This document shows positions 1 through 64,000 of a stretch of DNA of 64,000 nucleotides, one piece after another. Location of the stretch: NCBI GenBank assembly GCA_001771815.1, contig MEPU01000013.1, positions 310,001 to 374,000 on the forward strand. Reading direction: 5' to 3'. The stretch is from Bdellovibrionales bacterium RIFCSPHIGHO2_01_FULL_40_29 (GTDB lineage Bacteria > Bdellovibrionota > Bdellovibrionia > Bdellovibrionales > Bdellovibrionaceae). How positions within the stretch are numbered: the stretch's first letter is position 1; the number at the start of each line of letters is the position of its first letter. The notes beneath the pieces were generated by a model. That model saw only the letters and a list, made by a program, of their open reading frames with translations, was not told the DNA's origin and ran no database searches. The position numbers and the translations under genes were made by a program.

Positions 1-1618
1 TATTGATATCACTAATCATCTTTTCTAGTGCGGAACCGTCGGTTTTAACAAGGGCAGACATCATCTGATTTTGGAAAAGTTCAGGAGAGATGCGGCCCAT
101 ATGAGAAATCATATAGGACGCATCATCAAGGTCAGTCAGAATTCCACTTTTTTTAATATCATTTAAAAACAATGAGCATTGATCGAGAAGTTCCGGGAAT
201 GGTTTTCCATTGAGGGTATATCCAAGATCTGCGCAGAGTGTTCGTGGCAATAGATAGTTCATATCCCAGGTCAGTAGCTTTCGTAAGTAGTCGGCTCTTG
301 AAAATCCCGGAGCCCATTCAAAGCCAAAGTTTTTCATTTGCTCCAGCCACTGACTTCCATTAACTAAAATTCCAGGCAACGCAAGTGCTGACCCCAAATT
401 GCTCTTGGAGAATATTTCTTGTACGAGTGAAAGCGAATGAGATCGTGTTTCAGAGTTTTCAAAAGGTCCAGGAAAAATCATAGACGTGCAAATAAATATT
501 TTATTCGACATTGCCGCCTGGCAAGTTTCAACAATATGATTCCGTGTCTTATTATTTTTACCAAAGATTTTTTTTAAGAAAAAAGGATCGCCAGTTTCAA
601 GTCCAAAAAAAAGCGAACGCAATCCTGATGCGGCAAGCATCGGCATGTCCTTGCTATCAATATTGTTCAATGACGAAAAAGCACTGTAGTTGATATCTAA
701 GCGGCGACGAAGAATTTCTTGGGCAATCTGTACAAGATATTTCCATGGTGGGTTGGAGCCAGCAAATCTAAAATACTTGATTCCAAGCTGAGTCGAAGCC
801 AACTCCAGTTCATCGACAACTTTTTTTGGATCCTTTTTTCGAGTTGTAAAATTAAAGTGAGTGTGTGAGCAAAAATGGCACTTATTAAAACATCCACGAG
901 ACTCATCGACAACTAAGGTTTTAAAAAAACCATTAATTCCGGGATAGATAGTTGGATCATGTATGGCCATCGGAAGAGTCTGGATATCCTTGGTGTAAGA
1001 GTTTGGCCCTTTGATTGGATTTCCTGAGGATGATTTGTAGATGGTGCCGTCATGGTTTGACTCTTTCTTAAGAAAATTAAGTAAGGGAAGCTCGCCCTCT
1101 CCGTAAACCACAAGATCGAAAAAATCCGCAACAGATAAAAAGACTTCTTCAGCATGGCGAACGGCAGGACCGCCGGCGATGACTTTAACCCATGGGCAGT
1201 GGGATTTTAGTTCTTTGGCCATATTTAAGAGCGGTGTGAATCCATTTCCTGCCCAGAACTTGAATCCAACGAATTCAATTTTTTCATCTTCGACTTTTTT
1301 TATGAGCTCTTGAGTTTGCTGGGCGATCATTCTTTGGATTCCAGAATGGCGAACGTCATCATATTTTTTAAATAAATCAGTGGTAATTTGCTGTTTCTTT
1401 GAGAGGGTTTCTAAAATTTGGTTGGGCAGATTTAGTTGGTCTTTAGGAATAATTTGATCAATACAGTTTGGAGTTTGAAGGTCTATAATTTCGCAGTCAA
1501 AGCCATGCTGAATGACCAAGGCCGCCAGCCCTGTTAGTGAGTTATCCGGAAGAAAGGTATTACAGGTTAAGACATGTCCGGCAAAGTTTATAAAGAGTAT
1601 TTTAGAATTTACAGCCAT
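1..1618 (-). CDS. B12-binding radical SAM protein (3' end beyond window)
   Basis: An open frame of 539 codons runs from ATG at 1618 to the left edge, so the C-terminus is missing. Residues 1-200 resemble a cobalamin-binding Rossmann domain, including a GGPAVRHAEE stretch and a GEGE stretch typical of B12-radical SAM proteins. The radical SAM cluster motif follows as C243-x3-C247-x2-C250 (CFNKCHFC), and a later FGLETGD segment fits the S-adenosylmethionine barrel. Such enzymes carry out difficult methylations or rearrangements; the substrate cannot be read from sequence. The gene stands alone, with 107 bases to the next upstream gene, and that gap holds two dyad boxes listed separately. Family call firm, reaction unknown. 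Confidence 0.85.
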   Translation of the reverse strand, partial: MAVNSKILFINFAGHVLTCNTFLPDNSLTGLAALVIQHGFDCEIIDLQTPNCIDQIIPKDQLNLPNQILETLSKKQQITTDLFKKYDDVRHSGIQRMIAQQTQELIKKVEDEKIEFVGFKFWAGNGFTPLLNMAKELKSHCPWVKVIAGGPAVRHAEEVFLSVADFFDLVVYGEGELPLLNFLKKESNHDGTIYKSSSGNPIKGPNSYTKDIQTLPMAIHDPTIYPGINGFFKTLVVDESRGCFNKCHFCSHTHFNFTTRKKDPKKVVDELELASTQLGIKYFRFAGSNPPWKYLVQIAQEILRRRLDINYSAFSSLNNIDSKDMPMLAASGLRSLFFGLETGDPFFLKKIFGKNNKTRNHIVETCQAAMSNKIFICTSMIFPGPFENSETRSHSLSLVQEIFSKSNLGSALALPGILVNGSQWLEQMKNFGFEWAPGFSRADYLRKLLTWDMNYLLPRTLCADLGYTLNGKPFPELLDQCSLFLNDIKKSGILTDLDDASYMISHMGRISPELFQNQMMSALVKTDGSALEKMISDIN

Positions 1619-1652
1619 GAGTTTTTATCGGAAAGTGCTAAATGAAAGTTAA

Positions 1653-1708
1653 CATGATAAAAGTCATGAACTTGAATTATTGTTAATTGTATATGATTTG
1701 GATCATAT
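1653..1708 (-). promoter_or_regulatory. two TGA-N6-TCA dyads upstream of the radical SAM gene
   Basis: Two perfect inverted repeats lie between the radical SAM start and the gene before it. The first is CATGATAAAAGTCATG at 1653-1668, with a 4-base mismatched centre. The second is ATATGATTTGGATCATAT at 1691-1708, with 7-base arms and a 4-base loop. Both contain TGA-N6-TCA, the core spacing of CRP/FNR-family sites (FNR consensus TTGAT-N4-ATCAA), and their centres are 39 bases apart. Control of the B12 radical SAM gene by an FNR-like factor is an inference; no such regulator is in the window. Confidence 0.4.
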
Positions 1709-1725
1709 TGCGGGCTTAAAATAAC

Positions 1726-3333
1726 CTAATGACAAACCGATCTGATATTTTTTGCAGCCTCCAGATGGCGAGCAATTTCACACATTTCCATGGCGTTGAC
1801 ACTTTTGCTTTGGCAGGCAAATTCTAAACTGAACTGAGTCTTTCGGGAGTCTTGAGAAATAAAGGGCTGGCGAATTTTATCAAAAAAATGTTGCTGTAAA
1901 TTTCCATTATCAGAGGTGATCATTTCAAATTGCCACTCGCCGACGGACTTCAGCGGAATCCGCACAAGGCTGCCTTTGCTTGTTTGAATTTGTAATTCAT
2001 TTTTATTTAACTGTGATGCCGATGCTGAGTTGTTGCCTGGAACAATGATGCGACCATCGCAGGTCCACTGTATCCCTTCGGGAAAATGCTCGTCATAAGG
2101 ATTTTTTTCCTCATACAATTGATCGTGCATCTGACATAGAAACTGATTTAATTGCAAATCATCGCGCTGAATAATTTTTTGAAGAAGCTGTGGATCAAAT
2201 CGAATATTTTCACAGTTGGCTCCGCCAATAAGTCCGGCCTCTAGGTGTGAGGCTTGTGATAAATATTCAAAGTTTTCCGCACTTAAATTTAAGTTCATTT
2301 TTTTTGTACAATCTTGCAAGGATTTTACAGAAGAAATTTTCTTCGTCGCGCTCATTGCAAAATTCGAAAGCCCAGCAAAGGCCAGTCCCACACTGGCTCG
2401 CCCAATCGGGTTTCGACTTTGCAATTCGCAGGATCTGTTGTTGCGCGAACTCTCTAAATACGCTCTATTCTTTATGGATTCATACTGGGCGTCGCTAGCG
2501 TTCATATTTAAAACAGAAGAGCGAAATCGACGGTAAGATTGAAGCTCCTCTCCCAAAAGCGTTGAAAGATGTCCATTTGCAGATGATTTCAAGGGTAAGT
2601 CCGGCAATCTCTTTTTTAAATTTGTGAGAAAGCGATAATCGTATCTATCGCGCTGAAGACTAATAAATTTTTCAACGCTTGGTCTTTGGCTTTTTTGAAG
2701 GGAATCTGGGTACCGATCAAGCACAGTTTGTTCAAGCGTTCGTTGAATCATATCCCCAGGAGATTTAGCCCCTTTTTTAAAAGTATTCGTAAATGTATTG
2801 TCTGGAATGCGCGCACTGATTTCATTTTGAACGGCCAAAAAATAATTGCGAAGGGTGGGCTCCCGTCCTCCGTTAAGTCTAAGTTTTCCTCCAGCCTGAT
2901 TTACTTTTTTTTCGACTTCTTCTGCAAAAACTTTTGAAAACTCTTTCAGATCCGCATCCATTTTGCGGCGCTTGGTTTCTAATTCATGAAGAATATCTTG
3001 AGTTTCATGAAAGACATCTTTGCTGACTTTGGATGTGCCCGTGTGCATAAGGTTGTTGCCAACACGACGGAGTTTAATAAACCCTGTGCTAAAGCTATAC
3101 TTGGAATTTTTATTTGGTGGAATTAAAAAAAATGATCCCGCCAACGAAAAATTTACGTTATCCCTGCAAAGCGACATCGCTTTAGATTCTTGGCATTGGT
3201 AGTGTGCCGCCAGGGCATCCAACTTTTCCTGATGACAGTTCTCTTGCGGCTCCGCAAACCCAATAGATTGCATACAAAGAATAAGGAGCGGTAGCAATAA
3301 AAGCCGGTTGGATACCATTTTCTTAGTATACAT
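1726..3333 (-). CDS. exported protein of unknown function, 535 aa
   Basis: The N-terminus has a short basic start, a leucine-rich hydrophobic stretch and then GFAEPQ, a good Sec signal peptide with cleavage near residue 28. The mature part is rich in lysine, glutamine and charged helices, with scattered cysteines that could form disulphides in the periplasm. A central Gly/Ala-rich segment around residues 310-330 may be a membrane-associated helix. No domain is recognised. ATG at 3333 or the in-frame ATG at 3318 could be the start; neither has a strong ribosome binding site. It reads toward the radical SAM gene but is separated by 107 bases, so co-transcription is uncertain. Confidence 0.7.
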   Translation of the reverse strand: MYTKKMVSNRLLLLPLLILCMQSIGFAEPQENCHQEKLDALAAHYQCQESKAMSLCRDNVNFSLAGSFFLIPPNKNSKYSFSTGFIKLRRVGNNLMHTGTSKVSKDVFHETQDILHELETKRRKMDADLKEFSKVFAEEVEKKVNQAGGKLRLNGGREPTLRNYFLAVQNEISARIPDNTFTNTFKKGAKSPGDMIQRTLEQTVLDRYPDSLQKSQRPSVEKFISLQRDRYDYRFLTNLKKRLPDLPLKSSANGHLSTLLGEELQSYRRFRSSVLNMNASDAQYESIKNRAYLESSRNNRSCELQSRNPIGRASVGLAFAGLSNFAMSATKKISSVKSLQDCTKKMNLNLSAENFEYLSQASHLEAGLIGGANCENIRFDPQLLQKIIQRDDLQLNQFLCQMHDQLYEEKNPYDEHFPEGIQWTCDGRIIVPGNNSASASQLNKNELQIQTSKGSLVRIPLKSVGEWQFEMITSDNGNLQQHFFDKIRQPFISQDSRKTQFSLEFACQSKSVNAMEMCEIARHLEAAKNIRSVCH

Positions 3334-3379
3334 AGCGTGGTGTTGATGATGAATTCTTAGATGAAGAATCTAGCCTAAA

Positions 3380-3403
3380 GTGAAGGGGTAATTCTGCCTT
3401 CAC
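3380..3403 (-). terminator. possible terminator after the lone receiver gene
   Basis: GTGAAGG and CCTTCAC form a 7-bp stem with a 10-base loop that overlaps the stop codon of the receiver gene. Only TTTA follows on the minus strand, so it is a weak candidate for intrinsic termination. Confidence 0.4.
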
Positions 3404-3825
3404 CCAGCAATTCGATACTGATGAATCTTGTCGGCGCAAACATCCCTCAAAACAACTTCAAAATCAAATATTGAAAAAGGTTTTGATAAAAATTTGGGAA
3501 CATTTTTTTGTTTTTTGGTCAATCGCACAAAGTCCTCAATTGAAATTCCAGAAAGCATAATAGTTGGAATGGTCGGATATTTTTCCTTTAGCTCACGATA
3601 GAAAACAAGACCTGAAAATTTACCCCTTAAGTTATGATCTACAATAATAAGATCATAGTCGCCATCATTCAGGGCAAGGCGAAGAAGTCCATCAAGGCAC
3701 GAATCCACCACATGGACGGCCGCTGCCGGGCGACATTTTTTTGAAAAATAATCTAACAGAACATGTTGAAAATCGTAATCATCTTCAATGATAAGAATTT
3801 TTTGGAAGCGAAAATCGGTGAGCAT
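3400..3825 (-). CDS. single-domain response regulator (receiver only)
   Basis: This 141-residue protein consists of one receiver domain. It shows the acidic pair near the N-terminus (IIEDD), the phospho-acceptor aspartate in the IIVDHNL strand, the conserved serine in IMLSG and the lysine in SKPF. No output domain is attached, so it likely acts by protein contact, as CheY-like or Spo0F-like proteins do. The start was set at 3825 because GGAGG lies 8 bases upstream; a longer frame beginning with TTG at 3867 lacks this. No kinase is adjacent, so its partner is unknown. Confidence 0.85.
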   Translation of the reverse strand: MLTDFRFQKILIIEDDYDFQHVLLDYFSKKCRPAAAVHVVDSCLDGLLRLALNDGDYDLIIVDHNLRGKFSGLVFYRELKEKYPTIPTIMLSGISIEDFVRLTKKQKNVPKFLSKPFSIFDFEVVLRDVCADKIHQYRIAG

Positions 3826-3929
3826 TTTTGGAACCTCCGTGTTCACAGAGAATATTCTATAACACAAATCTATGTTGTAGTTGAAAAAGAAAAAAAATAG
3901 AATGTGACGACTCAGATTAAAACAAAAGA

Positions 3930-4604
3930 TTACTTCAAATAAATAAAACTGAGATTCCGCCCTGAGTTTTGGTGATCCCGTCTATAGGAATGAAACATTG
4001 TCGATGTTTTGGTGTCTATAAGGAGTTCAGAAAATTTTGGCAAACCTCTCAATGATTGCTCAATTTGAGATTTTGCAATCGAGGCCAAATTCAGATAATA
4101 GGAATTTGATTTCTCAAAGTAGTGAGCACTTTTGTCTTTGGCGTCTGAAGACTGAAGAAGCAGATCAAGAGTGTCTTTTTTAATTTCAAAACTATCTTGT
4201 AGGATATGCGGTCCAAACCAAAATTCAAAATCATTTGCGAGTAGGCTTTTCGAGAAAACTTGGGTCAGGGTTTTACTGCAGATTTTATTTTGAACCCCCT
4301 TCCATCCGGCATGGATGGCGGCCGCGCGATTTAGTTTTTGGTTATAAAGCATCAGGGGGATGCAGTCGGCGGTGGAAATAAGCAGGGCTTGATTTTTTAT
4401 ATCAGTCCAGTGAGCATCGGCCTCAACTAAATCATTTGATGCGGGCACAATGATGTCGGAATGAGTTTGTTTGATGCGAAGGAAATGACAGTTTTTAAAT
4501 CGGCTTTGAAGTTTTGGAATATCGGTGCCGATTTTTCCGAAAAAAACGCACACAGATTCGTTTTCGAAGGTGTAGCCGAGGTTACATTCCTGGTAGGTTT
4601 GCAT
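3930..4604 (-). CDS. pgeF: peptidoglycan editing factor / YfiH-family purine nucleoside phosphorylase
   Basis: The 224-residue product has the three metal-site segments of the YfiH/PgeF (DUF152, laccase-like) family: a histidine in KQTHSD, a cysteine in STADCIPL and a histidine in HAGWKG. Family members have been assigned purine nucleoside phosphorylase activity and, in E. coli, removal of wrongly inserted serine from peptidoglycan precursors. The start is placed at 4604, where CAGGAG sits about 10 bases upstream. The frame stays open up to 4709, but that would overlap rluD by 128 bases rather than 23. It follows rluD directly, as in many bacteria, and should share its transcript. Confidence 0.88.
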   Translation of the reverse strand: MQTYQECNLGYTFENESVCVFFGKIGTDIPKLQSRFKNCHFLRIKQTHSDIIVPASNDLVEADAHWTDIKNQALLISTADCIPLMLYNQKLNRAAAIHAGWKGVQNKICSKTLTQVFSKSLLANDFEFWFGPHILQDSFEIKKDTLDLLLQSSDAKDKSAHYFEKSNSYYLNLASIAKSQIEQSLRGLPKFSELLIDTKTSTMFHSYRRDHQNSGRNLSFIYLK

Positions 4605-5577
4605 GGAAGCCAAACTCCTGTAATTTTTGTTGGTCAGCCTGGGGCCAAGAAATTTTGAAGAGCATTTTTTCTTGTGTTCTTGGATGAACAAATCCAAGTT
4701 CTGCGGCATGTAAGAAAAAACGATTCAGTTTTAGCTTTTGATAATACGATTTTGATCCGCCATAGACCAAATCACCAACCAAGGGATGATTGATTTCGCT
4801 CATGTGTACGCGAATTTGATGAGTGCGACCTGTTTCTAATTTTAATTGCACGTAGCTGACAGCTAAATTTTTATCGATCTGAGCTGTTGCAATAATTTTA
4901 AACTGAGTGCTGGCCCATTTTCCTAAAACATCCACTTCGGCAATGGGTTTGGTGACAATTCGGTTGTTTTTGATCACGGAAGCATAGCGTTTGCGATCAA
5001 CAGGGTGGCGTGCCAGATAGGATTGAATAGTGTCAGAATTTTTAGTGAAAAGTTTTTCGACCACAGCATAATAAATTCGATGAGCTGTTTTTTCTTTGAA
5101 TTGAATGGCTAGTGCATCGTGTGCAAAATCGTTCTTGGCAACCACTAAGAGTCCGCTGGTTTCTTTATCGATGCGGTGAACGATTCCTGGGCGAAGCTCA
5201 TTTTTCATGGAAAGCTGGTTGGTGTAGTTGATCAGAGCATTCACCAGTGTGTCTTGTTCGTGGCCTGCGGCGGGGTGAATAACAAGTCCCGAGGGCTTAT
5301 TGATCACTAGCAGATCATTGTCTTCATGAATAATATCAAGCGGAAAATCATAGGGAATCAGACCAATGGATTCAATTTCTGGAATTTGAATGGTCACAAC
5401 TTGGTTGGCTTTTAAAATATGCGAGGCTTTGACGGGTTTGTTATCAATTAAAACAAGCGACTTCAGAATAAGATCCTGAGCGAAGCTACGCGATGATATT
5501 TCGGGAAACTGAAGAAGCCACTTGTCGATACGTTGACCCGCAGCTTCGAGATCGGCAACACAGACTTTAGTTTTCAA
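4582..5577 (-). CDS. rluD: RluD-family 23S rRNA pseudouridine synthase
   Basis: The 331-residue protein has an N-terminal S4-like RNA-binding region (DKWLLQFPEISSRS onward) and a pseudouridine synthase domain with the RluA-family motif HRIDKETSGL near residue 135, whose aspartate is catalytic. The GRTHQIRVH motif near residue 252 is also present. RluD modifies helix 69 of 23S rRNA; the exact uridines cannot be read from sequence. The only suitable start is TTG at 5577, inside the end of the preceding gene (11-base overlap), which suggests translational coupling. pgeF follows with a 23-base overlap. Confidence 0.88.
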   Translation of the reverse strand: MKTKVCVADLEAAGQRIDKWLLQFPEISSRSFAQDLILKSLVLIDNKPVKASHILKANQVVTIQIPEIESIGLIPYDFPLDIIHEDNDLLVINKPSGLVIHPAAGHEQDTLVNALINYTNQLSMKNELRPGIVHRIDKETSGLLVVAKNDFAHDALAIQFKEKTAHRIYYAVVEKLFTKNSDTIQSYLARHPVDRKRYASVIKNNRIVTKPIAEVDVLGKWASTQFKIIATAQIDKNLAVSYVQLKLETGRTHQIRVHMSEINHPLVGDLVYGGSKSYYQKLKLNRFFLHAAELGFVHPRTQEKMLFKISWPQADQQKLQEFGFHANLPGM

Positions 5578-6214
5578 GCATTTTTTTATAAAGCTTCATA
5601 TAAGAATCAGCAACAAATTTGTCGTCCAAATTCAAATAACGTGCGATTTGAATAACATAGCCTCGAACAAAAACAGGTGCCGGCAAATTGTTAGCATCCA
5701 TTTTTTCTAAAGCATGAATATACCAGGTATTTATTTTTGTTTTTTCATTTAAAATTTCAATACTGACGTTTTTATATTCACGAACTTTTTTTAAGAAATT
5801 ACCATCCCAAAGGAGCTGATTTTCGATCTCCTCTTCAAAAGCCTCATCTAAATCGTAAGGAGTGTGGTTGGTTGCAGATAGTTCGAAAGTTTTCTTTGAA
5901 GTGCTTTCATTAAAAAGTTTTTGACTGGCTTCTTTAATGGCATCAATAGACAAATCGCTTTCACTGAAGGTATTTGCCTGTCGGCGTTTTTCATAAATAT
6001 TGCGATAGGCATCATTTCCAAGAACAGCAAATGCTTCATCGATCATGCTTTGTAATTGTTCTGCCTCAGATTTATCAAAGATTGTATAAAGAGCGGGATT
6101 TTGAGCAGAATAAGTTCGCTTTGCCTTTTCGTACGCAACAGCAATTTCTTGTTGGGTGGCGTTCTGTGGAACTTCTAGAATCTCGTAATAATTGTGCTTC
6201 ATTTCTGTATTCAT
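5567..6214 (-). CDS. degenerate J-domain protein with C-terminal RodZ-type HTH
   Basis: The first 75 residues follow the J-domain pattern: NYYEILEVP, two helices, then a NIYEKRR end. The HPD tripeptide needed to stimulate Hsp70 is replaced by SAQNP, so DnaK activation is unlikely. The last 75 residues resemble the helix-turn-helix of RodZ-type proteins (HTH_25), with LKKVREYKNVSIEIL and FVRGYVIQIARYL. There is no obvious membrane segment, unlike RodZ. The start is ATG at 6214 or 6202; neither has a clear ribosome binding site, and a TTG at 6253 is also possible. It overlaps rluD by 11 bases. Function unknown. Confidence 0.75.
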   Translation of the reverse strand: MNTEMKHNYYEILEVPQNATQQEIAVAYEKAKRTYSAQNPALYTIFDKSEAEQLQSMIDEAFAVLGNDAYRNIYEKRRQANTFSESDLSIDAIKEASQKLFNESTSKKTFELSATNHTPYDLDEAFEEEIENQLLWDGNFLKKVREYKNVSIEILNEKTKINTWYIHALEKMDANNLPAPVFVRGYVIQIARYLNLDDKFVADSYMKLYKKMLEN

Positions 6215-6319
6215 CTTAAATTTATGATACGGCCCATTATTCCCTAGGATCAATAAAATGTTTATTTTTTTTAGTTTCGCTAACTTCAGACATAGATTTA
6301 GATAAAATTTATAATATGC

Positions 6320-7018
6320 TTAAACTAGTGGCTGAAATTTAATGCCTTGCAAGTTTTCTTCAGCTTCAGAAGCTCTTAAATACAAGGGGAGCAGAGTGGA
6401 CCAGTGGCTTTGTTGTCCAACTCGTTCGATTACCAAGGGGGCAATTGCACGGGTCCGGGGTTCATCTAGGGGCTCATTTGGGCGTTGAATGAAGGCCTTG
6501 GTTTCTGGGGAAAAGTATTGAGAATAAGCCCCATATCCATCTCCAACAACAAGGCAACTGCTTTGGATATAGTCTTTCAGGTTTTGGACGCGAACGACTT
6601 GAGGGGGGGAAAGAATATCAAGGGTGTGGCCCTTTTTGAGATAAGTTCCAATATAAACCATATTTTTAAAAGCATTAATCATGCTCACAATAGGCAGGTC
6701 TTCTCGTTCTGTTTGAAAGGCCAGAGTTTCCAGAGAATTTATTCCAAGAACTTGCTTGTTATGACAAAAGGCAAAGGTTTTTATCATATTTAAACTGACA
6801 CGAATTCCTGTAAAGCTACCTGGTCCAACACCGGATACAAAAAGATCCACATCAGCTAACTTTTTTTGAGACTCGTCCAAAGCTTCATGTACAAAAACAT
6901 TCATCATGTCCGAGTGTGAGCCCCGACGCATGGATTCGCGATAAGACAACAGTTTTGAATCTTCAAACAAAGCCACACTGCCTAGCAAAGTGCTGGAATC
7001 ACAAATTAAAAAAATCAT
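6320..7018 (-). CDS. tsaB: tRNA threonylcarbamoyladenosine biosynthesis protein TsaB
   Basis: The 232-residue protein starts with the ASKHA-fold strand MIFLICDSS and carries VGPGSFTGIRVSL near residue 66, the most conserved TsaB segment. TsaB scaffolds TsaD and TsaE in making t6A37 on ANN-decoding tRNAs. Its start overlaps the rseP stop as ATGA (7015-7018), so it is translationally coupled to rseP at the end of the rpsB-rseP run. No tsaD or tsaE is in the window. Confidence 0.92.
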   Translation of the reverse strand: MIFLICDSSTLLGSVALFEDSKLLSYRESMRRGSHSDMMNVFVHEALDESQKKLADVDLFVSGVGPGSFTGIRVSLNMIKTFAFCHNKQVLGINSLETLAFQTEREDLPIVSMINAFKNMVYIGTYLKKGHTLDILSPPQVVRVQNLKDYIQSSCLVVGDGYGAYSQYFSPETKAFIQRPNEPLDEPRTRAIAPLVIERVGQQSHWSTLLPLYLRASEAEENLQGIKFQPLV

Positions 7019-8679
7019 GACTTAAAAAAGAACTTATTCACATCATTGAAAATCGCTAAAACCATCAGCCCCATCAAAAGGATAAAGCCAACCTGTTGGG
7101 CGATTTCCATTTTCTTGATACTGAGTGGAGAACCCTTGATCGCTTCAATGAAATAAAACACCAAGTGACCGCCATCAAGAACAGGAATTGGTAATAAATT
7201 AAGAATAAAAAGACTGACCGATAAAATACCCATTACCATCAAAAATGATTGCAGACCGCTCTCATAAGAATCCTTGGCCGCTTTCCCGATAGAGATCATT
7301 CCACCAACATTCTTATGTGAAATTTCACCCTGGAATAGACGAACAAACGAAATGACAGTCATTGATGTGATATCCCAAGTGCGCTCAGTACCTTTTGTGA
7401 GTGCTGAGAAAACACCATCGGCTTTGACTTTTACCATTTCGGGTTGTGAATAATTGATAAATGGTAAAATTCCAATTGTGTAGCGACGGTCTTCTTTTCC
7501 CTGCGCAGTCATTTGACTGGTCACTTGAGGAGTGATTTTTTTTGTTAACTCAGCTCCATCACGAATGACTGTGATCATTAGGCCATCTTTGCCATCGAAA
7601 GATTTAATAGTTGCTAGGATTTGTTCCCATTTTGTAACAACCACTGAATTGATCTGCACGATCTTATCGTATCGTTTTAATTCAGCTTGTTCAGCAGGAG
7701 AATCTTTAACAACTTGATCCAAATAAAGATCAGGTTGCTCAAGTCCAAATGCCAGCATTGTCATATTTGGGGAATAGTCTTGTTGTGAAATCGTATGTGG
7801 TATTTTTTCACGTTTTCCATTCACTTCGCGCTCGATAATGATTTCAAGTGTGGCTCCAGAACGGATCATGTGTTCGAGCTCTGTCCATTTAGAAACTTTT
7901 GATTTATTTATTTCTATAATTTCATCACCAGGCTTGAGGCCTGTTTTTTCGGCTATAGAGCCAGCAATAACTCCGACAGTTGTTCCTCGAGCCAGGGGAA
8001 GAACTCCGGTCAAATCGCCAATCATTTTTTCAGTCGAGAAAATATTAGGATTTTTGATAGAGGCGACTGTCAAAGACAAATCTTTAACTTCTCCGGATAT
8101 GGTTTTAACTTTAGCAGTCACGGTTGAGTTTTGATTTGCATTAAGAAATTTCTGTAAATCTTCATAGCTTTTTAATTCCGTGGCATTTATGGACAGGATG
8201 CGATCGCCAGCACTTAGGCCCATTGTTGCCGCGGGTGAATTGGATTCGACTTCGGCAATAACGGGTGCTCGAGTTTCCTCACCAATTACAGAAATAAAAG
8301 TAAAAACTGCGATTGCAAAAAAGAAATTCATCAGCGGTCCCGCCAGCACAATGGCAATCCGCTGCCAGACAGTTTTATGAGTAAAAGAATGCACGCGATC
8401 AGCCTCGCTGACGGTGTCTCCATTTTGTTCGCCAAACATCTTCACGTATCCACCAAGTGGTATCAGCGAAAGACAATATGTGGTGTCACCTTTTTTATAA
8501 CTTAAAATTTTCTTTCCAAAACCGAGTGAAAAAACTTCGACTCGAACTCCGCACATTCTTGCAACTGCAAAATGGCCCAACTCGTGAACAAAAATAAGTA
8601 TGCCTAATAAAATTGTAAACGGAATAATTCCTGACAAAAACCCTGATGACACCGATTGAAAAAATTCTAAAATATTCAT
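7015..8679 (-). CDS. rseP: site-2 intramembrane metalloprotease RseP with three PDZ domains
   Basis: The zinc motif HELGH is at residues 32-36 in the first membrane helix, and the second metal-ligand motif LDG is at about residues 501-503. The protein has 554 residues, against about 450 for E. coli RseP. The excess is explained by PDZ-like segments: three are visible, each with a (S/T)PA- or AEKTG-type helix followed by a GD(R/E/K)I strand, at about residues 135-205, 225-295 and 310-385. RseP cleaves anti-sigma factors and remnant signal peptides in the inner membrane. It lies downstream of cdsA; no ribosome binding site is obvious. Confidence 0.93.
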   Translation of the reverse strand: MNILEFFQSVSSGFLSGIIPFTILLGILIFVHELGHFAVARMCGVRVEVFSLGFGKKILSYKKGDTTYCLSLIPLGGYVKMFGEQNGDTVSEADRVHSFTHKTVWQRIAIVLAGPLMNFFFAIAVFTFISVIGEETRAPVIAEVESNSPAATMGLSAGDRILSINATELKSYEDLQKFLNANQNSTVTAKVKTISGEVKDLSLTVASIKNPNIFSTEKMIGDLTGVLPLARGTTVGVIAGSIAEKTGLKPGDEIIEINKSKVSKWTELEHMIRSGATLEIIIEREVNGKREKIPHTISQQDYSPNMTMLAFGLEQPDLYLDQVVKDSPAEQAELKRYDKIVQINSVVVTKWEQILATIKSFDGKDGLMITVIRDGAELTKKITPQVTSQMTAQGKEDRRYTIGILPFINYSQPEMVKVKADGVFSALTKGTERTWDITSMTVISFVRLFQGEISHKNVGGMISIGKAAKDSYESGLQSFLMVMGILSVSLFILNLLPIPVLDGGHLVFYFIEAIKGSPLSIKKMEIAQQVGFILLMGLMVLAIFNDVNKFFFKS

Positions 8680-8765
8680 AGATAGTAGTTTAACCGATCA
8701 GGGGAAAACGTCTATATGAGATGTACCAAATCCTAGACCATTTTTTTGAATTTTCTGAAATTGCC

Positions 8766-9584
8766 TTAGAGCGAAAAATACGTCGCAGCGAGATAAAAAA
8801 GAGGTGCAGCCAGTAAGACGCCATCCAAGCGGTCTAAAATTCCACCGTGGCCTGGCATGATCGAGCCAGAATCCTTCACTCCCGAGACTCGTTTGATCAA
8901 AGACTCGAAAAAATCACCAATTTGGCCGAGAAGTCCTCCAACTAGACCGCAGAGCAAGAGTACTGTTAACGGGGTATTGGGTAATAAAAATTGAAATGCT
9001 GCGGCCACGAGAACTGAAAACAGCAATCCGCCAGCAGCACCTTCAACGCTTTTGTTTGGTGAAAGCAATGGGGCCAGTTTTGTTTTACCAAAATTAACAC
9101 CAAAGATATAAGCGCCAATGTCGCCAGCAAAAACTACTGCCAAAAGACAAAAGAACCACTCCATTCCATTGTTGGACTGAGTGGTCCACACAACCGCCGC
9201 TGGTAAAAAACAAGTGTAAACTAAACCCATGCAATTTTTTGCAACAAACGATAAAATTTGATCCAGGTCTTTAAAACGTTTGTGAAATAAAATACCCAAG
9301 CTTGCAACCAAAACAAAACTCAACATCATTGCAATCCCTGAGATAAAACGCATATTTTCTTGAGTGATAATAATAAATACCACACTGGAGACTGTCACAA
9401 ATAAGCGCTTTAAAAATGGTGGGTGGTCTTGGCTAAAAAGCATTCGCGCAATTTCAAATGAACCCCGAATAACCACAAACAGAGCGAACAGGTAGATCCC
9501 TTTCTCACGACCAAAGTAGACGGCTAAAATTAAAACGATCAGTGCAATAATTGCCGAAACAATTCTAGACGAAAGATTCTTCAT
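8766..9584 (-). CDS. cdsA: phosphatidate cytidylyltransferase
   Basis: The 272-residue protein is a multi-pass membrane enzyme making CDP-diacylglycerol from phosphatidate and CTP. The C-terminal signature is complete: KRVSGVKD followed by PGHGGILDRLDG, including the two catalytic aspartates. The start is set at ATG 9584 with GGA five bases upstream; a TTG at 9593 is also in frame. It overlaps the end of uppS by 20 bases, as expected for a coupled lipid-carrier operon. Confidence 0.93.
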   Translation of the reverse strand: MKNLSSRIVSAIIALIVLILAVYFGREKGIYLFALFVVIRGSFEIARMLFSQDHPPFLKRLFVTVSSVVFIIITQENMRFISGIAMMLSFVLVASLGILFHKRFKDLDQILSFVAKNCMGLVYTCFLPAAVVWTTQSNNGMEWFFCLLAVVFAGDIGAYIFGVNFGKTKLAPLLSPNKSVEGAAGGLLFSVLVAAAFQFLLPNTPLTVLLLCGLVGGLLGQIGDFFESLIKRVSGVKDSGSIMPGHGGILDRLDGVLLAAPLFYLAATYFSL

Positions 9585-10296
9585 TTTTTCCAATCACGCG
9601 GCCGTAGCGACGTTCGCGTTGAAAATAATTCTGACAGCAGCGATCAAAATGTATTTCAGTAAAATCCGGCCAAAGTGTTTCTGAAAAATACAATTCGCTG
9701 TACGAGGCCTGCCACATCATAAAATTAGACAATCGTGTCTCGCCACTGGTGCGAATAATCAGATCAGGATCAGGTATTTGTGAAGTCATCAGATGTGATG
9801 TCATCAAACTTTCGGTGATTTGATTCTTGTCGATTTCATTATTCTTAAATTTTTCAGCAATATTTTGAACAGCAAGAAGAATCTCTTGGCGAGAGCCATA
9901 GCTGATCGCAAATGTTAAATATAGACCAGTATTTCGGGCTGTTAATTTCTTGGTGTTTTCAATAGCTTGTTGAATGTCTTTTGGAAGCTTTGTGATCTCG
10001 CCAATGACATCAAAGCGAATGTTTTTTTTAACTAAATTATCTGTTTCTTTTCTCAAGTAACGGTTAAGCAAAAGCATTAAAAAAGAAACTTCTTCGTGTG
10101 GACGCAGCCAATTCTCAGTACTGAAGGCATAAAGGGTTAAATTTTTTAACCCAGCATTTGCGGCATGAGTAATTATTTTTTTTGCGACACGAGCGCCCTT
10201 AATATGGCCATAGGTTCTGGGCTTGTTTCGTAGCTGAGCCCAGCGACCATTTCCATCCATAATAATTGCAACATGTTCTAAGCGAGCAGCCATCAT
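9565..10296 (-). CDS. uppS: undecaprenyl diphosphate synthase (cis-prenyltransferase)
   Basis: At 243 residues this is family-typical. HVAIIMDGNGRWA near the start holds the catalytic aspartate and the diphosphate-binding loop; TLYAFSTENW and DLIIRTSGETRLSNFM are the other conserved blocks. The enzyme makes the C55 carrier for peptidoglycan and surface glycans. Two adjacent ATG codons (10296 and 10293) could start it; there is no strong ribosome binding site, and it begins 11 bases after frr, so coupling is likely. Confidence 0.95.
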   Translation of the reverse strand: MMAARLEHVAIIMDGNGRWAQLRNKPRTYGHIKGARVAKKIITHAANAGLKNLTLYAFSTENWLRPHEEVSFLMLLLNRYLRKETDNLVKKNIRFDVIGEITKLPKDIQQAIENTKKLTARNTGLYLTFAISYGSRQEILLAVQNIAEKFKNNEIDKNQITESLMTSHLMTSQIPDPDLIIRTSGETRLSNFMMWQASYSELYFSETLWPDFTEIHFDRCCQNYFQRERRYGRVIGKNEESFV

Positions 10297-10307
10297 TAAA
10301 TTTCTTT

Positions 10308-10865
10308 TTAGATCGTAAGGATCGATTTTTCTTTTTCGTCCGTAGCCGCATCAACTTTTTTAATGACATCGTCAGTCAGTTTTTGAATTTCTGTTTCAGC
10401 CTTCTTGGCCTCATCTTCACTGACCAATTTATCTTTGAGTGCTTTCTTAACTTCTTCGTTAGCATCTCGGCGAACCAAGCGAACAGCAACACGAGCATCT
10501 TCGGCGATTTTTTTAACTTGCTTTGCTAGGTCTTTGCGTCGTTCTTCTGTTAGATCTGGAACCTTAAGACGAATAACTTTTCCGTCATTAATTGGTGCCA
10601 TACCAATATCTGATTTAACGATACCTTGTTCAATATCTTTAAGAATTGCCGATTCCCAGGGAGCAATCAAAAAAGTTTTTGCATCTGGTGTTGAAACGGA
10701 GGCCACCTGATTCAAGGGAGCCATTTGGCCGTAGTAGTTAATGCGGATTGAATCCAGCATAGAGACTTGGGCTTTACCAGTGCGGACTTTTTTGAAGTCT
10801 TCTGCTAAAGACGCCAAGCATTTATCCATTTTAGCCTGAGCATTTTTTTTATTTTGATCTAACAT
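10308..10865 (-). CDS. frr: ribosome recycling factor
   Basis: A 185-residue RRF of standard length. The N-terminal helix has the usual VRTGKAQVSMLD motif, the middle DAKTFLIAPWE and GKVIRLKVPDLTEERRKDL segments match domain II and the hinge, and the C-terminal helix is charged. It splits the post-termination ribosome together with EF-G. AAGGAG lies 9 bases before the ATG. It follows pyrH by 34 bases in the usual pyrH-frr order. Confidence 0.96.
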   Translation of the reverse strand: MLDQNKKNAQAKMDKCLASLAEDFKKVRTGKAQVSMLDSIRINYYGQMAPLNQVASVSTPDAKTFLIAPWESAILKDIEQGIVKSDIGMAPINDGKVIRLKVPDLTEERRKDLAKQVKKIAEDARVAVRLVRRDANEEVKKALKDKLVSEDEAKKAETEIQKLTDDVIKKVDAATDEKEKSILTI

Positions 10866-10899
10866 GGTTATCTCTCCTTGCTAGTAATGAGTTAAAAAT

Positions 10900-11613
10900 T
10901 TAATGAACAATTGTGCCAATTTTTTCACCAACAACAGCTTTAAATATATTGCCGGTCTTTGCAAGATCAAATGTCATGATGGGAAGCTTGTTATCCATAC
11001 AAAGACTGATTGCTGTTGAATCCATAACTTGCAAACCTTGTTTCAGAACATCGATATATGTGATTTTTTCGTAACGAATTGCATCGGTATATTTAGTGGG
11101 ATCTTTGTCGTAAATACCATCCACTTTGGTAGCCTTCATTAAAACTTGCGCATTAATTTCCATCGCCCGAAGTGCTGCGGCCGTATCTGTTGTGAAGTAG
11201 GGGTTTCCCGTTCCGGCAGCAAAAATAACAATGCGGCCTTTTTCTAGATGTCGAATGGCCCGACGACGAATATAAGGTTCTGCGATTTCATCCATTTCAA
11301 TGGCTGACTGAACTCGAGTAGGAACATTTTCTTTTTCTAAAGCATCCTGCAGCGCCAAAGAGTTGATACATGTAGCCAACATTCCCATATAGTCGCTGCT
11401 GGCTCTGTCCATACCCTGCGCTGAGGCTGCAACACCACGAAAGATATTTCCCCCACCGATGACTAATCCGATTTCAACACCAGTTGCATGGGCTTCTTTA
11501 ATATCTTTTGCGATTTGTTTAATTGTCGGGGAGCTGATTCCGTGACCTTGAGTCCCAGCAAGGGCCTCACCGCTTAACTTAAGAAGAATTCTTTTGTAAA
11601 CTGGTTTGCTCAT
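10900..11613 (-). CDS. pyrH: UMP kinase
   Basis: This 237-residue protein of the amino-acid kinase fold converts UMP to UDP with ATP. Diagnostic segments are [11 protein letters not shown] at the start, [29 protein letters not shown] and [20 protein letters not shown] lies about 9 bases before the ATG. It sits between tsf and frr as in most proteobacteria. Confidence 0.96.
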
Positions 11614-11657
11614 TCAAGGCCCCCTTCAACTAGATGAAATTTGGAATACTTAAAAAA

Positions 11658-12584
11658 CTAGTGGTTTCGTGTTTGTTCAGCCACTTCAGCTGCGAAATCG
11701 ACAACTTTCTTTTCGATTCCAGCGCCCAGTTCAAAACGCACAAAACGTTTGATTGTTAAATCGCCCCCAGCTTTTTTGCTAGCTTCTTTCATGTAATCAG
11801 AAACTTTCAAGTCTGGATTTTTAACAAAGGACTGATCTAACAAACAGTTTTCAGCTAAAAACTTGCGAATTTGGCCGTCAACAATTTTTTCGATCATTTC
11901 TGGTTTTTTACCCTGTTCTAGGTTTTTTGCTTTCAAAATTTCTTTTTCTTTTGAAACAACATCAGCAGGAATTTGTTCTGAAGAGATAGCCATCGGATTC
12001 ATCGCAGCAATATGTAAACACACGTCTGCAGCAAAAGTTTTTGCATCGGCTGAAGTCGCAGCAGCAGGTGTTGAAGTCGCAACCTCAATCATCACGCCGA
12101 TTTTGCCTTCGCCATGAATATAGGTATGAACCAATCCAGAACCAGTAACTGTGTATTTTTCAGCGCGACGAATAACAATATTTTCACCAATTTTTGCAAT
12201 CGCTTCTTTTAAGATATCACCTACATTTTTGCCGGCAGCTTTTGCATAAGGCTGGTTTAAAATATCAGCTGTTGATGTCGCTGTTAGAACGTGTTGAGTG
12301 ATATCGTTTACAAAAGATTTGAAGGCATCATTGCGTGAAACAAAATCTGTTTCTGAGTTGATTTCAACGACAGCCGCAGTTGTCCCAGCTGTTGTCGCAT
12401 TCACTAAGCCTTCTGCAGCGATACGGTCTGATTTTTTTGCAGCAGCAGAAAGACCCTTAACTCGTAACCATTCGACAGCGGCTTCAAAATCACCCTTAGA
12501 TTCTTCTAAAGCTTTTTTACAATCCATCATTCCCGCGCTTGTTTTTTCGCGCAGCTCTTTAACCATTGACGCAGATATAGACAT
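11658..12584 (-). CDS. tsf: translation elongation factor Ts
   Basis: The 308-residue protein begins with the UBA-like helix bundle (VKELREKTSAGMMDCKKAL) and contains the TDFVSRND motif that binds EF-Tu, near residue 79. It exchanges GDP for GTP on EF-Tu. The start is certain: AAGGAG lies 8 bases upstream. It follows rpsB by 84 AT-rich bases that contain a hairpin around the rpsB stop. Confidence 0.96.
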   Translation of the reverse strand: MSISASMVKELREKTSAGMMDCKKALEESKGDFEAAVEWLRVKGLSAAAKKSDRIAAEGLVNATTAGTTAAVVEINSETDFVSRNDAFKSFVNDITQHVLTATSTADILNQPYAKAAGKNVGDILKEAIAKIGENIVIRRAEKYTVTGSGLVHTYIHGEGKIGVMIEVATSTPAAATSADAKTFAADVCLHIAAMNPMAISSEQIPADVVSKEKEILKAKNLEQGKKPEMIEKIVDGQIRKFLAENCLLDQSFVKNPDLKVSDYMKEASKKAGGDLTIKRFVRFELGAGIEKKVVDFAAEVAEQTRNH

Positions 12585-12661
12585 AACGTCTCCTTGAGAT
12601 TTTTGATTTAAATTTAATTTTTTAAAAACAATATATTAAAATAAGGATACTTAAAAGCGAA

Positions 12662-12679
12662 CTGCAGATTACTCTGCAG
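12662..12679 (-). promoter_or_regulatory. hairpin across the rpsB stop codon
   Basis: CTGCAG repeats as a 6-bp palindromic stem with a 6-base loop, and the rpsB stop codon sits in the loop. TTCGCTTTT follows on the minus strand. It could attenuate transcription between rpsB and tsf or merely protect the mRNA; the weak U-run makes full termination unlikely. Confidence 0.3.
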
Positions 12680-13592
12680 CGTCTTCTTTAGTTTCAGTAT
12701 TTAATTCTGCTTCAATTTCAACAATCTCAGCAGTTCCCGCAGCCACTAACTTACGAGTTTTGTTCGCTTTAACAATTGATGGGCCTGCAGATTTTTTCTC
12801 TTCAGGTTTTGCACCGCGAGCTGGACGCTTTGCTTGTGCTTGCTCTTGAGAGTCTAATTCTTTAGCCGCATCAGAACCTTTGTCAGTTTGAGTGCGCATT
12901 TTTTGTTCCCAAACTTTTGCACCCTCGATGAAAGAGTCTGCAACAAGGTTTGTAAACAATTTGATCGAACGGATAGCATCATCATTTCCTGGAATTGGAT
13001 AATCAACGATATCTGGATCAGAATTTGTATCAGCAATAGCAACGATCTTGATACCTAATTTTTTAGCTTCAAGAACGGCAATGTGCTCCTTCGGAAGATC
13101 AACAACGAACATGACTTTTGGAATAGCCTTCATGTCTTTGATGCCTTCTAGGTATTCAGTCAAACGCAACGACTCGTGATCTAAACCAGCGCGTTCTTTT
13201 TTAGTTAATAAATTGTATTCGCCTTTTTCTTTCATCGCTTCGATTTTACGAAGACGATCAATAGAAGCTTTAATTGTTTGGAAGTTTGTTAACATTCCAC
13301 CCAACCAACGTTTCGTCACGAAGTACTGGCCAGATCGGCGAGCAGCTTCTTGAATAGGCTCAATAGCTTGTTTTTTAGTCCCAACAAGAATCATTGAACC
13401 ACCGTCAGCAGCAATTTGTTTTACAAATTCTGCGGCCTGGTTTGCGCGTACAACAGTCTTTTGGAGGTCAATAATATGAATGCCTCCGCGAGCTGTGTAC
13501 ACATAGGGTTTCATTTTTGGGTTCCAACGCGAAGTTTGGTGTCCGAAGTGAACGCCAGCGTCTAACATCTCTTTCATGGTTACTTGTGCCAT
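12669..13592 (-). CDS. rpsB: 30S ribosomal protein S2
   Basis: The first 235 residues are a standard S2: MKEMLDAGVHFGHQTSRWNPKM-type start, GGIHIIDLQKT, RWLGGMLTNFQT and ADTNSDPDIVDYPIPGNDDA. About 70 residues of Lys/Glu/Ala-rich, low-complexity tail follow, making it longer than E. coli S2 (241). Such tails occur in several bacterial groups and are probably disordered. It is the first gene of the minus-strand run to tsaB; GGAAA lies 5 bases before the ATG. Confidence 0.96.
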   Translation of the reverse strand: MAQVTMKEMLDAGVHFGHQTSRWNPKMKPYVYTARGGIHIIDLQKTVVRANQAAEFVKQIAADGGSMILVGTKKQAIEPIQEAARRSGQYFVTKRWLGGMLTNFQTIKASIDRLRKIEAMKEKGEYNLLTKKERAGLDHESLRLTEYLEGIKDMKAIPKVMFVVDLPKEHIAVLEAKKLGIKIVAIADTNSDPDIVDYPIPGNDDAIRSIKLFTNLVADSFIEGAKVWEQKMRTQTDKGSDAAKELDSQEQAQAKRPARGAKPEEKKSAGPSIVKANKTRKLVAAGTAEIVEIEAELNTETKEDAAE

Positions 13593-13847
13593 GGTATTTC
13601 CTTTTCTGGTTATGCCTCCGACGGACAGAGCTTGGTTTATCCAAGAGTACTTAGTTGGTTTTTGTTTTATTCAAAAGCCAATGCCAAGACCAGTGTTAAT
13701 GACCGTCGTGTGTTATAGTGGAGAATAGGGGTATCACACAGGGGTTCAGAGAGCAAACATAAAATAATCAAATAAAATCAGTAGGTTGTGCCCCAGGCTT
13801 TAGTTTCCTTATGGGATTCCGATAAGACGAATGTCCAGGGGGATGCA

Positions 13848-15734
13848 ATGGAAACCTTTAGAAAATATTTTCGTAGGCATATCTATATCCTATCAGTGCT
13901 TTTATTGTTTACTGTCGTTGCAAGCGTTTTTCAAAATTGTGCCCCAGCTAAATTTGGTAGCCCCGAGACCGCAGATTTCAGTTCAATGAGCTCTTCTTTA
14001 AGTGCTCATGCTTTTGTAACCAATGAAGATACCCCCCTAGAAGCTCAACCTAAAACATTTGCGATGGCCAATTCAAGTCGATCCTACTTTACTGTGACCC
14101 GTCAGCCCAGCCATGGACAGTTAACATCTTTTGATTCGACATCTGGAAAATTCACTTATATGCCAGGGCCTAAATTTTTTGGTGAAGATAGCTTTCAGTA
14201 TATTGAACAAGAAGAGGGCGTCGCAACACCCCACGAAGTCCCGATTTCTATTGAAGTTATTATGGTGACTCATTTGGCGATTAAGACAGAGTTGATTGGT
14301 TTTGAAATGGACTCTCCCGCCACAGAATTTCTTTTAGATGTTTATGATTATAACGATCCTAAACCGCTTTCTTATTTGTCTTTTGATTTAGCAGTTTTAG
14401 AAGTTAAAACAAAATATGGCCTTCTTAAAAAATTGCCGGCAGCCAATAGGTTTTCATATAAGCCGGATGCGCACTTTCGCGGAAATGATCAGTATGAATT
14501 CGTTGCTAAAAATTCTTTTGGTGAAACAACAAAAAAAGTCATCACTTTGAATGTAGGAAATCCATTTCGAAATTTAGAACCATCGATGGCTGTTCGGGCC
14601 TCGGGCTGTATCTCGTGTCATTTAAATGCCAGTTCAAAAGTGATCACAGATTTTGGATATGGAAACAACTTCTTCTTCGGAAAACATGGTGGAGCCAATC
14701 CCTTGGGAGCCCCATACAGTTGGTATAGTGACAATATTGGTGGCGGTTGGTTTTCGACAACACTAAAAGAAATTATTGTACCGAATGTTGCATTGCCGTT
14801 TAGAGTTGGTGACTATGCGGCGACATACAGTTCTACCTCTTCACGCTGGTCTGCAAGTCAAAAAAACGCGACAACAGTTCCTGAATATATGCGAGCTGTT
14901 CTTAGCTCCAACATCGAGAAGACTCGACCAGCTGCCACGGTCACAACAAAGAGTGAAATCTATATAGGAGCACCAACGGCGGAGATTCTGATCAGTCGCT
15001 CAGGAATTGAATCAAAACCATTTGTCTATTTTAAAAACACACAAGCATCGCCGGAGCTTTCGGGACTTGTGAAGAAAAATACTTACTATGAAGCCCAGAC
15101 ATTAACGTGTGATGGTGATCTGACGATCAACGGCACGGTGTTTTTGAAAAATTTAACGCTAATTACAAATAACGGATGTCGTATTTATGCAACAGGCCCT
15201 ATTTTTGTGAATGGCAAAATTAATTATATACAGGCTGTTCCAGGCGCAACAAACAACACCAATCTGCAATTGGTGAGCAGTCGCTGGATTAATTTAGGTG
15301 TGGGGCAAACGCATTGTGAAAAGGCCGCGAACTATCCCAAAAATGTGCGTCGCTGGTATTATGAATTGGGGAATGGGACCAACGAGAACCCAATGGCTCA
15401 TCGTGTAGTTGCCTATGCGGCGCCAACTCGCTCAGGTAAAGAGGACGGGACAGCTTTACAAGCTATCGCGAAAACAATTGTTGATCTTCAAGATGCGTCT
15501 TGTCGACCGGTCATCACTGGACAACCCGCACCACGCGAAGTTCACTTTGAGCGACTTTTATTAAATGCTCCTCGGGTGGATTCTCGGTACACTGGTCAAT
15601 TTACAGGTGTGATTATTTCTGAATTGGCTTTAATGAGTCTTGCAGATTTTACGTTTCAATTTGATGACGTGTTCAAGCGAGTCCCGATTTTGCCGCAACT
15701 GTTGCCAAGTCATTATTTGGTTGTGAAGCCCTGA
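13848..15734 (+). CDS. lipoprotein with cadherin-like repeats and one haem c motif
   Basis: The start at 13848 follows AGGGGG by 5 bases. A basic N-terminus and hydrophobic helix end in VFQNC, making C31 the probable lipidated residue. Residues 50-240 hold two Ig/cadherin-like modules of the type 'NEDTP...GKFTYMPGPKFFGEDSFQY', common in bacterial surface proteins. A CISCH motif at 254-258 matches the CxxCH haem c attachment site. The rest, including a beta-rich GDLTINGTVFLKNLTL section near residue 430, is unfamiliar. It probably acts at the outer membrane. Whether haem is bound depends on a distal methionine or histidine that cannot be identified by eye. Confidence 0.75.
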   Translation: METFRKYFRRHIYILSVLLLFTVVASVFQNCAPAKFGSPETADFSSMSSSLSAHAFVTNEDTPLEAQPKTFAMANSSRSYFTVTRQPSHGQLTSFDSTSGKFTYMPGPKFFGEDSFQYIEQEEGVATPHEVPISIEVIMVTHLAIKTELIGFEMDSPATEFLLDVYDYNDPKPLSYLSFDLAVLEVKTKYGLLKKLPAANRFSYKPDAHFRGNDQYEFVAKNSFGETTKKVITLNVGNPFRNLEPSMAVRASGCISCHLNASSKVITDFGYGNNFFFGKHGGANPLGAPYSWYSDNIGGGWFSTTLKEIIVPNVALPFRVGDYAATYSSTSSRWSASQKNATTVPEYMRAVLSSNIEKTRPAATVTTKSEIYIGAPTAEILISRSGIESKPFVYFKNTQASPELSGLVKKNTYYEAQTLTCDGDLTINGTVFLKNLTLITNNGCRIYATGPIFVNGKINYIQAVPGATNNTNLQLVSSRWINLGVGQTHCEKAANYPKNVRRWYYELGNGTNENPMAHRVVAYAAPTRSGKEDGTALQAIAKTIVDLQDASCRPVITGQPAPREVHFERLLLNAPRVDSRYTGQFTGVIISELALMSLADFTFQFDDVFKRVPILPQLLPSHYLVVKP

Positions 15735-15753
15735 TTGTTTTAGGGCTTTTCGT
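15726..15753 (+). terminator. intrinsic terminator between convergent genes
   Basis: AAGCCCT and AGGGCTT pair as a 7-bp stem with a 9-base loop, followed by TTCGTTTT. The stem starts inside the last codons of the CISCH lipoprotein and ends 7 bases before the stop of the convergent FAD gene. Confidence 0.6.
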
Positions 15754-15754
15754 T

Positions 15755-16870
15755 TTATAAAGGCAGAGTTTCAGTTTCTATTGTTGGGTTGTTTCCAAAT
15801 CCAAGCGCAGCAATCACCATTTGAGATGTTTGTAAGGACCCTAAAAGGTTTGGTGCCGTTGCTGAAGTCACTGACGCAATCCAAAGATTTTCAATATGAG
15901 GATACGTCAAGTTTGCATTTAACTTCAAGTCACCTCCAGAAATAGAAGACGAAACATAGATGCGTTCTTTTTGAATTTTATCGGCAAGTTCTGGAAAGGC
16001 ACGTTTGATTTGACGTTTTATTTTTTTAAGAACCAAACCAATATTTTCTGTGTCTTCAGCATCTTCAAAATCAATAAAACTAAGCCACTGTGAGATGTTG
16101 GGTGAAATATTTTTTGAAATGAATTTTCCAACACACGGGCCGAGATCATCATCTGTCGTGCCATTAAGCACAAATAAATTTTGTTTTTGCTCTGAAAACT
16201 CCGGATGAAATAAATCAAGACAAACGGTTTGCCAACTTTTTGCTTTTGCAATTTTATTCTTTAATCGAGGATTCATAATCTCGTCAGGCATTAAAAAAGG
16301 AAGTTCTTTAAGGGGCGCTGCAAATATAAAATTATGAGCATGATAAACTTTATTTCCATTCACAGTCACATGAGTCACTTTTGGATTTTTTGCAGTGGGA
16401 TCATCAAAGTGAAACTTGGTTACAAAGGACCGAGGAGTGGCCGTTCCTGTGAATTTTTCTTTTAACTGTTGAACCCATTGCCAAGGCTGAAGATGGAGCT
16501 CGACGTATTTCGAAGTCAGAAAATAAGAAAATTGATCGTAAAACAGTGGTGGTTTTTCTCCAAAGCCGACAAAGGGTTTGAATCCTGAAGCCTCGTAGGT
16601 CTCTGGATTGTTTTCTTCGATGGATTTAATAAGTTTCAAACCCAATTGGGATTCAAAATTTTCTAAAGCTCGAACACCAGAGTCAGTTGCTGGATAGAAA
16701 CGAAGCCCATTGTTAATCATTTGATCTGCAAGTGTTGTGGGTCGATTTGATCCTCCCAATTCATCTTGAGATTCGAGAAGTAAAATATTTTTTGTCTCTA
16801 AAGAAAGCTTGTGTGCAATTGATAATCCTGTGAGGCCGCTTCCAATGATGATATAATCGTAGATGTGCAT
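15755..16870 (-). CDS. FAD-dependent oxidoreductase (amine oxidase / protoporphyrinogen oxidase fold)
   Basis: The first 45 residues are a textbook FAD-binding Rossmann motif: YIIIGSGLTGLSIAH, then a LLLESQDELGG strand where the glutamate binds ribose. The C-terminal NLWIASVTSATAPNLLGSLQTSQM segment matches the second FAD contact of NAD(P)-binding amine-oxidase-like proteins. At 371 residues it is shorter than classical HemG/HemY enzymes. The substrate is unknown. It is preceded by 47 bases without a clear ribosome binding site, downstream of the CFI-box gene. Confidence 0.8.
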   Translation of the reverse strand: MHIYDYIIIGSGLTGLSIAHKLSLETKNILLLESQDELGGSNRPTTLADQMINNGLRFYPATDSGVRALENFESQLGLKLIKSIEENNPETYEASGFKPFVGFGEKPPLFYDQFSYFLTSKYVELHLQPWQWVQQLKEKFTGTATPRSFVTKFHFDDPTAKNPKVTHVTVNGNKVYHAHNFIFAAPLKELPFLMPDEIMNPRLKNKIAKAKSWQTVCLDLFHPEFSEQKQNLFVLNGTTDDDLGPCVGKFISKNISPNISQWLSFIDFEDAEDTENIGLVLKKIKRQIKRAFPELADKIQKERIYVSSSISGGDLKLNANLTYPHIENLWIASVTSATAPNLLGSLQTSQMVIAALGFGNNPTIETETLPL

Positions 16871-16917
16871 ACAGTAACGATCAGCAATACTTGCAGATGT
16901 TGCAAGAAATTCCTGAA

Positions 16918-17757
16918 TTAATTGGGTCTAACGCATTTAATCACAAACCTTAAAATGGCTCTGACAGCGGGCTTAAGCCAACTTTGCTGATCCAAAAAGC
17001 ACGCCGCTTTTGGAGAAATCTTATAGTAGAAATAAACTAAAGTTCGACCACCTGAAGTGGTTTTCAAACTTTTATCGCGAAACTGACGAAGTGCTATAAC
17101 TTCATCGGCTCGCGGAGTTTCAAATGCCGATGTGGCAATAAAACAGCGGGGTCTTTGAGCTTTGCTGGCAACTAAGAAACTTTTTATAATCTCTGGGCGG
17201 CGTGCCGATTTCATAAAAACCTGGGCTTTTTTGACCAGATCACCATAGATCGGCGTATACGAGACAAACTTAGCAAGCTGTTTTGCCGCAATTCTTTGAC
17301 GGCCACTGTATTTTTCGCTGGCGTCATAAATTCGAATCAAATCCCAGTAAACGCCCGTAATGACAGTAAGCTCAGCTGTTTTCGCAGACTCTTTGAGCAT
17401 CTCGGGGGTTAGTTGTCCCGGTCCACAGTTAAAAACAACTTCAACTAGACGTAAGTATTTTTCATATGAAACAGCAGCTTCAGAAAAAAGTTGATTCTTC
17501 ATTAGGGCGTGGCCATTGCGAACTAAGGCGACACGATTTTGCCATAATTTTTTTTTCTTGAGATCTTTTGCGCGCTCTTGCGCCAGTAAAATTCCGGAGG
17601 CTCCGAAAGCTTGGCGTTGTAAGGCGTTCATGCAGGATTTGCAAATTTGATCTTCTAGTGGAAAATGGGGATCAACTTCTTTAACTTTTTGACGCAACTC
17701 AATCGGAAGCGGAAAAATTTCTGAAACTTGTAAGCTGCACTGCGGACATGTGACCAT
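16918..17757 (-). CDS. zinc-ribbon protein with C-terminal CFI-box domain
   Basis: Two CxxC pairs (CPQC at residues 4-7 and CKSC near 39) suggest an N-terminal zinc ribbon. The middle is helical and TPR-like (residues 80-190). The last 75 residues start with CFIATSAFETP and continue with LRQFRDKSL, a form of the 'CFI-box-CTERM' domain (CFIATAAYG...), usually found at the C-terminus of cytoplasmic or membrane-linked proteins of unknown role. The gene starts 12 bases after priA and is probably co-transcribed with it. Function unknown. Confidence 0.75.
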   Translation of the reverse strand: MVTCPQCSLQVSEIFPLPIELRQKVKEVDPHFPLEDQICKSCMNALQRQAFGASGILLAQERAKDLKKKKLWQNRVALVRNGHALMKNQLFSEAAVSYEKYLRLVEVVFNCGPGQLTPEMLKESAKTAELTVITGVYWDLIRIYDASEKYSGRQRIAAKQLAKFVSYTPIYGDLVKKAQVFMKSARRPEIIKSFLVASKAQRPRCFIATSAFETPRADEVIALRQFRDKSLKTTSGGRTLVYFYYKISPKAACFLDQQSWLKPAVRAILRFVIKCVRPN

Positions 17758-17769
17758 GAGTTAATTATT

Positions 17770-19821
17770 TTACAATAAGTTCATGGGGTCAATGTCGACC
17801 AAGACCTTCACTTGAGATTCAACCCAGGACTCATCCCCTAGCAAAAAGCTGACAAACTGATTGAGCCGTTGTGATTGAGGATGCTTAAAGATCAAATGAT
17901 ACCGAAATTGATTTCTGAGCTTGGCCATTGGCGCCTGGGCCGGTCCTAAAATTTCAATATCATGATAGATTGCAAATTTTTCTTTTGCGGCATGGGCCCG
18001 CTGTGACATGACATGACATGTGTCTTTTACTTTCTGCAAGGACAGGGATTGAACCCGAATAGCGGTCATTTTATGAAAGGGTGGGTAATTCAACTGCGCT
18101 CGATGATTGAGCTCGTTTTGAACAAAACCTTCATAATCATGATTTTGCGCAAACAGCAGTGAATCATGGGTCGTATTGTATGTTTGAATGATGACCTGAC
18201 CAGGGTTTTCATCGGCCTTAGTGTGGCGACCGGATCGGCCACTCATTTGCGTGATCAATTGAAAACTTCTCTCGGAAGAACGAAAATCAGGAAGATTAAA
18301 ACCAATATCGGCTAATAAAAGGCCGACAAGTTTCAAGTTTGGAAAATCCAAGCCTTTGGCAATCATTTGAGTTCCAATTAAAATATCAATTTCAGACTGT
18401 TCCATTTTTTCGATTAGTTCCTCAAGTTCGGCGCGAGAATTAATTTCATCTCGATCGGCTCGAGCGACATTGGCTTCTGGAAAAAGTTTTTTAAGGTCTT
18501 CCTCGACGCGCTCGGTTCCAAGCCCCATCGGCGTGAGTTCGCCCTCTTTGCAGTCACTGCATTTTATTTTAAAATTTTCATGATAATCACAATAATGACA
18601 GACTAAATGTGACTGTGCATGCAGTGTTAAACTGATATCGCAATTGGGGCATTCCGCGGTGTGACCGCATTCGGGACAAAGCACCAGGTGCGCCATTCCG
18701 CGGCGGTTAAGAAGCAGTGCCACTTGCTCTTTTCTTTCAAGCGTTGCTTTCATTTCATTATAAAGTTGCTGTGATAACCAATAGGGTTTTTCAATTGATT
18801 TTTTTGGTAAATCTTTTTCAAGTCGCATGTCGACAACTTGAATATTTGGCAACGGTCGATTTTCAACGCGAGATTTTAATTGATGCAGATGATACTTTTT
18901 ATCTACTGCATTTTTCCAAGATTCTAGACTTGGCGTTGCAGATCCTAAAACGACGGGGCAGTCCATAAACTTGGCCAGCATCACGGCCGAATCCCGGCCA
19001 TTATATTTCAGTTTTTCGTCTTGTTTGTAACTGGATTCATGCTCTTCATCGACAACAATCAATCCAACATCTTCAATGGGACAAAAAAGTGCGGATCGGG
19101 CACCAATTAAAATTTTTTTGTTTCCAGTAACAATATCCCACCACTGATTGGTGCGTTCACGATCTGTTAGTTGCGAGTGCAAAACAGCAATTTTATCACC
19201 GAAACGTTCTGCAAAACGATGAACAAGTTGAGGTGTTAATGAAATTTCGGGAACTAAAAAAATTCCACGCTGACCTTTTTCTAAAACTTTTTCAAAAAGT
19301 TTGAGATAGATCTCTGTTTTTCCGGAACCGGTCACTCCGTGAACAAGGTGAACAGAAAAATCTTTATGTTCTTGAATTCCAGCAATGCAAGCAGTTTGTT
19401 CCACGGTGGGTGCGTGTTCGGATCGAGCGGCAACTGTTGGGATAACAGCGGCTCGCTTTGAGGCTCGTGCTGTTGTGGTTTTGCTCAGTGGCGGAAAACA
19501 CAACTGAACCACTCGTCCAAGAGGGTAGGCATAATACTGCGCCAACCACTCGAGCCATTTTAAAAAAGGATCCTTCAGCGCTGGCCACTCGTCATCAACC
19601 GAAATCACGCGCTTGAGATCAAATCCGGCAGCCTTTGCTTTTTCTAGGTCAGTGCTTTTTGCTGGTCCAATCACAACACCGCGTACTTGTCGTTTTCCGA
19701 GTGGAACCGTGACAATTTGACCTCGAGAAACCGAAAAATTTTCATTCTGCAAATAGGTTAGTTGGTTTTTTAACGGGGCATCGACGGCAACTTGTACCGC
19801 CGCAACTTCCTGGTCGATCAT
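17770..19821 (-). CDS. priA: primosomal replication restart helicase PriA
   Basis: The 683-residue protein has an N-terminal 3'-DNA-end-binding domain, Walker A in GVTGSGKTEIY near residue 165, the DEEH Walker B box, and a zinc-binding region with CPECGH, CPNC, CHYC and CSDC, which is specific to PriA. The C-terminal helicase lobe carries IGTQMIAKGLDFPNL and SGRSGR. It reloads the replisome at stalled forks. Its ATG overlaps the previous stop as TAATG, implying coupling to the exported-protein gene upstream. Confidence 0.95.
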   Translation of the reverse strand: MIDQEVAAVQVAVDAPLKNQLTYLQNENFSVSRGQIVTVPLGKRQVRGVVIGPAKSTDLEKAKAAGFDLKRVISVDDEWPALKDPFLKWLEWLAQYYAYPLGRVVQLCFPPLSKTTTARASKRAAVIPTVAARSEHAPTVEQTACIAGIQEHKDFSVHLVHGVTGSGKTEIYLKLFEKVLEKGQRGIFLVPEISLTPQLVHRFAERFGDKIAVLHSQLTDRERTNQWWDIVTGNKKILIGARSALFCPIEDVGLIVVDEEHESSYKQDEKLKYNGRDSAVMLAKFMDCPVVLGSATPSLESWKNAVDKKYHLHQLKSRVENRPLPNIQVVDMRLEKDLPKKSIEKPYWLSQQLYNEMKATLERKEQVALLLNRRGMAHLVLCPECGHTAECPNCDISLTLHAQSHLVCHYCDYHENFKIKCSDCKEGELTPMGLGTERVEEDLKKLFPEANVARADRDEINSRAELEELIEKMEQSEIDILIGTQMIAKGLDFPNLKLVGLLLADIGFNLPDFRSSERSFQLITQMSGRSGRHTKADENPGQVIIQTYNTTHDSLLFAQNHDYEGFVQNELNHRAQLNYPPFHKMTAIRVQSLSLQKVKDTCHVMSQRAHAAKEKFAIYHDIEILGPAQAPMAKLRNQFRYHLIFKHPQSQRLNQFVSFLLGDESWVESQVKVLVDIDPMNLL

Positions 19822-20600
19822 TATCGGAATCTCTTGTAAAAATCCTGGATAACTAAACCAATACCACCTTTGCTTGCAAGCAAATCTTCGGAAGGTTGAT
19901 TCAATGTTTGGGGATAAAAAGAACTTAATGAGGCTCCGGTTTTTGTACTGACATTGCGAACTTTAATTAAAATGCTGTGATCACCCCAAGAGACTTTTTT
20001 CGTTCGAGGAATTGAAATTTTTTTGCCATAAACAGCATAGTCTTCAAAAGAAACTTCCGCTTCGGACAGAAAGCGAAGCTTTCGAATTTGAAAGGTGTCT
20101 TGATCGATCCACAATTGAGGCTTTCCAATGTCGGGATCAGAAGGCTCTCCGATTGCAAAAGCCGTTGAACCATCAGCTCGAGAGAGGCGCATAAGAGGTG
20201 CTATCGATAACCATTTTAAATAATTTTTAAATGAATCAATGGATCGAATGGAAAGATAGCGTTCAAAAAAATCAGACAAAACCAATTCAGAATGTTTATT
20301 TTTTCCAAACATCACTGTTTTGCTTTTGCTGTTATAGATCACAACCAAACGAAATAAATCTTTAAGTGGACCCTGGCCTGTTGCAACCAATTTTAAATTT
20401 TTATCACCCTCGATGAGCCAGTTTTCTTTGATCACGTAATCGGCTGAACCAAATTTAAAAATAACATCTTGATCAATAGAGAAAATTTGATTTCCGGAGA
20501 GCGCGACGGTTTTATTTAAAACGGTGTCCAAAGGTAAGACGAAACCGTAAGAAAATGCACAAAACCACTGGACAATAGTCAAGACCATTACTGTTTTCAT
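19821..20600 (-). CDS. exported protein, possibly LolA-like fold
   Basis: A short signal peptide (MKTVMVLTIVQWFCAFSYG) precedes a beta-rich 240-residue mature protein. The alternation of short strands, the KPQLWIDQDTFQIRKLRF segment and the absence of helices recall outer-membrane lipoprotein-sorting (LolA/LolB/DUF4292-like) folds, but no signature is decisive. It overlaps priA by one base. It is divergent from the lipoprotein gene at 20668, with 67 bases between them that must hold both promoters. Confidence 0.6.
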   Translation of the reverse strand: MKTVMVLTIVQWFCAFSYGFVLPLDTVLNKTVALSGNQIFSIDQDVIFKFGSADYVIKENWLIEGDKNLKLVATGQGPLKDLFRLVVIYNSKSKTVMFGKNKHSELVLSDFFERYLSIRSIDSFKNYLKWLSIAPLMRLSRADGSTAFAIGEPSDPDIGKPQLWIDQDTFQIRKLRFLSEAEVSFEDYAVYGKKISIPRTKKVSWGDHSILIKVRNVSTKTGASLSSFYPQTLNQPSEDLLASKGGIGLVIQDFYKRFR

Positions 20601-20667
20601 TCGAAATGTATATCATAATGAAACAAGAAGTTCAGCTCGAAGGCGAAAGGTAACGGAACGTGTTACT

Positions 20668-22152
20668 ATGAAATTAGTGAAAACCTTAATCCTCATTATC
20701 CTTGTTTCCGGGCTTGTTGTTTTTTTCCAAAACTGCAGCCCACAGCAAAACACAGGTTTGCTGGGAACGCTTGAGTCCCCATCCACAATCGCTGATAAAG
20801 TTGTCACAGATGCCCCATTTGCATATGATTTGGTCGTTGATACAATTTCTTATAATTCTTGTGTCGGCGAGTATTTGAATGAATCTGGTTTACATGGTCT
20901 TAAAATTGGAGCGAATGAGGGTTTTGTCGACAGTCTTGGCACGGGGGCTGTCAAGGCAGGTCTTAAACTTCGGTCAGATTTTTTGGAGTACGTTGGGACA
21001 AATGTCAAGCCTAAGTATCCATCTACGGTGATTACTCCAGCCCAGATTAAAAATGTACTGGCAAACTCGAGTCTCAATAAAGATGTGCGAGTTCAATTTG
21101 CTGTTCGTAAAATTGCAGATCTTTCAGTTATTCAAGATATCATAAGTCCTGGCAGTCAGACGGTGCCGTTTAGTCTGCCACGAGATGGATTGGTTATTCA
21201 TTCGCCGTTAACGGATGATCCGGTTATAACAAATTTAACAAAAAATGTTCAGTTTGCAGCGGGTGGAACGGTGCTCTCTGAGGGGCCACGCCTTTACAAT
21301 TTACAGAGTGAATCAAGTCCCTCTCCCATCCAGGCTAGTTTTGGGTTCAGTAATATCACAGATGAGACCTTTCCGTTGGAAAATGCAGGAACAGATAACA
21401 TGGGGATCGCAGAAAGATATGCTGAAACTGTTCGGAATAAGTTCAATTTAACCAGCTCCGAAAAATATATTTTAGCGATTACGTATGGAACACTGGATGC
21501 AGTTGGTTCGGAAACTTCTGGTGTTGATGATGGTTTAAGTACACCAAAACGCGCAGATGATAGCGACACATCAAAAGCATATGGTCGATCCTTTGCCTTG
21601 CAGTTTGGACTGCCAACATCCCCAGTGGCTGCGGGTTGGAAAAATGTGGCTTTAAAAAGCGTTACAGAATCAAATCTTAGCGATGCTTCGCCGGCTTCTG
21701 GAAGTCGTTGGGATTGTCGTAGTTATCTGATTATGAAACAGACCCACTGGAACAATACAAAATTATCTGAGCCTTCATGCGCCCCGCTGATGAGCTCGGA
21801 TTTGAGTGATCCTGTTCGCGCCGCTCAAATTAAAAATTTGCGACGTCATTATTTAGAGACGGATTGGAATATTGGATTATTTTATGAAGCCGATCAGCTT
21901 TATATTCCGGCGGCTCGGGGAGACCATGCGATTTGTTTAGTTCCCAAGCCATCACGTGCCGAATGTTATTTGCCAACTCAGGACGCGGTTATTGCTGGAA
22001 CAGATGTTGGGATCAATTACAACCCAGGAACTGAATGTTATTTGTCGAATCGATTTGGTACTTCGTACTCTAACTCCATCGAGACTGTTCGTGCTGGTGG
22101 ACGCTGCGCCCAATTCGCCAGCATTTGTGTTCGCACGAGCACGAATTTCTAG
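20668..22152 (+). CDS. FQNC-type lipoprotein of unknown function
   Basis: The N-terminus MKLVKTLILIILVSGLVVF is followed by FQNCSP, so C23 is the likely lipidated residue. The 470-residue mature part is not recognised. Six or more cysteines lie in the C-terminal half (DCRS, PSCA, ICLV, ECYL, RCAQ, SICV), fitting disulphide-bonded surface exposure. The lipobox and the residues after it closely match those of the CISCH lipoprotein at 13848. It is followed after 32 bases by an outer-membrane protein candidate in the same direction. Confidence 0.7.
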   Translation: MKLVKTLILIILVSGLVVFFQNCSPQQNTGLLGTLESPSTIADKVVTDAPFAYDLVVDTISYNSCVGEYLNESGLHGLKIGANEGFVDSLGTGAVKAGLKLRSDFLEYVGTNVKPKYPSTVITPAQIKNVLANSSLNKDVRVQFAVRKIADLSVIQDIISPGSQTVPFSLPRDGLVIHSPLTDDPVITNLTKNVQFAAGGTVLSEGPRLYNLQSESSPSPIQASFGFSNITDETFPLENAGTDNMGIAERYAETVRNKFNLTSSEKYILAITYGTLDAVGSETSGVDDGLSTPKRADDSDTSKAYGRSFALQFGLPTSPVAAGWKNVALKSVTESNLSDASPASGSRWDCRSYLIMKQTHWNNTKLSEPSCAPLMSSDLSDPVRAAQIKNLRRHYLETDWNIGLFYEADQLYIPAARGDHAICLVPKPSRAECYLPTQDAVIAGTDVGINYNPGTECYLSNRFGTSYSNSIETVRAGGRCAQFASICVRTSTNF

Positions 22153-22184
22153 TTTTTACATCGAACTCTTGCTAGCCTTTGTTT

Positions 22185-23024
22185 ATGAAAAAAAACATCA
22201 CTAAACTGGTATTGATTTTTGCGTCTGCATTTTTATTATCTCAACTTTCGTTCGCAACAGCCATTGGTGGATCTGTTTCAACAGCAACAGGTGGGACAGG
22301 GCGTGGTGCTATTGAGCCTATTGATGGTGTTCTGCTGAATCCATCAAGTGTTGCTCAGATCAAGTCACAATTTTTTTCATTTACTTATTCTACAGAACAA
22401 ATGGGAATCACTATTTCCGACAATGGAAAAGAAGCTCTTTTTCCAGCGGCACTTGCGTTTGTGCGAACAGAGCGCGACAATTTGAAAACTCAAGACATGG
22501 CCTTGGTTTTGGCTTACAAGATCATGCCGCAGTTATCCTTTGGAACCACAGTATCACTTGTTGAGTATGTTCAATCCAATAATGGTTTAGAAGATAAGTA
22601 CCGACAGACAGTTGGTGATATCGGGATTTCATTTGCACCGACTAAAGAACTTTCGCTTGGAGTGGTTGCCTATAAGGTGTTCTCATCCAGCGCAGAACTG
22701 GCTGAAGTTTTACAAAAACAAAAGCAAATTGGATTAGGAGTCAGCTACACATTTGATACTTTTGTGAGGTTTCGATTTGACGTCGAATCTGCCCCTGAAA
22801 ATGAAACGGATCGATTGACGTATATGGGGGGGCTCGAGACTTATTTGAACGAATGGGTCATCGTTCGATTGGGATACCAGAATAACAACGTGGTTTCGAA
22901 AAATTTTACAACAGCAGGGCTTGGGTTCTCGGGCCCTCAATTTGGTATACATTACGGGTACTTAACTAACGTCGCGAACCGGGATGAAGACAGACATACG
23001 GTTGACTTGGGTATTCCTTTTTGA
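22185..23024 (+). CDS. predicted outer-membrane beta-barrel protein
   Basis: A signal peptide (MKKNITKLVLIFASAFLLSQ, cleavage after SFA) precedes alternating amphipathic strands. The segment GAIEPIDGVLLNPSSVAQ near residue 40 resembles the N-terminal 'AxxGxDAxxxNPAgla' hatch of FadL/OMP_transp-like proteins. The chain ends in the C-terminal phenylalanine (LGIPF) recognised by the BAM complex. At 279 residues it could form 10-12 strands. The start was placed at 22185; an in-frame ATG lies two codons earlier. No ligand can be suggested. Confidence 0.7.
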   Translation: MKKNITKLVLIFASAFLLSQLSFATAIGGSVSTATGGTGRGAIEPIDGVLLNPSSVAQIKSQFFSFTYSTEQMGITISDNGKEALFPAALAFVRTERDNLKTQDMALVLAYKIMPQLSFGTTVSLVEYVQSNNGLEDKYRQTVGDIGISFAPTKELSLGVVAYKVFSSSAELAEVLQKQKQIGLGVSYTFDTFVRFRFDVESAPENETDRLTYMGGLETYLNEWVIVRLGYQNNNVVSKNFTTAGLGFSGPQFGIHYGYLTNVANRDEDRHTVDLGIPF

Positions 23025-23083
23025 TAGATCATTGATCTTATTTAAAAGAACAATTTGGATTTTAATATCAAAGAGGTAAAAAA

Positions 23084-23215
23084 ATGGCTTCAAAGACTAA
23101 AAAAGTAAAGACAATCAGAAAACATAAAAAAGCCCGTTCTGGTGCAAAAAGAAAAGCCGCTTTGAGAACTAAAGGTTCAACTAAATCTCAAAAAGAATTG
23201 TTCGGCGACAAATAA
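23084..23215 (+). CDS. 43-residue lysine/arginine-rich small protein
   Basis: A complete frame starts at ATG 23084 with AGAGG eight bases upstream and ends at TAA 23215. The product is strongly basic: 13 Lys and 4 Arg in the first 34 residues, ending in QKELFGDK. It resembles small nucleic-acid-binding or ribosome-associated proteins in composition only; no family is assigned. A strong terminator begins 25 bases after the stop, so the unit looks like a genuine short transcript. It is too short for usual gene callers. Alternative: chance frame, made unlikely by the ribosome binding site and terminator. Confidence 0.75.
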   Translation: MASKTKKVKTIRKHKKARSGAKRKAALRTKGSTKSQKELFGDK

Positions 23216-23240
23216 TTTTTGTTATCATGAGTTTAAATTA

Positions 23241-23273
23241 AAAAAACCTGCTTTATGAGCAGGTTTTTTTTTG
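23241..23273 (+). terminator. strong intrinsic terminator
   Basis: AAAAACCTGCT and AGCAGGTTTTT pair around a TTATG loop, and the 3' arm runs into nine Ts. The A-run on the other side makes it work in both directions, serving the 43-residue gene (+) and the TonB-family gene (-), whose stop is 5 bases away. Confidence 0.85.
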
Positions 23274-23277
23274 GGAA

Positions 23278-24483
23278 CTAGTTTGAACCGAATCGGCGAA
23301 GCAAGGTTGGCATTTCTTGTACGCCACCTTTGATATCCCACTTGAATGGAATTTCAACCCATCCTTCTTGGCCAGGATAGAATTTCCATCTCTTTAGAGC
23401 AGATAAAGTTTTTCCATCCAAATTTCTAAAACCAGTGGATTTCATCATTCGAAATTGTGTTGGTTTTCCAGCTTTTGAAATGTAGGCATGAAATGCCACC
23501 ATACCTTGCTCGCGTCGAAGACGCTCCTCAACGGAATACTGAGGTTTGGGATTACCAGGAATCTGCTTCAATTGATCTAATGATCGAACAGCATTAGGAT
23601 CACCTGCGACATCAGTGTTTTTTTCATCAGGACCAGTTTCTCCACTGCCACGACCGGTAGTTGAAGTACCAGAACCTTTGGCACGGTTGCTGGCGGCCTT
23701 AGCCAGAGCAGCTTCACGAGCGGCGCGTTCAGCGGCAGCTTGTTCACTGGCTTTAATTTGAGCCAGAGCTGCGGCATTCCGAGTGCGCGTGGCATTCAAA
23801 GCATTTTCCATAGCCCGGGCTTCTGCCGAGTTTTTGTCTTCTAAGGCGCGCAGTGCTTGTTCTTGCTCATCGGCAATCAATCGGGCTTCATCATCCAGTT
23901 CAGATTTTTGTGCCGCAATAGCTGCAGCATTAGAGTGATCTACATTTTTAAATTCACTTTCAAACTCATCATCACCCAGGTTACCCACTTGAGCTGCAGT
24001 CACCCCATCGAAATCCAACTCAGGAGCAGCAATATCTTCGATTGTTTCGGGCACACCCACTCGTGATGGTGCTGTTTTGGCGACTGCTTTAGTTGTGCCA
24101 CCACCAGTAAATGTTTTTAATTTGGCAATCGCATTCTCTGTTCGAGTTGATAGTGCCACGGGACCAGAAACAACTTCAGCAATTTTAGAATCAACGGGAG
24201 CCGAGGGCATGGGGGATTTAACCGCAGTGGCGCCTTTAGTGGCCTTGACGACTTTACCCATTGGAACCACCAAGGATTTTACTAGGGGTTGCGGTTTTTT
24301 TATTTCAGGCGCAACAATTTCAATTACAATTTCGTCTTTTTTCAAAGAGTCCAACATAGGGACGGTCACACTCAACGCACCAATTGCTAGCAAGGTATGA
24401 ACCATCATTGAGAAACCAAAGTACTTGGTATCTTGCTCTTGAGTTTGTGATTGCAATGTTAGTAAATCGTAGTTCGCAGACAT
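23278..24483 (-). CDS. TonB-family protein with long charged linker
   Basis: The 401-residue protein has a short cytoplasmic N-terminus, one membrane helix (residues 25-45, MMVHTLLAIGALSVTVPML), a long linker rich in Ala, Lys and Glu (residues 60-300, partly coiled coil, with a GSGTSTTGRGSGETG spacer) and a C-terminal TonB-like domain ending in LDGKTLSALKRWKFYPG and IPFKWD. TonB proteins pass energy from ExbB/ExbD to outer-membrane receptors; no exbBD is in the window. AGGGG lies 6 bases before the ATG, inside a possible hairpin listed separately. Confidence 0.8.
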   Translation of the reverse strand: MSANYDLLTLQSQTQEQDTKYFGFSMMVHTLLAIGALSVTVPMLDSLKKDEIVIEIVAPEIKKPQPLVKSLVVPMGKVVKATKGATAVKSPMPSAPVDSKIAEVVSGPVALSTRTENAIAKLKTFTGGGTTKAVAKTAPSRVGVPETIEDIAAPELDFDGVTAAQVGNLGDDEFESEFKNVDHSNAAAIAAQKSELDDEARLIADEQEQALRALEDKNSAEARAMENALNATRTRNAAALAQIKASEQAAAERAAREAALAKAASNRAKGSGTSTTGRGSGETGPDEKNTDVAGDPNAVRSLDQLKQIPGNPKPQYSVEERLRREQGMVAFHAYISKAGKPTQFRMMKSTGFRNLDGKTLSALKRWKFYPGQEGWVEIPFKWDIKGGVQEMPTLLRRFGSN

Positions 24484-24489
24484 AATTCA

Positions 24490-24524
24490 CCCCTATACAT
24501 TAATAAATGTATTCAAATACGGGG
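24490..24524 (-). promoter_or_regulatory. hairpin that could hide the tonB-like ribosome binding site
   Basis: ATACATT (loop) AATGTAT forms a perfect 7-bp stem at 24495-24512, and CCCC before it can pair with the GGGG of the ribosome binding site at 24490-24493, leaving an unequal internal loop (8 bases against 1). The fold would block initiation of the TonB-family gene. The same dyad could instead be a DNA operator. Confidence 0.35.
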
Positions 24525-24579
24525 CCCGCTTTTAGGGAAGCAGGGTGATTTTGGTTATGGTGAGGACTGAAAAAATTAC

Positions 24580-25692
24580 TTACTCGTTCAAGAGTCCGTC
24601 AGGAATAATGCCCTGACGAATAGCGTCCGCAAGAGCTAAATGTTCCGGACAACCAATGATCGTCAAAGCCTCCTCGAAGGGGCGTGGATCTGGCGCAAAC
24701 AACTTTAATTTTTTAACATCTAAAATACGTTGATGAGTTTTTTCTAAATCGGATTTATGCAATTGGCCTTGCGCAATAGCCGTGAGCAATCCTTCAATCG
24801 CGATCGGAGGAGATTCGGGCTCATTGCAATAGAGTAGCAGATCTGCACCAGCCTGCATTGCACGAATCGGGATATCGCCTTTATCATAATGTGTGGCCAT
24901 GGCTTTCATATCCAGATCGTCGGTTATAATCAGACCACGGTATTTCATTTCATCACGGATCATTGTTTTAAGGAAAAAATCAGACAACGTGACAGGCCAT
25001 TTTGGATCAATATTTTTAAATAAAATATGTGCCGTCATCACCATGTCGACTCGACTACGCAATGTTTTTTTAAAGGGAACAAGTTCAACCTCATGTAGGC
25101 GCTCAAGAGTGGCGTCTTCAACGGGTAATTCTTCGTGAGAATCAATGATTGTATTGCCATGACCTGGAAAGTGTTTGGCACATGATAAAATTCCGGACTT
25201 GATGTATCCGCGAACCAAAGCCGAACACATTTTTTCAACCTGATAAGGATCCGAGCTAATGGCGCGATCGCCAATCACTGTATTTAACGGATTTGTGAAA
25301 ACATCCACACACGGTGCAAAATCCAAATTGATTCCAATACTCATCAGTTCAGTTCCCATGCGTTGAGCAAAATGAAAAGCAACTGTTGGTGCATCCAAAT
25401 CACCGATGAGCTTTAATGGTGGCCACTGAGTAAACGGAGGCTTCAGGCGATGCACGCGACCGCCCTCCATATCAATTCCAATAAACAGTGGCGCTTTGTC
25501 CTTCATCTGATGGCGAAGAGATTGAATTTCAGCACAAAGATCTCGGATTTGTTTTGGCTCGATACAATTACGTGCAAAAAGAACCACACCAGAAATATTA
25601 TTATTAATGATAAAAGATTTTTCAGACGCCGTCAGTGTTGCGCCGGAAACTCCAATGAGCATATGTTGTCCAATTAATTCGCGAAGTCCCAT
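24580..25692 (-). CDS. nagZ: beta-N-acetylhexosaminidase (GH3)
   Basis: The 370-residue protein has the GH3 NagZ marks: KHFPGHGNTIIDSHEELP near residue 170, holding the catalytic histidine-aspartate acid/base pair, and LIITDDLDMKAM near residue 252, whose aspartate is the nucleophile. GVVLFARNC and IGIDMEGGRV are also typical. It releases GlcNAc from GlcNAc-anhydroMurNAc-peptides during wall recycling, which fits anmK 7 kb away. It starts 3 bases after the previous gene (AGGAAAA upstream), so the two form an operon. Confidence 0.9.
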   Translation of the reverse strand: MGLRELIGQHMLIGVSGATLTASEKSFIINNNISGVVLFARNCIEPKQIRDLCAEIQSLRHQMKDKAPLFIGIDMEGGRVHRLKPPFTQWPPLKLIGDLDAPTVAFHFAQRMGTELMSIGINLDFAPCVDVFTNPLNTVIGDRAISSDPYQVEKMCSALVRGYIKSGILSCAKHFPGHGNTIIDSHEELPVEDATLERLHEVELVPFKKTLRSRVDMVMTAHILFKNIDPKWPVTLSDFFLKTMIRDEMKYRGLIITDDLDMKAMATHYDKGDIPIRAMQAGADLLLYCNEPESPPIAIEGLLTAIAQGQLHKSDLEKTHQRILDVKKLKLFAPDPRPFEEALTIIGCPEHLALADAIRQGIIPDGLLNE

Positions 25693-25695
25693 AAT

Positions 25696-26475
25696 TTATT
25701 TTCCTTTAGCGTGATAAATATTTACTTTGCCAGTTGGGATGTCGCCAAAAAGTTTTTCCAGTGTTGAAGAACTGACTTTGACTCCCTCGAGCGCTTCCTC
25801 TGAAGACTTAACCAACTCTGTTTCAATTCCTGTAGCTGCTGTTGAAGCTGAAATAGCTTCGCCGCGATCAGAAATTAAGTTTTCATATTCAATTCCAGCA
25901 AATTTATTCGTTACTTTCAAGAGCTGCATGGATCCTTGTGAAACCATTTTTTTGTCAACTTTTGCGGACCCCGTTTTAATATCAGCCAATTCTTCAGCAA
26001 TGGCTTGAAAGTCATATTTAGAATCCGTTTTTAAACCCTCTTTACTTTTCAGCATAAGATAATAAAGCGTTGTGGATAAGAATGTGCCTTTGGGGATTTT
26101 CTTTTCCACTTTGGATACTTTGCCATCTTCTGTGGCAACAGCGGACATTTTATCTTTAGCAAACTTGGCGTCTATCGTTTTTGTTTTTTTACCGTCTGTT
26201 GCCAGGTAACTATAGCTGATCGGTGCAAGCTCGGCAGAAGAAAGCGTCGAGAGAGACTCGGTCATATCGAAACCATTTTTTGAAAGCCGTGTAAATGAGA
26301 TGGTTTTAAAATTTCCGGTTTTACTGTCGAGTTCATTTCTGAGAACAAAAAATCCAATGTGTTTTTTAAATTGTGAAACTTTATAGTAACCTTCAAAAAT
26401 AATTTCAGCACTTGCGGATAGCGAAAAGACCATACTTCCAACAGCAAAGATCAGTGGTAAAAAGATTTTTTTCAT
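25696..26475 (-). CDS. exported protein, DUF3108-like
   Basis: A clear signal peptide (MKKIFLPLIFAVGSMVFSLSASA) precedes a 236-residue lysine-rich mature protein. The pattern of an opening EIIFEGYYKVSQFKKHIGF strand and a late KLFGDIPTGKVNIYHAKGK tail gives no firm family; DUF3108-type periplasmic proteins are a loose match. GGAG lies 12 bases before the start. It is immediately upstream of nagZ in the same operon, so a role at the cell wall is conceivable but unsupported. Confidence 0.65.
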   Translation of the reverse strand: MKKIFLPLIFAVGSMVFSLSASAEIIFEGYYKVSQFKKHIGFFVLRNELDSKTGNFKTISFTRLSKNGFDMTESLSTLSSAELAPISYSYLATDGKKTKTIDAKFAKDKMSAVATEDGKVSKVEKKIPKGTFLSTTLYYLMLKSKEGLKTDSKYDFQAIAEELADIKTGSAKVDKKMVSQGSMQLLKVTNKFAGIEYENLISDRGEAISASTAATGIETELVKSSEEALEGVKVSSSTLEKLFGDIPTGKVNIYHAKGK

Positions 26476-26636
26476 AAAGGTACTAAACTCCTGTGAGAGG
26501 TTGAACGAGTATTCTAGGAAAGTTTATCAAAAAAGGCATGGAACGCCTCAGGAACTGTTTCGTAACTAGGCAAAGGGCGAGGTTAGAAAGCCAACTGTTG
26601 TTCGCCAGGGGTTTAAGTTTAGAATAGATTTCAGCA

Positions 26637-29084
26637 ATGAAGAAACCTCAATTCGTGTTATCCAGAAAAAACCAAAAAGGTCAGGTGGCTATATTTGTCG
26701 CTCTGATATTTCAAATTATTTTCGTCTTCTTTGCCCTTTTGATAAATATCGGCCTTATTGTTCACCATAAAATTAATTTGCAGCAATCCACAGATTTAGC
26801 TGCCTACTATGGTGCCATGAAACAGGCCGAGTCCCTGAACGCGATAGCTCATATTAATTTTCAAATTCGCCAAGCATGGAAATTGTTAACTTGGAGATAT
26901 CGAGTGCTAGGAACTTTTGGTTTTCAAGGGCCCAATCCACAATTTGATAAATTAAGCGGCAGTCCCCCGGTGTTTCCTGTGACCATGAAATATGCGACAG
27001 ATTCCATTCGAAATTCAAAAAGTGCGATTGATGGCGGAGCTTGTCCTCCAGATCAAGATGGAATGCGAGTAAACACATTAACGCATCCATTTTTTTGTAT
27101 TGGTCATGCTGGAATGAGTGGTTGGGTGGATAAACAAGAAAATAATTGCAAGGTCAGTTGCCCATTGTTGGAAGATACCGCATCAGTGGATGTGGGTGGA
27201 ATTCCACCCATGAATGTTGTGATTTCCAATGGAATTTCAGGATCCATTAATCAAACTATTGCATCTGTGAATGATAATTTAAATGTGCTCTGCACATCGC
27301 TGGGTCCAACAAATGTCAATGTTTTGGCAAAAATAATTGTTGGTTATCAGCGTGATGCCGAGCTGCGATCACGGACACTTTTAATGCTAGCATCTAATCT
27401 CAGTAAAGATAAATTTGTTGATCTTGATGGTGGTGATGTTGTGACTGGGGTCAAAAATACATTGCTCAACAATTTGACCGAAGCCAATCGAACATCAGTG
27501 AATGAAAATTTGGCTAAAATAAATACCTATAATAGTCTGTCTGCAAATGCGTGTGCTATGACGGAAGATCGAGCTAATGCGGGTAAAAAGAGCGGTGGAA
27601 AATCCGAATTTTTAAAACGAATTGAATTTAATTTGGTTCAGTTTTTTGTTCATGATTGCAAATGGATTCCCACTCCGCCTGGTAATAATGGTTTTCAACA
27701 ATTTCGTTCGGGAAGTTTATACAATAGATCTTTGACCGGATTGTCAGATGGTTCGAAAGATAGCACGGGTCGCGAAACTCCGGATTTTAGTAAAATCGAT
27801 TCTAAAATTCAAGACGCTCTAATTAGTCTTATTGGTGTTGAAAATGAGAGATACACGGTGGGGTATGAAAAAAACCCATGGTGTCCCGCATATTATTTTG
27901 TTTCAGCTACGGCCGAGCCGATGATTCCTTTTTTACCATTGGTGAAAATAAAATTGAGTGCTCAGGCGATTGCAAAACCATTTGGTGGAAGTATTGGTCC
28001 ATGGTTTGGAAAAACGTGGCCAGCCAGTGCCAATACAACTCAAGAGGGATTCTCGGGCGTCGATCGAAGCAATCAAACAGATGAAATGCTTCCGCTTCAG
28101 CATTCATTGAATGCACCTGTAACAAGACGGCGGGATACTTTGAAGCTTTTGCCAAATTTTTCTAGATATGTGGGTGATAAAATGGGATTGGCAGATCCTG
28201 ATGTTGTTGCGGAATATCATGCTGCACTTATTGATAGTCTTCCACGCGGAGCAACCAGTTTTGGATCTCCAAAAGAAGATGAAAACTTGCCTCCTGTGCA
28301 CCACCTGAGATTACCGAATAAATGGCCGTCCATGAATTCGTGGAAAGATGTTGATAACCCAGATGCGGGATCAGATTATGATCCACTGACAAAAATAAAT
28401 GGCAGAGACTCAGGCCTTCGAGATCTTGAAATTTCTGCTATTACTCCGAATCAGTTTGATTTGACTTACTACTCGATTGATTCTGATTTTTACAACAACT
28501 ATTACAAGCGGCTTAAGTCGCCCGTGATTTTAAATAAAATTAAAGATTCTGCGGGTGGCGGCCCAGATGCGAAATACATCCGGCCAGATTTGGGAAATAA
28601 TGAAAATGTTTATACTGGAAAACGAGATTTTTCAGTTCGTAACCAAATTGAAATTGTGAAAAAAGTTTTAGGTTCAGGATTTCAAACTCAATTAAAAGAC
28701 TCAAGCCCATCCTTTATCAAAATGTTTCCCTTTTTAGTGACTCACCAATCATCGCTATTGACCAGTTGGACATTTCAAAATTTTACAGATTTCAATTTAT
28801 TCCCGGATGGGGATGTTTTTAATGTGAACTCACCTCAAGGAACAATGGTATTTGGTCGTTGCAACGATTCTTGGGCCACCGGGTCACAAGAATTCAATTC
28901 TCCAGTGGACTCGGGCCTACCTCCCGCAGCAGGAAATTGTGTGACGGGTGGGCGATCAGGCTACTCGGTTAAATTGGTATCGCCATCACTTCTGCGTTCG
29001 TCGGCGCCACCGCAACCGTTGGGTGGAGTCAACACCAATGGCCAAATCAGAAATCCGATTCCAGAATATTATTTTTCGTACTAG
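26637..29084 (+). CDS. TadE/TadG-like membrane-anchored large exported protein
   Basis: Residues 14-70 match the TadG-type start: KGQVAIFVALIFQI, a membrane helix ending in INIGLIVHHK, then LQQSTDLAAYYGA, where TadG proteins have LQxAADAAA. In Tad systems such pseudopilins are processed and anchored near the Flp pilus. The remaining 740 residues are unlike known pilin parts, with eleven or so cysteines and no visible domain. There is no ribosome binding site in the expected place. It leads a set of three co-directional genes; tad secretion ATPases are not in the window. Anchor call good, function unknown. Confidence 0.7.
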   Translation: MKKPQFVLSRKNQKGQVAIFVALIFQIIFVFFALLINIGLIVHHKINLQQSTDLAAYYGAMKQAESLNAIAHINFQIRQAWKLLTWRYRVLGTFGFQGPNPQFDKLSGSPPVFPVTMKYATDSIRNSKSAIDGGACPPDQDGMRVNTLTHPFFCIGHAGMSGWVDKQENNCKVSCPLLEDTASVDVGGIPPMNVVISNGISGSINQTIASVNDNLNVLCTSLGPTNVNVLAKIIVGYQRDAELRSRTLLMLASNLSKDKFVDLDGGDVVTGVKNTLLNNLTEANRTSVNENLAKINTYNSLSANACAMTEDRANAGKKSGGKSEFLKRIEFNLVQFFVHDCKWIPTPPGNNGFQQFRSGSLYNRSLTGLSDGSKDSTGRETPDFSKIDSKIQDALISLIGVENERYTVGYEKNPWCPAYYFVSATAEPMIPFLPLVKIKLSAQAIAKPFGGSIGPWFGKTWPASANTTQEGFSGVDRSNQTDEMLPLQHSLNAPVTRRRDTLKLLPNFSRYVGDKMGLADPDVVAEYHAALIDSLPRGATSFGSPKEDENLPPVHHLRLPNKWPSMNSWKDVDNPDAGSDYDPLTKINGRDSGLRDLEISAITPNQFDLTYYSIDSDFYNNYYKRLKSPVILNKIKDSAGGGPDAKYIRPDLGNNENVYTGKRDFSVRNQIEIVKKVLGSGFQTQLKDSSPSFIKMFPFLVTHQSSLLTSWTFQNFTDFNLFPDGDVFNVNSPQGTMVFGRCNDSWATGSQEFNSPVDSGLPPAAGNCVTGGRSGYSVKLVSPSLLRSSAPPQPLGGVNTNGQIRNPIPEYYFSY

Positions 29085-29169
29085 AGGCTCATCCGTCGAT
29101 AGCGTATCAAAATAAGACAATTTAAGTCCTCTGGACCTTTGTCCGATAAGTCATTATCCAGGGGGATGT

Positions 29170-31443
29170 ATGCGTGCAGCTATCAGCGTATTATTTTTCT
29201 TTTTCGCATCCATTTTTTTATCGAATGCGAGAGCATATAATTTCACAGCTGATACAAAATATATGGCCTGCAAGAATGCGTACGGCGAAACAAAGTGTAA
29301 AAATTTTCCTGCCATTAATAAGAAAGCCTTTGTTGATAGTTTCGCAAAATGTACCTTAAGCGGTGACACGTACACGACCGTAAATAATTTTATCGCCCAA
29401 ACATGCGGAAAAAATGTAAGCACAGAAATCAGTCGTCTGTGCATCGAACGCGTTGAAGTCGGAGTCAGCCAAAAAGTCACTTCCGTTTGTGCAGCCATTT
29501 CAAAAAGTCAGGCTCCTCCACCAGCAGCACCAGCTCATGCACCACCACCAGCTGCGGCACCAGCAAAACCTGTAGCAAAAGACGCAGCGAGCGGAACAGT
29601 AAATGCGGGATCAAGTGGTTCCTCTGCAGCGGGTTGGTTACCAGTAGCCAAGGGTGTAGCTGAGGGCGCTGTAAAATATTACGAGGGACAACAAAAAGAT
29701 GGTTCTGCGCAGCCTGCGCAAGGTGGGGAAAGCAAACCTGCTGCAAGCACAGCAGCGACACCAAGCCAAAGTTCCTCCCCGGCGTCAAGTGTTGCTGCGA
29801 GTCCTATTTCAAGTCCATCTGATGAACAAAAAGCGCTTCAAGGAAATGCGAACGATTCGGGCGTTGCAACTTCGTCAGAACCTACTGTGCCGGTACAGCC
29901 AATAAATGGTCGTCAAGCGGAGGTTGAAACTGCCGCAGCTAAAGCTCAAATGCCAAAATTAGCTGCTAAAGTAAAAGAAATTCCGGGATTAGATGCTGCC
30001 GCAGAACAAAATGTAAAAGCATCGCAAAACACGGAATTAATGGGGAATGGCGTGCAAGGAGAAATAACTTCAGCCGCAGAAGCAGCAAGCGCATCACTAC
30101 GTCAAGCTGGAGACTCAGCATATTCTACAGCAGAATCTATAACTGCAGTTGGCGGTGACTTCGCTCTAACAGCGAATGCTCTGGGAGAAACTAAAGTTGC
30201 ATTATATACTTATGTTGATACAACAAAAAGAGCCTGTACTGGTATGGCTGAAAAAACTGGATTTGTTTGTATGGAGGGCACTAGCCAAGGCGTTCAAGCC
30301 GCAAAAACGGCAATGGAAGTTGCTGGTCCCGTTTTGGGAGTCATTAATTCTGCACAAAAATCATGTTCAAAAACAGCAGATGTTACTCGAATGGTAAGTA
30401 CAGGATTAACGATTGCAAAAGGAGTTTGTATCGCATCCAAACTGCTATGCAGTTCATCTTGCAAAACGGCTGTTGGCCAAGTGAATACAATAAGTGAAAA
30501 AATAAGAACAATTCCTGGAATAATTCAAAAAGATCAGGCTAGTGGAATTGCAAAATGCAATGCTATGACAGTAGGAGCAGCGGCATGTGGTAATCGAGTA
30601 AACAATGAGGCAAAAACAGCTTTTGCTGAATATAAAAAACTTGAAGCCGTCATTCAAAGAGAATCAGCTCCATCGCCGGGAACATCTCCGCATATGATTG
30701 TTAAATGCGAAACTCATGCAAAAGATATTGCGATGATGGCCATGAATGCTATTGGAACAATGCAGGCACATAAAAGTGCGAAAGAGTGTGAAAAGAAATT
30801 AGAAGCAGCGGCTGAATCAGGCGGCAGCGCGGCGGCTATTACGCCGGCTCAGTATTGTGCGACGTCTGAGAATGCGGTGACTACTTATTGTAAGTGTCAG
30901 CGGGATGGTTCTCAGGTGGGGTGTCCTGGGGCGATTGCTTTGACGACCTCAACAGATGGCGTGGCCAAAAATGATGAGGGGTCTTCGGATATTCGTGGCA
31001 AGGGTGGCTTGAGTCAGTTTGCGGGCGGCGGAAAAATTAATGCTGGAAAAATGGGGAGCCCATTGGGTAATTCGGCGCTGCTGGGTTCTGCGGCCGCTAA
31101 AGATTCCGCAGCACAAACATCAAGTGGATTTTCTGCGGGGACAGGTGCGAACCCAGCCGGCTCTTCAGCTCATTCTGCTAGTGGTAAAAATGCTGAGCTT
31201 GGAAAAACAGAAGAAGCAAAAAAATGGAGCTTTGGTGGTTTTGGTTCGGCTTCCGGTGGCGGGTCGGGTGCGGGTGGTCAGGGTTCTAGAAACGCAGGAT
31301 CTATTGGACAAAAAGAATTAAATGCGCGTGCGATTGCATCTGAAAAATTGAGGGCTGAAGTTTCAGAAGCATCTGGAAAATCCAATTGGGAAAAAGTGCG
31401 TGAAAGATATATTCGCAAGTCATCATCACTTTTGGAACGATAA
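29170..31443 (+). CDS. exported Ala/Ser/Pro-rich protein with cysteine pairs
   Basis: The signal peptide (MRAAISVLFFFFASIFLSNARA) is followed by a cysteine-containing N-terminal domain (residues 30-115, six cysteines), a disordered Pro/Ala/Ser linker (about 115-250), an alpha-helical Ala-rich core with many cysteines (about 290-580) and a Gly/Ser-rich tail. No family is recognised. AGGGGG lies 4 bases before the ATG. It follows the TadG-like gene by 85 bases and precedes the 465-residue gene by 27. The cysteine spacing suggests a stable periplasmic or surface structure. Confidence 0.65.
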   Translation: MRAAISVLFFFFASIFLSNARAYNFTADTKYMACKNAYGETKCKNFPAINKKAFVDSFAKCTLSGDTYTTVNNFIAQTCGKNVSTEISRLCIERVEVGVSQKVTSVCAAISKSQAPPPAAPAHAPPPAAAPAKPVAKDAASGTVNAGSSGSSAAGWLPVAKGVAEGAVKYYEGQQKDGSAQPAQGGESKPAASTAATPSQSSSPASSVAASPISSPSDEQKALQGNANDSGVATSSEPTVPVQPINGRQAEVETAAAKAQMPKLAAKVKEIPGLDAAAEQNVKASQNTELMGNGVQGEITSAAEAASASLRQAGDSAYSTAESITAVGGDFALTANALGETKVALYTYVDTTKRACTGMAEKTGFVCMEGTSQGVQAAKTAMEVAGPVLGVINSAQKSCSKTADVTRMVSTGLTIAKGVCIASKLLCSSSCKTAVGQVNTISEKIRTIPGIIQKDQASGIAKCNAMTVGAAACGNRVNNEAKTAFAEYKKLEAVIQRESAPSPGTSPHMIVKCETHAKDIAMMAMNAIGTMQAHKSAKECEKKLEAAAESGGSAAAITPAQYCATSENAVTTYCKCQRDGSQVGCPGAIALTTSTDGVAKNDEGSSDIRGKGGLSQFAGGGKINAGKMGSPLGNSALLGSAAAKDSAAQTSSGFSAGTGANPAGSSAHSASGKNAELGKTEEAKKWSFGGFGSASGGGSGAGGQGSRNAGSIGQKELNARAIASEKLRAEVSEASGKSNWEKVRERYIRKSSSLLER

Positions 31444-31470
31444 GTTTTGTTTTTTTAATGGGAGATTTTT

Positions 31471-32868
31471 ATGGGGAATAATTTTTTTAGTGTGATTGTA
31501 GCGGGGATTTATTTTTCTATGACCGCATTCGCCTATTCACCAGCGCCAGTTCATCCTGGATATTCAAGTTGTCCCATCGTTGATATTCCTGGGCCGGGCC
31601 ATACTGCGGAGGCCCCGGTTTATGTTAAAGGTCCAAGCCCAAGTTGTATTTCTTCAATTGATAGAAAACATGAAGCGGCAACAAATTCACACTACATTGC
31701 TCAGGATATGTTTCGTGGTGGCTATGATGGAAAAACGCCGCCCGCACAACCCGTATTAGCAACCTGTGGTACATCAGATAATGGTAACGGCTCTCAAATT
31801 GAAAATTCAGCTTGTGCTAATAGTAATTATAAAAAACAGGCAGAGTATTCTCGTCAGAAGCAAATTTATGATTTTATTCAAACCGAGAAAGCAAAAACAG
31901 AGACTGTCAAAGCAGAATCATTACGAAGCGCTAGAAACGGCTCATCAACGGAAACATTGGCCGAAATTGAAGCGACAAATTTAGATATGGCTGGTAAGCA
32001 AAAAGACAAACAGGGTCAGTTTATGATGACATCAACAATTTTGGCGGGAGCCTATGCTGCGTCTTGTAGCGGTGGGTGTTACACACCATTATTGTACGCC
32101 AGTATTGGTGCTGGAATTATGGGGATGCTTTCGGGAAAACAAGCCAGCAATCATATGGAAAGTGCTGGGCTGGCTTGTCAGTCTTATAATAGAATTGCTT
32201 CTGCAGGAAAAATTTGTGGTGAAGCCGTACCATTTAATGCAAGTGACTTAAATAATCCCGTATTTCCGAATGAACAAATCAATCCGATCACGGGACAATG
32301 CAAGCCGAACGCTCCCGCAACATGTACTGTTGAACGACAACGCTTTCTTGATCGGAATGGTGGAAATTTAAATGCATTAAAACCAGGACCTTCAGGATTT
32401 GGCGGGGCTGGGAATCAGTATAAATTTAATAGTGATGGAACAGTAACAACAAAAGATGGGAAAAAATTTTCGGCAGCGGATTTTGCGGATGAGAAATCAA
32501 TGATTGCTGCAGGACTTTCTCCGGCAGAGGCTGCGGAAACATTCAAAGCATTATATGGAAAAAATGGAGTCGTTGCTAAAATTGGACCGATTAAGGACGA
32601 ATTGATAAAAGCCAGCAACTTTGGAAGTTCTGGTGCTAATGGTGGTGGCGGCACGATGACCATCAAATTAGGAGAAGAGTCCTCAAACAGCGAGGACTTG
32701 GGAATAAAAAATATGGCAGACTCAAACAAGAGAAAACTGGCATCAGACGAAGGGTTGGTTCGTAATTTCAATGGAGATCATATTGGAATCGCTAATGACG
32801 ATATTTTTAGAATGATGAAAAGACGTTATAACTTAAAAACAGCACAAGACACCTTTATCAGTCCATGA
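31471..32868 (+). CDS. exported protein of unknown function, 465 aa
   Basis: A signal peptide (cleavage near residue 22 after AFA) precedes a cysteine-bearing region. A charged helical segment follows at residues 125-185, then two short hydrophobic, Gly/Ala-rich stretches (MMTSTILAGAYAASCSGGC and LLYASIGAGIMGMLSG) that could insert in a membrane. The C-terminal 170 residues are polar, with glycine-rich patches. GGGAG lies 6 bases before the ATG. It is the third member of the TadG-like cluster and has an architecture similar to its upstream neighbour: cysteine-rich N-part, helical middle, Gly-rich tail. Confidence 0.65.
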   Translation: MGNNFFSVIVAGIYFSMTAFAYSPAPVHPGYSSCPIVDIPGPGHTAEAPVYVKGPSPSCISSIDRKHEAATNSHYIAQDMFRGGYDGKTPPAQPVLATCGTSDNGNGSQIENSACANSNYKKQAEYSRQKQIYDFIQTEKAKTETVKAESLRSARNGSSTETLAEIEATNLDMAGKQKDKQGQFMMTSTILAGAYAASCSGGCYTPLLYASIGAGIMGMLSGKQASNHMESAGLACQSYNRIASAGKICGEAVPFNASDLNNPVFPNEQINPITGQCKPNAPATCTVERQRFLDRNGGNLNALKPGPSGFGGAGNQYKFNSDGTVTTKDGKKFSAADFADEKSMIAAGLSPAEAAETFKALYGKNGVVAKIGPIKDELIKASNFGSSGANGGGGTMTIKLGEESSNSEDLGIKNMADSNKRKLASDEGLVRNFNGDHIGIANDDIFRMMKRRYNLKTAQDTFISP

Positions 32869-32926
32869 TCTTGTGTTGTGGCGAGGTGATCTTGCGAATT
32901 AACGGGGAAGAAGATACAATTTCATA

Positions 32927-34042
32927 ATGACACTTTTTCCGCAAAATCGTAGTAAAAAATTAAATGTTGTTGGAATTATGAACGGAACAAGTCTGGATGG
33001 AATAGACTTTGTCTTTATTCAAGTTGAAAAAAAAAATCTGAAGTGTCAGTTTAAAAAAATAAAATCATTTTCATTTTCAAAACAGCTTCAGGATCAGTTG
33101 TCTCGAGCAGCAAATCATTTAATGAGTGTGGATGAGCTGGCATTGCTTCATCACGAGTTGGGTCGTTTTTATTCACAGTGTTTTTTAAAATTGGGATTTG
33201 GAAAAGTTGATTTGATTGGACTTCATGGTCAAACTGTTTTTCACAAAGGTCGTATGGCAAGCCTTCAAATCGGTGAGCCCAGTTATTTGGCGGTGACGGC
33301 GGGTTGCCCCGTTGTTTCCGATTTTCGAGTTGCAGATATTGCTCTGGGCGGCGAAGGTGCTCCGGTAGCCACATTTTTTCACCAACAAGTTTTTGGATCA
33401 CTTCAATCTAAGCTGAGTATTCACAATTTAGGTGGAATTAGTAATCTGACTCTTTTAAAAAATGGAAAAGTTGTTCAAGGCTTTGACACGGGGCCTGCAA
33501 ATATGCTGATTGATTTAGAAGTACAACGATCTTCAAAAGAAAAGCGACGTTATGATCGCAACGGTGCCACAGCAGAAAAAGGTCAATCTGACCAAGCACT
33601 TGTGAAAAAAATGATGCAGCATCCTTATTTTCGTAAGAAAGCACCTAAAAGTTGCGGTCGCGAAGAATTTGGAATTTTATTTTTAAATCATTTTTCGAAT
33701 CAACTTAAAAAATTATCTGAGCCAGATCGCTTGGCAACATTGACAGATTTTGTTGCCACATCAATTGCTCACGCCTATCTGAAACACGCCAAGTTTATAC
33801 CGCATGAAATTATTTTTTGTGGAGGTGGTGTTTATAATAAATTTCTTTTGAAACAAATTCAAAAAAAATTACCGAATGTAAAAATGTCGACAGTGGAATC
33901 CTATCATTGGGGCGCACAAAGCATCGAGGGCGCGGCCTTTGCTTTGCTTGCGGCAGCAAAAATTTGGAATATAAAATCAAGTCTTCCAAAATCCACAGGC
34001 GCTCGGCGAGCGGTCAGTTTGGGAAAAATAACCGTTATTTGA
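32927..34042 (+). CDS. anmK: anhydro-N-acetylmuramic acid kinase
   Basis: The 371-residue protein shows the AnmK signatures: GIMNGTSLDGIDF near residue 18 (phosphate loop), GLHGQTVFH, SDFRVADIALGGEGAP (catalytic aspartate region), NLGGISNLT and FDTGPANMLID. It opens the 1,6-anhydro ring and phosphorylates MurNAc in the cytoplasm. The last 8 bases overlap the convergent MurU-like gene. It acts downstream of NagZ; whether its product MurNAc-6-phosphate goes to MurQ or to a phosphatase feeding AmgK is not settled by this window. Confidence 0.93.
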   Translation: MTLFPQNRSKKLNVVGIMNGTSLDGIDFVFIQVEKKNLKCQFKKIKSFSFSKQLQDQLSRAANHLMSVDELALLHHELGRFYSQCFLKLGFGKVDLIGLHGQTVFHKGRMASLQIGEPSYLAVTAGCPVVSDFRVADIALGGEGAPVATFFHQQVFGSLQSKLSIHNLGGISNLTLLKNGKVVQGFDTGPANMLIDLEVQRSSKEKRRYDRNGATAEKGQSDQALVKKMMQHPYFRKKAPKSCGREEFGILFLNHFSNQLKKLSEPDRLATLTDFVATSIAHAYLKHAKFIPHEIIFCGGGVYNKFLLKQIQKKLPNVKMSTVESYHWGAQSIEGAAFALLAAAKIWNIKSSLPKSTGARRAVSLGKITVI

Positions 34043-34955
34043 TTATTTGATCAGCAAAAGCAATACAGTTTTCAAATACAGTTTCAGACTTAATCTCTGC
34101 TGATTTTGATATGCAATTGAATCCCGACAATCGATTTATGTCAATATGATGACTTCGAGAAATTAAAGATGAAAGAATAAGATCACTGGGGTCATAGAGG
34201 TTGATGAATCTTTTCAAATGATCATTTGAATCTAATTTCGTAAGGACATGTTCTGTTGTTTTTAATAAGTCTTCGTTATTTCCGGTTTCAAACCAGTCGG
34301 CCTCAAGCTTGAAGGTCTGTACTCGGTTAAGTTGATTAAACAAAGTATCATACAAAATATTTTGTTCAATTCCAGGCTTGATCATTGAAAGCATCTCCCA
34401 AGATAGCAGACAAACGCCAATATAGTGCCATGGCTTCAGCGTTTGATCAGAACAGGTTTTGCCGATGTGACGAACCGAATCGCCGTCACACCAAATGGCT
34501 CCGAATTTTTTACCAGCCTTAGGATGTGGAATAATTGCAAGGGTCGCCAGCGCATTTGATTGCTGATGTTGTGCGGACATAGCATTTAAAAAAGTCAGAT
34601 TATCTGTAAAATAAACTTCATCAGCATTCATAAGCAGAATGGGTTGGTTAGGAGTTAGCAAGTTCTCTGCATTTTTGATGGCTCCGGCACTACCCAGTAT
34701 TTGTCCTGGTTCAAACGAAAATTGCGGAGGAACTGACTTGAAGTAAGGTTGCTCAGAATAAAGAGATTCAATTTTTTTTGGTAAATGATGGGTGTTGATA
34801 ACAAATGAACTGATCGGTACTTCCAGATGAGGAATGTACTGAAACTGATACAAGCCCATGGGCACATTCAGAAATGGAATGGCGGGCTTAGGAGTGAATT
34901 GCGTGTAGGGAAGTAAACGAGTTCCTAAGCCAGCGGCTAAAAAAAATAAGTTCAT
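34035..34955 (-). CDS. MurU-like sugar-1-phosphate nucleotidyltransferase
   Basis: The N-terminus LAAGLGTRLLPYTQFTPKPAIP is the nucleotide-binding signature of sugar-phosphate nucleotidylyltransferases; LLMNADEVYF holds the metal-binding aspartate. Directly after an AmgK-like kinase gene (one-base gap), the likely role is UDP-MurNAc formation from MurNAc-1-phosphate. At 306 residues it is longer than Pseudomonas MurU (about 220), so a different sugar or an extra C-terminal domain is possible. Its 3' end overlaps anmK by 8 bases on the other strand. Confidence 0.72.
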   Translation of the reverse strand: MNLFFLAAGLGTRLLPYTQFTPKPAIPFLNVPMGLYQFQYIPHLEVPISSFVINTHHLPKKIESLYSEQPYFKSVPPQFSFEPGQILGSAGAIKNAENLLTPNQPILLMNADEVYFTDNLTFLNAMSAQHQQSNALATLAIIPHPKAGKKFGAIWCDGDSVRHIGKTCSDQTLKPWHYIGVCLLSWEMLSMIKPGIEQNILYDTLFNQLNRVQTFKLEADWFETGNNEDLLKTTEHVLTKLDSNDHLKRFINLYDPSDLILSSLISRSHHIDINRLSGFNCISKSAEIKSETVFENCIAFADQIIK

Positions 34956-34956
34956 T

Positions 34957-36000
34957 CTAAAGGCTTTCGTAATTTTTGTTCAAAGCATCAGAATCAATAA
35001 GCACATCCATCAAAAGCTTATATTCTGGAAAATGTGACAAGGATCGGGCGACGCGTTTAATTGTGTGTGGCAAATATTTGAGATACCGTCTATCCTTACG
35101 AACATTCATAAAGCTGGCAAAACTTCCACAAGCTTTAAAACAGCGCTGAACAGATTGCAATTCGTACATCACTTGAAACTTTTCCAAACTAAAGTCTTTT
35201 GTTTTTTTAATACTTGAATTTTCAAAATAATAATTCATCAATGAATGAGCATACTCATCACTTAGATCCACATAGGAGTCTTTAAAAAGGCTCACCAAAT
35301 CATATTGAACAGGACCAAGGCGGGCATCCTGAAAATCAATAACAAAGACTTTATCGAGTTTAAGCATAATATTTCGTGAATGATAATCGCGATGACAGAT
35401 GACTTTTGGTTCTTGATGGAGGCGTTCACAAAAATCAGCAAAAACACGATCCAGTTCTGCGGCTCGTTTTGTTGTCATTTTGTAATTCAAAATTCCTAGT
35501 AGCAAATGTTCTTTGGCATAATTCATTTCCCATATAAATTTAGCGGTATCAAACATGATCTCTGTCGCACAGGTTTTATTTTTTAAAGTGGTTGCCACAT
35601 CATGAATTTTAATAATTTCGTCGATGGCTTGATGATAAAAGGCCTTCGAAAGCAGTTGATTGGTATTTTCTAAAAATTTTCTTTCTAAAGTGAGATCTCC
35701 AAGATCTTCTTGAAGCAAAACACCGAGATCTCCATTTACAGCTACAATCGTTGGAACATTGACGTGAGCCAATTTAAAATGACGCTGAACGCTTAAGAAC
35801 GGATAAGTCTCTTCTTGAAAGGGTTCCCAAAACATCAAGATCCAGGTTTTTTCACCAGAGATAATGCGATAGTACTTTCGGGCTGACGCATCACCGGCCA
35901 ATTGATAGATCGAAAACTCTTCGGCCGATTGAATTGTTTGTTGAACCCAATTTTGGATGGGAATCGAGATAGGATTGCTAAGTTCAGACACCATTTTCAT
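34957..36000 (-). CDS. AmgK-like sugar kinase (aminoglycoside phosphotransferase fold)
   Basis: The 347-residue protein has the APH-type kinase motifs: QLAGDASARKYYRI near residue 34 (the AmgK form of the glycine loop), LLQEDLGD (hinge), ICHRDYHSRNIML (catalytic loop, aspartate and asparagine) and VFVIDFQDARLGP (metal-binding DFG equivalent). AmgK phosphorylates MurNAc or GlcNAc at C1 as the first step of the MurU bypass. The length matches AmgK (about 340). It is coupled to the MurU-like gene, which supports the assignment. No murQ-like gene is in the window. Confidence 0.78.
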   Translation of the reverse strand: MKMVSELSNPISIPIQNWVQQTIQSAEEFSIYQLAGDASARKYYRIISGEKTWILMFWEPFQEETYPFLSVQRHFKLAHVNVPTIVAVNGDLGVLLQEDLGDLTLERKFLENTNQLLSKAFYHQAIDEIIKIHDVATTLKNKTCATEIMFDTAKFIWEMNYAKEHLLLGILNYKMTTKRAAELDRVFADFCERLHQEPKVICHRDYHSRNIMLKLDKVFVIDFQDARLGPVQYDLVSLFKDSYVDLSDEYAHSLMNYYFENSSIKKTKDFSLEKFQVMYELQSVQRCFKACGSFASFMNVRKDRRYLKYLPHTIKRVARSLSHFPEYKLLMDVLIDSDALNKNYESL

Positions 36001-36047
36001 AGAAATATGGTGTCATTGCCGAATCCATAAAGCAAGTCTAAGACATC

Positions 36048-36887
36048 CTAGGACATAGATTCGTTCACTTCAAAGAAAAGAAGATCTAGGATTTCATGAC
36101 TAGTTTGTTGTACCAGTGGAACGCGATCGATATCAAAATAAAAGCCTGAGAGATCATTTTTAAGTTGAATGCTCCAGGGTTTGGAAGATAAAGATTCCAT
36201 CAGCAGGCACGAGCCAACTAAGATAACTGGACACGAATCTGAGCATTCAGCAGGTAGAAGAGTCAAAAATCTTTCTAATAAGTGAACTTCTGTTGCACTT
36301 AGCATTTCAATATCTTCTATATAAATTGTTGTATCACTTAGCGAAAGTATTTCCTCAGCCGTAGTGGTGGTGTTGATAATATCATTCAAGCGAACAAATA
36401 AGTTGCGCTCACTCATTTCGTGAATTTTTAAGGCCACTTTATGACGGGTCTGCGGTGTATGTGACTTTAAATGAATGATCTGGGAAAGTAATTTTTTACT
36501 TCTGTTTTCTTCGTGATCATCTAGGTCAGCATAAAGCTTAACAACTTTTCGACTTTCACGTTCGGAGTTGTCTTTTTGGTTCAAAATATTTTGCTCCGTA
36601 GTTTTCAAGTGCAGGTTATAAACCTGAGGTTCAACAAGAAACTTTATCAAATCGACTATTTCTGATTTTTGTTCATCAGATAAAAAAGATCCACGATTTA
36701 TAATGATATTACCCAAATCATGATTTTTTAAAGATAACGGAATAATGAAATCATCTCCATGAGAGTAAGCCGTTTTCTTTTGATCATTCAATAATTTCAA
36801 GGCTCGAAACTGCAGAGTCTTTCCATATTTTTCTTCAATCAATTGCAACGTTTTCTTCCAAGCTGAATCTTCTAATATTTGCTTCAT
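36048..36887 (-). CDS. degenerate sigma-54-activator-like protein (pseudo-AAA)
   Basis: Aligned by eye to the sigma-54 activator at 37132, residues 140-275 follow its AAA+ domain. KIHEMS matches KSIHYNS, TIYIEDIEML matches the Walker B line TFFLDEIGDT, and FYFDIDRVPL...ILDLLFF matches YRLNVINIRVPPL...LLVEYF. The Walker A position reads SHTPQTRHKV instead of GENGTGKEL, so ATP binding is probably lost. The GAFTGA loop and the Fis-type HTH are absent. The N-terminus looks like a small sensory domain. GGGG lies 4 bases before the ATG. It may modulate the neighbouring activator; this is inference. Confidence 0.6.
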   Translation of the reverse strand: MKQILEDSAWKKTLQLIEEKYGKTLQFRALKLLNDQKKTAYSHGDDFIIPLSLKNHDLGNIIINRGSFLSDEQKSEIVDLIKFLVEPQVYNLHLKTTEQNILNQKDNSERESRKVVKLYADLDDHEENRSKKLLSQIIHLKSHTPQTRHKVALKIHEMSERNLFVRLNDIINTTTTAEEILSLSDTTIYIEDIEMLSATEVHLLERFLTLLPAECSDSCPVILVGSCLLMESLSSKPWSIQLKNDLSGFYFDIDRVPLVQQTSHEILDLLFFEVNESMS

Positions 36888-37071
36888 TTATCCCCACAGC
36901 GTTAATGAACTTGAGCTCCCGGAATGGGTAGAGTTCAAAGGCTGTGCCGAAAAATGTCGTCGCAGTTAAGGTAATGTGCCAGAGGCAGAATCAAGCAAAA
37001 GAGGGACTCTAACTATCTAGGAAGACTCGAGGTTTAAGCTTATGAAAAAAATACCTGAAAACAAAGTTGAC

Positions 37072-37104
37072 AAAAAAAAGCTCCAAGGCGTTTGCATTGG
37101 AGCT
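37072..37104 (-). terminator. intrinsic terminator of the sigma-54 activator gene
   Basis: AGCTCCAA and TTGGAGCT form an 8-bp stem at 37079-37104, followed on the minus strand by eight Ts. It lies 28 bases after the stop of the activator gene and separates it from the pseudo-AAA gene, so the two have independent transcripts. Confidence 0.8.
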
Positions 37105-37131
37105 ATGATCTATTGGACAGTATTGTAAATT

Positions 37132-38688
37132 CTATCGAGCAAGCTTGCGTTTGTCTAAAGCATACTTTTCGACTTTCATAATCAATCCCGCACGACTAAT
37201 TCCCAGCTCTTTTGCCAGTTTGGACTTATTCCATCCTGTGCGACGTAAGCCTTCTTTAATCATTTCGCGTTCAAGTTCTTCTAAAGCATCTTTGAGTTTA
37301 CCGTGAAGTCGTGAGCCTTGAACTTTTGTTTTCTCGCCAAGTTCTAAAATTTTAGGAGAAAGAATTTCATGACCGATTTTTTGCTCATCTCCAGCCAAAA
37401 CGCATAAACGTTCAATTTCATTTTGCAATTCACGCACATTTCCAGGCCATGGATAATCATATAATTTTTCAATGGCTCGGCCCATTAAGGATTTCTTTGG
37501 TTTATTTGAAGACTCTGCGGCTTTAGATAGAAAGTATTCAACGAGCAACGGAATATCTTCTTTGCGTTCGCGCAGTGGAGGAACGCGGATATTAATAACA
37601 TTCAAGCGATAGTACAAATCTTCTCGAAAAGTGCCTTGCTCGACCATCTCACGAAGGTTTCTGTTTGTTGCCGCAACGATACGAACATCAACTTTACGCA
37701 TTTCCGTAGATCCAACCGGAGTAAATGTACCCTCTTGCAAAACGCGAAGTAACTTAACCTGCATTTGTGGTGAGGTGTCACCGATTTCATCTAAAAAGAA
37801 AGTTCCTTTGTCGGCCATTTCAAAAAGACCTTTTTTGTCTTTTAAAGCACCAGTAAATGAACCTTTGATATGACCAAAAAGTTCAGATTCTAAAAGATTA
37901 TCATTGAATGCCGAACAGTTTTGAATAACAAATGCTTTATCTTTACGATGTGAGTTGTAGTGAATGGATTTTGCAATCAACTCTTTACCAGTACCATTTT
38001 CACCTTGAATCATCACAGTTGAATCCGCAAATTTGATTTTATCCATTAAAGCATACAGTGATTGCATCGGTTTGGATTTACCCATCATGTTGTCATATTT
38101 AAATCGGTTTCCCAATTCCTTATTCAGTTCCGTGATTTTATTCTCGCGACTCGAAATTTCAACATGCAAAGTCACAATCTCTTGCGCAACCAGCTCAACC
38201 AGTTCACAAAAGTGTTGGCGATTTGAATCATCAACGTACTGAAACTTACTGACAGATTTTTCAATCAGTTCATTGGTGCAACCAAAGGCGGCTAAACGTT
38301 CACGAACTTCCAAAGAACGAGTGGAAATTTGAGCGTCTTTAAAGAACCCCATAGCTACAACAGTTCCAACAAAATCATTTTCGATGATGATGGGAAAGAC
38401 ACAGACATCAAATCCTGATGCATCCCATTTTTTGATAAGATACCGATTTTGTGATTGCCGTAGATCTTGAATAGAGTTTGAAACCAACTCGGCCAAACTA
38501 TTTTGAGTAACTTCTTTATTGACGAGATAATTCACTGCGGGATTGGCATAAGTAATTTTATCACCCTCAAAACCTTTTAAGTGACCGCGCTCGTCTGTGA
38601 ATACGATGTCAATATTCCACCATGCATGCAGAATATGTTTTAATTTTTTGATAACATGTATATGTTCGAAATCATCCCAATTAATCAT
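37132..38688 (-). CDS. sigma-54-dependent transcriptional activator
   Basis: The 518-residue protein has an N-terminal sensory domain (residues 1-185, GAF/PocR-like, with FDVCVFPIII and VGTVVAMGFF strands) and a linker coiled coil. The AAA+ domain carries Walker A GENGTGKE near residue 233, the sigma-54 contact loop GSFTGA, Walker B FFLDEIGD and the arginine-finger REDLYYRLNV line. A Fis-type HTH follows at the end (KSKLAKELGISRAGLI). GSFTGA instead of GAFTGA is a known tolerated variant. AAAAGGAG lies 7 bases before the ATG. Target genes are unknown. Confidence 0.9.
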   Translation of the reverse strand: MINWDDFEHIHVIKKLKHILHAWWNIDIVFTDERGHLKGFEGDKITYANPAVNYLVNKEVTQNSLAELVSNSIQDLRQSQNRYLIKKWDASGFDVCVFPIIIENDFVGTVVAMGFFKDAQISTRSLEVRERLAAFGCTNELIEKSVSKFQYVDDSNRQHFCELVELVAQEIVTLHVEISSRENKITELNKELGNRFKYDNMMGKSKPMQSLYALMDKIKFADSTVMIQGENGTGKELIAKSIHYNSHRKDKAFVIQNCSAFNDNLLESELFGHIKGSFTGALKDKKGLFEMADKGTFFLDEIGDTSPQMQVKLLRVLQEGTFTPVGSTEMRKVDVRIVAATNRNLREMVEQGTFREDLYYRLNVINIRVPPLRERKEDIPLLVEYFLSKAAESSNKPKKSLMGRAIEKLYDYPWPGNVRELQNEIERLCVLAGDEQKIGHEILSPKILELGEKTKVQGSRLHGKLKDALEELEREMIKEGLRRTGWNKSKLAKELGISRAGLIMKVEKYALDKRKLAR

Positions 38689-38842
38689 CGAAAGCTCCTT
38701 TTAACGTTTTATGTCGAATAATTAATCGTCAATAAAGTGGACAGACTTGAGTGATGTATGAAAAATAATGAAAAATAATTAGTCAGATCGCACGTAAGCA
38801 TCTTGTGTTGTAACTTGATACACACGACAATGGTCTGGCTGC

Positions 38843-40552
38843 TTAGCGTAGCTGAGCCTCAAAAAGTGATTTGTATTTACCATTCTGATTCAATAGGTCT
38901 GCATGTTTTCCAGACTCGACCACAACGCCTTTGTTAAGCACTAATATAGTGTCAGCATTTTGAATTGTCGATAAACGGTGAGCAATAACAAAAGTTGTAC
39001 GGCCCGCCATCAGACGTTCAAGACCTTTTTGAACTTGAACCTCGCTGACAGAATCCAAAGCGCTGGTGGCTTCATCAAGAATTAAAATAGGAGCATCTTT
39101 ATATAGTGCACGAGCAATGCCCACGCGTTGTTTTTCACCACCGGAGAGCAAGTTGCCTCGTTCGCCCACGCGAGTTTCATATTGATAGGGTTGTTTTAAA
39201 ATAAAATCATGAGCAAAGGCTGCTTGTGAAGCATCAAGAACAGAAGTCTCTTTTTCAATTCCAGCCTTAATATTATTTTCAATAGAATCCGCAAACAAGA
39301 AAACATCCTGAGAAACATAGCCAATATTTTTGCGCAAATCAGCCAGTTGGATTTCTTTGACATCCTGAGAGCCAATAAAAATTGAGCCATTTGATGGATC
39401 ATAAAAACGCGCCAATAAATTTGCCAAAGTCGATTTGCCACTTCCACTTTCACCAACAAAGGCTACAACCTGTCCTTTTTTAACAGAAAGGTTAAAATCT
39501 TTGATTAAAAGATTATCTCCATAACCAAAACTTACATTGCGATATTCAATTGTATCCCAAAACTGTGGAAAAGGTTGCGGATAAGTGGCTTCGTGGACCT
39601 CGCTGTCTTCGTCTAAAATATGGAATACGCGTTCAGCGGCCACTCGCGTTTCTTGGATACGAACATAGGCCTCTTGAAATTTTTTAATTGGCTCATTGAT
39701 TTGTAACAATGCCGTAATAAATCCAATCAAAGTGCCTGCTGTTGCAACACCCATTGAAATCCGTTGTGAAAAATAAAATATAACAGCTAAAACTAAAAAA
39801 GTTGCAATCAGTTCAGTAATTGGACCCATCAGTTCGACGCGTGAATGAACGCTACGTCGCATGCGAACAAACTCAGAACCTAAAACATGCAGGCGATTTT
39901 CCATTTTTTTTTCAAGATTGAAAGACTGAATTGTTCGAACACCATCAAGAGATTCTTTAATGGTTGAAGTGATTTTCTCAAGATGCTCAATTCCGAATAA
40001 TGAAGCCTTTCGGATTCCCTTCGAGATCTTTCGAAGAAATAAAATCAAAATAGGAACAATCAGAAAAATATAAACGGTTAACTGCGAATCTAAAAAAAAT
40101 AAATTGGCGATTAAAAAAATAAAAATCAATGGCGCACTAAAAAGATCTGCAAATAGACGCAGCCCATCTTGGATGACGCGGATATCATTAAATGTTCGAC
40201 TCAGAAGCCCGCCAGAACCTGCGGCATAGTTGTTGTGAAACTTAAGATTTAACCTCATGAATTTGGCCTGGAGTTTTTCACGCAAAGATTGCACCACTTT
40301 TTCAGAGGCCATATTCATAAGATAGATATGAAAATATCGGCTTACAGCAATACCAAATGAAAGTGCTAAACCAATCCAAGCCAAAGATTTTAATTTTTCA
40401 GGGGATGACGAAGCATCGATCATTCTTTGGATGAAAATAGCTATTTGGCCTTTACAAGCCGCGCCGGTTATTCCTGTTAAAGCGACAATAATCAGATACT
40501 TTTTTTGAAGAAAAAGTTCTTTTAAAGTCAGCCTTAATTCTTTTGGAAGCAT
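38843..40552 (-). CDS. MsbA-like ABC exporter (fused permease-ATPase)
   Basis: The 569-residue half-transporter has six membrane helices in residues 1-300 and a nucleotide-binding domain with Walker A GESGSGKSTLAN, signature LLSGGEKQRVGIARAL, Walker B ILILDEATSALD and the H-loop IAHRLST. It belongs to the MsbA/LmrA group, so lipid A or lipid-like export is likely, but other substrates cannot be excluded. Its ATG overlaps the uvrA stop as TAATG, making it the third gene of the pbp1A-uvrA-exporter operon. Confidence 0.85.
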   Translation of the reverse strand: MLPKELRLTLKELFLQKKYLIIVALTGITGAACKGQIAIFIQRMIDASSSPEKLKSLAWIGLALSFGIAVSRYFHIYLMNMASEKVVQSLREKLQAKFMRLNLKFHNNYAAGSGGLLSRTFNDIRVIQDGLRLFADLFSAPLIFIFLIANLFFLDSQLTVYIFLIVPILILFLRKISKGIRKASLFGIEHLEKITSTIKESLDGVRTIQSFNLEKKMENRLHVLGSEFVRMRRSVHSRVELMGPITELIATFLVLAVIFYFSQRISMGVATAGTLIGFITALLQINEPIKKFQEAYVRIQETRVAAERVFHILDEDSEVHEATYPQPFPQFWDTIEYRNVSFGYGDNLLIKDFNLSVKKGQVVAFVGESGSGKSTLANLLARFYDPSNGSIFIGSQDVKEIQLADLRKNIGYVSQDVFLFADSIENNIKAGIEKETSVLDASQAAFAHDFILKQPYQYETRVGERGNLLSGGEKQRVGIARALYKDAPILILDEATSALDSVSEVQVQKGLERLMAGRTTFVIAHRLSTIQNADTILVLNKGVVVESGKHADLLNQNGKYKSLFEAQLR

Positions 40553-43404
40553 TACATCCCCACGTACTTTCTTAAATACTGTCCCGTTAAACTTTTCTTG
40601 CAGGCAATGATCTGTTCAGGAGAGCCTGCGGCGACGACAGTACCTCCATTTTTACCAGCTTCTGGGCCCATATCAATCACATAATCTGCACTTTTTATAA
40701 CGTCCAAATTGTGTTCAACAACGATTACCGAGCCACCGGATTCAATCAATTTATGCAAAACATTCATTAATAATTCAACTTCACGGAAGTGCAATCCTGT
40801 GGTGGGCTCATCTAAAATATAGAGAGTCGCTTTTTGGGTTACCTGGGAAAGTTCTTTTGCTATTTTTAAGCGCTGTGATTCTCCACCACTTAGTGAGCTG
40901 GCGGGTTGACCCAATGTTAAATAGTCCAATCCAACTTCTTTAAGCACAGACAGAGGTTTTCGAATATTCGGATGGGCGACGAAAAAATTCATAGCCTCGG
41001 CCACGGTTAACGAAAGAATCTGATGAATGTTTTTATTTTGCACTGTGATTTCTAAAATTTCAGGTCGATACTTTTTGCCATCACAAATATCGCAGGGAAT
41101 GATGACATTATCCATAAACTGCATATCGATTTCTTCGTAACCTGTTCCCTTGCACGATGGACATCGGCCCCCATCAACATTCAAACTAAATGTTCCTGCA
41201 GTGTATCCACGCTGAACAGATTCCGAAGTTCCTGCCATCAGTGTTCGAATGGCATCAAAAGCTTTTAAATACGTGATGGGTGAGCTTCGCGCCGATTTTC
41301 CAATAGGGGATTGATCAATCAATAAAACATTTTTCAAATTTTCAAAACCATAAAGTTTTGAAAATTCTTGAACAGGTTCGAATTCTAAATTCAGTTTTCT
41401 GGCCAATGCGGGATAAAGAGTTTTGCTGACAAGTGTTGATTTTCCAGAGCCACTAACGCCGCTCACAACAACAAGTCTGTTAAGCGGAAATTCAACGGAT
41501 ACGTTTTTTAAATTATGTCCTTTACATCCCATGAGCTCGAGCTTGTAACGATAGTTCTCTAACTCTACGGGACGAGTCACTCGTAAAGGGATCCATTTTT
41601 GCGGACGCAGGTAAGGAACCGTGATAGATTTTTCAGAGTCATAAAAGTTCTCGGTTTTTCCAGAATAGATGACGGTTCCTCCAAGATATCCAGAGCCCGG
41701 TCCCATTTCGATAATATTTTCAGAATTTTTTATAACATCGTGGTCATGTTCAACAATGACGAGAGTATTTCCCAAGTTTTTAAGGTCTTTTAATATGGAT
41801 ATTAATCGATCGTTGTCGCGTGGATGCAGTCCAACAGTGGGCTCATCTAAAACATAAAGTGTTTGTGAAAGTCCCATTCCTAATTGGTTAGCCAGAATAA
41901 GTCGTTGGTATTCTCCTCCGGAAAGGGTTCGGGTTTCGCGATCCATTGTTAGGTAATTCACGCCGACACGCATCAGAAAATTAAGGCGAGATCGCAGTTG
42001 TTTAAGAACTTCGCCGGCAACTTCAATTTGAAATTCAGACAATTCAATTTTTTCAAAAAAAGTAAAAAGATCTTCAATTGTTAATGAGGTGAGTTCTGTT
42101 ATATTTTTTTTGTGGATTAAAATGGTTTTTACTTCTTTACGTAATCGCGATCCATTACAATCATGACATAATCTGGGACTGCGATATCGTGAAATAAAAA
42201 CGCGCACGTGCATTTTATACTTTATTTGTTCGAGGTACTGAAATAACCCTTTGATACCAAAAAAATCATCATTTCCATCCCACAAAGTATCACGAGTAGT
42301 CTTTGGCAAATCCTTCCAAGGTTTTTGTAAATCAAATTTTCTTTTCTTACAGTAGGCATAAAGAGCTTTTTTATCTTGTTCAGCGCTAGGCATGGTAAAG
42401 GGGTGAAGTGCGCCCTCGGATAAAGATAAGCCTGGATTGGGCACAACTTTCGCTTCATCCAATTCAAGAATATTTCCAAAGCCTTTGCACGTTGGGCAAG
42501 CGCCAATTGGAGAGTTGAAAGAGAATAGCTTTGAGGTCATTTGGGGTGGCGACCAACTGCAAATTGGACACGCGGGCTCCTCGCTGAGTTTTAAAAATTC
42601 ACCATCTGTTGTGACAACCAAAGCGCGTCGAGAGACCACACCAGTTATGTACTTTACGCTGGCATCATAGGCCTGCGTGAGAGAATCCGTCAGTCGGCCC
42701 TTCTCTTCAGAATTAAACGACATTCGGTCAATAACAATATAGAACGTATCACTGGGAATACCTTTTTTGATGTTTGCAGTTTCTGCAAAATCAATCAGGG
42801 GGGCAACCTCGTATGCCAACGGCTCAGATTTAGATTTTCTTTTCTTTTCTTTTAAAGTGGTTATTCTCAAGAATCCATCTTGAAGCAGGATCGAAAGTAA
42901 TTTTTTTCCTTCAACAACTCGATTTGTTTTTGGGACTTCGACAAGAATATAACCGCGTTTATCATTAAGATTCTTTAGGACTAAATCTGTCGCCTCTGTT
43001 GTAGAAATTTTTGTGGCTGGAATATGATGAGTCGGGCAATAGGCTGTTCCTATTTTTTCATAAAATAGTCTGAGATAATCAATAATTTCAGTCGTTGTGC
43101 CCACTGTTGATCGACTTGATTTAATTGTATTTTTTTGTTCAATCGAAATCGCTGGAGGAATATTATCAATGCCTTCGATATCTGGCTTTGGTGCTTTATT
43201 TAAAAATTGGCGAGCGTAATTAGACATGCTTTCAATAAAGCGTCTTTGACCTTCGGCAAACAATGTTTCAAAGGCTAGTGAACTTTTTCCGGATCCAGAC
43301 GGACCACAAATAACAGTGAGCTTTCCAATTGGAATTTTCACTTCGATATTTTTAAGGTTATTTTGTTTGATACCCCAAATGTGAATATTTTTTTGGTTGC
43401 TCAT
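40552..43404 (-). CDS. uvrA: excinuclease ABC subunit A
   Basis: The 950-residue UvrA has two ABC ATPase halves: Walker A with K40 (CGPSGSGKSS) and a second in VSGSGKSTL near residue 655, signatures LSGGEYQRL and LSGGESQRL, and Walker B VLDEPTVGLH and ILDEPTTGLH. CxxC zinc modules are visible (CPIC..., CPTC, CHDC, then CPSC with CDIC). It finds bulky DNA lesions and loads UvrB. It begins 16 bases after the PBP1A stop, an unusual partner, and overlaps the exporter gene by one base. Confidence 0.96.
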   Translation of the reverse strand: MSNQKNIHIWGIKQNNLKNIEVKIPIGKLTVICGPSGSGKSSLAFETLFAEGQRRFIESMSNYARQFLNKAPKPDIEGIDNIPPAISIEQKNTIKSSRSTVGTTTEIIDYLRLFYEKIGTAYCPTHHIPATKISTTEATDLVLKNLNDKRGYILVEVPKTNRVVEGKKLLSILLQDGFLRITTLKEKKRKSKSEPLAYEVAPLIDFAETANIKKGIPSDTFYIVIDRMSFNSEEKGRLTDSLTQAYDASVKYITGVVSRRALVVTTDGEFLKLSEEPACPICSWSPPQMTSKLFSFNSPIGACPTCKGFGNILELDEAKVVPNPGLSLSEGALHPFTMPSAEQDKKALYAYCKKRKFDLQKPWKDLPKTTRDTLWDGNDDFFGIKGLFQYLEQIKYKMHVRVFISRYRSPRLCHDCNGSRLRKEVKTILIHKKNITELTSLTIEDLFTFFEKIELSEFQIEVAGEVLKQLRSRLNFLMRVGVNYLTMDRETRTLSGGEYQRLILANQLGMGLSQTLYVLDEPTVGLHPRDNDRLISILKDLKNLGNTLVIVEHDHDVIKNSENIIEMGPGSGYLGGTVIYSGKTENFYDSEKSITVPYLRPQKWIPLRVTRPVELENYRYKLELMGCKGHNLKNVSVEFPLNRLVVVSGVSGSGKSTLVSKTLYPALARKLNLEFEPVQEFSKLYGFENLKNVLLIDQSPIGKSARSSPITYLKAFDAIRTLMAGTSESVQRGYTAGTFSLNVDGGRCPSCKGTGYEEIDMQFMDNVIIPCDICDGKKYRPEILEITVQNKNIHQILSLTVAEAMNFFVAHPNIRKPLSVLKEVGLDYLTLGQPASSLSGGESQRLKIAKELSQVTQKATLYILDEPTTGLHFREVELLMNVLHKLIESGGSVIVVEHNLDVIKSADYVIDMGPEAGKNGGTVVAAGSPEQIIACKKSLTGQYLRKYVGM

Positions 43405-43420
43405 CTACCTCAATACGATG

Positions 43421-46090
43421 TTATTCATCGATGTCCTGTTTTAAGTGATCTGTTGTTTCTTCAGATCGACTGGCAGCGGCAGTTGGCTCAGTTCCATCAA
43501 TATAGGCCTGAGTGATAACTCGCTTGCTAGCCGAATGGGCCAGCTTACCAGTTTCGGCATCAATTTTCACTAATTTGACTCCGTCAGGCATAGGAAAACT
43601 CAGAATCGGCAATTTCTGGTGCGCGTCTTTCATATAGTCTAGCCAGATTGGTAACGCGGATCTTCCCCCAACCTCAGATTTTCCAAGAGTATGCTCTTTG
43701 TCAAATCCGACCCAAACTCCTGTTGCAATGTTCGGTGTATAACCCAAAAACCAAGCATCTACATAACCATTTGTAGAGCCCGTTTTTCCTGCAACCTCTC
43801 GACCTAGCGAGGCAGCCCGGGCGCCAGTTCCATGGGGATCATCAACGGCACCTCGAAGCATATTTGTTATGACATAGGCTGTCTGTGGGCGGATCAATTG
43901 ATCGGGGTTGTTAAAATAGAATGAGTTCACATTTTTTTCAGTTTCTGGTGAGGCTTCGGAATCTTCAACGGGTTTTGGAGCCGCATTCTTTTCAAGGAAA
44001 GCTTTGCGTTTTTCTTCGAAGGCGGTCTCAATGTCTTTGGTTTCTTCTAAAAATCGAGATTCAAGAGAAACATTTTCAATTAAAATTTTTCCTTGGCGAT
44101 CAATGACTTTCTTGATCATTCGCGGTCTCGTTTTTAAACCCATGCGACCAAACTGTGAAAAAACTTTAGTCATCTCATAAAGAGTCAACGAGCTTGATCC
44201 CAGGACAAGTGTAAAATCGGGATTGAGTTTTGAAAAAATTCCGAGGCGTTGTGCAAATTCTGTCGCAAAGGGAACGCCGACATCTTCCATAATTTTTACT
44301 GCAGGAATATTGAGGGATTTAACCAACGCATTACGCATGGTAATTTCGCCGTTGAACTCGCGACCATGGTTGGATGGTTTCCAAACTTTTTCATCACCTT
44401 GTCCTTCCTCGTCAGTGCCGGCTTGTTTATAAATAATAGGAGCATCAATTATAGGAGTCGAAGGGTTATAGCCTTTATCCAGAGCCGCTGCGTACACAAG
44501 AGCTTTGAACGCAGAACCTGTTTGGCGAGCAGCTTGAAGCGTTCGGTTGAATTCATTGCGTGCAAAACTGTAACCGCCGACCATGGCCAAAACATCTTCT
44601 GTCTGCTGATCAATCGAAAGAAGCGAGCCTTCGATAAGAGGCTCTTGATCAAGCTCAAGTGCTAAATAAGGTTTTGGATCTGGCAGAGTGAGGCCCTTTT
44701 TGCTCAGTTTGGCTTTATTCCATAGAAACTGCGTATCAGTAATTTTGACCAAAATAACATCGCCTTTTTTCAACGCTTGCGAAGGCTTTTTAATTAAATC
44801 CAGTTCTGATTTTTTTTCAAAATTTGGTTTGCGCGCCCAATTCATGGATTCAAATTCGATCAGACCTTTTGCCTCAGGCAATTGAACTTCAACATACCCA
44901 TTGATGTCATCAACCAGTAAAACAACACCTTCATAAGTTGAGGCAACTTTCATAAACGAAGGTAATTTTTCAGTACTAATACGCAGAGCTTTCGGATTTT
45001 TCTTTGTGGCCAACCAATCAATTTCAGCAAATGTTCCATCAGGCAAAATGGTTCGTTCTGGGTTTGATTCACTGATTAATTTTTTCTTTTGTTTTTCAAG
45101 AAACTCATTGATGTCGTCAGAATCTGCCAAGTGATTTAGTGGTCCGCGAAATCCTTGCCGACGATCCAATTCTTTAAGCCCCTTAACAATGGATAGATTT
45201 GCAGAATGTTGATCCTCAAGATCCAAAGACGTGTACACTTTGACACCCTGATCTAGAATAACGTCCTCGCCTAATTGTTGGATCAAAAGTTGCCGAACTG
45301 TTTCTAAATAAAAAGGAGCCATTTGTTCGTAGTCCTCACGAAGATAAACCTTGATGGGCCATTGAATGGCGGCGTCAGCTTCGTCTTTTTTAATATAACC
45401 CATATCAGCCATTCGATTTAAAACATAAACTTGTCGTTCTTTGGCGCGGGATGGGTTTTTAACTGGAGAATATTCTGATGGTGCTTTTGGTAAACCAGCA
45501 AGCATTGCAGCTTCGGCAGCAGCCAACTGTTTGGTCGATTTTTTAAAATAGGTTTGTGCCGCCATTTCAATACCATAAGCGCCCTGCCCAAAATAAATTT
45601 GATTTAAATAGAGATAAAGGATCTCTTCTTTTTTGAGATTTTTTTCCATTTGAATCGCTAATAGAATATCACGAATTTTTCTAGAAATTGTTCTTTCATT
45701 GGTGAGTAATAATGTTTTAGCAACCTGTTGTGTGATGGTTGAACCACCCTGAACATTTCGACCAGCTTTGATATTAGCAATTGCAGCTCGAACAAGCGCC
45801 GACAGATTGATACCATGATGTTCAAAAAATTGATCATCTTCAGCAGCTAAAAAAGCATTGACGACATGCTTGGGAATATCTTTGTAGGGGACCAGCACGC
45901 GTCTTTCACGGAAAAATTCACCGAATTTTTTATTATTGCGGTCGTAAACTTGTGATACGAGTAAGGGTTTATAATCTTCAACTTTAATGATCTCGGGCAA
46001 AGATTTTTTAACCGAAAGATAGAGCAAATACAAACTGCTGCATCCAATTAGAAACAGAGCAAAAAAACCAAGCAAAACTTTTTTTAACAT
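43421..46090 (-). CDS. penicillin-binding protein 1A (bifunctional)
   Basis: The 889-residue class A PBP has an N-terminal anchor, a glycosyltransferase domain (EDDQFFEHHGI with the catalytic glutamate; GGSTITQQVAK; AYGIEMAAQTYF), an inserted OB-like domain (about 330-470) and a transpeptidase domain with SxxK at S526-K529 (SAFK), SLN and KTGS near residue 768. It polymerises and cross-links peptidoglycan at the inner membrane. An acidic EDSEASPETEKN stretch interrupts the late part. GAGGT lies 5 bases before the ATG. First gene of the operon with uvrA. Confidence 0.93.
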   Translation of the reverse strand: MLKKVLLGFFALFLIGCSSLYLLYLSVKKSLPEIIKVEDYKPLLVSQVYDRNNKKFGEFFRERRVLVPYKDIPKHVVNAFLAAEDDQFFEHHGINLSALVRAAIANIKAGRNVQGGSTITQQVAKTLLLTNERTISRKIRDILLAIQMEKNLKKEEILYLYLNQIYFGQGAYGIEMAAQTYFKKSTKQLAAAEAAMLAGLPKAPSEYSPVKNPSRAKERQVYVLNRMADMGYIKKDEADAAIQWPIKVYLREDYEQMAPFYLETVRQLLIQQLGEDVILDQGVKVYTSLDLEDQHSANLSIVKGLKELDRRQGFRGPLNHLADSDDINEFLEKQKKKLISESNPERTILPDGTFAEIDWLATKKNPKALRISTEKLPSFMKVASTYEGVVLLVDDINGYVEVQLPEAKGLIEFESMNWARKPNFEKKSELDLIKKPSQALKKGDVILVKITDTQFLWNKAKLSKKGLTLPDPKPYLALELDQEPLIEGSLLSIDQQTEDVLAMVGGYSFARNEFNRTLQAARQTGSAFKALVYAAALDKGYNPSTPIIDAPIIYKQAGTDEEGQGDEKVWKPSNHGREFNGEITMRNALVKSLNIPAVKIMEDVGVPFATEFAQRLGIFSKLNPDFTLVLGSSSLTLYEMTKVFSQFGRMGLKTRPRMIKKVIDRQGKILIENVSLESRFLEETKDIETAFEEKRKAFLEKNAAPKPVEDSEASPETEKNVNSFYFNNPDQLIRPQTAYVITNMLRGAVDDPHGTGARAASLGREVAGKTGSTNGYVDAWFLGYTPNIATGVWVGFDKEHTLGKSEVGGRSALPIWLDYMKDAHQKLPILSFPMPDGVKLVKIDAETGKLAHSASKRVITQAYIDGTEPTAAASRSEETTDHLKQDIDE

Positions 46091-46161
46091 GTTGACCTCA
46101 AAGACTTAGAACGTATCATTTTTTTTGGAATAGGTCAGGCCATAGAGGTGACCTAGACTGG

Positions 46162-46824
46162 TCATAGGACCGTAAATGGCGGCAGGTTTTTTTCACTCAT
46201 TAATGCAACTGAATAATGCGGCGGTAAAAACCAAGCTAGGGCCTCTAATATTCCATTGTGTTCCGCAACTGGGGGGGTCCCCATAGATTCTAATGAAAAG
46301 CACAAATCAAACTGATCAGCACTGTCTGAAGAAATCATCAGAACTTTTGGATTCAGTACGCCTTGATCCAGAAGAAACTGACGGACAACTTTGCGAGCAT
46401 ACTCAGGAAAGTAATCCGCGGAAGGCGGTCCAAATTGAGTGTAAGAATCAATTTTTAAAACTTTACTTTCATCACGAGGATTATATTTCATAAATAGACC
46501 CGATTGGCGAAAAGACCAAATCATTCCATATGAAAATACAAACTCTGGATAGGGAACGCGCATCGGATCAAGAACAAGGCCGATTCCTCGGGTAGAAAGC
46601 CAGTGCAATATTTTTTGAGCAGAGTCTTGTGTTTCTAAATTGTCACTGGCTTCGCTTGCAAATTGAGTCATCAGATAGGGCCAACCATCGGGACCTTGTT
46701 GCGGATCGGCGGCAATTATTTTCAGACGTGATTCACTGAATAATTTAAAAAATTTTTCTTCCCAGATCTGATTGCGATTTTCGTCTTTAACTTGAAGATG
46801 GCTGGAAAGTTCTGCTGTTATCAT
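46162..46824 (-). CDS. hypothetical cytoplasmic protein, 220 aa
   Basis: There is no signal peptide or membrane helix. The sequence is rich in aromatic residues (WPYLMTQF, FVFSYGMIWSF, YTQFGPPSADYFPEY) and has an even, globular composition. No family is recognised. It lies 71 bases before the PBP1A gene on the same strand and 21 bases after the L,D-transpeptidase gene, so it may be transcribed with cell-wall genes. A real gene is supported by its length, position and ordinary codon use. Confidence 0.65.
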   Translation of the reverse strand: MITAELSSHLQVKDENRNQIWEEKFFKLFSESRLKIIAADPQQGPDGWPYLMTQFASEASDNLETQDSAQKILHWLSTRGIGLVLDPMRVPYPEFVFSYGMIWSFRQSGLFMKYNPRDESKVLKIDSYTQFGPPSADYFPEYARKVVRQFLLDQGVLNPKVLMISSDSADQFDLCFSLESMGTPPVAEHNGILEALAWFLPPHYSVALMSEKNLPPFTVL

Positions 46825-46845
46825 TTGATGATGTCGTGCCTAATT

Positions 46846-47541
46846 CTATTCGATGATTTCGTTTTCAACAATATACAGAGTTTTGTACCCAATTTTTCGA
46901 ATCACGTCACCAGCTTTAGTTTTAGCCAGAGTACCATTGCGATTCAACACAGGAACTAAGCCTTTACCGGCCGTTTCAACGGCTTTAAAAACAAGGGGTG
47001 CCTTATCAGGATGCATTCGCACGCAGCCACCAGAAGCGCGCTCGCCTAATTTGCCTTCAGTTCCAGCGGGGGCTTGATGTGTTGCAATTCCGGATTCAAA
47101 GAAAACAGAATAAGGCATCCAAGTCTGCCAAAGATTTGAGTAATAGCGTTCATCCAGTTTATCCGTATCAAAGTATCCAGCCGGGGTTGTCGACCAGTAG
47201 GCTCGTACGGAACAGTGATCTCGTTTAGGATCTTGACCTGCAGAACAGCCCTTTTCATAACGTTCGCGACCACTTGAAATTTTGGTGATCAACTGCAACT
47301 TGCCATGAACATAAAGGCGCAGAGTTTGTTTCGTGACTCCGGCATTGGATTTATTAACAACGACGACATTTGTAAATTCTCGAAGCCATGGTTTTGTTTG
47401 AAAATCAGTTTCATTAAAATCAACAATTTCAGGATCCATAGGAGCAGATTCGGTATTTGATGGATCATCCCAAACTTGGGCTTGAGCTTGTGAAAATGAA
47501 AGTCCAAGCAAGACAAGTAATCCAAAAAAATTCTTCAACAT
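46846..47541 (-). CDS. L,D-transpeptidase (YkuD domain)
   Basis: The start at 47541 follows GGGG by 5 bases; an upstream in-frame start at 47571 lacks this. A signal peptide (MLKNFFGLLVLLGLSFSQAQA) leads to a periplasmic YkuD domain. LRLYVHGKLQLITKISSG is the usual opening, a histidine lies in ATHQAP, and the catalytic cysteine is in SGGCVRMHP, where most family members have SHGC. Such enzymes make 3-3 cross-links or attach lipoproteins to peptidoglycan using tetrapeptide donors. It is followed by the 220-residue gene. Confidence 0.85.
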   Translation of the reverse strand: MLKNFFGLLVLLGLSFSQAQAQVWDDPSNTESAPMDPEIVDFNETDFQTKPWLREFTNVVVVNKSNAGVTKQTLRLYVHGKLQLITKISSGRERYEKGCSAGQDPKRDHCSVRAYWSTTPAGYFDTDKLDERYYSNLWQTWMPYSVFFESGIATHQAPAGTEGKLGERASGGCVRMHPDKAPLVFKAVETAGKGLVPVLNRNGTLAKTKAGDVIRKIGYKTLYIVENEIIE

Positions 47542-47696
47542 AAACACCCCAATAAATAGCGATTTAAGCACTTAATAAAAAGTAGCATCATCAATTAGCA
47601 TAATTCTGATTTTTTAAATAGTTTATCGCACGGGACCCTGAAAATTCTCTATTGCAGGAATCTCAGGATCAAACCTATTGTCGATTGGCGCTTATA

Positions 47697-48077
47697 TTAG
47701 CTTATAGGAATATCTAAAGCCGTTTTAACGGCATTGATTAATTCTTTTTGATTGAATGGCTTTGCAAAAACGGAGGTTGCGCCTTTTGCAAGACACTCTG
47801 CAACTGAAACATCAGAAAATCCGGTAACAAAAATAACCACTGGAATTTTGGGGTTAAAAGCACGAACATTTTCAAGCAATGACATTCCGTCGCCGCCAGG
47901 CATTCGCATATCAGAAACAAGCAAATCGATACGTTGTGTTTTAACAAGTTCAAAGGCTGCAGAACCACTTCCAGCAGAAAGAACTGTGAATCCATTGCTT
48001 TCAAAAATAGTCAGCATCAGTTCACGTAAATCATCGTCATCGTCAACGACTAAAATTGTATAATCTTTTAAGGTCAT
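47697..48077 (-). CDS. single-domain response regulator (CheY-like)
   Basis: The 126-residue protein is a complete receiver domain: acidic triad VDDDDDL, phospho-acceptor aspartate in LLVSDMRMPGGDG, threonine in FVTGFSD and lysine in FAKPF. The extra Asp residues at the start are unusual in number but fit the acidic pocket. No output domain or adjacent kinase. It is divergent from the nitronate monooxygenase-like gene with 110 bases between. Confidence 0.88.
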   Translation of the reverse strand: MTLKDYTILVVDDDDDLRELMLTIFESNGFTVLSAGSGSAAFELVKTQRIDLLVSDMRMPGGDGMSLLENVRAFNPKIPVVIFVTGFSDVSVAECLAKGATSVFAKPFNQKELINAVKTALDIPIS

Positions 48078-48187
48078 TTTGGGATTTTAGCCTTAACAAT
48101 GGCGCTGTTGCAAGATGTATATGCTTTATGCGGTAACACATCTGATTTTAGCTTGAATCCACCTCGGATTAATCATACTCCTGATGT

Positions 48188-49636
48188 ATGAATTTAAATC
48201 AGCATCCTCGTCTTATTCAAGGTGGAATGGGCATTGCCGTTTCAAATTGGGTTCTTGCAAAATCTGTTTCTCAACTTGGGCACCTTGGTATAGTTTCTGG
48301 AACGGCAATTAATTCCGTTTTGGTTCGACGATTGCAAGATGGGGATCCCGCGGGTCACATGCGTCGAGCGCTAAACCAATTTCCATCTCAAGAGATTGTC
48401 CAAAATATTTTATCCCAGTATTTCATTGAAGGTGGAAAATCGATTGATCAACCCTACAAGCGAGCCCCACTTTATAATTTGAAATCATCAAAATCACTTT
48501 TGCAACTGACAATGGTTTCAAGTTTTGTTGAAGTTTTTTTGGCCAAAGAAGGTCATGCTGGAAAAGTGGGAATTAATCTTTTAGAGAAAGTTGTTCTTCC
48601 AAATTTAGCCTGTCTGTACGGAGCTTTATTAGCAGATGTGGATTATGTGATTATGGGAGCCGGAATTCCACGTGAAATTCCAGGTGCATTGGATTTATTG
48701 AGCCAGAATAAAGAGGCTCATTTAAAAGTTCCGGTAGTCGGTGCTACGAGTGAAGATCACTTCGTGACAACGTTTAATCCGAGTGAAATTTTAGGAGAGT
48801 CCTTTTTTTCTAAATTGAAGCGGCCCTTTTTCTTTCCGATTGTTTCTTCAAGTGTTTTGGCAGCAAATCTCAAGAAAAAATCAACAGGGACGGTAGATGG
48901 TTTTATTGTTGAAAGTCCACTAGCGGGTGGTCACAATGCGCCGCCACGCGGCCCCATGAAACTCAATGAATTGGGTGAACCCATTTACGGAGAACGTGAT
49001 CAAGTTGACCTTGCCGAGATGAAAGCGCTTGGGTTGCCGTTTTGGATGGCAGGATATTATGCGACTCCTGAAAAAATTAAAGAAGTTCAGGCATTAGGGG
49101 CTCATGGCATTCAGGTCGGGACATTATTTGCATTTTGCGAAGAATCAGGATTTGATTCGGCACTGAAAAATGAAGTCATTCAAAAAATATTGAGCGGCGA
49201 AAATCCCAAAGATGGCTGGGTTTTCACTGATCCAGTGTCATCACCAACAGGATTTCCATTTAAAGCCGTGCGGCTAAGTAATACGATTTCTGAAGAAGCT
49301 ATTTATAAGGCTCGTATGCGTATTTGTGATTTGGGTTATCTTCGTCACGCCTATAAGAAACCAGATGGACAGGTTGCACAACGGTGCCCTGCCGAGCCTG
49401 TCGAAGATTATCTTAAAAAAGGTGGACTGCTCGAGGACACGATGGGACGAAAATGTCTGTGCAATGCATTGATGGCTGATATCGGAATGGCACAAAAGCA
49501 AAGCGATCAAAGTTTTGAAAAACCCCTGATTACGGCGGGTGATGATCTTAATAATTTAATGAAAATTTTGAAAATGAGCAGTTCTGGTAAAACATACCGA
49601 GCTGCTGATGTGATTCGGTTTTTAGAATTCGCCTAA
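48188..49636 (+). CDS. nitronate monooxygenase-like flavoprotein
   Basis: The 482-residue TIM-barrel protein opens with [14 protein letters not shown] (FMN-phosphate contact) and has [22 protein letters not shown] and [15 protein letters not shown], the histidine segment of nitronate monooxygenases. [16 protein letters not shown] is the late phosphate-binding strand. The C-terminal 130 residues, with several cysteines (RCPAEP, CLCNAL), extend beyond the usual 320-360 residues, as in PfaD-like enoyl reductases. Reaction therefore uncertain. Its stop overlaps that of the convergent chemoreceptor gene. Confidence 0.78.
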
Positions 49637-51609
49637 GATGCTTTTTTAACGATATGTAATTCAGGACTTACTGGTAATGATATGGGATCCAAGTCCTGTA
49701 TTTGATCTGCTGGGGAATTATTTTTATAATCTTGATTTCCATAAATCAGAACCGAAAGATCTTTTGAAATTTGCTGTAATATCTGGGACTCATTTCCCAG
49801 CGTTCCTGAATTTTCACTCACGGAAGAGGCTGTAGAGGCATTATTTTGAGTGATTTCATCAATGGTATTCATGGCAATAGTGACTTGATTGATACCGACA
49901 GCTTGCTCTTTTGATGCGCTCGAAATCATATGTGTTAATTCCGCAGTTTGTTTGATTGAGCTGACAATGTTGGTCAGAACTTTGCCGCTTTGATCCGCTT
50001 GGACGCGACCTTTCTCGGCCGCTTCAACAGTTGTTTTAATAAGAATATTAATTTCTTTAGTGGACTGAGCACTTTTTTGAGCCAAGTTTCTGACAGCATC
50101 AGCAACCACAGCAAAACCTTTACCATGTTCTCCGGCTCGAGCCGCTTCGACGGCAGCATTGAGTGCTAATAAGTTTGTTTGAAAGGTGATGTCATCAATA
50201 ACCGCAGTGATTTCTTCGATGCGCGACGCTTTTAAAGCCACATCTTGCATGGTTTCAATCAATTGGGAAATCTGTCGACTGCCTTCATCAGCAGAAATAG
50301 CATTCTCTTGTGAAAGATGAAAAGATTCTTCAGCATGAGTTGAGTTGGCGGACACTTGCGAAGAAATTTCATTCAATGAGGCCACTGTTTCTTCTAAAGA
50401 GCTTGCAGCGGATTGAACGCCTTGATCAAGTTGTTTTGACGAATTAGAAAGTGAGTGGCTTGAACCAAAAATTTGATTGGCACTGCCAGACATTTTTTCG
50501 CTGATCTTAAAAAGCGGCGAAACGATACGGCTGACATAGGTCCATCCAATGATTGCCATTGCGGCAAAGATGCTAAAGCCAATTCCAACAAGCAGCCAGA
50601 TGCTGGCACGAACAGGTGCAAAGACTTCATCGGTGGCTTTTTCCACAATAATGCTCCACTGATCACCAAAAAAATTCATTCCAGAATAAAAAGAGACCAC
50701 TTCCGTTTGCAAAAAATTACTTGAAGTGATGACTCCTTCTTTTCCTGAGCTTGCAAGAGAGATTGCATCAGATTTTAGACTTTTTTCATCACTCAAGCTT
50801 TGAAACACAGTCAAAGAGTTTATTTTATTTTTATAATCTGTTCGTAACTTTCCTCCGGGACCTACAAGATAAGCGGTACCGGTTTCACCCATGCCATAAG
50901 GCTGCATGACAATGTCAGCAATTTTTTGCACATCAATTCTTGAAATAACAACGCCCAGTTTATCGCCCTTTTTGACGCCGTCAGCACGATAATCAAATTC
51001 TGAGATCTTGCTTTGACATAAGAAGGCTGTTACTTGTTTGGATTCAGGATTGACTTCATAACCACTATAAAAAATTTCAGACTGAGTGGAATCTTTTGCT
51101 TTTTGATAGCACTGTCCAAGTTTTGTGTTCGCAAAGGCTCCATTTTTCAAATTTTTTCCAAGAAAGACGCTTTGTCCTTGCTGTTCGGCCACGGCAAAAA
51201 TAACTTGGTCACTTGTGGCGACTAAAATCAAATCAGAAAAGTCAAAATCATCGATTATTTTTTTTGTTCGTTCAACATAGGCACCATTAATATCTGAAAA
51301 AGCTTTTGTATATCCATCAACATCTTGACCCGCGGTCAATGCGGCGCCATAAAAAGCCCCTTCATAGGCAATGAACATGCCCTCGATAAGTCGATTAGAA
51401 TTCAATTGTAAGGCAAATTGTTTCGACTGATATTGGTGTCGCTCCAGAGCTGATTTAATGCTTTGGCCTTGGGCTAAAAGCTGATCTTTAATCTGATTCT
51501 CAATCTGAGATCGACTGCTTACTGTTGAAACCGCAATTAATGTAAAGCACGCCAAGAATGAAATTCCAAGGAACAAAAAAAGAATGCGACCCTTTAAACC
51601 TAATTTCAC
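49633..51609 (-). CDS. methyl-accepting chemotaxis protein
   Basis: The 658-residue receptor has an N-terminal membrane helix, a periplasmic dCache-like domain (about residues 35-310), a second helix near 330-355, a short HAMP-like region and a signalling domain. The hairpin tip is [39 protein letters not shown]. The start is GTG at 51609 with AAGGAC 7 bases upstream. It reads downstream of the free Cache protein (39-base gap). The ligand is unknown. There is no CheR-binding pentapeptide at the C-terminus. Confidence 0.9.
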
Positions 51610-51648
51610 AAAGTGTCCTTTACAAAAAAAATTTTGATACGTGTGTTT

Positions 51649-52113
51649 CTATTTCCAAATTCCAGAACCGGCGATCCACTTTTTATCGCCTTTACAAAGT
51701 TTTACAAAGGATGTTTTTGGAGTGGCATTTTCTGCACCTGGTTTTGGCCAAAGATAATCTACCCAGCCACCATTTTTATTTTTTCGAGCCATTTTATCAA
51801 ATTCGACAAAAAGAGCTTTGGAGCCATTGCCATTATTATCCATTTCAAGTTTTAAATCGCTTCCATCTAATTTTGGCCGTGTCGGATGGACAACCATTTT
51901 TATATCGCTATCTTGAACCCAAACATAATTTGATCCACAATATCTAAATTTTTTAAGGGCTTCGATGGCTTTGGCAGAGTCATTTTTTTCAATTTCAGCA
52001 CACATTTTTTCAACAGCTTCTTGAGCTTGTTCTTTTTTGCAGATGTCTTCTGCCTGAACTTGAACACCGACGAGCATAATAAGAGCAACAACGACTTTTG
52101 AAATGAGACTCAT
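51649..52113 (-). CDS. secreted single-Cache-domain protein
   Basis: A signal peptide (MSLISKVVVALIMLVGVQVQA) leads to a 133-residue mature protein with the sCache pattern: YVWVQDSDIKMVVHPTRPKLDG, then DYLWPKPGAENATPKTSFV and a KKWIAGSGIW end. Such domains normally form the extracellular sensor of chemoreceptors and kinases; here it stands alone with no membrane helix or output module. Four cysteines could make disulphides. GGAGG precedes the ATG. It is the first gene of the operon with the chemoreceptor. Confidence 0.8.
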   Translation of the reverse strand: MSLISKVVVALIMLVGVQVQAEDICKKEQAQEAVEKMCAEIEKNDSAKAIEALKKFRYCGSNYVWVQDSDIKMVVHPTRPKLDGSDLKLEMDNNGNGSKALFVEFDKMARKNKNGGWVDYLWPKPGAENATPKTSFVKLCKGDKKWIAGSGIWK

Positions 52114-52143
52114 TCAAATCCTCCACAGATTTTTATTTGGATG

Positions 52144-52201
52144 CATTAACATATCGGCGAACATTAACGGAACTTAATGTTTCAGTAAGATTTTTCATTA
52201 A
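52144..52201 (-). promoter_or_regulatory. array of four CATTAA/TTAATG elements upstream of the Cache gene
   Basis: CATTAA occurs at 52144-52149, 52162-52167 and 52196-52201, and its inverse TTAATG at 52174-52179. The central pair makes a perfect ACATTAA-N6-TTAATGT dyad (52161-52180). They lie 30-90 bases before the Cache gene start, where a promoter or operator is expected. No regulator can be named. Confidence 0.35.
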
Positions 52202-52299
52202 AGTGTCTAAGAAATTTTCGAAACAAGTCTCACAATGGGATCTGCTGTTAAATTACGAATAAAAAATATGTTGATCGGCAACTCAATAACCCCGAGAGT

Positions 52300-52920
52300 C
52301 TAGTTTTTTTCGATTAAAACCAGGTGGCGTTCGACATCCAGCACCGGTGATTTTAAAGGGATGATTTTCGAATTCAATGAGATTTTTTTTGGGACTAAAT
52401 TAACTTCAGAATCAATTTTTTCTCGGCGTGCCTTTAGTAAAAAATAACTTCCATTATGCTGATAAAAATGGGTCGTCATTTCCAATATCACATCAATGGG
52501 TTTAAATCCTCGAGCCGTGATCAAATCCATTTTTTCTAGTTTTGGAGGGATATCGCCAAAAACTTTTATATTGGGAACAATTGTTTTTAACGAATTCAAA
52601 AACTCTTGTTTTCGCGGGCTTTTCTCAAAAAGATAAAACTCCATATGCGGAAACTGCAGGGCATAAATTACTGCAGGAAGTCCTCCGCCAGAACCCAAAT
52701 CAGCAATAGTACGGACCTTTCTGGGAAAATATTCCAGTGGTAACAAAGAATCAATCACATGGTTATCAATCAACTCGTCAAAAGTCATTTTGCGACTGAT
52801 TAGGTTGAGATCCTCATTAGCAGACCAGAGTTTTTCAATATAAAGTTGTAATGCTGGTAATGCGGATTCTCTGAATCCTAACTGCAAAAGTATTGGAACT
52901 CTGGTTTCGAAGTGGTTCAT
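52300..52920 (-). CDS. rsmG: 16S rRNA (guanine527-N7)-methyltransferase
   Basis: The 206-residue protein shows the RsmG/GidB motifs: NEDLNLISRK, NHVIDSLLPL, IADLGSGGGLPAVIYAL (S-adenosylmethionine loop), FYLFEKSPRKQEFL and ITARGFKPI. It methylates the decoding centre of 16S rRNA. It stands alone here rather than beside mnmG and parAB as in many bacteria. It precedes the Cache gene on the same strand, but a 186-base gap with putative operators separates them. Confidence 0.93.
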   Translation of the reverse strand: MNHFETRVPILLQLGFRESALPALQLYIEKLWSANEDLNLISRKMTFDELIDNHVIDSLLPLEYFPRKVRTIADLGSGGGLPAVIYALQFPHMEFYLFEKSPRKQEFLNSLKTIVPNIKVFGDIPPKLEKMDLITARGFKPIDVILEMTTHFYQHNGSYFLLKARREKIDSEVNLVPKKISLNSKIIPLKSPVLDVERHLVLIEKN

Positions 52921-52954
52921 TAGGGAACTATACTTGTCTCCGTGTAAAACATCT

Positions 52955-52988
52955 AGAAAAAAAGAAAGGGCCCTGTTTCCAGAGCCCT
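52955..52988 (-). terminator. strong intrinsic terminator of the Pro-repeat protein gene
   Basis: A 9-bp stem (AGGGCTCTG with CAGGGCCCT, one G-T pair) closes on a GAAA tetraloop, followed by TTTCTTTTTTT on the minus strand. It lies 32 bases after the stop of the exported protein gene. Confidence 0.85.
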
Positions 52989-53020
52989 GACGTTTCTATC
53001 GGAATGGATGCAATTTTGAG

Positions 53021-54037
53021 TTACAAAAGATATCCCAAAATTGTTTCTGTAACAAAATCAGGATGGTTCACTTCAGATCTATCAAGAGTGATCAATTGAA
53101 ATCCTGTTCGTTTGTTTCTGAGTCTGTAAAGTGGAGATAACCCTGGGATTGCTTCTGTAACAACAAGACCCATTTCTCCTTCACGTGATCGCCCTTCGCA
53201 GCCCGCATCGCGAGATAAAAAGTGACCGCGACCTGGCACAATACAACGATAGATCATCTGCATTGGAATATTTTTTACTACGGATCTAAATAATTGAAAA
53301 CCGACACCTTCATACTTGTAACCATGCGGAGAGCCTTCGCCAGCCTGTAGGGAAAACAAATAGTCTCCTGCTTGATTACGACTTCTGTGAACAGGATTTT
53401 TTGCAGCAGCTCGCAATTTGGCAATAGCATCTTGTCCTGGTGGCTTTACTGGCGGTGGCGGAGGTTGAGGTGGGTTATATGGTGGCGGCTGTGGAGGATT
53501 ATACGGAGGTGGCTGTGGAGGATTATATGGTGGAGGTGGTGGTGGTTGAATTCGTTGACGTAATGTAACGTAAACTATATCGACAAACAAAGCTCCGCGA
53601 ATATCTAACTGAACTGTTCGAACAGTTTCACCGATGATCATCCTGGGATTAGGAATTAAATTTAATTGATAATCCGGATTAAACTGTTGAGCAAAGCTGG
53701 AGCGATCGCCAACTAAATAGGCCTGTGTCGAATAAGGCCCAACAGGTCTTGTGTATCCAGTGACTGCGACCACTTCGAAACCATTATAGCGCTCGTCAAT
53801 TCGGCCCAAGCGTCTTAACGGGAGGACTTCATTTTGAATAACGCGACCAATTTGGATTTGAATAGTTTCTTCATAGTATCCAGGGCGCTGGGGACGCATT
53901 TGATTGGGGTAGCCTTCAACTACAGTGTAACCAGGAGGCTGTTGCTGCTGACTATGTCTTTGTGCAAGTGACTCTGATGATAGAGCTAATCCGATGACTA
54001 ATGTTAAAGCCATCTGACTTAAAACTAAATTTTTCAT
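53021..54037 (-). CDS. exported protein with proline repeats and a trefoil-like C-terminal domain
   Basis: A signal peptide (cleaved near ESLAQ) precedes a Gln/Pro stretch and a beta-rich domain (residues 50-165). Next come three PPPYNPPQ units within a proline-rich linker (about 165-200). The C-terminal 130 residues repeat a pattern of aromatic strand, GVGFQLF, YRCIVPGRGHFLS and YRLRNKRTGF, recalling DUF5648-like repeats of secreted proteins. GGGGAG lies 6 bases before the ATG. Its fold suggests ligand or glycan binding at the surface; unproven. Confidence 0.75.
   Translation of the reverse strand: MKNLVLSQMALTLVIGLALSSESLAQRHSQQQQPPGYTVVEGYPNQMRPQRPGYYEETIQIQIGRVIQNEVLPLRRLGRIDERYNGFEVVAVTGYTRPVGPYSTQAYLVGDRSSFAQQFNPDYQLNLIPNPRMIIGETVRTVQLDIRGALFVDIVYVTLRQRIQPPPPPPYNPPQPPPYNPPQPPPYNPPQPPPPPVKPPGQDAIAKLRAAAKNPVHRSRNQAGDYLFSLQAGEGSPHGYKYEGVGFQLFRSVVKNIPMQMIYRCIVPGRGHFLSRDAGCEGRSREGEMGLVVTEAIPGLSPLYRLRNKRTGFQLITLDRSEVNHPDFVTETILGYLL
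53463..53534 (-). repeat. three tandem 24-bp repeats encoding PPPYNPPQ
   Basis: Three in-frame 24-bp units (53463-53486, 53487-53510, 53511-53534) differ by a few third-position changes and encode the same eight residues. The in-frame length makes copy-number change tolerable. Confidence 0.8.
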
Positions 54038-54314
54038 AATAACTCCCCGAGTGGTGTTGTTGTGTCTCCAAAAGACTGTTTTTACTTCTTGTTAAGCACA
54101 AATTGCAATAGGCTCGCCAGAATATTCTTTCTAATTATTAGGCAATTTTCTCTAAACTGGTGCCGACTTACCCCCAGTGCAGGCTAAAGCCCAGTTATAT
54201 CCAAAGCTTAATGAATATGATTTTTCCAGGCTTGCGCGGGTATGCGACTGTAATTTCTATCTGTCAAAAAAAAGAACAGCGAATTTTTTGAAGTGATTTT
54301 ATATAGTCGATATC

Positions 54315-54986
54315 ATGAAAAAATATATCGGACTTTTTTTGGTGTCGACCGCATCTTTGTTTGCAGAGGCGGGCTCAATTATTTTAGAACCACTCAAGCC
54401 AGGTCAGTGCGTTGCGGAGCCAGAGTCAAAAACATATTTGAATGATCCCATTACAAACAGGGTTGTTCAGTTCTCTTGTCATTATAAATGCTTAAATCAG
54501 AATTTGTCCGAGTTTCATATTCCTGTTTTTCATCAAGAAACGGTTCTGGCGTCTGCGGATCAAATGAATGTAATGGTTTGTGATCAAATTCGAATTGATG
54601 TTATTAAATCTGAATTGGGCTATGTTCTGGATCAAACTGTGTTTGCGTTTGCGTTTTGGGCGCAGACTTCGCCACGTGTTGAACTTCGAAAATGGGCTGA
54701 TGAAAAAAATGGAAGAATTCCAGTTTTAGAATATCAAGCTTTAAGAAATCATATGAATAAAACACTTAAAGAAATCGCACTTTCATATATGCCCAAGGAT
54801 CAGTCTGCAAATACTATGATGGTTGGATTTTGCACAGAGCTTTTAGAAATTGCTAACGAAAGCGAAGCTGGTGTTGAAAAAATAAAATACTATATCGATT
54901 TAGATCAGCAAAAGAAAGAGCCTCAAAATATGGTTGAGCGTTTAGTTATGACAATGCTTAAGACTCATGGGGCTTTTTTATTTTAA
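54315..54986 (+). CDS. exported protein of unknown function, 223 aa
   Basis: A signal peptide (MKKYIGLFLVSTASLFAEAG) precedes a mature part with four early cysteines (QCVAEP, SCHYKC, VCDQ) and a helical C-terminal half containing ELLEIANESEAGVEKIKYYI. No domain is recognised. The gene stands alone, with 277 bases before it and 122 after; no clear ribosome binding site precedes the ATG. Confidence 0.65.
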   Translation: MKKYIGLFLVSTASLFAEAGSIILEPLKPGQCVAEPESKTYLNDPITNRVVQFSCHYKCLNQNLSEFHIPVFHQETVLASADQMNVMVCDQIRIDVIKSELGYVLDQTVFAFAFWAQTSPRVELRKWADEKNGRIPVLEYQALRNHMNKTLKEIALSYMPKDQSANTMMVGFCTELLEIANESEAGVEKIKYYIDLDQQKKEPQNMVERLVMTMLKTHGAFLF

Positions 54987-55108
54987 AGTGTCTGTCAAAA
55001 TACTAGACAACCCTGAAGTATTCACTTGGATTAAAACTCGGACTTGAATTCAACTCATTCTTTGTCTATGAACTAAGTAAACATATTTATAACAACAAGG
55101 GATATTTT

Positions 55109-55480
55109 ATGAAAAAACTCATTCTTTCTGCATTTGTTATTTTATCAAGTCTGGCAACCTTTGCCACGGATGATGCGAATACCAAAATGGGTAAAAAACT
55201 AATTATCGAAGAACTTATAAATTATTCTGATGATTATGGTGTTGAGGAAGTTTTTGAAGTCGACTTTCAGGGAGTCATCGACAGACACTATTCTTTTGCA
55301 GTTACGTACAGCAAACAGTTTTGTTTTGATAGTGGTGATGATGAACGAATGTCATGCGCTTTATATAAATGCCAATCCAATGCAGTCATTGATGGTGATG
55401 CCGTTGTTGGTTTTGAATCAGAATCTAAAAGATCAAACTGCGAAAAAATCGCAGGATCTGATACTACTCTCCAGTACTGA
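55109..55480 (+). CDS. small exported protein, 123 aa
   Basis: A signal peptide (MKKLILSAFVILSSLATFA) precedes an acidic mature part of about 104 residues with four cysteines (FCFDSG, SCALYKC, NCEK) that could form two disulphides. AGGG lies 8 bases before the ATG. No family is recognised. It is convergent with the trypsin-family gene, with only 20 bases between stops and no visible terminator. Confidence 0.65.
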   Translation: MKKLILSAFVILSSLATFATDDANTKMGKKLIIEELINYSDDYGVEEVFEVDFQGVIDRHYSFAVTYSKQFCFDSGDDERMSCALYKCQSNAVIDGDAVVGFESESKRSNCEKIAGSDTTLQY

Positions 55481-55500
55481 TTGTGCGGGAATAATAATGG

Positions 55501-56316
55501 TTAATGAGTTGGGGTAATTGTATCTCGGATCCATTGTTGATAATAGCTCACGTCAGAAAATCCTGCATAATTCCATTTTTTTATTTTTCGACAAGCAGAG
55601 CCCCAGCTTGTCACGCCTACTAAAACAAACTGGTTTTCAGCTGTGCGATAGAATAAAGGACCACCGCTGTCACCGATGCAATTTGATTTTTGGTCCAGAT
55701 CTGTATAAATACACATCATCCCCAATTGAATTGAGTGTGTCTCCTGCCATTCAGGGTGAAACTGGCAGTCTTGAGTGGGGGCTCTTTGAATTTTTTGTAA
55801 CCACTGTAACGAATTTGGCAAAGTGTTGGGATAGGAAGTATAGCCCCATCCCACTAATTCTAAATAAGACGGAGCGGTATCATTTTCGGAATTTAAAATA
55901 GGAATAATGAAATTGGACTGACTGCTATTTTCCAAATAGATAAGTGCAATATCGTTCTTTAAGGTTGCTCGATCAAATTCAGGATGTAAAAAAACTTTTT
56001 TGATTTTTAAGTTTTCTCCACCATCGCCTTGAATGGATTGAGACGCTCTGGATAAAATAAGTTTTTCCATTTTTACATCATACAAGCAATGCGCAGCCGT
56101 TAGAATCCAGCTTGGACGAATCAGAGTTCCACCGCAAAAATGAATTTTTGTACTTTTTTGCTGAATCAATAGTTGAACATAAAAAGGATAGTCATTGGAA
56201 TTGACGGATATTCCACCGATAATGCCAGTCTCCCCAGGTGCAGAAATACTTATAATATTCTCTTTTTGTGGAGAGCAAGAAAGCATCAGAAAAAATACTA
56301 AAAAATAAAATCTCAT
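55501..56316 (-). CDS. trypsin-family (S1) serine protease lipoprotein
   Basis: A lipobox (LMLSC, C14) implies membrane attachment. The mature chain has the IIGG activation start (32-35) and the catalytic triad in TAAHC (H76), NDIAL (D122) and GDSGGP (S217). The S1-pocket base, six residues before S217, is serine, and VTSWG supplies the substrate-binding strand, which points to chymotrypsin- or elastase-like rather than trypsin-like cutting. The family is rare in bacteria but common in Bdellovibrio-type predators. At 271 residues it consists of a leader plus one domain. Confidence 0.9.
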   Translation of the reverse strand: MRFYFLVFFLMLSCSPQKENIISISAPGETGIIGGISVNSNDYPFYVQLLIQQKSTKIHFCGGTLIRPSWILTAAHCLYDVKMEKLILSRASQSIQGDGGENLKIKKVFLHPEFDRATLKNDIALIYLENSSQSNFIIPILNSENDTAPSYLELVGWGYTSYPNTLPNSLQWLQKIQRAPTQDCQFHPEWQETHSIQLGMMCIYTDLDQKSNCIGDSGGPLFYRTAENQFVLVGVTSWGSACRKIKKWNYAGFSDVSYYQQWIRDTITPTH

Positions 56317-56380
56317 GAATTAATGGACTAGTTGATTTTAAACCTGAACTCAAGCTGCACGCAGCCAGCTGGATTTTGAT

Positions 56381-56409
56381 TTGAATATCTATTTATTGCA
56401 GGGTTAAAT
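56381..56409 (+). promoter_or_regulatory. candidate sigma-70 promoter of aqpZ-kup
   Basis: TTGAAT (-35) and TTAAAT (-10) are separated by 17 bases, and the ATG follows about 20 bases after the -10 box with AGGAGAG between. The match to consensus is moderate in an AT-rich region. Confidence 0.35.
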
Positions 56410-56428
56410 AACACCACAAGGAGAGCTT

Positions 56429-57121
56429 ATGGAAATTAGGAAATTATTAGCTGAAGCAATAGGTACATCATGGTTAGTCTTGGGCGGATGTGGAGCTGCC
56501 GTTTTAGCAGCGTCCTTTCCAAGTGTTGGAATTGGCCTACATGGAGTTTCATTGGCTTTTGGTTTGACCGTGTTGACGATGGCTTATGCCATTGGATCAG
56601 TGTCTGGCTGTCATTTAAATCCGGCCGTTACAATTGGTTTGGCCGTTGCTGGAAAACATCCTAAAAATGAAATTTTACCGTACATCATTGCACAAATTAT
56701 CGGTGGCATTGTGGGCGCGGGCCTTTTGTATTTAATAGCTTCGGGGCAAGAGGGCTTTGATGTGGTTGCTAGTGGTTTTGCAGCGAACGGTTTCGGTGAA
56801 CACTCTCCGGGCGGTTATTCGATGATGTCTGCATTGGTTGCAGAAATTGTTGCCACAGCTTTTTTCTTGTTCGTCATTTTAGGATCTACAAACAAAAAAG
56901 CTCCTGCTGGTTTTGCCCCCATTGCGATTGGTCTTTGTTTGACTTTAATTCACTTGCTGACAATTCCAGTTACAAATACATCAGTCAATCCAGCGCGCAG
57001 CTTAGGACCAGCACTATTTGTTGGTGGTTGGGCTTTGGCACAAGTCTGGTTATTTTTTGTGGGGCCAATAATTGGTGCAGTTATCGGAGCTTTCGCATAT
57101 CAAGCCGTTCATAAGGAATAA
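56429..57121 (+). CDS. aqpZ: aquaporin Z
   Basis: The 230-residue protein has six membrane helices and both NPA loops: HLNPAVTIG near residue 63 and [11 protein letters not shown] near residue 188. The arginine after the second NPA and the overall small filter residues fit a water channel rather than a glycerol facilitator. AGGAG precedes the ATG by 6 bases. The stop is one base before the kup start, so both should be made together in response to osmotic change. Confidence 0.93.
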
Positions 57122-57122
57122 A

Positions 57123-59003
57123 ATGTCAAAACATCCCCAAACGACCAAGTATAAACTACTTCTGACCCTTGCGGCGTTAGGGGTGGTTTATGGCGACATC
57201 GGCACCAGTCCCTTGTATGCATTGAAAGAAGCCTTTCATCATTCGCACCTGCTTCCGACACCTGAAAACATCATGGGTATTTTATCATTGATTTTTTGGT
57301 CTTTAATTCTTGTTATTTCGGTGAAGTATCTGGTTTTCATTTTGCGTGCTGACGATAACGGGGAGGGCGGAATTTTGGCCCTAACCTCGTTGATCAAATC
57401 GCCTCAAAAAAAAGAGCTTTCTCAAAATATAAAAGTTGCTCTCACATTGACGGGAGTATTTGGAGCAGCCTTTCTTTATGGTGACGGTATTATCACTCCG
57501 GCGATATCCATTCTAAGTGCTGTTGAAGGTCTGCGGGTGATAACGCCAGTTTTTGATCCCTATATTATTCCAATTACAGTCTTAATACTTGTGTTGTTGT
57601 TTTCCGTACAAAAAAATGGAACTGGATCCGTGGGTAAGGTATTTGGACCAGTAACACTTTTATGGTTTTTAGTTATCGGATTTTTGGGTGCATACAATAT
57701 TTTTCAAAATTTTGAAGTATTAAAATCTGTTAGTCCATTTTATGCGTATCAATTTTTTGTGCAGAATTCGTTTTCAGGTTTTGTGGTGCTAGGTTCAGTT
57801 TTTCTGGTAGTTACCGGTGGAGAAGCTCTTTACTCCGATCTGGGGCACTTTGGAATCGAGCCTATCCGTAAAGCCTGGTTTTATGTTGTGCTTCCGTGTT
57901 TGCTGTTGAATTATTTCGGGCAAGGATCTTTCTTGCTTGATCATCCCGAGGGTGTCAGTAATCCATTTTTCTCAATGGCGCCTGCATGGTCGCTTTACCC
58001 ACTGGTAGTACTTGCGACTTTGGCGACCACAATTGCATCACAGGCGCTGATCACTGGAGTCTTTTCAATATCAATGCAAGCCGTACAACAAGGCTATCTT
58101 CCGCGGGCACTTATTCGCCACACTTCCGAAAATGAATTTGGCCAGATCTACATTAAAAATATTAACTACTTACTGATGATGGGATGTATTCTGCTGGTTC
58201 TGATTTTCAAAACTTCCAGCAATTTGGCGGCGGCTTATGGTATTGCAGTTACACTAACGATGATTATAACCACTTTGCTTTTTTACGTTGTCGCCGTTTA
58301 CCGGTGGGGCTGGAATGTCTATGGGGCGCTGGCACTCTGTTCGGTTTTTGCGGCTATCGATTTGGCATTTTTAGGAGCGAATCTTCTTAAAATTTTGGAT
58401 GGCGGATGGTTCCCGATGATTCTGGGAATTGCGGGTTTTATCTACATGTCGACGTGGAAACGTGGACGAGAAATTTTAAACTCTATATTAAGTAAAAAGC
58501 ATGTACCACTAATCGAGTTTATGGAAAAAATCGCCAGAGAGAATATTTATCGATCTGAAGGAACCAGCGTCTTTATGAGTCGAGATCTTATGATCGCGCC
58601 CCTTTCTTTAATTAATACCGTAGAGCATTTGAAGACGGCACATAAGAATCTCATTTTTGTATCGGTTAAAATTACAAATAAACCAAAAATTCTGGGTCAG
58701 CGTTATGAACTTACTGAATGTGGTTTCGGGTGCTATCAGCTGTTGATTCATTTTGGTTATCTAGAAAAACCGAATGTTCCCGCAGTTTTTAATTTGATTA
58801 AAGAAACAAATCCAATTTTTGACAAAGATAAGGCCAGCTTTTTTATTGGTCGCGAAAATATTTTTGCGACGGCTCTTCCAGGCATGGCGATCTGGCGAGA
58901 GAAATTATTTTCTTTCATCTTCAGAAATGAACTGCCAGCGACAGAGTATTTCGAATTGCCGAAAAGCCGAGTCGTTGAAGTGGGAACCCAGGTTGAGATT
59001 TGA
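57123..59003 (+). CDS. kup: low-affinity potassium uptake protein Kup
   Basis: The 626-residue transporter has the KUP/HAK signatures: GVVYGDIGTSPLYALKEAF near the start, VLRADDNGEGGILAL (as ILRADDNGEGG), YGDGIITPAISILSA and GGEALYSDLGHFG. Twelve helices span about residues 1-440, and a soluble C-terminal region follows. Length matches E. coli Kup (622). It co-transports potassium and protons, mainly under hyperosmotic or acid conditions. It is coupled to aqpZ by a one-base spacer. A perfect terminator follows. Confidence 0.94.
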   Translation: MSKHPQTTKYKLLLTLAALGVVYGDIGTSPLYALKEAFHHSHLLPTPENIMGILSLIFWSLILVISVKYLVFILRADDNGEGGILALTSLIKSPQKKELSQNIKVALTLTGVFGAAFLYGDGIITPAISILSAVEGLRVITPVFDPYIIPITVLILVLLFSVQKNGTGSVGKVFGPVTLLWFLVIGFLGAYNIFQNFEVLKSVSPFYAYQFFVQNSFSGFVVLGSVFLVVTGGEALYSDLGHFGIEPIRKAWFYVVLPCLLLNYFGQGSFLLDHPEGVSNPFFSMAPAWSLYPLVVLATLATTIASQALITGVFSISMQAVQQGYLPRALIRHTSENEFGQIYIKNINYLLMMGCILLVLIFKTSSNLAAAYGIAVTLTMIITTLLFYVVAVYRWGWNVYGALALCSVFAAIDLAFLGANLLKILDGGWFPMILGIAGFIYMSTWKRGREILNSILSKKHVPLIEFMEKIARENIYRSEGTSVFMSRDLMIAPLSLINTVEHLKTAHKNLIFVSVKITNKPKILGQRYELTECGFGCYQLLIHFGYLEKPNVPAVFNLIKETNPIFDKDKASFFIGRENIFATALPGMAIWREKLFSFIFRNELPATEYFELPKSRVVEVGTQVEI

Positions 59004-59021
59004 CCAGACTAGAAGACAAAC

Positions 59022-59055
59022 ATTTAAAGGAGACCTCTTGAGGTCTCCTTTAAAT
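59022..59055. terminator. bidirectional terminator with a perfect 16-bp stem
   Basis: ATTTAAAGGAGACCTC and its exact reverse complement are separated by two bases. The stem lies 18 bases after kup (+) and 24 bases before the stop of the small exported gene (-), so it serves both convergent genes. The AAA/TTT ends provide short U-runs both ways. Confidence 0.8.
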
Positions 59056-59079
59056 ACAAATTTTTCGAAGAAATCAGTA

Positions 59080-59376
59080 TTAGTTTCTGTATAAATCATC
59101 TTCTTTCGGAGCTGTGAAACCAGCATCGAGGAAATGTTTATTAAACTTTTTTAGCCAAGCTGGAACATGAGCATTTTTGTTACATTTCGTGAAACCATGG
59201 TCGCCAACGGGGCAAAGGATTTCTGCAGGAGTATTCTGAGAAGGTGGACGTACCTTGTACGTAACCATTTCACAACGATCGCCAGATTCACCACGATCAC
59301 AAACTTCAACAGTGATATACTTTGCAGATGCGCTGATAGATACAAGTGCAATAATTGCAAATACGATTTTTTTCAT
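59080..59376 (-). CDS. small exported protein, 98 aa
   Basis: A signal peptide (MKKIVFAIIALVSISASA) precedes an 80-residue mature part with four cysteines (VCDRGESGDRC, LCPVG, KCNK), probably two disulphides. No family is recognised. AAGGAG lies about 9 bases before the ATG. It is convergent with kup and transcribed alone. Confidence 0.7.
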   Translation of the reverse strand: MKKIVFAIIALVSISASAKYITVEVCDRGESGDRCEMVTYKVRPPSQNTPAEILCPVGDHGFTKCNKNAHVPAWLKKFNKHFLDAGFTAPKEDDLYRN

Positions 59377-59702
59377 TTTTCTCTCCTTAGAGTTTAGTTT
59401 TTACAGAAGCCCTATTGCTGCTGTTTGAATTTTTACGGTGAAATGCTTATTGGATATTTTCAGAGAACATACAAACTTTTTGATAGAGGTTAAGTTTACT
59501 CAATAGTGTTGTAAAATTTTTTTGATTACACAGATATCTTAAAAAATATATTGCAGCCGATTTAAAAGAAAAGATGGTGCTCCTCGGAGGACCTCGCTTA
59601 TACTCTGAAATATTCTTGGGTTGATTGTGCAGCCTTCGTCCTGTTGTTAATTAGTTGATGCGACTTGTGATTTTGATTTTAGCGATTTTTTAAGAGAAAA
59701 AT
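59377..59702. other. 326-bp intergenic region without recognised genes
   Basis: Between the 98-residue gene and tRNA-Ser nothing codes for a protein of useful length. The 59377-59480 part must carry the promoter of the small exported gene. A short dyad, TCCTCGGAGGA, lies near 59580; no ncRNA structure could be supported. Confidence 0.6.
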
Positions 59703-59792
59703 TGGCGGAGAGAGCGGGATTTGAACCCGCGTCAGGTTTAACCCTGAACACGCTTTCCAAGCGTGCGCGATCAGCCACTCTGCCACCTCTCC
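59703..59792 (-). tRNA. tRNA-Ser (anticodon GGA)
   Basis: Reading the minus strand from 59792, the acceptor GGAGAGG pairs with TCTCTCC, a G discriminator follows and CCA is encoded at 59703-59705. The anticodon stem CACGC/GCGTG encloses TTGGAAA, giving the GGA anticodon. A long variable arm (TTCAGGGTTAAACCTGA) and the T-loop GGTTCAAATCC confirm a class II serine tRNA. Nothing in the flanks suggests use as an integration site. Confidence 0.95.
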
Positions 59793-59811
59793 GAATATTG
59801 GAATTGGTCGA

Positions 59812-59839
59812 TATTTACATGGCTTTTGTTAAAATTCAA
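59812..59839 (-). promoter_or_regulatory. candidate promoter of tRNA-Ser
   Basis: On the minus strand TTGAAT (59839-59834) and TAAATA (59817-59812) are spaced by 16 bases and end 19 bases before the tRNA 5' end. The boxes match consensus moderately. Confidence 0.4.
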
Positions 59840-59894
59840 TCTGCTTGATGGGGCGGCTATTGATCACCCCATCATTTCGTGAAACAGTAGGCCT

Positions 59895-60656
59895 ATGACG
59901 AATGTGATTTTCTTAATTTTGGTAGTTTTTGTAGGCAATGTCTTTGCTCAAGAGATTTGGGTCGAGGACTATCCAGTGGCGGCGGGTGATATTGAGTCTG
60001 TGCAGCCGTCGGCTGATGAGGATTATCGTTGGCTTTATGAAATCCTGATGCCTGTGAACTTTCAAAATGAGCTTCCGAGCGAGGCCTTTAAATCGTTTCG
60101 GGTTCATCTGAAGGATTCTTATAAACAGTTTCCCACACCCGAACAGATTCAGCAAAAAAATCTTAAGTCGATTCGCTCCGTCAGTGGAACAATGACCTAT
60201 GCAAGCATCATCAAAAAAAAATACCGCTATGATATTGTTTCTGATCCTCAGGGATTTGTAATTCATGTTCGTGTGCATTTAAAAAATCCAACAGCTAGCG
60301 ATAAAGTGAATTTTTCTCAAAAAATGAAAGAGGCCCAAGACCTATGGAATGAAAGCCGCATCGAAACAGATTTTCAGTACCAGTTTCATTTTGAAATTGT
60401 GTCCGAGTCAGCGAAGGCGCATTTTTCTGTTTCTGTTTTGGATACGACTCGTGGTCCCTACGACACCAATTGGGGGCGGGATTGGACGGGGCGAGTTGTT
60501 GCTCACGAGGTTGGCCACATGTTGGGGCTGGGTGATGAGTATCAAACGATCTCTGGAAAATTTGATTGCTTGCGACCATCATTGATGTGCACCGCTTGGA
60601 GCGGTGCTTTGATGACACATCATTATTATTTTATTTTGAGACGTAATCTGAAGTGA
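59895..60656 (+). CDS. secreted metzincin-like zinc metalloprotease
   Basis: The signal peptide (cleaved near NVFAQ) precedes a pro-region of about 100 residues. The catalytic helix HEVGHMLGLGDEY occupies residues 204-216, fitting HExxHxxGxxD with H204, H208 and D214 as zinc ligands and E205 catalytic. Metzincins with aspartate as third ligand are known. A cysteine pair and SLMCTAWSG follow, where a Met-turn would be. At 253 residues it is short. It is convergent with the vWA lipoprotein, the stops being adjacent with no spacer. Confidence 0.82.
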   Translation: MTNVIFLILVVFVGNVFAQEIWVEDYPVAAGDIESVQPSADEDYRWLYEILMPVNFQNELPSEAFKSFRVHLKDSYKQFPTPEQIQQKNLKSIRSVSGTMTYASIIKKKYRYDIVSDPQGFVIHVRVHLKNPTASDKVNFSQKMKEAQDLWNESRIETDFQYQFHFEIVSESAKAHFSVSVLDTTRGPYDTNWGRDWTGRVVAHEVGHMLGLGDEYQTISGKFDCLRPSLMCTAWSGALMTHHYYFILRRNLK

Positions 60657-62186
60657 TTATTTTTTTGCAACCTGAACGATAAGTCCGCCATTTGAAACAA
60701 TCGAATAGGGATCGTTGGCACTCAGTACCGAATCACTTAAACGAACTGATATGAAACCCTCTAATGTTTTTGCTAGTTCGATATCACCAGGTAAGGCATC
60801 TATTCCATTAAGTATAACTCGAATAGATTCCGGATCTAAATTGGCGTCCTTCAGAATAATTGGAGCGATCTGAACACTATCTTTTAGATCTTTGTATGAA
60901 AAGCTAAATTCTACTTTGGCTCGAGCCGGAGGGGCTTTATCAAATTCAACTTCATTTTTATCAGTAAGGCGTACTCCAGAGTTTACCCATTCGCCATTAA
61001 CTTTGATACGAACTGAATCACGACGAATATTTTTATCGGCCAGTTTAAATTTTTTAGGATAAGGTTTCCGTCCATCCGGCAAATTGCTTTGTGTGGACAC
61101 AATGGAAACTGTCGCTGAAGCTCCGTTCTTTAAAAGAATTTCTATTTTTCTTTTTCCCAGTGCAAGTGTGGGATCGATTCCAGAGTTTTCATCAATGGCG
61201 TAGTTTGCCAAATAAGTTGTTTGAACTCGGTTCATAATACGATCTAAGATTGTATCCAAAGTGATTGTTCCAGCAATAAGATCGTTAAAGTTAAACCACT
61301 CGCCCTGACTGGCTTCAACAACGCCGGGTGATCCCTGAAAAGGTCTGTTATAACCTGCGCGGGAAGGAGTTGCGGCAAAGACCTTCATTTGGCTTGTCGA
61401 AATAGCATTGGCAACTTCACTGTAACGAGGCGCTAAGCTACCCACATCACCTTGATTACCAGGAGAATACAGAAAGCCATCATCGGTTATTAAAATCACA
61501 AAACGTTGGGACTTGTCTGTCCAAGGGGCTTTTGAGGCATCTATTAGGGCTCGCATCGGGTTTTCATGCAAATCAGATCCTCCGGGATCACTGATTCCGG
61601 TTAAGGCTTTGAGTTTTGAAATTTCTGAAATGAGCTCGTCAACTTGGCTTTGTGTTGTTGGATCGGCGGGATTGTTGTCATAAAAACGATCGCAATTTTT
61701 GACGGTACGATCTCCAAACGTAATAAGACACATCCGAGTATGGTTTCCTTTAGCGCGGCTATTTTGAACAAAACTGATCAGTCTTGTTTTTGCGGATTCA
61801 ATCGTTGGCGACATAGAGCCCGTGATATCAACAGCAAATATGATATCGACATTTTGTTTTGTCGTTGTTGATTGTGATTGAACTAAAAAATTATTTACAG
61901 GAACACTATTTTCAATGATTGAAAAATCACCGGTTTCTAAACCAGAGACATTAGTACCATCTGGCATGGTGACTCGAAATGCCAGCTGTGTTTCATTTGA
62001 TTCCAGTTGGGGCTGCTCATAGGATGTTGTGGAGCTTTCTATTTTAAAGAAATTTGCATAAATTTCTGTTTCATTGAATTTAATGGAGCCTTGATCCACA
62101 ACTCCAAACTGAGTCCGACTGCACGATGACAGTACTCCTACGGCGATAACTGCAACTAAGATGTGTTTAAATACTAATGAGAACAT
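60657..62186 (-). CDS. von Willebrand factor A domain lipoprotein
   Basis: The start at 62186 has GGAGG about 8 bases upstream; in-frame ATGs further up lack it. A lipobox LSSC follows the hydrophobic helix (lipidated near residue 22). The 509-residue protein contains a vWA domain whose metal site begins DITGSMS (D-x-T-x-S) with ILITDDGF as the later acidic strand. Two beta-rich regions follow (about 350-500). vWA domains bind protein partners through the metal site; the partner is unknown. Confidence 0.82.
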   Translation of the reverse strand: MFSLVFKHILVAVIAVGVLSSCSRTQFGVVDQGSIKFNETEIYANFFKIESSTTSYEQPQLESNETQLAFRVTMPDGTNVSGLETGDFSIIENSVPVNNFLVQSQSTTTKQNVDIIFAVDITGSMSPTIESAKTRLISFVQNSRAKGNHTRMCLITFGDRTVKNCDRFYDNNPADPTTQSQVDELISEISKLKALTGISDPGGSDLHENPMRALIDASKAPWTDKSQRFVILITDDGFLYSPGNQGDVGSLAPRYSEVANAISTSQMKVFAATPSRAGYNRPFQGSPGVVEASQGEWFNFNDLIAGTITLDTILDRIMNRVQTTYLANYAIDENSGIDPTLALGKRKIEILLKNGASATVSIVSTQSNLPDGRKPYPKKFKLADKNIRRDSVRIKVNGEWVNSGVRLTDKNEVEFDKAPPARAKVEFSFSYKDLKDSVQIAPIILKDANLDPESIRVILNGIDALPGDIELAKTLEGFISVRLSDSVLSANDPYSIVSNGGLIVQVAKK

Positions 62187-62487
62187 ACGTGTAGCCTCCA
62201 TTGTTCTATACAAAGCAATAGTGGTGCTCGAAAATTTGTATTCAATTCGTCTGAAACAAATTCAAAGTTCATTAAAATGATCAAAAGTTAGCAGTGTCTA
62301 AAGTTTTGATTATAAAAATGAAATTGAAATAGTGATTATTGCTAGAGTTTTCATGTGAATAGGTACTGAACAGTCTAAAACTTCATCGCTTCGTTGAAAC
62401 TGCTGTGATTATCGTGACATAAGATTTGTCACTTGCTGGTCTAGTTTTTTTAAATCTGAAAAAATATTAGACAGGCTAAGAGTGAAT

Positions 62488-63135
62488 TTAATTTTTTCGA
62501 AATTCAATAAGATCTGTTTTTCTAATTTTTTCAAGCTTTTTAAATTTGAGTCGTGTGTTCATGCGTTCGATTTCTTCTAAGATCTGAATGCCGTGAATTT
62601 CTAAATCTTTGACCAGCACATAGGCCACTCCCATTGGGTTTAACGTGGACTCTATGGCCAATACTAAATCTTTAAAAGTGGCATCAAGAAAGAAGCGACA
62701 TCGATTTTTAAACTCATCCGGGGAAAAGGCACCATGACCACTTCTGAAATAAGGGGGATTGCTGATGATGAGATCATACTTTTCTTGGTAAAAAGGGTTA
62801 TTTATAAGTACAGAATAATTGAGCAATAGAAAATTACAAATCGATTCAACATCAAGTTTTTTGCTGTTTAAGTTAAAGTAATTCTTGTAAATTTCTTGAA
62901 CTTCCAAAAAATCTGCTGTTCTGGGTAGGTCCAGTCCGTGTGTTTTTAAGTGGTAAATAAAGTCCAGACCAACAACGCCGCAGCCAGAGCAAAGATCCAT
63001 AAAAGTCTCGTATTTTTGACCAGATAGCCGCACCAACTCAAAGACGTGTCTCGCTAAAAAGACCGAGTCATGCGAAAAGCGATAGGACTCGGGCTGAAGG
63101 TAATTAAATGTTGGAAAAGGGTTGATACTGCTCAT
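62488..63135 (-). CDS. TrmN6-like tRNA1(Val) adenine-N6 methyltransferase
   Basis: The 215-residue protein has an S-adenosylmethionine loop (MDLCSGCGVVGLD near residue 43) and the NPPY catalytic motif (SNPPYFRSG near residue 128) of N6-adenine methylases. The opening QPESYRFSHDSVFLA matches the YfiC/TrmN6 N-terminus (QPxxGYRFSxDxxLLA). It would methylate A37 of tRNA1(Val). It is divergent from the 63240 gene, and 104 bases between contain two dyads. Confidence 0.78.
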   Translation of the reverse strand: MSSINPFPTFNYLQPESYRFSHDSVFLARHVFELVRLSGQKYETFMDLCSGCGVVGLDFIYHLKTHGLDLPRTADFLEVQEIYKNYFNLNSKKLDVESICNFLLLNYSVLINNPFYQEKYDLIISNPPYFRSGHGAFSPDEFKNRCRFFLDATFKDLVLAIESTLNPMGVAYVLVKDLEIHGIQILEEIERMNTRLKFKKLEKIRKTDLIEFRKN

Positions 63136-63140
63136 GTCGA

Positions 63141-63152
63141 ATGTATATACAT
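63141..63152. promoter_or_regulatory. ATGTATATACAT palindrome before the TrmN6-like gene
   Basis: A perfect 12-bp palindrome lies 5 bases before the start codon of the methyltransferase gene. It may be an operator or part of the -10 region; there is no direct evidence for either. Confidence 0.25.
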
Positions 63153-63182
63153 ACAGTAAGGAGATGGCTATTTTTACTTTTT

Positions 63183-63205
63183 ACCTGTCAAAAAAAGTGA
63201 CAGGT
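63183..63205. promoter_or_regulatory. ACCTGTCA-N7-TGACAGGT dyad in a divergent promoter region
   Basis: Perfect 8-bp arms are separated by seven bases, mostly A. No U-run follows on either strand, so a repressor or activator site is likelier than a terminator. It lies 35 bases before the 63240 gene and 48 bases before the methyltransferase gene. Confidence 0.4.
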
Positions 63206-63239
63206 GAAAGTTTATATAACTCAAGCTATATAGGATCAC

Positions 63240-63884
63240 ATGAATAAAAACACATTAAAATTTTTTGCAGTTCTATTCTTTGCATTTAGCTCTCAGGCGA
63301 ACTCATCATTTGAATCTATTGGAATTCCGATGATGAAAGAATCTGTTAAGAAATCATTTCAACTTTCTGATTCTGCCCAAGGCTGTCCGCAGGCTGGTTT
63401 TCAGGAATTCGATAGTTTGTCGTCTGCTCGTGGAAGTGCCATGTCGTCTTCGAAAATAATCACACAGTTGCTTGAGGAAATTGATCCGCACCACCGCGAG
63501 ATTTCAGTTGAAAATTCACGATGCGGCAGTTGTCGTCAAGTGAATGAAATCGCAGTTTTTTCAACATCAGAGCCCGAAAAAGTTAAAATGAACGAGTTTT
63601 GTAATAATCGACCGACAGTTAATGTGGAAAAAGAAATGGAAAACTCAGATGTTCAAGACTTTGCATCGGATACGATGCGTGGAAAAACTCCAGAGGGTAA
63701 GGAACTCTATGCTGGTTGCCCAGATCCATGTTCATTTTATGTGGCTTCGGCGACGACTCCGCGTTCTGAAACTCGAAGTCTTTTGAATTTGACAGTTCAC
63801 TGTGGTCAACCTCGAAATGGTGGCGTTTTGATGGCTAAGTACATCTATAAGGCTGGATTAGTGCAGAAATGGGCATGTCAATAG
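63240..63884 (+). CDS. exported cysteine-containing protein, 214 aa
   Basis: A signal peptide (MNKNTLKFFAVLFFAFSSQA) precedes a 194-residue mature part with about nine cysteines in spaced pairs (GCPQ, RCGSC, FCNN, GCPDPC, HCGQ, WACQ), suggesting several disulphides. The mature start is acidic and helical, the end beta-rich. No family is recognised. The promoter region carries an 8-bp dyad listed separately. Confidence 0.65.
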   Translation: MNKNTLKFFAVLFFAFSSQANSSFESIGIPMMKESVKKSFQLSDSAQGCPQAGFQEFDSLSSARGSAMSSSKIITQLLEEIDPHHREISVENSRCGSCRQVNEIAVFSTSEPEKVKMNEFCNNRPTVNVEKEMENSDVQDFASDTMRGKTPEGKELYAGCPDPCSFYVASATTPRSETRSLLNLTVHCGQPRNGGVLMAKYIYKAGLVQKWACQ

Positions 63885-63993
63885 TCACAGTCTTTTGGGG
63901 CAAGAATCCCCCTGCATTTTCTTTAAATCAAAGGAATCCTTTTTAAGGCCAGGTATACACATTGCTGAGTTTTTACCAAAAGGTGGGACTCAT

Positions 63994-64000
63994 ATGAAAA
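63994..64000 (+). CDS. possible start of a further gene at the window edge
   Basis: ATGAAAA follows AGGTGG by 8 bases, a good ribosome binding site, and the Met-Lys start fits another exported protein. Too little sequence remains to assign anything. Confidence 0.3.

Follow-up and report, generated by a model that had tools for sequence, protein, structure and literature searches.

A small, strongly basic protein conserved across Bdellovibrionota as a candidate lineage-specific ribosomal protein

The stretch of Bdellovibrionales DNA analysed here (64,000 nt, referred to as the window) holds at 23084..23215 a real protein-coding gene under purifying selection. Its product, a basic protein of 43 residues (MASKTKKVKTIRKHKKARSGAKRKAALRTKGSTKSQKELFGDK), found no convincing counterpart in the family libraries searched and, as judged from its sequence, lies outside the known families tested. 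We consider the chance slightly better than even (about 0.55) that this product is a core, lineage-specific ribosomal protein of the Bdellovibrionota, highly expressed from a single-copy gene and presumably binding rRNA. This phylum includes the best-studied bacterial predators, and a phylum-wide protein without library match represents a gap in the parts list of the translation or chromatin machinery. If ribosomal, the protein would be a density to seek in a Bdellovibrio ribosome structure, could serve as a marker gene of the phylum and would join bS22 and bL38 of Borrelia as ribosomal proteins hidden from annotation.

A protein-coding gene under purifying selection

The gene and its surroundings comprise the following features:
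22179..23024, + strand: upstream outer-membrane-protein gene, weak FadL/TodX-family match (18.3 bits; curated cut-off 29.7)
23071..23076, + strand: ribosome-binding site AAGAGG, 7 nt upstream of the ATG
23084..23215, + strand: small basic protein gene, 43 aa, ATG to TAA frame, stop codon included
23240..23270, + strand: intrinsic-terminator hairpin, 14-bp stem and 3-nt loop, followed by T's to about 23273
23278..24483, - strand: convergent gene with a TonB C-terminal domain, facing the small gene

The original prediction had described a complete small gene for a strongly basic protein, preceded by a ribosome-binding site, and both parts are confirmed. The protein contains 13 K, 4 R, 1 D and 1 E (K+R 40%), resulting in a calculated pI of 11.7 and a net charge of +15. 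The length of the ORF is by itself no evidence, since 36 ATG ORFs in the window fall within 40-46 aa; two of these show SD matches of 5 nt or more, and 23084..23215 is alone among them in having at least 35% K+R. Its status as a gene rests instead on the conservation of the frame across genomes. The gene is present once in its own genome, and a search of 59 genomes of the genus, family and order (own genome included) found it in 56, with an intact copy in 55. The sole frame-broken copy (L047, G011:C379) comes from an assembly of 490 contigs that is 79% complete, and the break is possibly a sequencing error. No credible match was obtained in G003, G005 and G053, which are 90%, 64% and 93% complete. 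An alignment of the 55 intact copies (A1) has the consensus MASKTKxTExIRxRKxxxxGxKRKAxxRxKGTTKSxKxLFGD, in which M1, R12, K24, G31, L39 and F40 are invariant. Differences at codon positions 1, 2 and 3 amounted to 454, 352 and 881 (55 pairs among 11 genomes of the genus), and for the 53 of these pairs with finite dS the median dN/dS was 0.20 and the highest value 0.42. Frame conservation and coding bias had been named in advance as the features on which the original prediction would stand or fall; both were clearly found, the frame in most of the phylum. Upstream of the homologous genes, SD matches of 4 nt or more occur at 141 of 152 loci, whereas the shifted control position gave them at 38 of 152 (L047, L143, L157 and L159 were omitted from these SD counts and from the hairpin counts below). 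A chance ORF, or an RNA element instead of a protein gene, has in its favour that short ORFs are common in the window; the frame that is intact in 55 of 56 copies, the frequent SD match, the excess of third-position differences, the low dN/dS and a search of Rfam that gave no match at the locus reduce it to a negligible probability.

The strong terminator that had been predicted after the stop codon is likewise present. The hairpin starts 24 nt past the stop, and the 65-nt stretch 3' of the stop folds with -20.1 kcal/mol (z -4.5), a value equalled by none of 200 shuffles. A terminator consensus scan did not list the hairpin, probably because pairing swallows its T run. It had been called the gene's own; while the hairpin itself is real, it sits between two convergent genes and therefore probably serves both the small gene and the convergent gene ending at 23278. 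By a strict criterion a downstream hairpin was detected at 12 of 65 LFxD-type loci (those with the C-terminal form of the window protein) versus 1 of 64 control positions, and at 12 of 87 other loci versus 0 of 86 control positions. On the other side, the small gene begins 59 nt downstream of the same-strand outer-membrane-protein gene and the consensus scan scored no sigma-70-like site between the two, so that co-transcription with this upstream gene may occur.

Distribution, conservation and codon usage in the phylum

A search with the A1 profile matched 205 of 240 phylum genomes (167 of the 188 of good quality), nearly always once per genome; G254 was the single genome with two matches. In a second draw, which partly overlaps the first so that the counts are not additive, 120 of 143 genomes were matched. 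Records holding the loci include Bdellovibrionales, Bacteriovoracaceae, Halobacteriovorax, Oligoflexia and Bdellovibrionota. Two further records (L094 and L096) are titled Lysobacteraceae and Nitrosovibrio and carry copies 90-92% identical to the query; both fall in the second Bdellovibrionota draw, and their titles look wrong. As far as tested, the protein is confined to Bdellovibrionota: sampling outside the phylum used the pattern [NT]KGTTPKF in genome contigs (141 stretches; the best 80 of 127 relatives) together with searches of plasmids and phages, and the LFGD form was scanned within the phylum. A plasmid or phage origin of the gene was discarded, as the plasmid and phage collections gave no match at E <= 1.

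Altogether 192 loci were taken, 189 of which gave a gene and 156 of which were distinct; L125 starts inside the gene, and L171 and L172 are noise. The distinct copies mostly code for 40-46 aa (135 of 156) and fall into two main C-terminal forms, 65 being LFGD-type like the window protein and 87 ending in GTTPKFxIH or close variants; the remaining four, one of them the frame-broken copy, end otherwise. In a diverse alignment of 41 members four positions (M1, R12, K24 and G31) never vary, and five more (S3, T5, G20, R23 and T33) are nearly constant. Eight homologues (L144, L147, L152, L153, L155, L156, L161 and L165), some of which belong to Bacteriovoracaceae, have Ala/Lys/Pro-rich C-terminal extensions to 70-88 aa. 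Two genomes of family f15 hold divergent longer relatives (L194:1414-1599, - strand, 62 aa; L195:1483-1719, + strand, 79 aa), in which the R/K-rich helix is kept and the GTT turn is followed by ARxPL.

Thirty-five of the 240 phylum genomes gave no match, and 22 genomes, 20 of these together with G003 and G005, were retested. No credible copy was found in any of the nine genomes tested of family f12 (G060, G068, G075, G082, G088, G094, G098, G102 and G106), which are 91-98% complete. This points either to lineage loss or to strong divergence; as far as these genomes show, the small protein is not indispensable in the phylum. Weak matches inspected as possible divergent f12 copies (L196, L201, L237 and L239) and two in other genomes (L241 and L243) showed no member-like ORF among frames of 20-180 aa with at least 20% K+R; the match at L196 is a startless frame whose overlap with the end of a gene read as uS9 is out of phase.

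The rate of conservation was compared with that of ribosomal protein bS20. Across 25 genomes from the genus, family and order, the small protein has a median identity of 60% to the window copy, as compared to 52% for bS20 (r = 0.89; S20 was obtained in 25 of 28 genomes and missed by the motif in G047, G042 and G023). The small protein is thus conserved about as faithfully as bS20 in the genomes compared. Codon usage also resembles that of bS20. Compared with the genes around them, LFxD-type copies avoid AGG (0 versus 25.9 expected) and CGG (1 versus 31.5 expected) and favour TTC, GAC, CGT, GCT, ACT and TCT. The codon z-scores correlate with those of bS20 genes at 0.76 for LFxD-type and 0.62 for other copies, compared to 0.26 for neighbour-gene stretches. 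Among 449 window segments the window copy reaches the 99.8th percentile in bS20-like codon usage (p = 0.0008 versus random synonymous codon choice), and the small gene outranks every local segment at 44 of 64 LFxD-type and 25 of 76 other loci, the latter set including the frame-broken L047. The 16 copies with a coding length above 50 aa, and loci whose background was too small, do not enter these analyses. The correlation used 15 of 30 S20 loci and the segment ranking all 30, among which by eye at least one wrong frame and one truncated gene occur; this should only dilute the signal. The original prediction of an abundant protein is thereby supported indirectly, through codons close to those of S20; any abundant protein would show such codons, and a ribosomal class is not singled out by them.

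Candidate roles of the protein

An AlphaFold2 model (pLDDT 88, pTM 0.49) shows a helix from residue 4 to 30 and a short helix from 36 to 40. Foldseek returned a single, meaningless match (E = 9) for this model. The window protein and sets of 12 to 55 members were searched against Pfam, NCBIfam and PDB sequences, the latter without a match at E <= 10. In Pfam nine families were each hit by a single one of the 55 members, most strongly DUF6254 (E = 0.00064) and Wbp11 (E = 0.006), and two of the 12 members matched Cyclin_N2 (E = 0.047). In NCBIfam five families were matched by the 55 members (best E 0.063; PRK12864 with two members) and five, with one member each, by 41 members (best E 0.073). 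Because no family was matched by more than two members, we take these scattered hits for chance and do not assign the protein to a known Pfam or NCBIfam family; DUF6254 stays a lead. One sequence of E. coli Sra was compared and showed no similarity. Among the literature matches listed, represented by partial texts, there was no description of the small protein, nor did those matches include a Bdellovibrio ribosome structure or ribosome proteome.

The original prediction had left open whether the protein binds RNA or DNA or is ribosome-associated. Charge, predicted helix and S20-like conservation agree with this range of functions, within which the binding partner is a matter of inference. We favour a ribosomal protein because the protein is phylum-wide and single-copy, is under purifying selection, resembles bS20 in conservation and codons and is predicted to form a helix, and because conservation falls on glycines, threonines and single arginines and not on bulk lysine. 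The features expected of this class, namely single-copy occurrence, lineage-wide distribution, ribosomal-protein-like conservation and high-expression codons, were all found, with the nine f12 genomes as the exception. We assume that the basic helix (residues 4-30) would lie in an rRNA groove with its conserved R/K side chains on the backbone, while the glycines would let it bend or pack. The G-(S/T)-T-(K/P) turn and the lineage-variable tip (LFGD-type or FxIH) could dock on a protein or rRNA neighbour. In this way the protein would stabilise a ribosomal subunit, as bS22 and bTHX do elsewhere. Against a ribosomal protein stand the lack of similarity, in sequence or fold, to a solved ribosomal protein and the missing copies in the nine f12 genomes searched.

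Replacement of bS20 by the small protein was ruled out, since a separate bS20 gene is present in its own genome and in 37 of 39 genomes searched; Ribosomal_S20p (PF01649) was matched neither by the small protein nor by the members scanned against Pfam. The models for bS22 (COX24_C) and bTHX reached their cut-offs in none of 20 relatives, with one (bS22) and nine (bTHX) sub-threshold matches, which is weak evidence of absence because these short, insensitive models each pass the cut-off in no more than one of the 14 control genomes. COX24_C (PF08213) in Pfam gave no match to the window protein at E <= 10 or to sets of 55 and 12 members at E <= 1, and ribo_THX (TIGR04560) in NCBIfam none to the window protein at E <= 10 or to sets of 55 and 41 members at E <= 1.

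Tiny, basic and lineage-specific ribosomal proteins of the kind proposed here are exemplified by bTHX, a small 30S protein sitting in a pocket. bS22 (COX24_C/AURKAIP1-like; Mycobacterium, Flavobacterium, Borrelia) resembles the small protein in being tiny, helical and strongly basic. According to part of PMC10618245, it is also patchy between lineages, tends to be missed by annotation and is difficult to detect by mass spectrometry, having been the sole ribosomal protein missed by that method in Borrelia, and it binds a 16S pocket of h2, h27, h44 and h45. Its K+R content in Borrelia is 61% (PMC10618245, in part) compared to 40% for the small protein, and the sequence signatures differ as well, a G-T-T turn and a C-terminal tip being conserved in the small protein. 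bL38 of Flavobacterium and Borrelia is another lineage-specific ribosomal protein; it consists of beta strands and a short helix, whereas the small protein is modelled as helices only. Both bS22 and bL38 had been unannotated in Borrelia (same source, in part), a precedent that speaks for the ribosomal assignment. Small proteins are under-represented in a quantitative Bdellovibrio proteome according to the accessible part of PMC12546842, so that proteomic silence is weak evidence. A more specific proposal, for which our confidence is low, is that the protein is an undescribed, near-universal one-helix ribosomal protein that fills the rRNA pocket vacated by bS22 or bTHX, carries a C-terminal plug switched between lineages (GTTKSxKxLFGD in the Bdellovibrio lineage and GTTPKFxIH across a large part of the phylum) and was overlooked as tiny and destroyed by trypsin.

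The chief rival to a ribosomal protein is a small protein of the nucleoid. In this reading an abundant, lysine-rich helix would neutralise and condense DNA alongside HU, IHF and the Bdellovibrio histone. The pI and net charge would suit this function, as would codon usage typical of an abundant protein and the long Ala/Lys/Pro-rich tails of some Bacteriovoracaceae members. H1-type proteins carry tails like these extensions. Moreover, a Bdellovibrio review expects further compaction proteins yet to be identified (PMC11318664, in the section seen). We nevertheless regard a nucleoid protein as rather unlikely, for conservation is positional (R12, G20, K24, G31, T33) and goes beyond mere composition. 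A milder objection is that the B. bacteriovorus nucleoid proteome, in the portion of PMC10627809 consulted, singles out no predicted DNA-binding proteins of notable abundance other than Bd0055 and Bd1238, an argument weakened by the ease with which a K/R-rich 43-mer is lost in tryptic digests. Bd0055 (bacterial histone HBb) of Bdellovibrio shares with the small protein its small size, its phylum and, going by codon usage, its abundance, and nucleic-acid binding is proposed for both; for Bd0055 a histone fold and DNA binding have been shown (PMC10627809, same portion), compared to one long and one short predicted helix in the small protein. A histone fold is absent from the AlphaFold2 model, and no histone profile matched.

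A ribosome-associated factor which is not structural, for instance one of assembly, hibernation or stress that binds rRNA only in certain states, would agree equally well with the charge, helix, codon usage and S20-like conservation, and the dispensability in family f12 would also fit. There is no pointer to regulated expression, and high-expression codons suggest a constant demand; we therefore rate such a factor as unlikelier still than a nucleoid protein.

Gene neighbourhood

Neighbour families were named from one representative each. At LFxD-type loci a relative of the outer-membrane-protein gene lies directly upstream on the same strand in 61 of 65 cases (median gap 36 nt), and a convergent relative of the TonB-domain gene is found within the next two called genes in 51 of 65. 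The 91 other loci differ: a T2SSE-family ATPase gene is located on the opposite strand at most two genes upstream in 75 and a secretin gene is present in 40, while the gene directly following is metK in 38 and surE in three. A function could not be derived from these neighbours, which offer no clear translational link. That they include no translation gene except, loosely, metK in part of the phylum counts against a ribosomal protein. The neighbourhoods are strongly conserved within each lineage, as would be expected for a small protein acting with the outer-membrane protein, the TonB-domain protein, the T2SSE-type ATPase or the secretin of the envelope. However, the protein is retained even where a different lineage surrounds it with other genes, and this speaks against a role bound to any single neighbour. 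The 43-aa sequence has no hydrophobic or signal segment and several neighbours are divergent or convergent in orientation, so that we consider an envelope role very improbable. Two genes upstream of the small gene, 33 LFxD-type loci carry relatives (cluster 5) of a 494-aa protein encoded at 20668-22152 of the window, which has a lipoprotein-like start and no Pfam match.

Follow-up and report, generated by a model that had tools for sequence, protein, structure and literature searches.

Do three adjacent genes of a Bdellovibrionales genome (2.93 Mb in 13 contigs) belong to a pilus and, if so, which of their features are new? The genes lie in a window of 64,000 nucleotides (the whole stretch of DNA that was analyzed). 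The initial annotation described them as co-directional, with gaps of 85 and 27 bases, which the open reading frames confirm, and proposed a TadG-like anchor followed by two large exported proteins. Like that annotation, we infer a surface or pilus-associated assembly. Absent from it were the paralogs of gene 2, the tail common to genes 2 and 3, the attack-phase promoter, and the phylum-wide core of gene 1. The genes and their landmarks are as follows.

24580-25692, minus strand: NagZ-type beta-N-acetylhexosaminidase, conserved flank (context only)
25696-26475, minus strand: DUF3108 exported protein, conserved flank (context only)
26637-29084, plus strand: gene 1, a large TadG/KilN-type minor-pilin-like protein of 815 aa (Pfam Tad above cut-off, relatives across the phylum, AF2 model)
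26679-26819, plus strand: Tad (TadE/G) N-terminal hydrophobic segment of gene 1, the beginning of the long alpha-1 helix
29122-29148, plus strand: FliA (sigma-28) attack-phase promoter sequence, exact TTAAG-N16-CCGATA, 21 bases 5' of the gene 2 ATG
29170-31443, plus strand: gene 2, a predicted exported Cys-rich protein of 757 aa in a paralogous tailed family
30160-30903, plus strand: helical Cys-rich domain of gene 2, residues ~331-578 (AF2 model)
31285-31440, plus strand: conserved C-terminal tail of gene 2, residues 706-757, with two predicted helices around GKSNWEKVRERY
31471-32868, plus strand: gene 3, a predicted exported protein of 465 aa
32752-32865, plus strand: conserved C-terminal tail of gene 3, GDHIGIANDDIFRMMKRRYNLKTAQDTF
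32927-36000: AnmK (plus strand), MurU-like nucleotidyltransferase (minus strand) and AmgK-like kinase (minus strand), conserved muropeptide recycling flank (context only)

Is gene 1 a TadG? The TadG-type start ascribed to it stood up to a profile search, residues 15-61 matching Pfam family PF13400 (Tad) with an E-value of 6.2e-7 and 30.1 bits against a curated cut-off of 22.3; an ortholog scores 35.5 bits. No other PF13400 match occurs in the host genome and a search of the same genome with PF07811 (TadE) gave none. Like canonical TadG, gene 1 has the N-terminal Tad segment, occurs as one large protein per genome and would make a TadE/F/G set complete. NCBIfam models gave nothing above cut-off with gene 1, and a plasmid collection searched with it returned no match. 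The conserved start, G|QVAIF, has Phe at position +5 and lacks the Glu+5 of classical prepilins (Flp/TadE/F type). A profile built from 14 relatives detected gene 1 in 175 of the 192 genomes of the phylum and in 153 of the 158 good-quality Bdellovibrionota genomes; it is thus a phylum-wide core gene. Orthologs within Bdellovibrionales align along the entire 745-position profile, and outside this order only positions ~8-230 and 365-420 align. Gene 1 therefore appears to join a pilin-like core that stays constant to a distal domain that varies, the distal part outside the order being, as far as alignment can tell, unrelated or too divergent. The AlphaFold (AF2) model, made from 69 sequences (pTM 0.84), contains two long helices, at residues 7-91 and 200-255, followed by a beta block at 326-449. 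Together with the phylum alignment, the model indicates a large distal domain after the pilin-like core, as in TadG, but in gene 1 this domain (~400 aa) belongs to no family. The PDB yielded nothing for gene 1 by sequence, nor did a Foldseek search of the model against it give any match with E < 1.

The host has a tad operon, encoding RcpC, a secretin, a TadZ-TadA fusion, a T2SSF protein, an RHS-repeat protein and small pilin-like ORFs, some of which show G|xxxxE starts by eye. Inspection of the operon found small pilin-like ORFs only, and no large TadG. It lies 81 kb downstream of gene 1 which, unlike canonical TadG, is thus not encoded in or with the tad locus in this genome. Proximity to tad genes, which had been proposed as a check, was borne out in part: the distance between gene 1 and tadZ-tadA is ~8 kb in G097 and G118, which belong to another family, but ~32 kb in the Bdellovibrio genomes G048, G069 and G073, and the host distance is greater still. 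Co-occurrence was set aside as a test of the pairing. The TadZ-TadA fusion is present in all 192 phylum genomes, and both it and gene 1 are so nearly universal that their joint presence (158 of the 158 good-quality genomes versus 153) does not discriminate; linkage is the more informative measure. In Bdellovibrio, the TAD operon Bd0109-Bd0119, which encodes the core predation pilus of these bacteria, is under FliA control and its flp pilins are required for predation (PMC5430801). The trio lies outside that operon.

Large tip pilins of this kind are not new. A 2025 paper described Tad/Kil pilus tips that are based on large TadG/KilN pilins and predicted such a tip in B. bacteriovorus (PMC12075869); the initial suggestion of an undescribed system was therefore too strong. 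The KilL/KilM/KilN Tip complexes of the Myxococcus Kil (Tad-like) pilus include a large minor-pilin-like protein that has, as gene 1 does, a pilin-type N-terminal helix and a conserved core. A Kil-type Tip would be a heterotrimer of such a protein and two smaller pilins located at the end of the pilus; small pilin-like ORFs are present in the host tad operon. KilN/TadG tip pilins are described in that paper as pairing a pilin-like portion with a variable distal domain that has no PDB relatives, the same combination as in gene 1, whose lack of a PDB match is consistent with that of the KilN4 extra domain. In both cases the organism is a predatory bacterium with a Tad-like motor, and the large subunit of the predicted B. 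bacteriovorus Tip may be the gene 1 ortholog. Unlike the Kil Tip, however, gene 1 is accompanied by genes for two Cys-rich proteins that are not pilins, carry signal peptides and have a common C-terminal tail, and it adjoins recycling genes rather than small pilins. The available part of PMC12075869 does not describe such tailed partners. Tailed partner families, tail and their promoters were likewise not found in the databases and literature searched, so that what appears undescribed is the tailed partners; Tad tips were already known.

What, then, are the partners? Genes 2 and 3 start with the signal peptides that had been noted, by eye of the Sec type (MRAAISVLFFFFASIFLSNARA- and MGNNFFSVIVAGIYFSMTAFA-, respectively), from which export is predicted, and they contain 20 and 10 cysteines. 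Searches against Pfam and NCBIfam found no family for either, in keeping with their earlier description as unrecognized. Gene 3 consists of a hydrophobic two-Cys segment, a GxVTxxDGKxF module, a Gly/Ser linker and the C-terminal tail. The helical Cys-rich domain of gene 2 has eight invariant cysteines across the ortholog alignment. An AlphaFold model of gene 2 residues 330-757 shows this helical domain with pLDDT > 90 over much of its length; residues 590-713 form a disordered linker, and the two helices at the C-terminus are modeled with modest confidence.

The layout that the two proteins were said to share not only held but could be extended, because their C-termini are homologous. Gene 2 orthologs end in G.SNW.KV..RY....L and gene 3 orthologs in G..IGV..D.IF.M..RRY..K....F. 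Profile-profile comparison of the last 60 residues with HHalign gave 94.2% probability (E 1.2e-7), whereas controls (14 gene families plus the gene 1 tails) gave probabilities of at most 1% (E 0.06-0.94). The tail core can be written [DNS]-x-[IN]-[WF]-x-x-[IVM]-x-x-R-Y. Of the 40 matches to a tail regular expression in 324,830 residues, 37 fall in C-terminal tails; as the expression was built from these same tails, such counts show specificity and not discovery. The tail matches nothing in Pfam or NCBIfam. By its profile, 51 of 54 Bdellovibrionales genomes have 1-11 copies each and all matches outside the order are weak and sporadic, so that the tail and the gene 1 distal domain have the same taxonomic range, a single order.

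A genome-wide tail search located tandem arrays of gene 2 paralogs. These encode predicted exported proteins of 430-730 aa with 18-37 cysteines and a Gly/Ser-rich linker, which in Bdellovibrio end in the tail LPGG..DP..RG.AG...IW.KI.NRY. The gene 2 and array profiles match each other reciprocally, and the resulting family has one architecture (Cys-rich helical head, disordered Gly/Ser linker, C-terminal tail). It occurs in 47 of the 192 genomes, 45 of these being Bdellovibrionales. Some arrays adjoin flagellar genes, and the host itself has a further pair of family members beside flagellar genes on contig 4.

As for the trio, the expectation that it stays together in related genomes was confirmed: gene 3 is within ~5 kb of gene 1 in 27 of 28 family genomes, the exception being G094, where gene 1 and its partners are on different contigs. 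Within the order, 46 named loci extend far enough downstream to be judged; 31 of these have gene 3, and 26 have both partners within 6 kb. In one family (f5), genes 2 and 3 remain with the recycling genes, apart from gene 1, which lies near tad.

When are these genes expressed? In B. bacteriovorus 140 attack-phase promoters have been mapped, of which 92 contain TTAAG-N16-CCGATA, the FliA signature (PMC3627812). The window has a single exact copy of this sequence, the one just upstream of gene 2. The host genome has seven exact copies versus three of the reversed pattern, and position and conservation therefore weigh more than the bare match. Counting sites with at least 9 of 11 matches between -100 and +60, we found them at 25 of 37 genes of the gene 2 family, compared with 14 of 376 control genes from those loci (Fisher p 2e-21, a value that is too small because orthologs are not independent). 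An earlier scan with the E. coli-type consensus pointed in the same direction, and in a scan for sigma-70-type promoters sites were rarer than in shuffled sequences. No FliA site at 9 of 11 was found at any of 14 gene 1 orthologs; since gene 1 has no FliA promoter of its own, the gene 1 and gene 2 transcription units may differ in timing. The promoter sequence thus suggests that gene 2, like the Bdellovibrio TAD operon and its flp pilins (PMC5430801), is expressed in attack phase; the open literature had nothing relevant on its attack-phase transcription under guessed HD100 locus tags. A palindrome before some array genes, TCTCA-N-TGAGA, was dropped from consideration, having no exact copy in the window.

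Taken together, the trio probably represents parts of a surface apparatus built when hunting prey. The explanation that we consider best, with a probability of about 0.5, is that gene 1 is the TadG/KilN-type tip backbone of a Tad (Kil-like) pilus, genes 2 and 3 encoding partners that are exported in attack phase and dock through their common tail. Gene 1 would be the missing large minor pilin, encoded apart from the tad operon. It would sit at the pilus tip beside the small pilins of that operon, anchored by its long N-terminal helix and pilin-like core, with the order-specific distal domain left exposed. Genes 2 and 3 would be expressed in attack phase via the FliA promoter and their products exported through Sec to the periplasm, where disulfides would lock the Cys-rich helical head of gene 2. 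The flexible Gly/Ser linker would then end in the short two-helix tail, which would act as a docking module bringing the heads of gene 2, gene 3 and the paralogs to one receiver, most simply the distal domain of gene 1, so that the docked heads would be displayed at the site of prey contact. Docking to gene 1 is favored because its distal domain and the tails are confined to the same order and because the genes are adjacent; this is a correlation drawn from sequences and gene positions. Certain observations count against the explanation as a whole. Gene 1 lacks both Glu+5 and a FliA promoter of its own, the tailed families hardly extend beyond one order whereas gene 1 spans the phylum, and the partners lie apart from gene 1 in family f5 and on another contig in G094.

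Could the tail serve another purpose? C-terminal sorting tags such as PEP-CTERM, Myxo-CTERM and the T9SS CTD are short conserved modules that follow a flexible linker in diverse exported proteins. The tail likewise is a short conserved C-terminal module after a flexible linker. Less probably than a docking module, it is a sorting or secretion signal by which some other machine targets Cys-rich proteins to the cell pole, or moves them onto or through the outer membrane, the adjacency of gene 1 being regulatory or historical. Such a role would suit a module located at the extreme C-terminus of otherwise differing proteins at many loci, including the flagellar-side arrays far from gene 1. Genes 2 and 3, however, adjoin gene 1 in the order far more often than the arrays alone would require, and the shared taxonomic range of tail and gene 1 distal domain speaks for a tie between them. 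Moreover, where known tags have a transmembrane segment or a beta-sandwich the model gives two short helices, and, unlike those tags, the tail is almost confined to Bdellovibrionales and has no Pfam or NCBIfam match.

The absence of Glu+5 would also fit a periplasmic or inner-membrane complex that is not a pilus, with gene 1 as a TadG-like anchored periplasmic scaffold, perhaps tied to cell-wall recycling. In many genomes the trio is indeed flanked by muropeptide recycling genes (NagZ, AnmK, AmgK and MurU). These are cytoplasmic enzymes, however, whose genes stay together even without gene 1 (as in f5), and in distant families gene 1 adjoins unrelated genes. This reading, which would also have to accommodate an attack-phase promoter on gene 2 and none on gene 1, is unlikely. 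Least probable is that the heads of the gene 2 family are delivered effectors, for example helical membrane-active ones, and the trio an effector-loading set: the family is expanded and under predicted attack-phase control, and by fold the gene 2 head comes closest in the PDB to ClyA-type pore formers, which are long helical bundles, but these matches are non-significant (best E 0.09, TM-score ~0.2-0.3), any long helical bundle scores likewise, and no pore-former signature was identified in the head. We accordingly do not claim gene 2 as a pore former; designed bundles appear in the same list of matches.

A more specific proposal can be put forward tentatively: Bdellovibrionales may load interchangeable, disulfide-locked exported proteins, via an undescribed docking tail, onto an order-specific Tad tip receiver during attack phase, which would give them adhesins or effectors of a plug-in kind for contact with prey. 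For the part that Tad pili play in prey recognition and entry by Bdellovibrio, the trio gives a testable parts list: a phylum-wide TadG-like tip candidate outside the tad operon, two protein families without a name in the databases, a common tail and a promoter. The common tail predicts a common receiver, and the FliA promoter would place gene 2, and probably gene 3 too, in the hunting program. If the tail is a docking or sorting signal, it would represent a new way to diversify the pilus tip or cell surface, and would make it possible to search these genomes for more proteins that interact with prey.

Beyond the three-gene set, paralogues of the exported cysteine-rich protein encoded by gene 2, ending in the conserved C-terminal tail that genes 2 and 3 have in common, occur in tandem arrays of 2-4 copies each (loci L217-L219 and, in the genome that holds the window, L215 at G000:C4:691000-709000). 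Such arrays, both in the window's own genome and in several genomes of Bdellovibrio, adjoin an aspartate-kinase-like gene as well as flagellar genes of the P-ring/rod type (names assigned by eye). An imperfect palindrome resembling GTCTCA-N3-TGAGAC lies in the intergenic DNA ahead of several gene 2 orthologues and array members from Bdellovibrio (L217-L219, L223); its exact form was not found in the window.

Gene 3 also has extra copies outside the vicinity of the TadG-type gene 1. A lone extra gene 3 (L045, G092:C1:3024851) and a second gene 2/gene 3 pair (G145:C1:3553493-3555939) are both distant from gene 1. One Bdellovibrio genome has its gene 1 orthologue split between two frames (L184, G069:C1:3666311-3668571), which is a frameshift or sequencing error.

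The features of the window that concern us here are:

22179-23024, forward strand, predicted outer-membrane protein that matches PorV/PorQ-type and FadL-type proteins below the threshold
24580-25692, NagZ, muropeptide recycling, on one side of the three-gene set
32927-36000, AnmK, MurU-like and AmgK-like muropeptide recycling genes, on the other side
37132-38688, reverse strand, sigma-54-dependent activator
51649-52113, reverse strand, small exported Cache-domain protein

The last of these has a good FliA-like promoter (TTAAGTTC N11 GCCGATAT), and FliA-like sites, which read TCAAG...GACGATA in several species, precede orthologues of the activator. In most relatives the activator gene adjoins the recycling genes.

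Placement of the three-gene set between NagZ and the AnmK/MurU-like/AmgK-like genes is conserved family-wide. A pilus-type module, genes 1-3, sits within a muropeptide recycling cluster.
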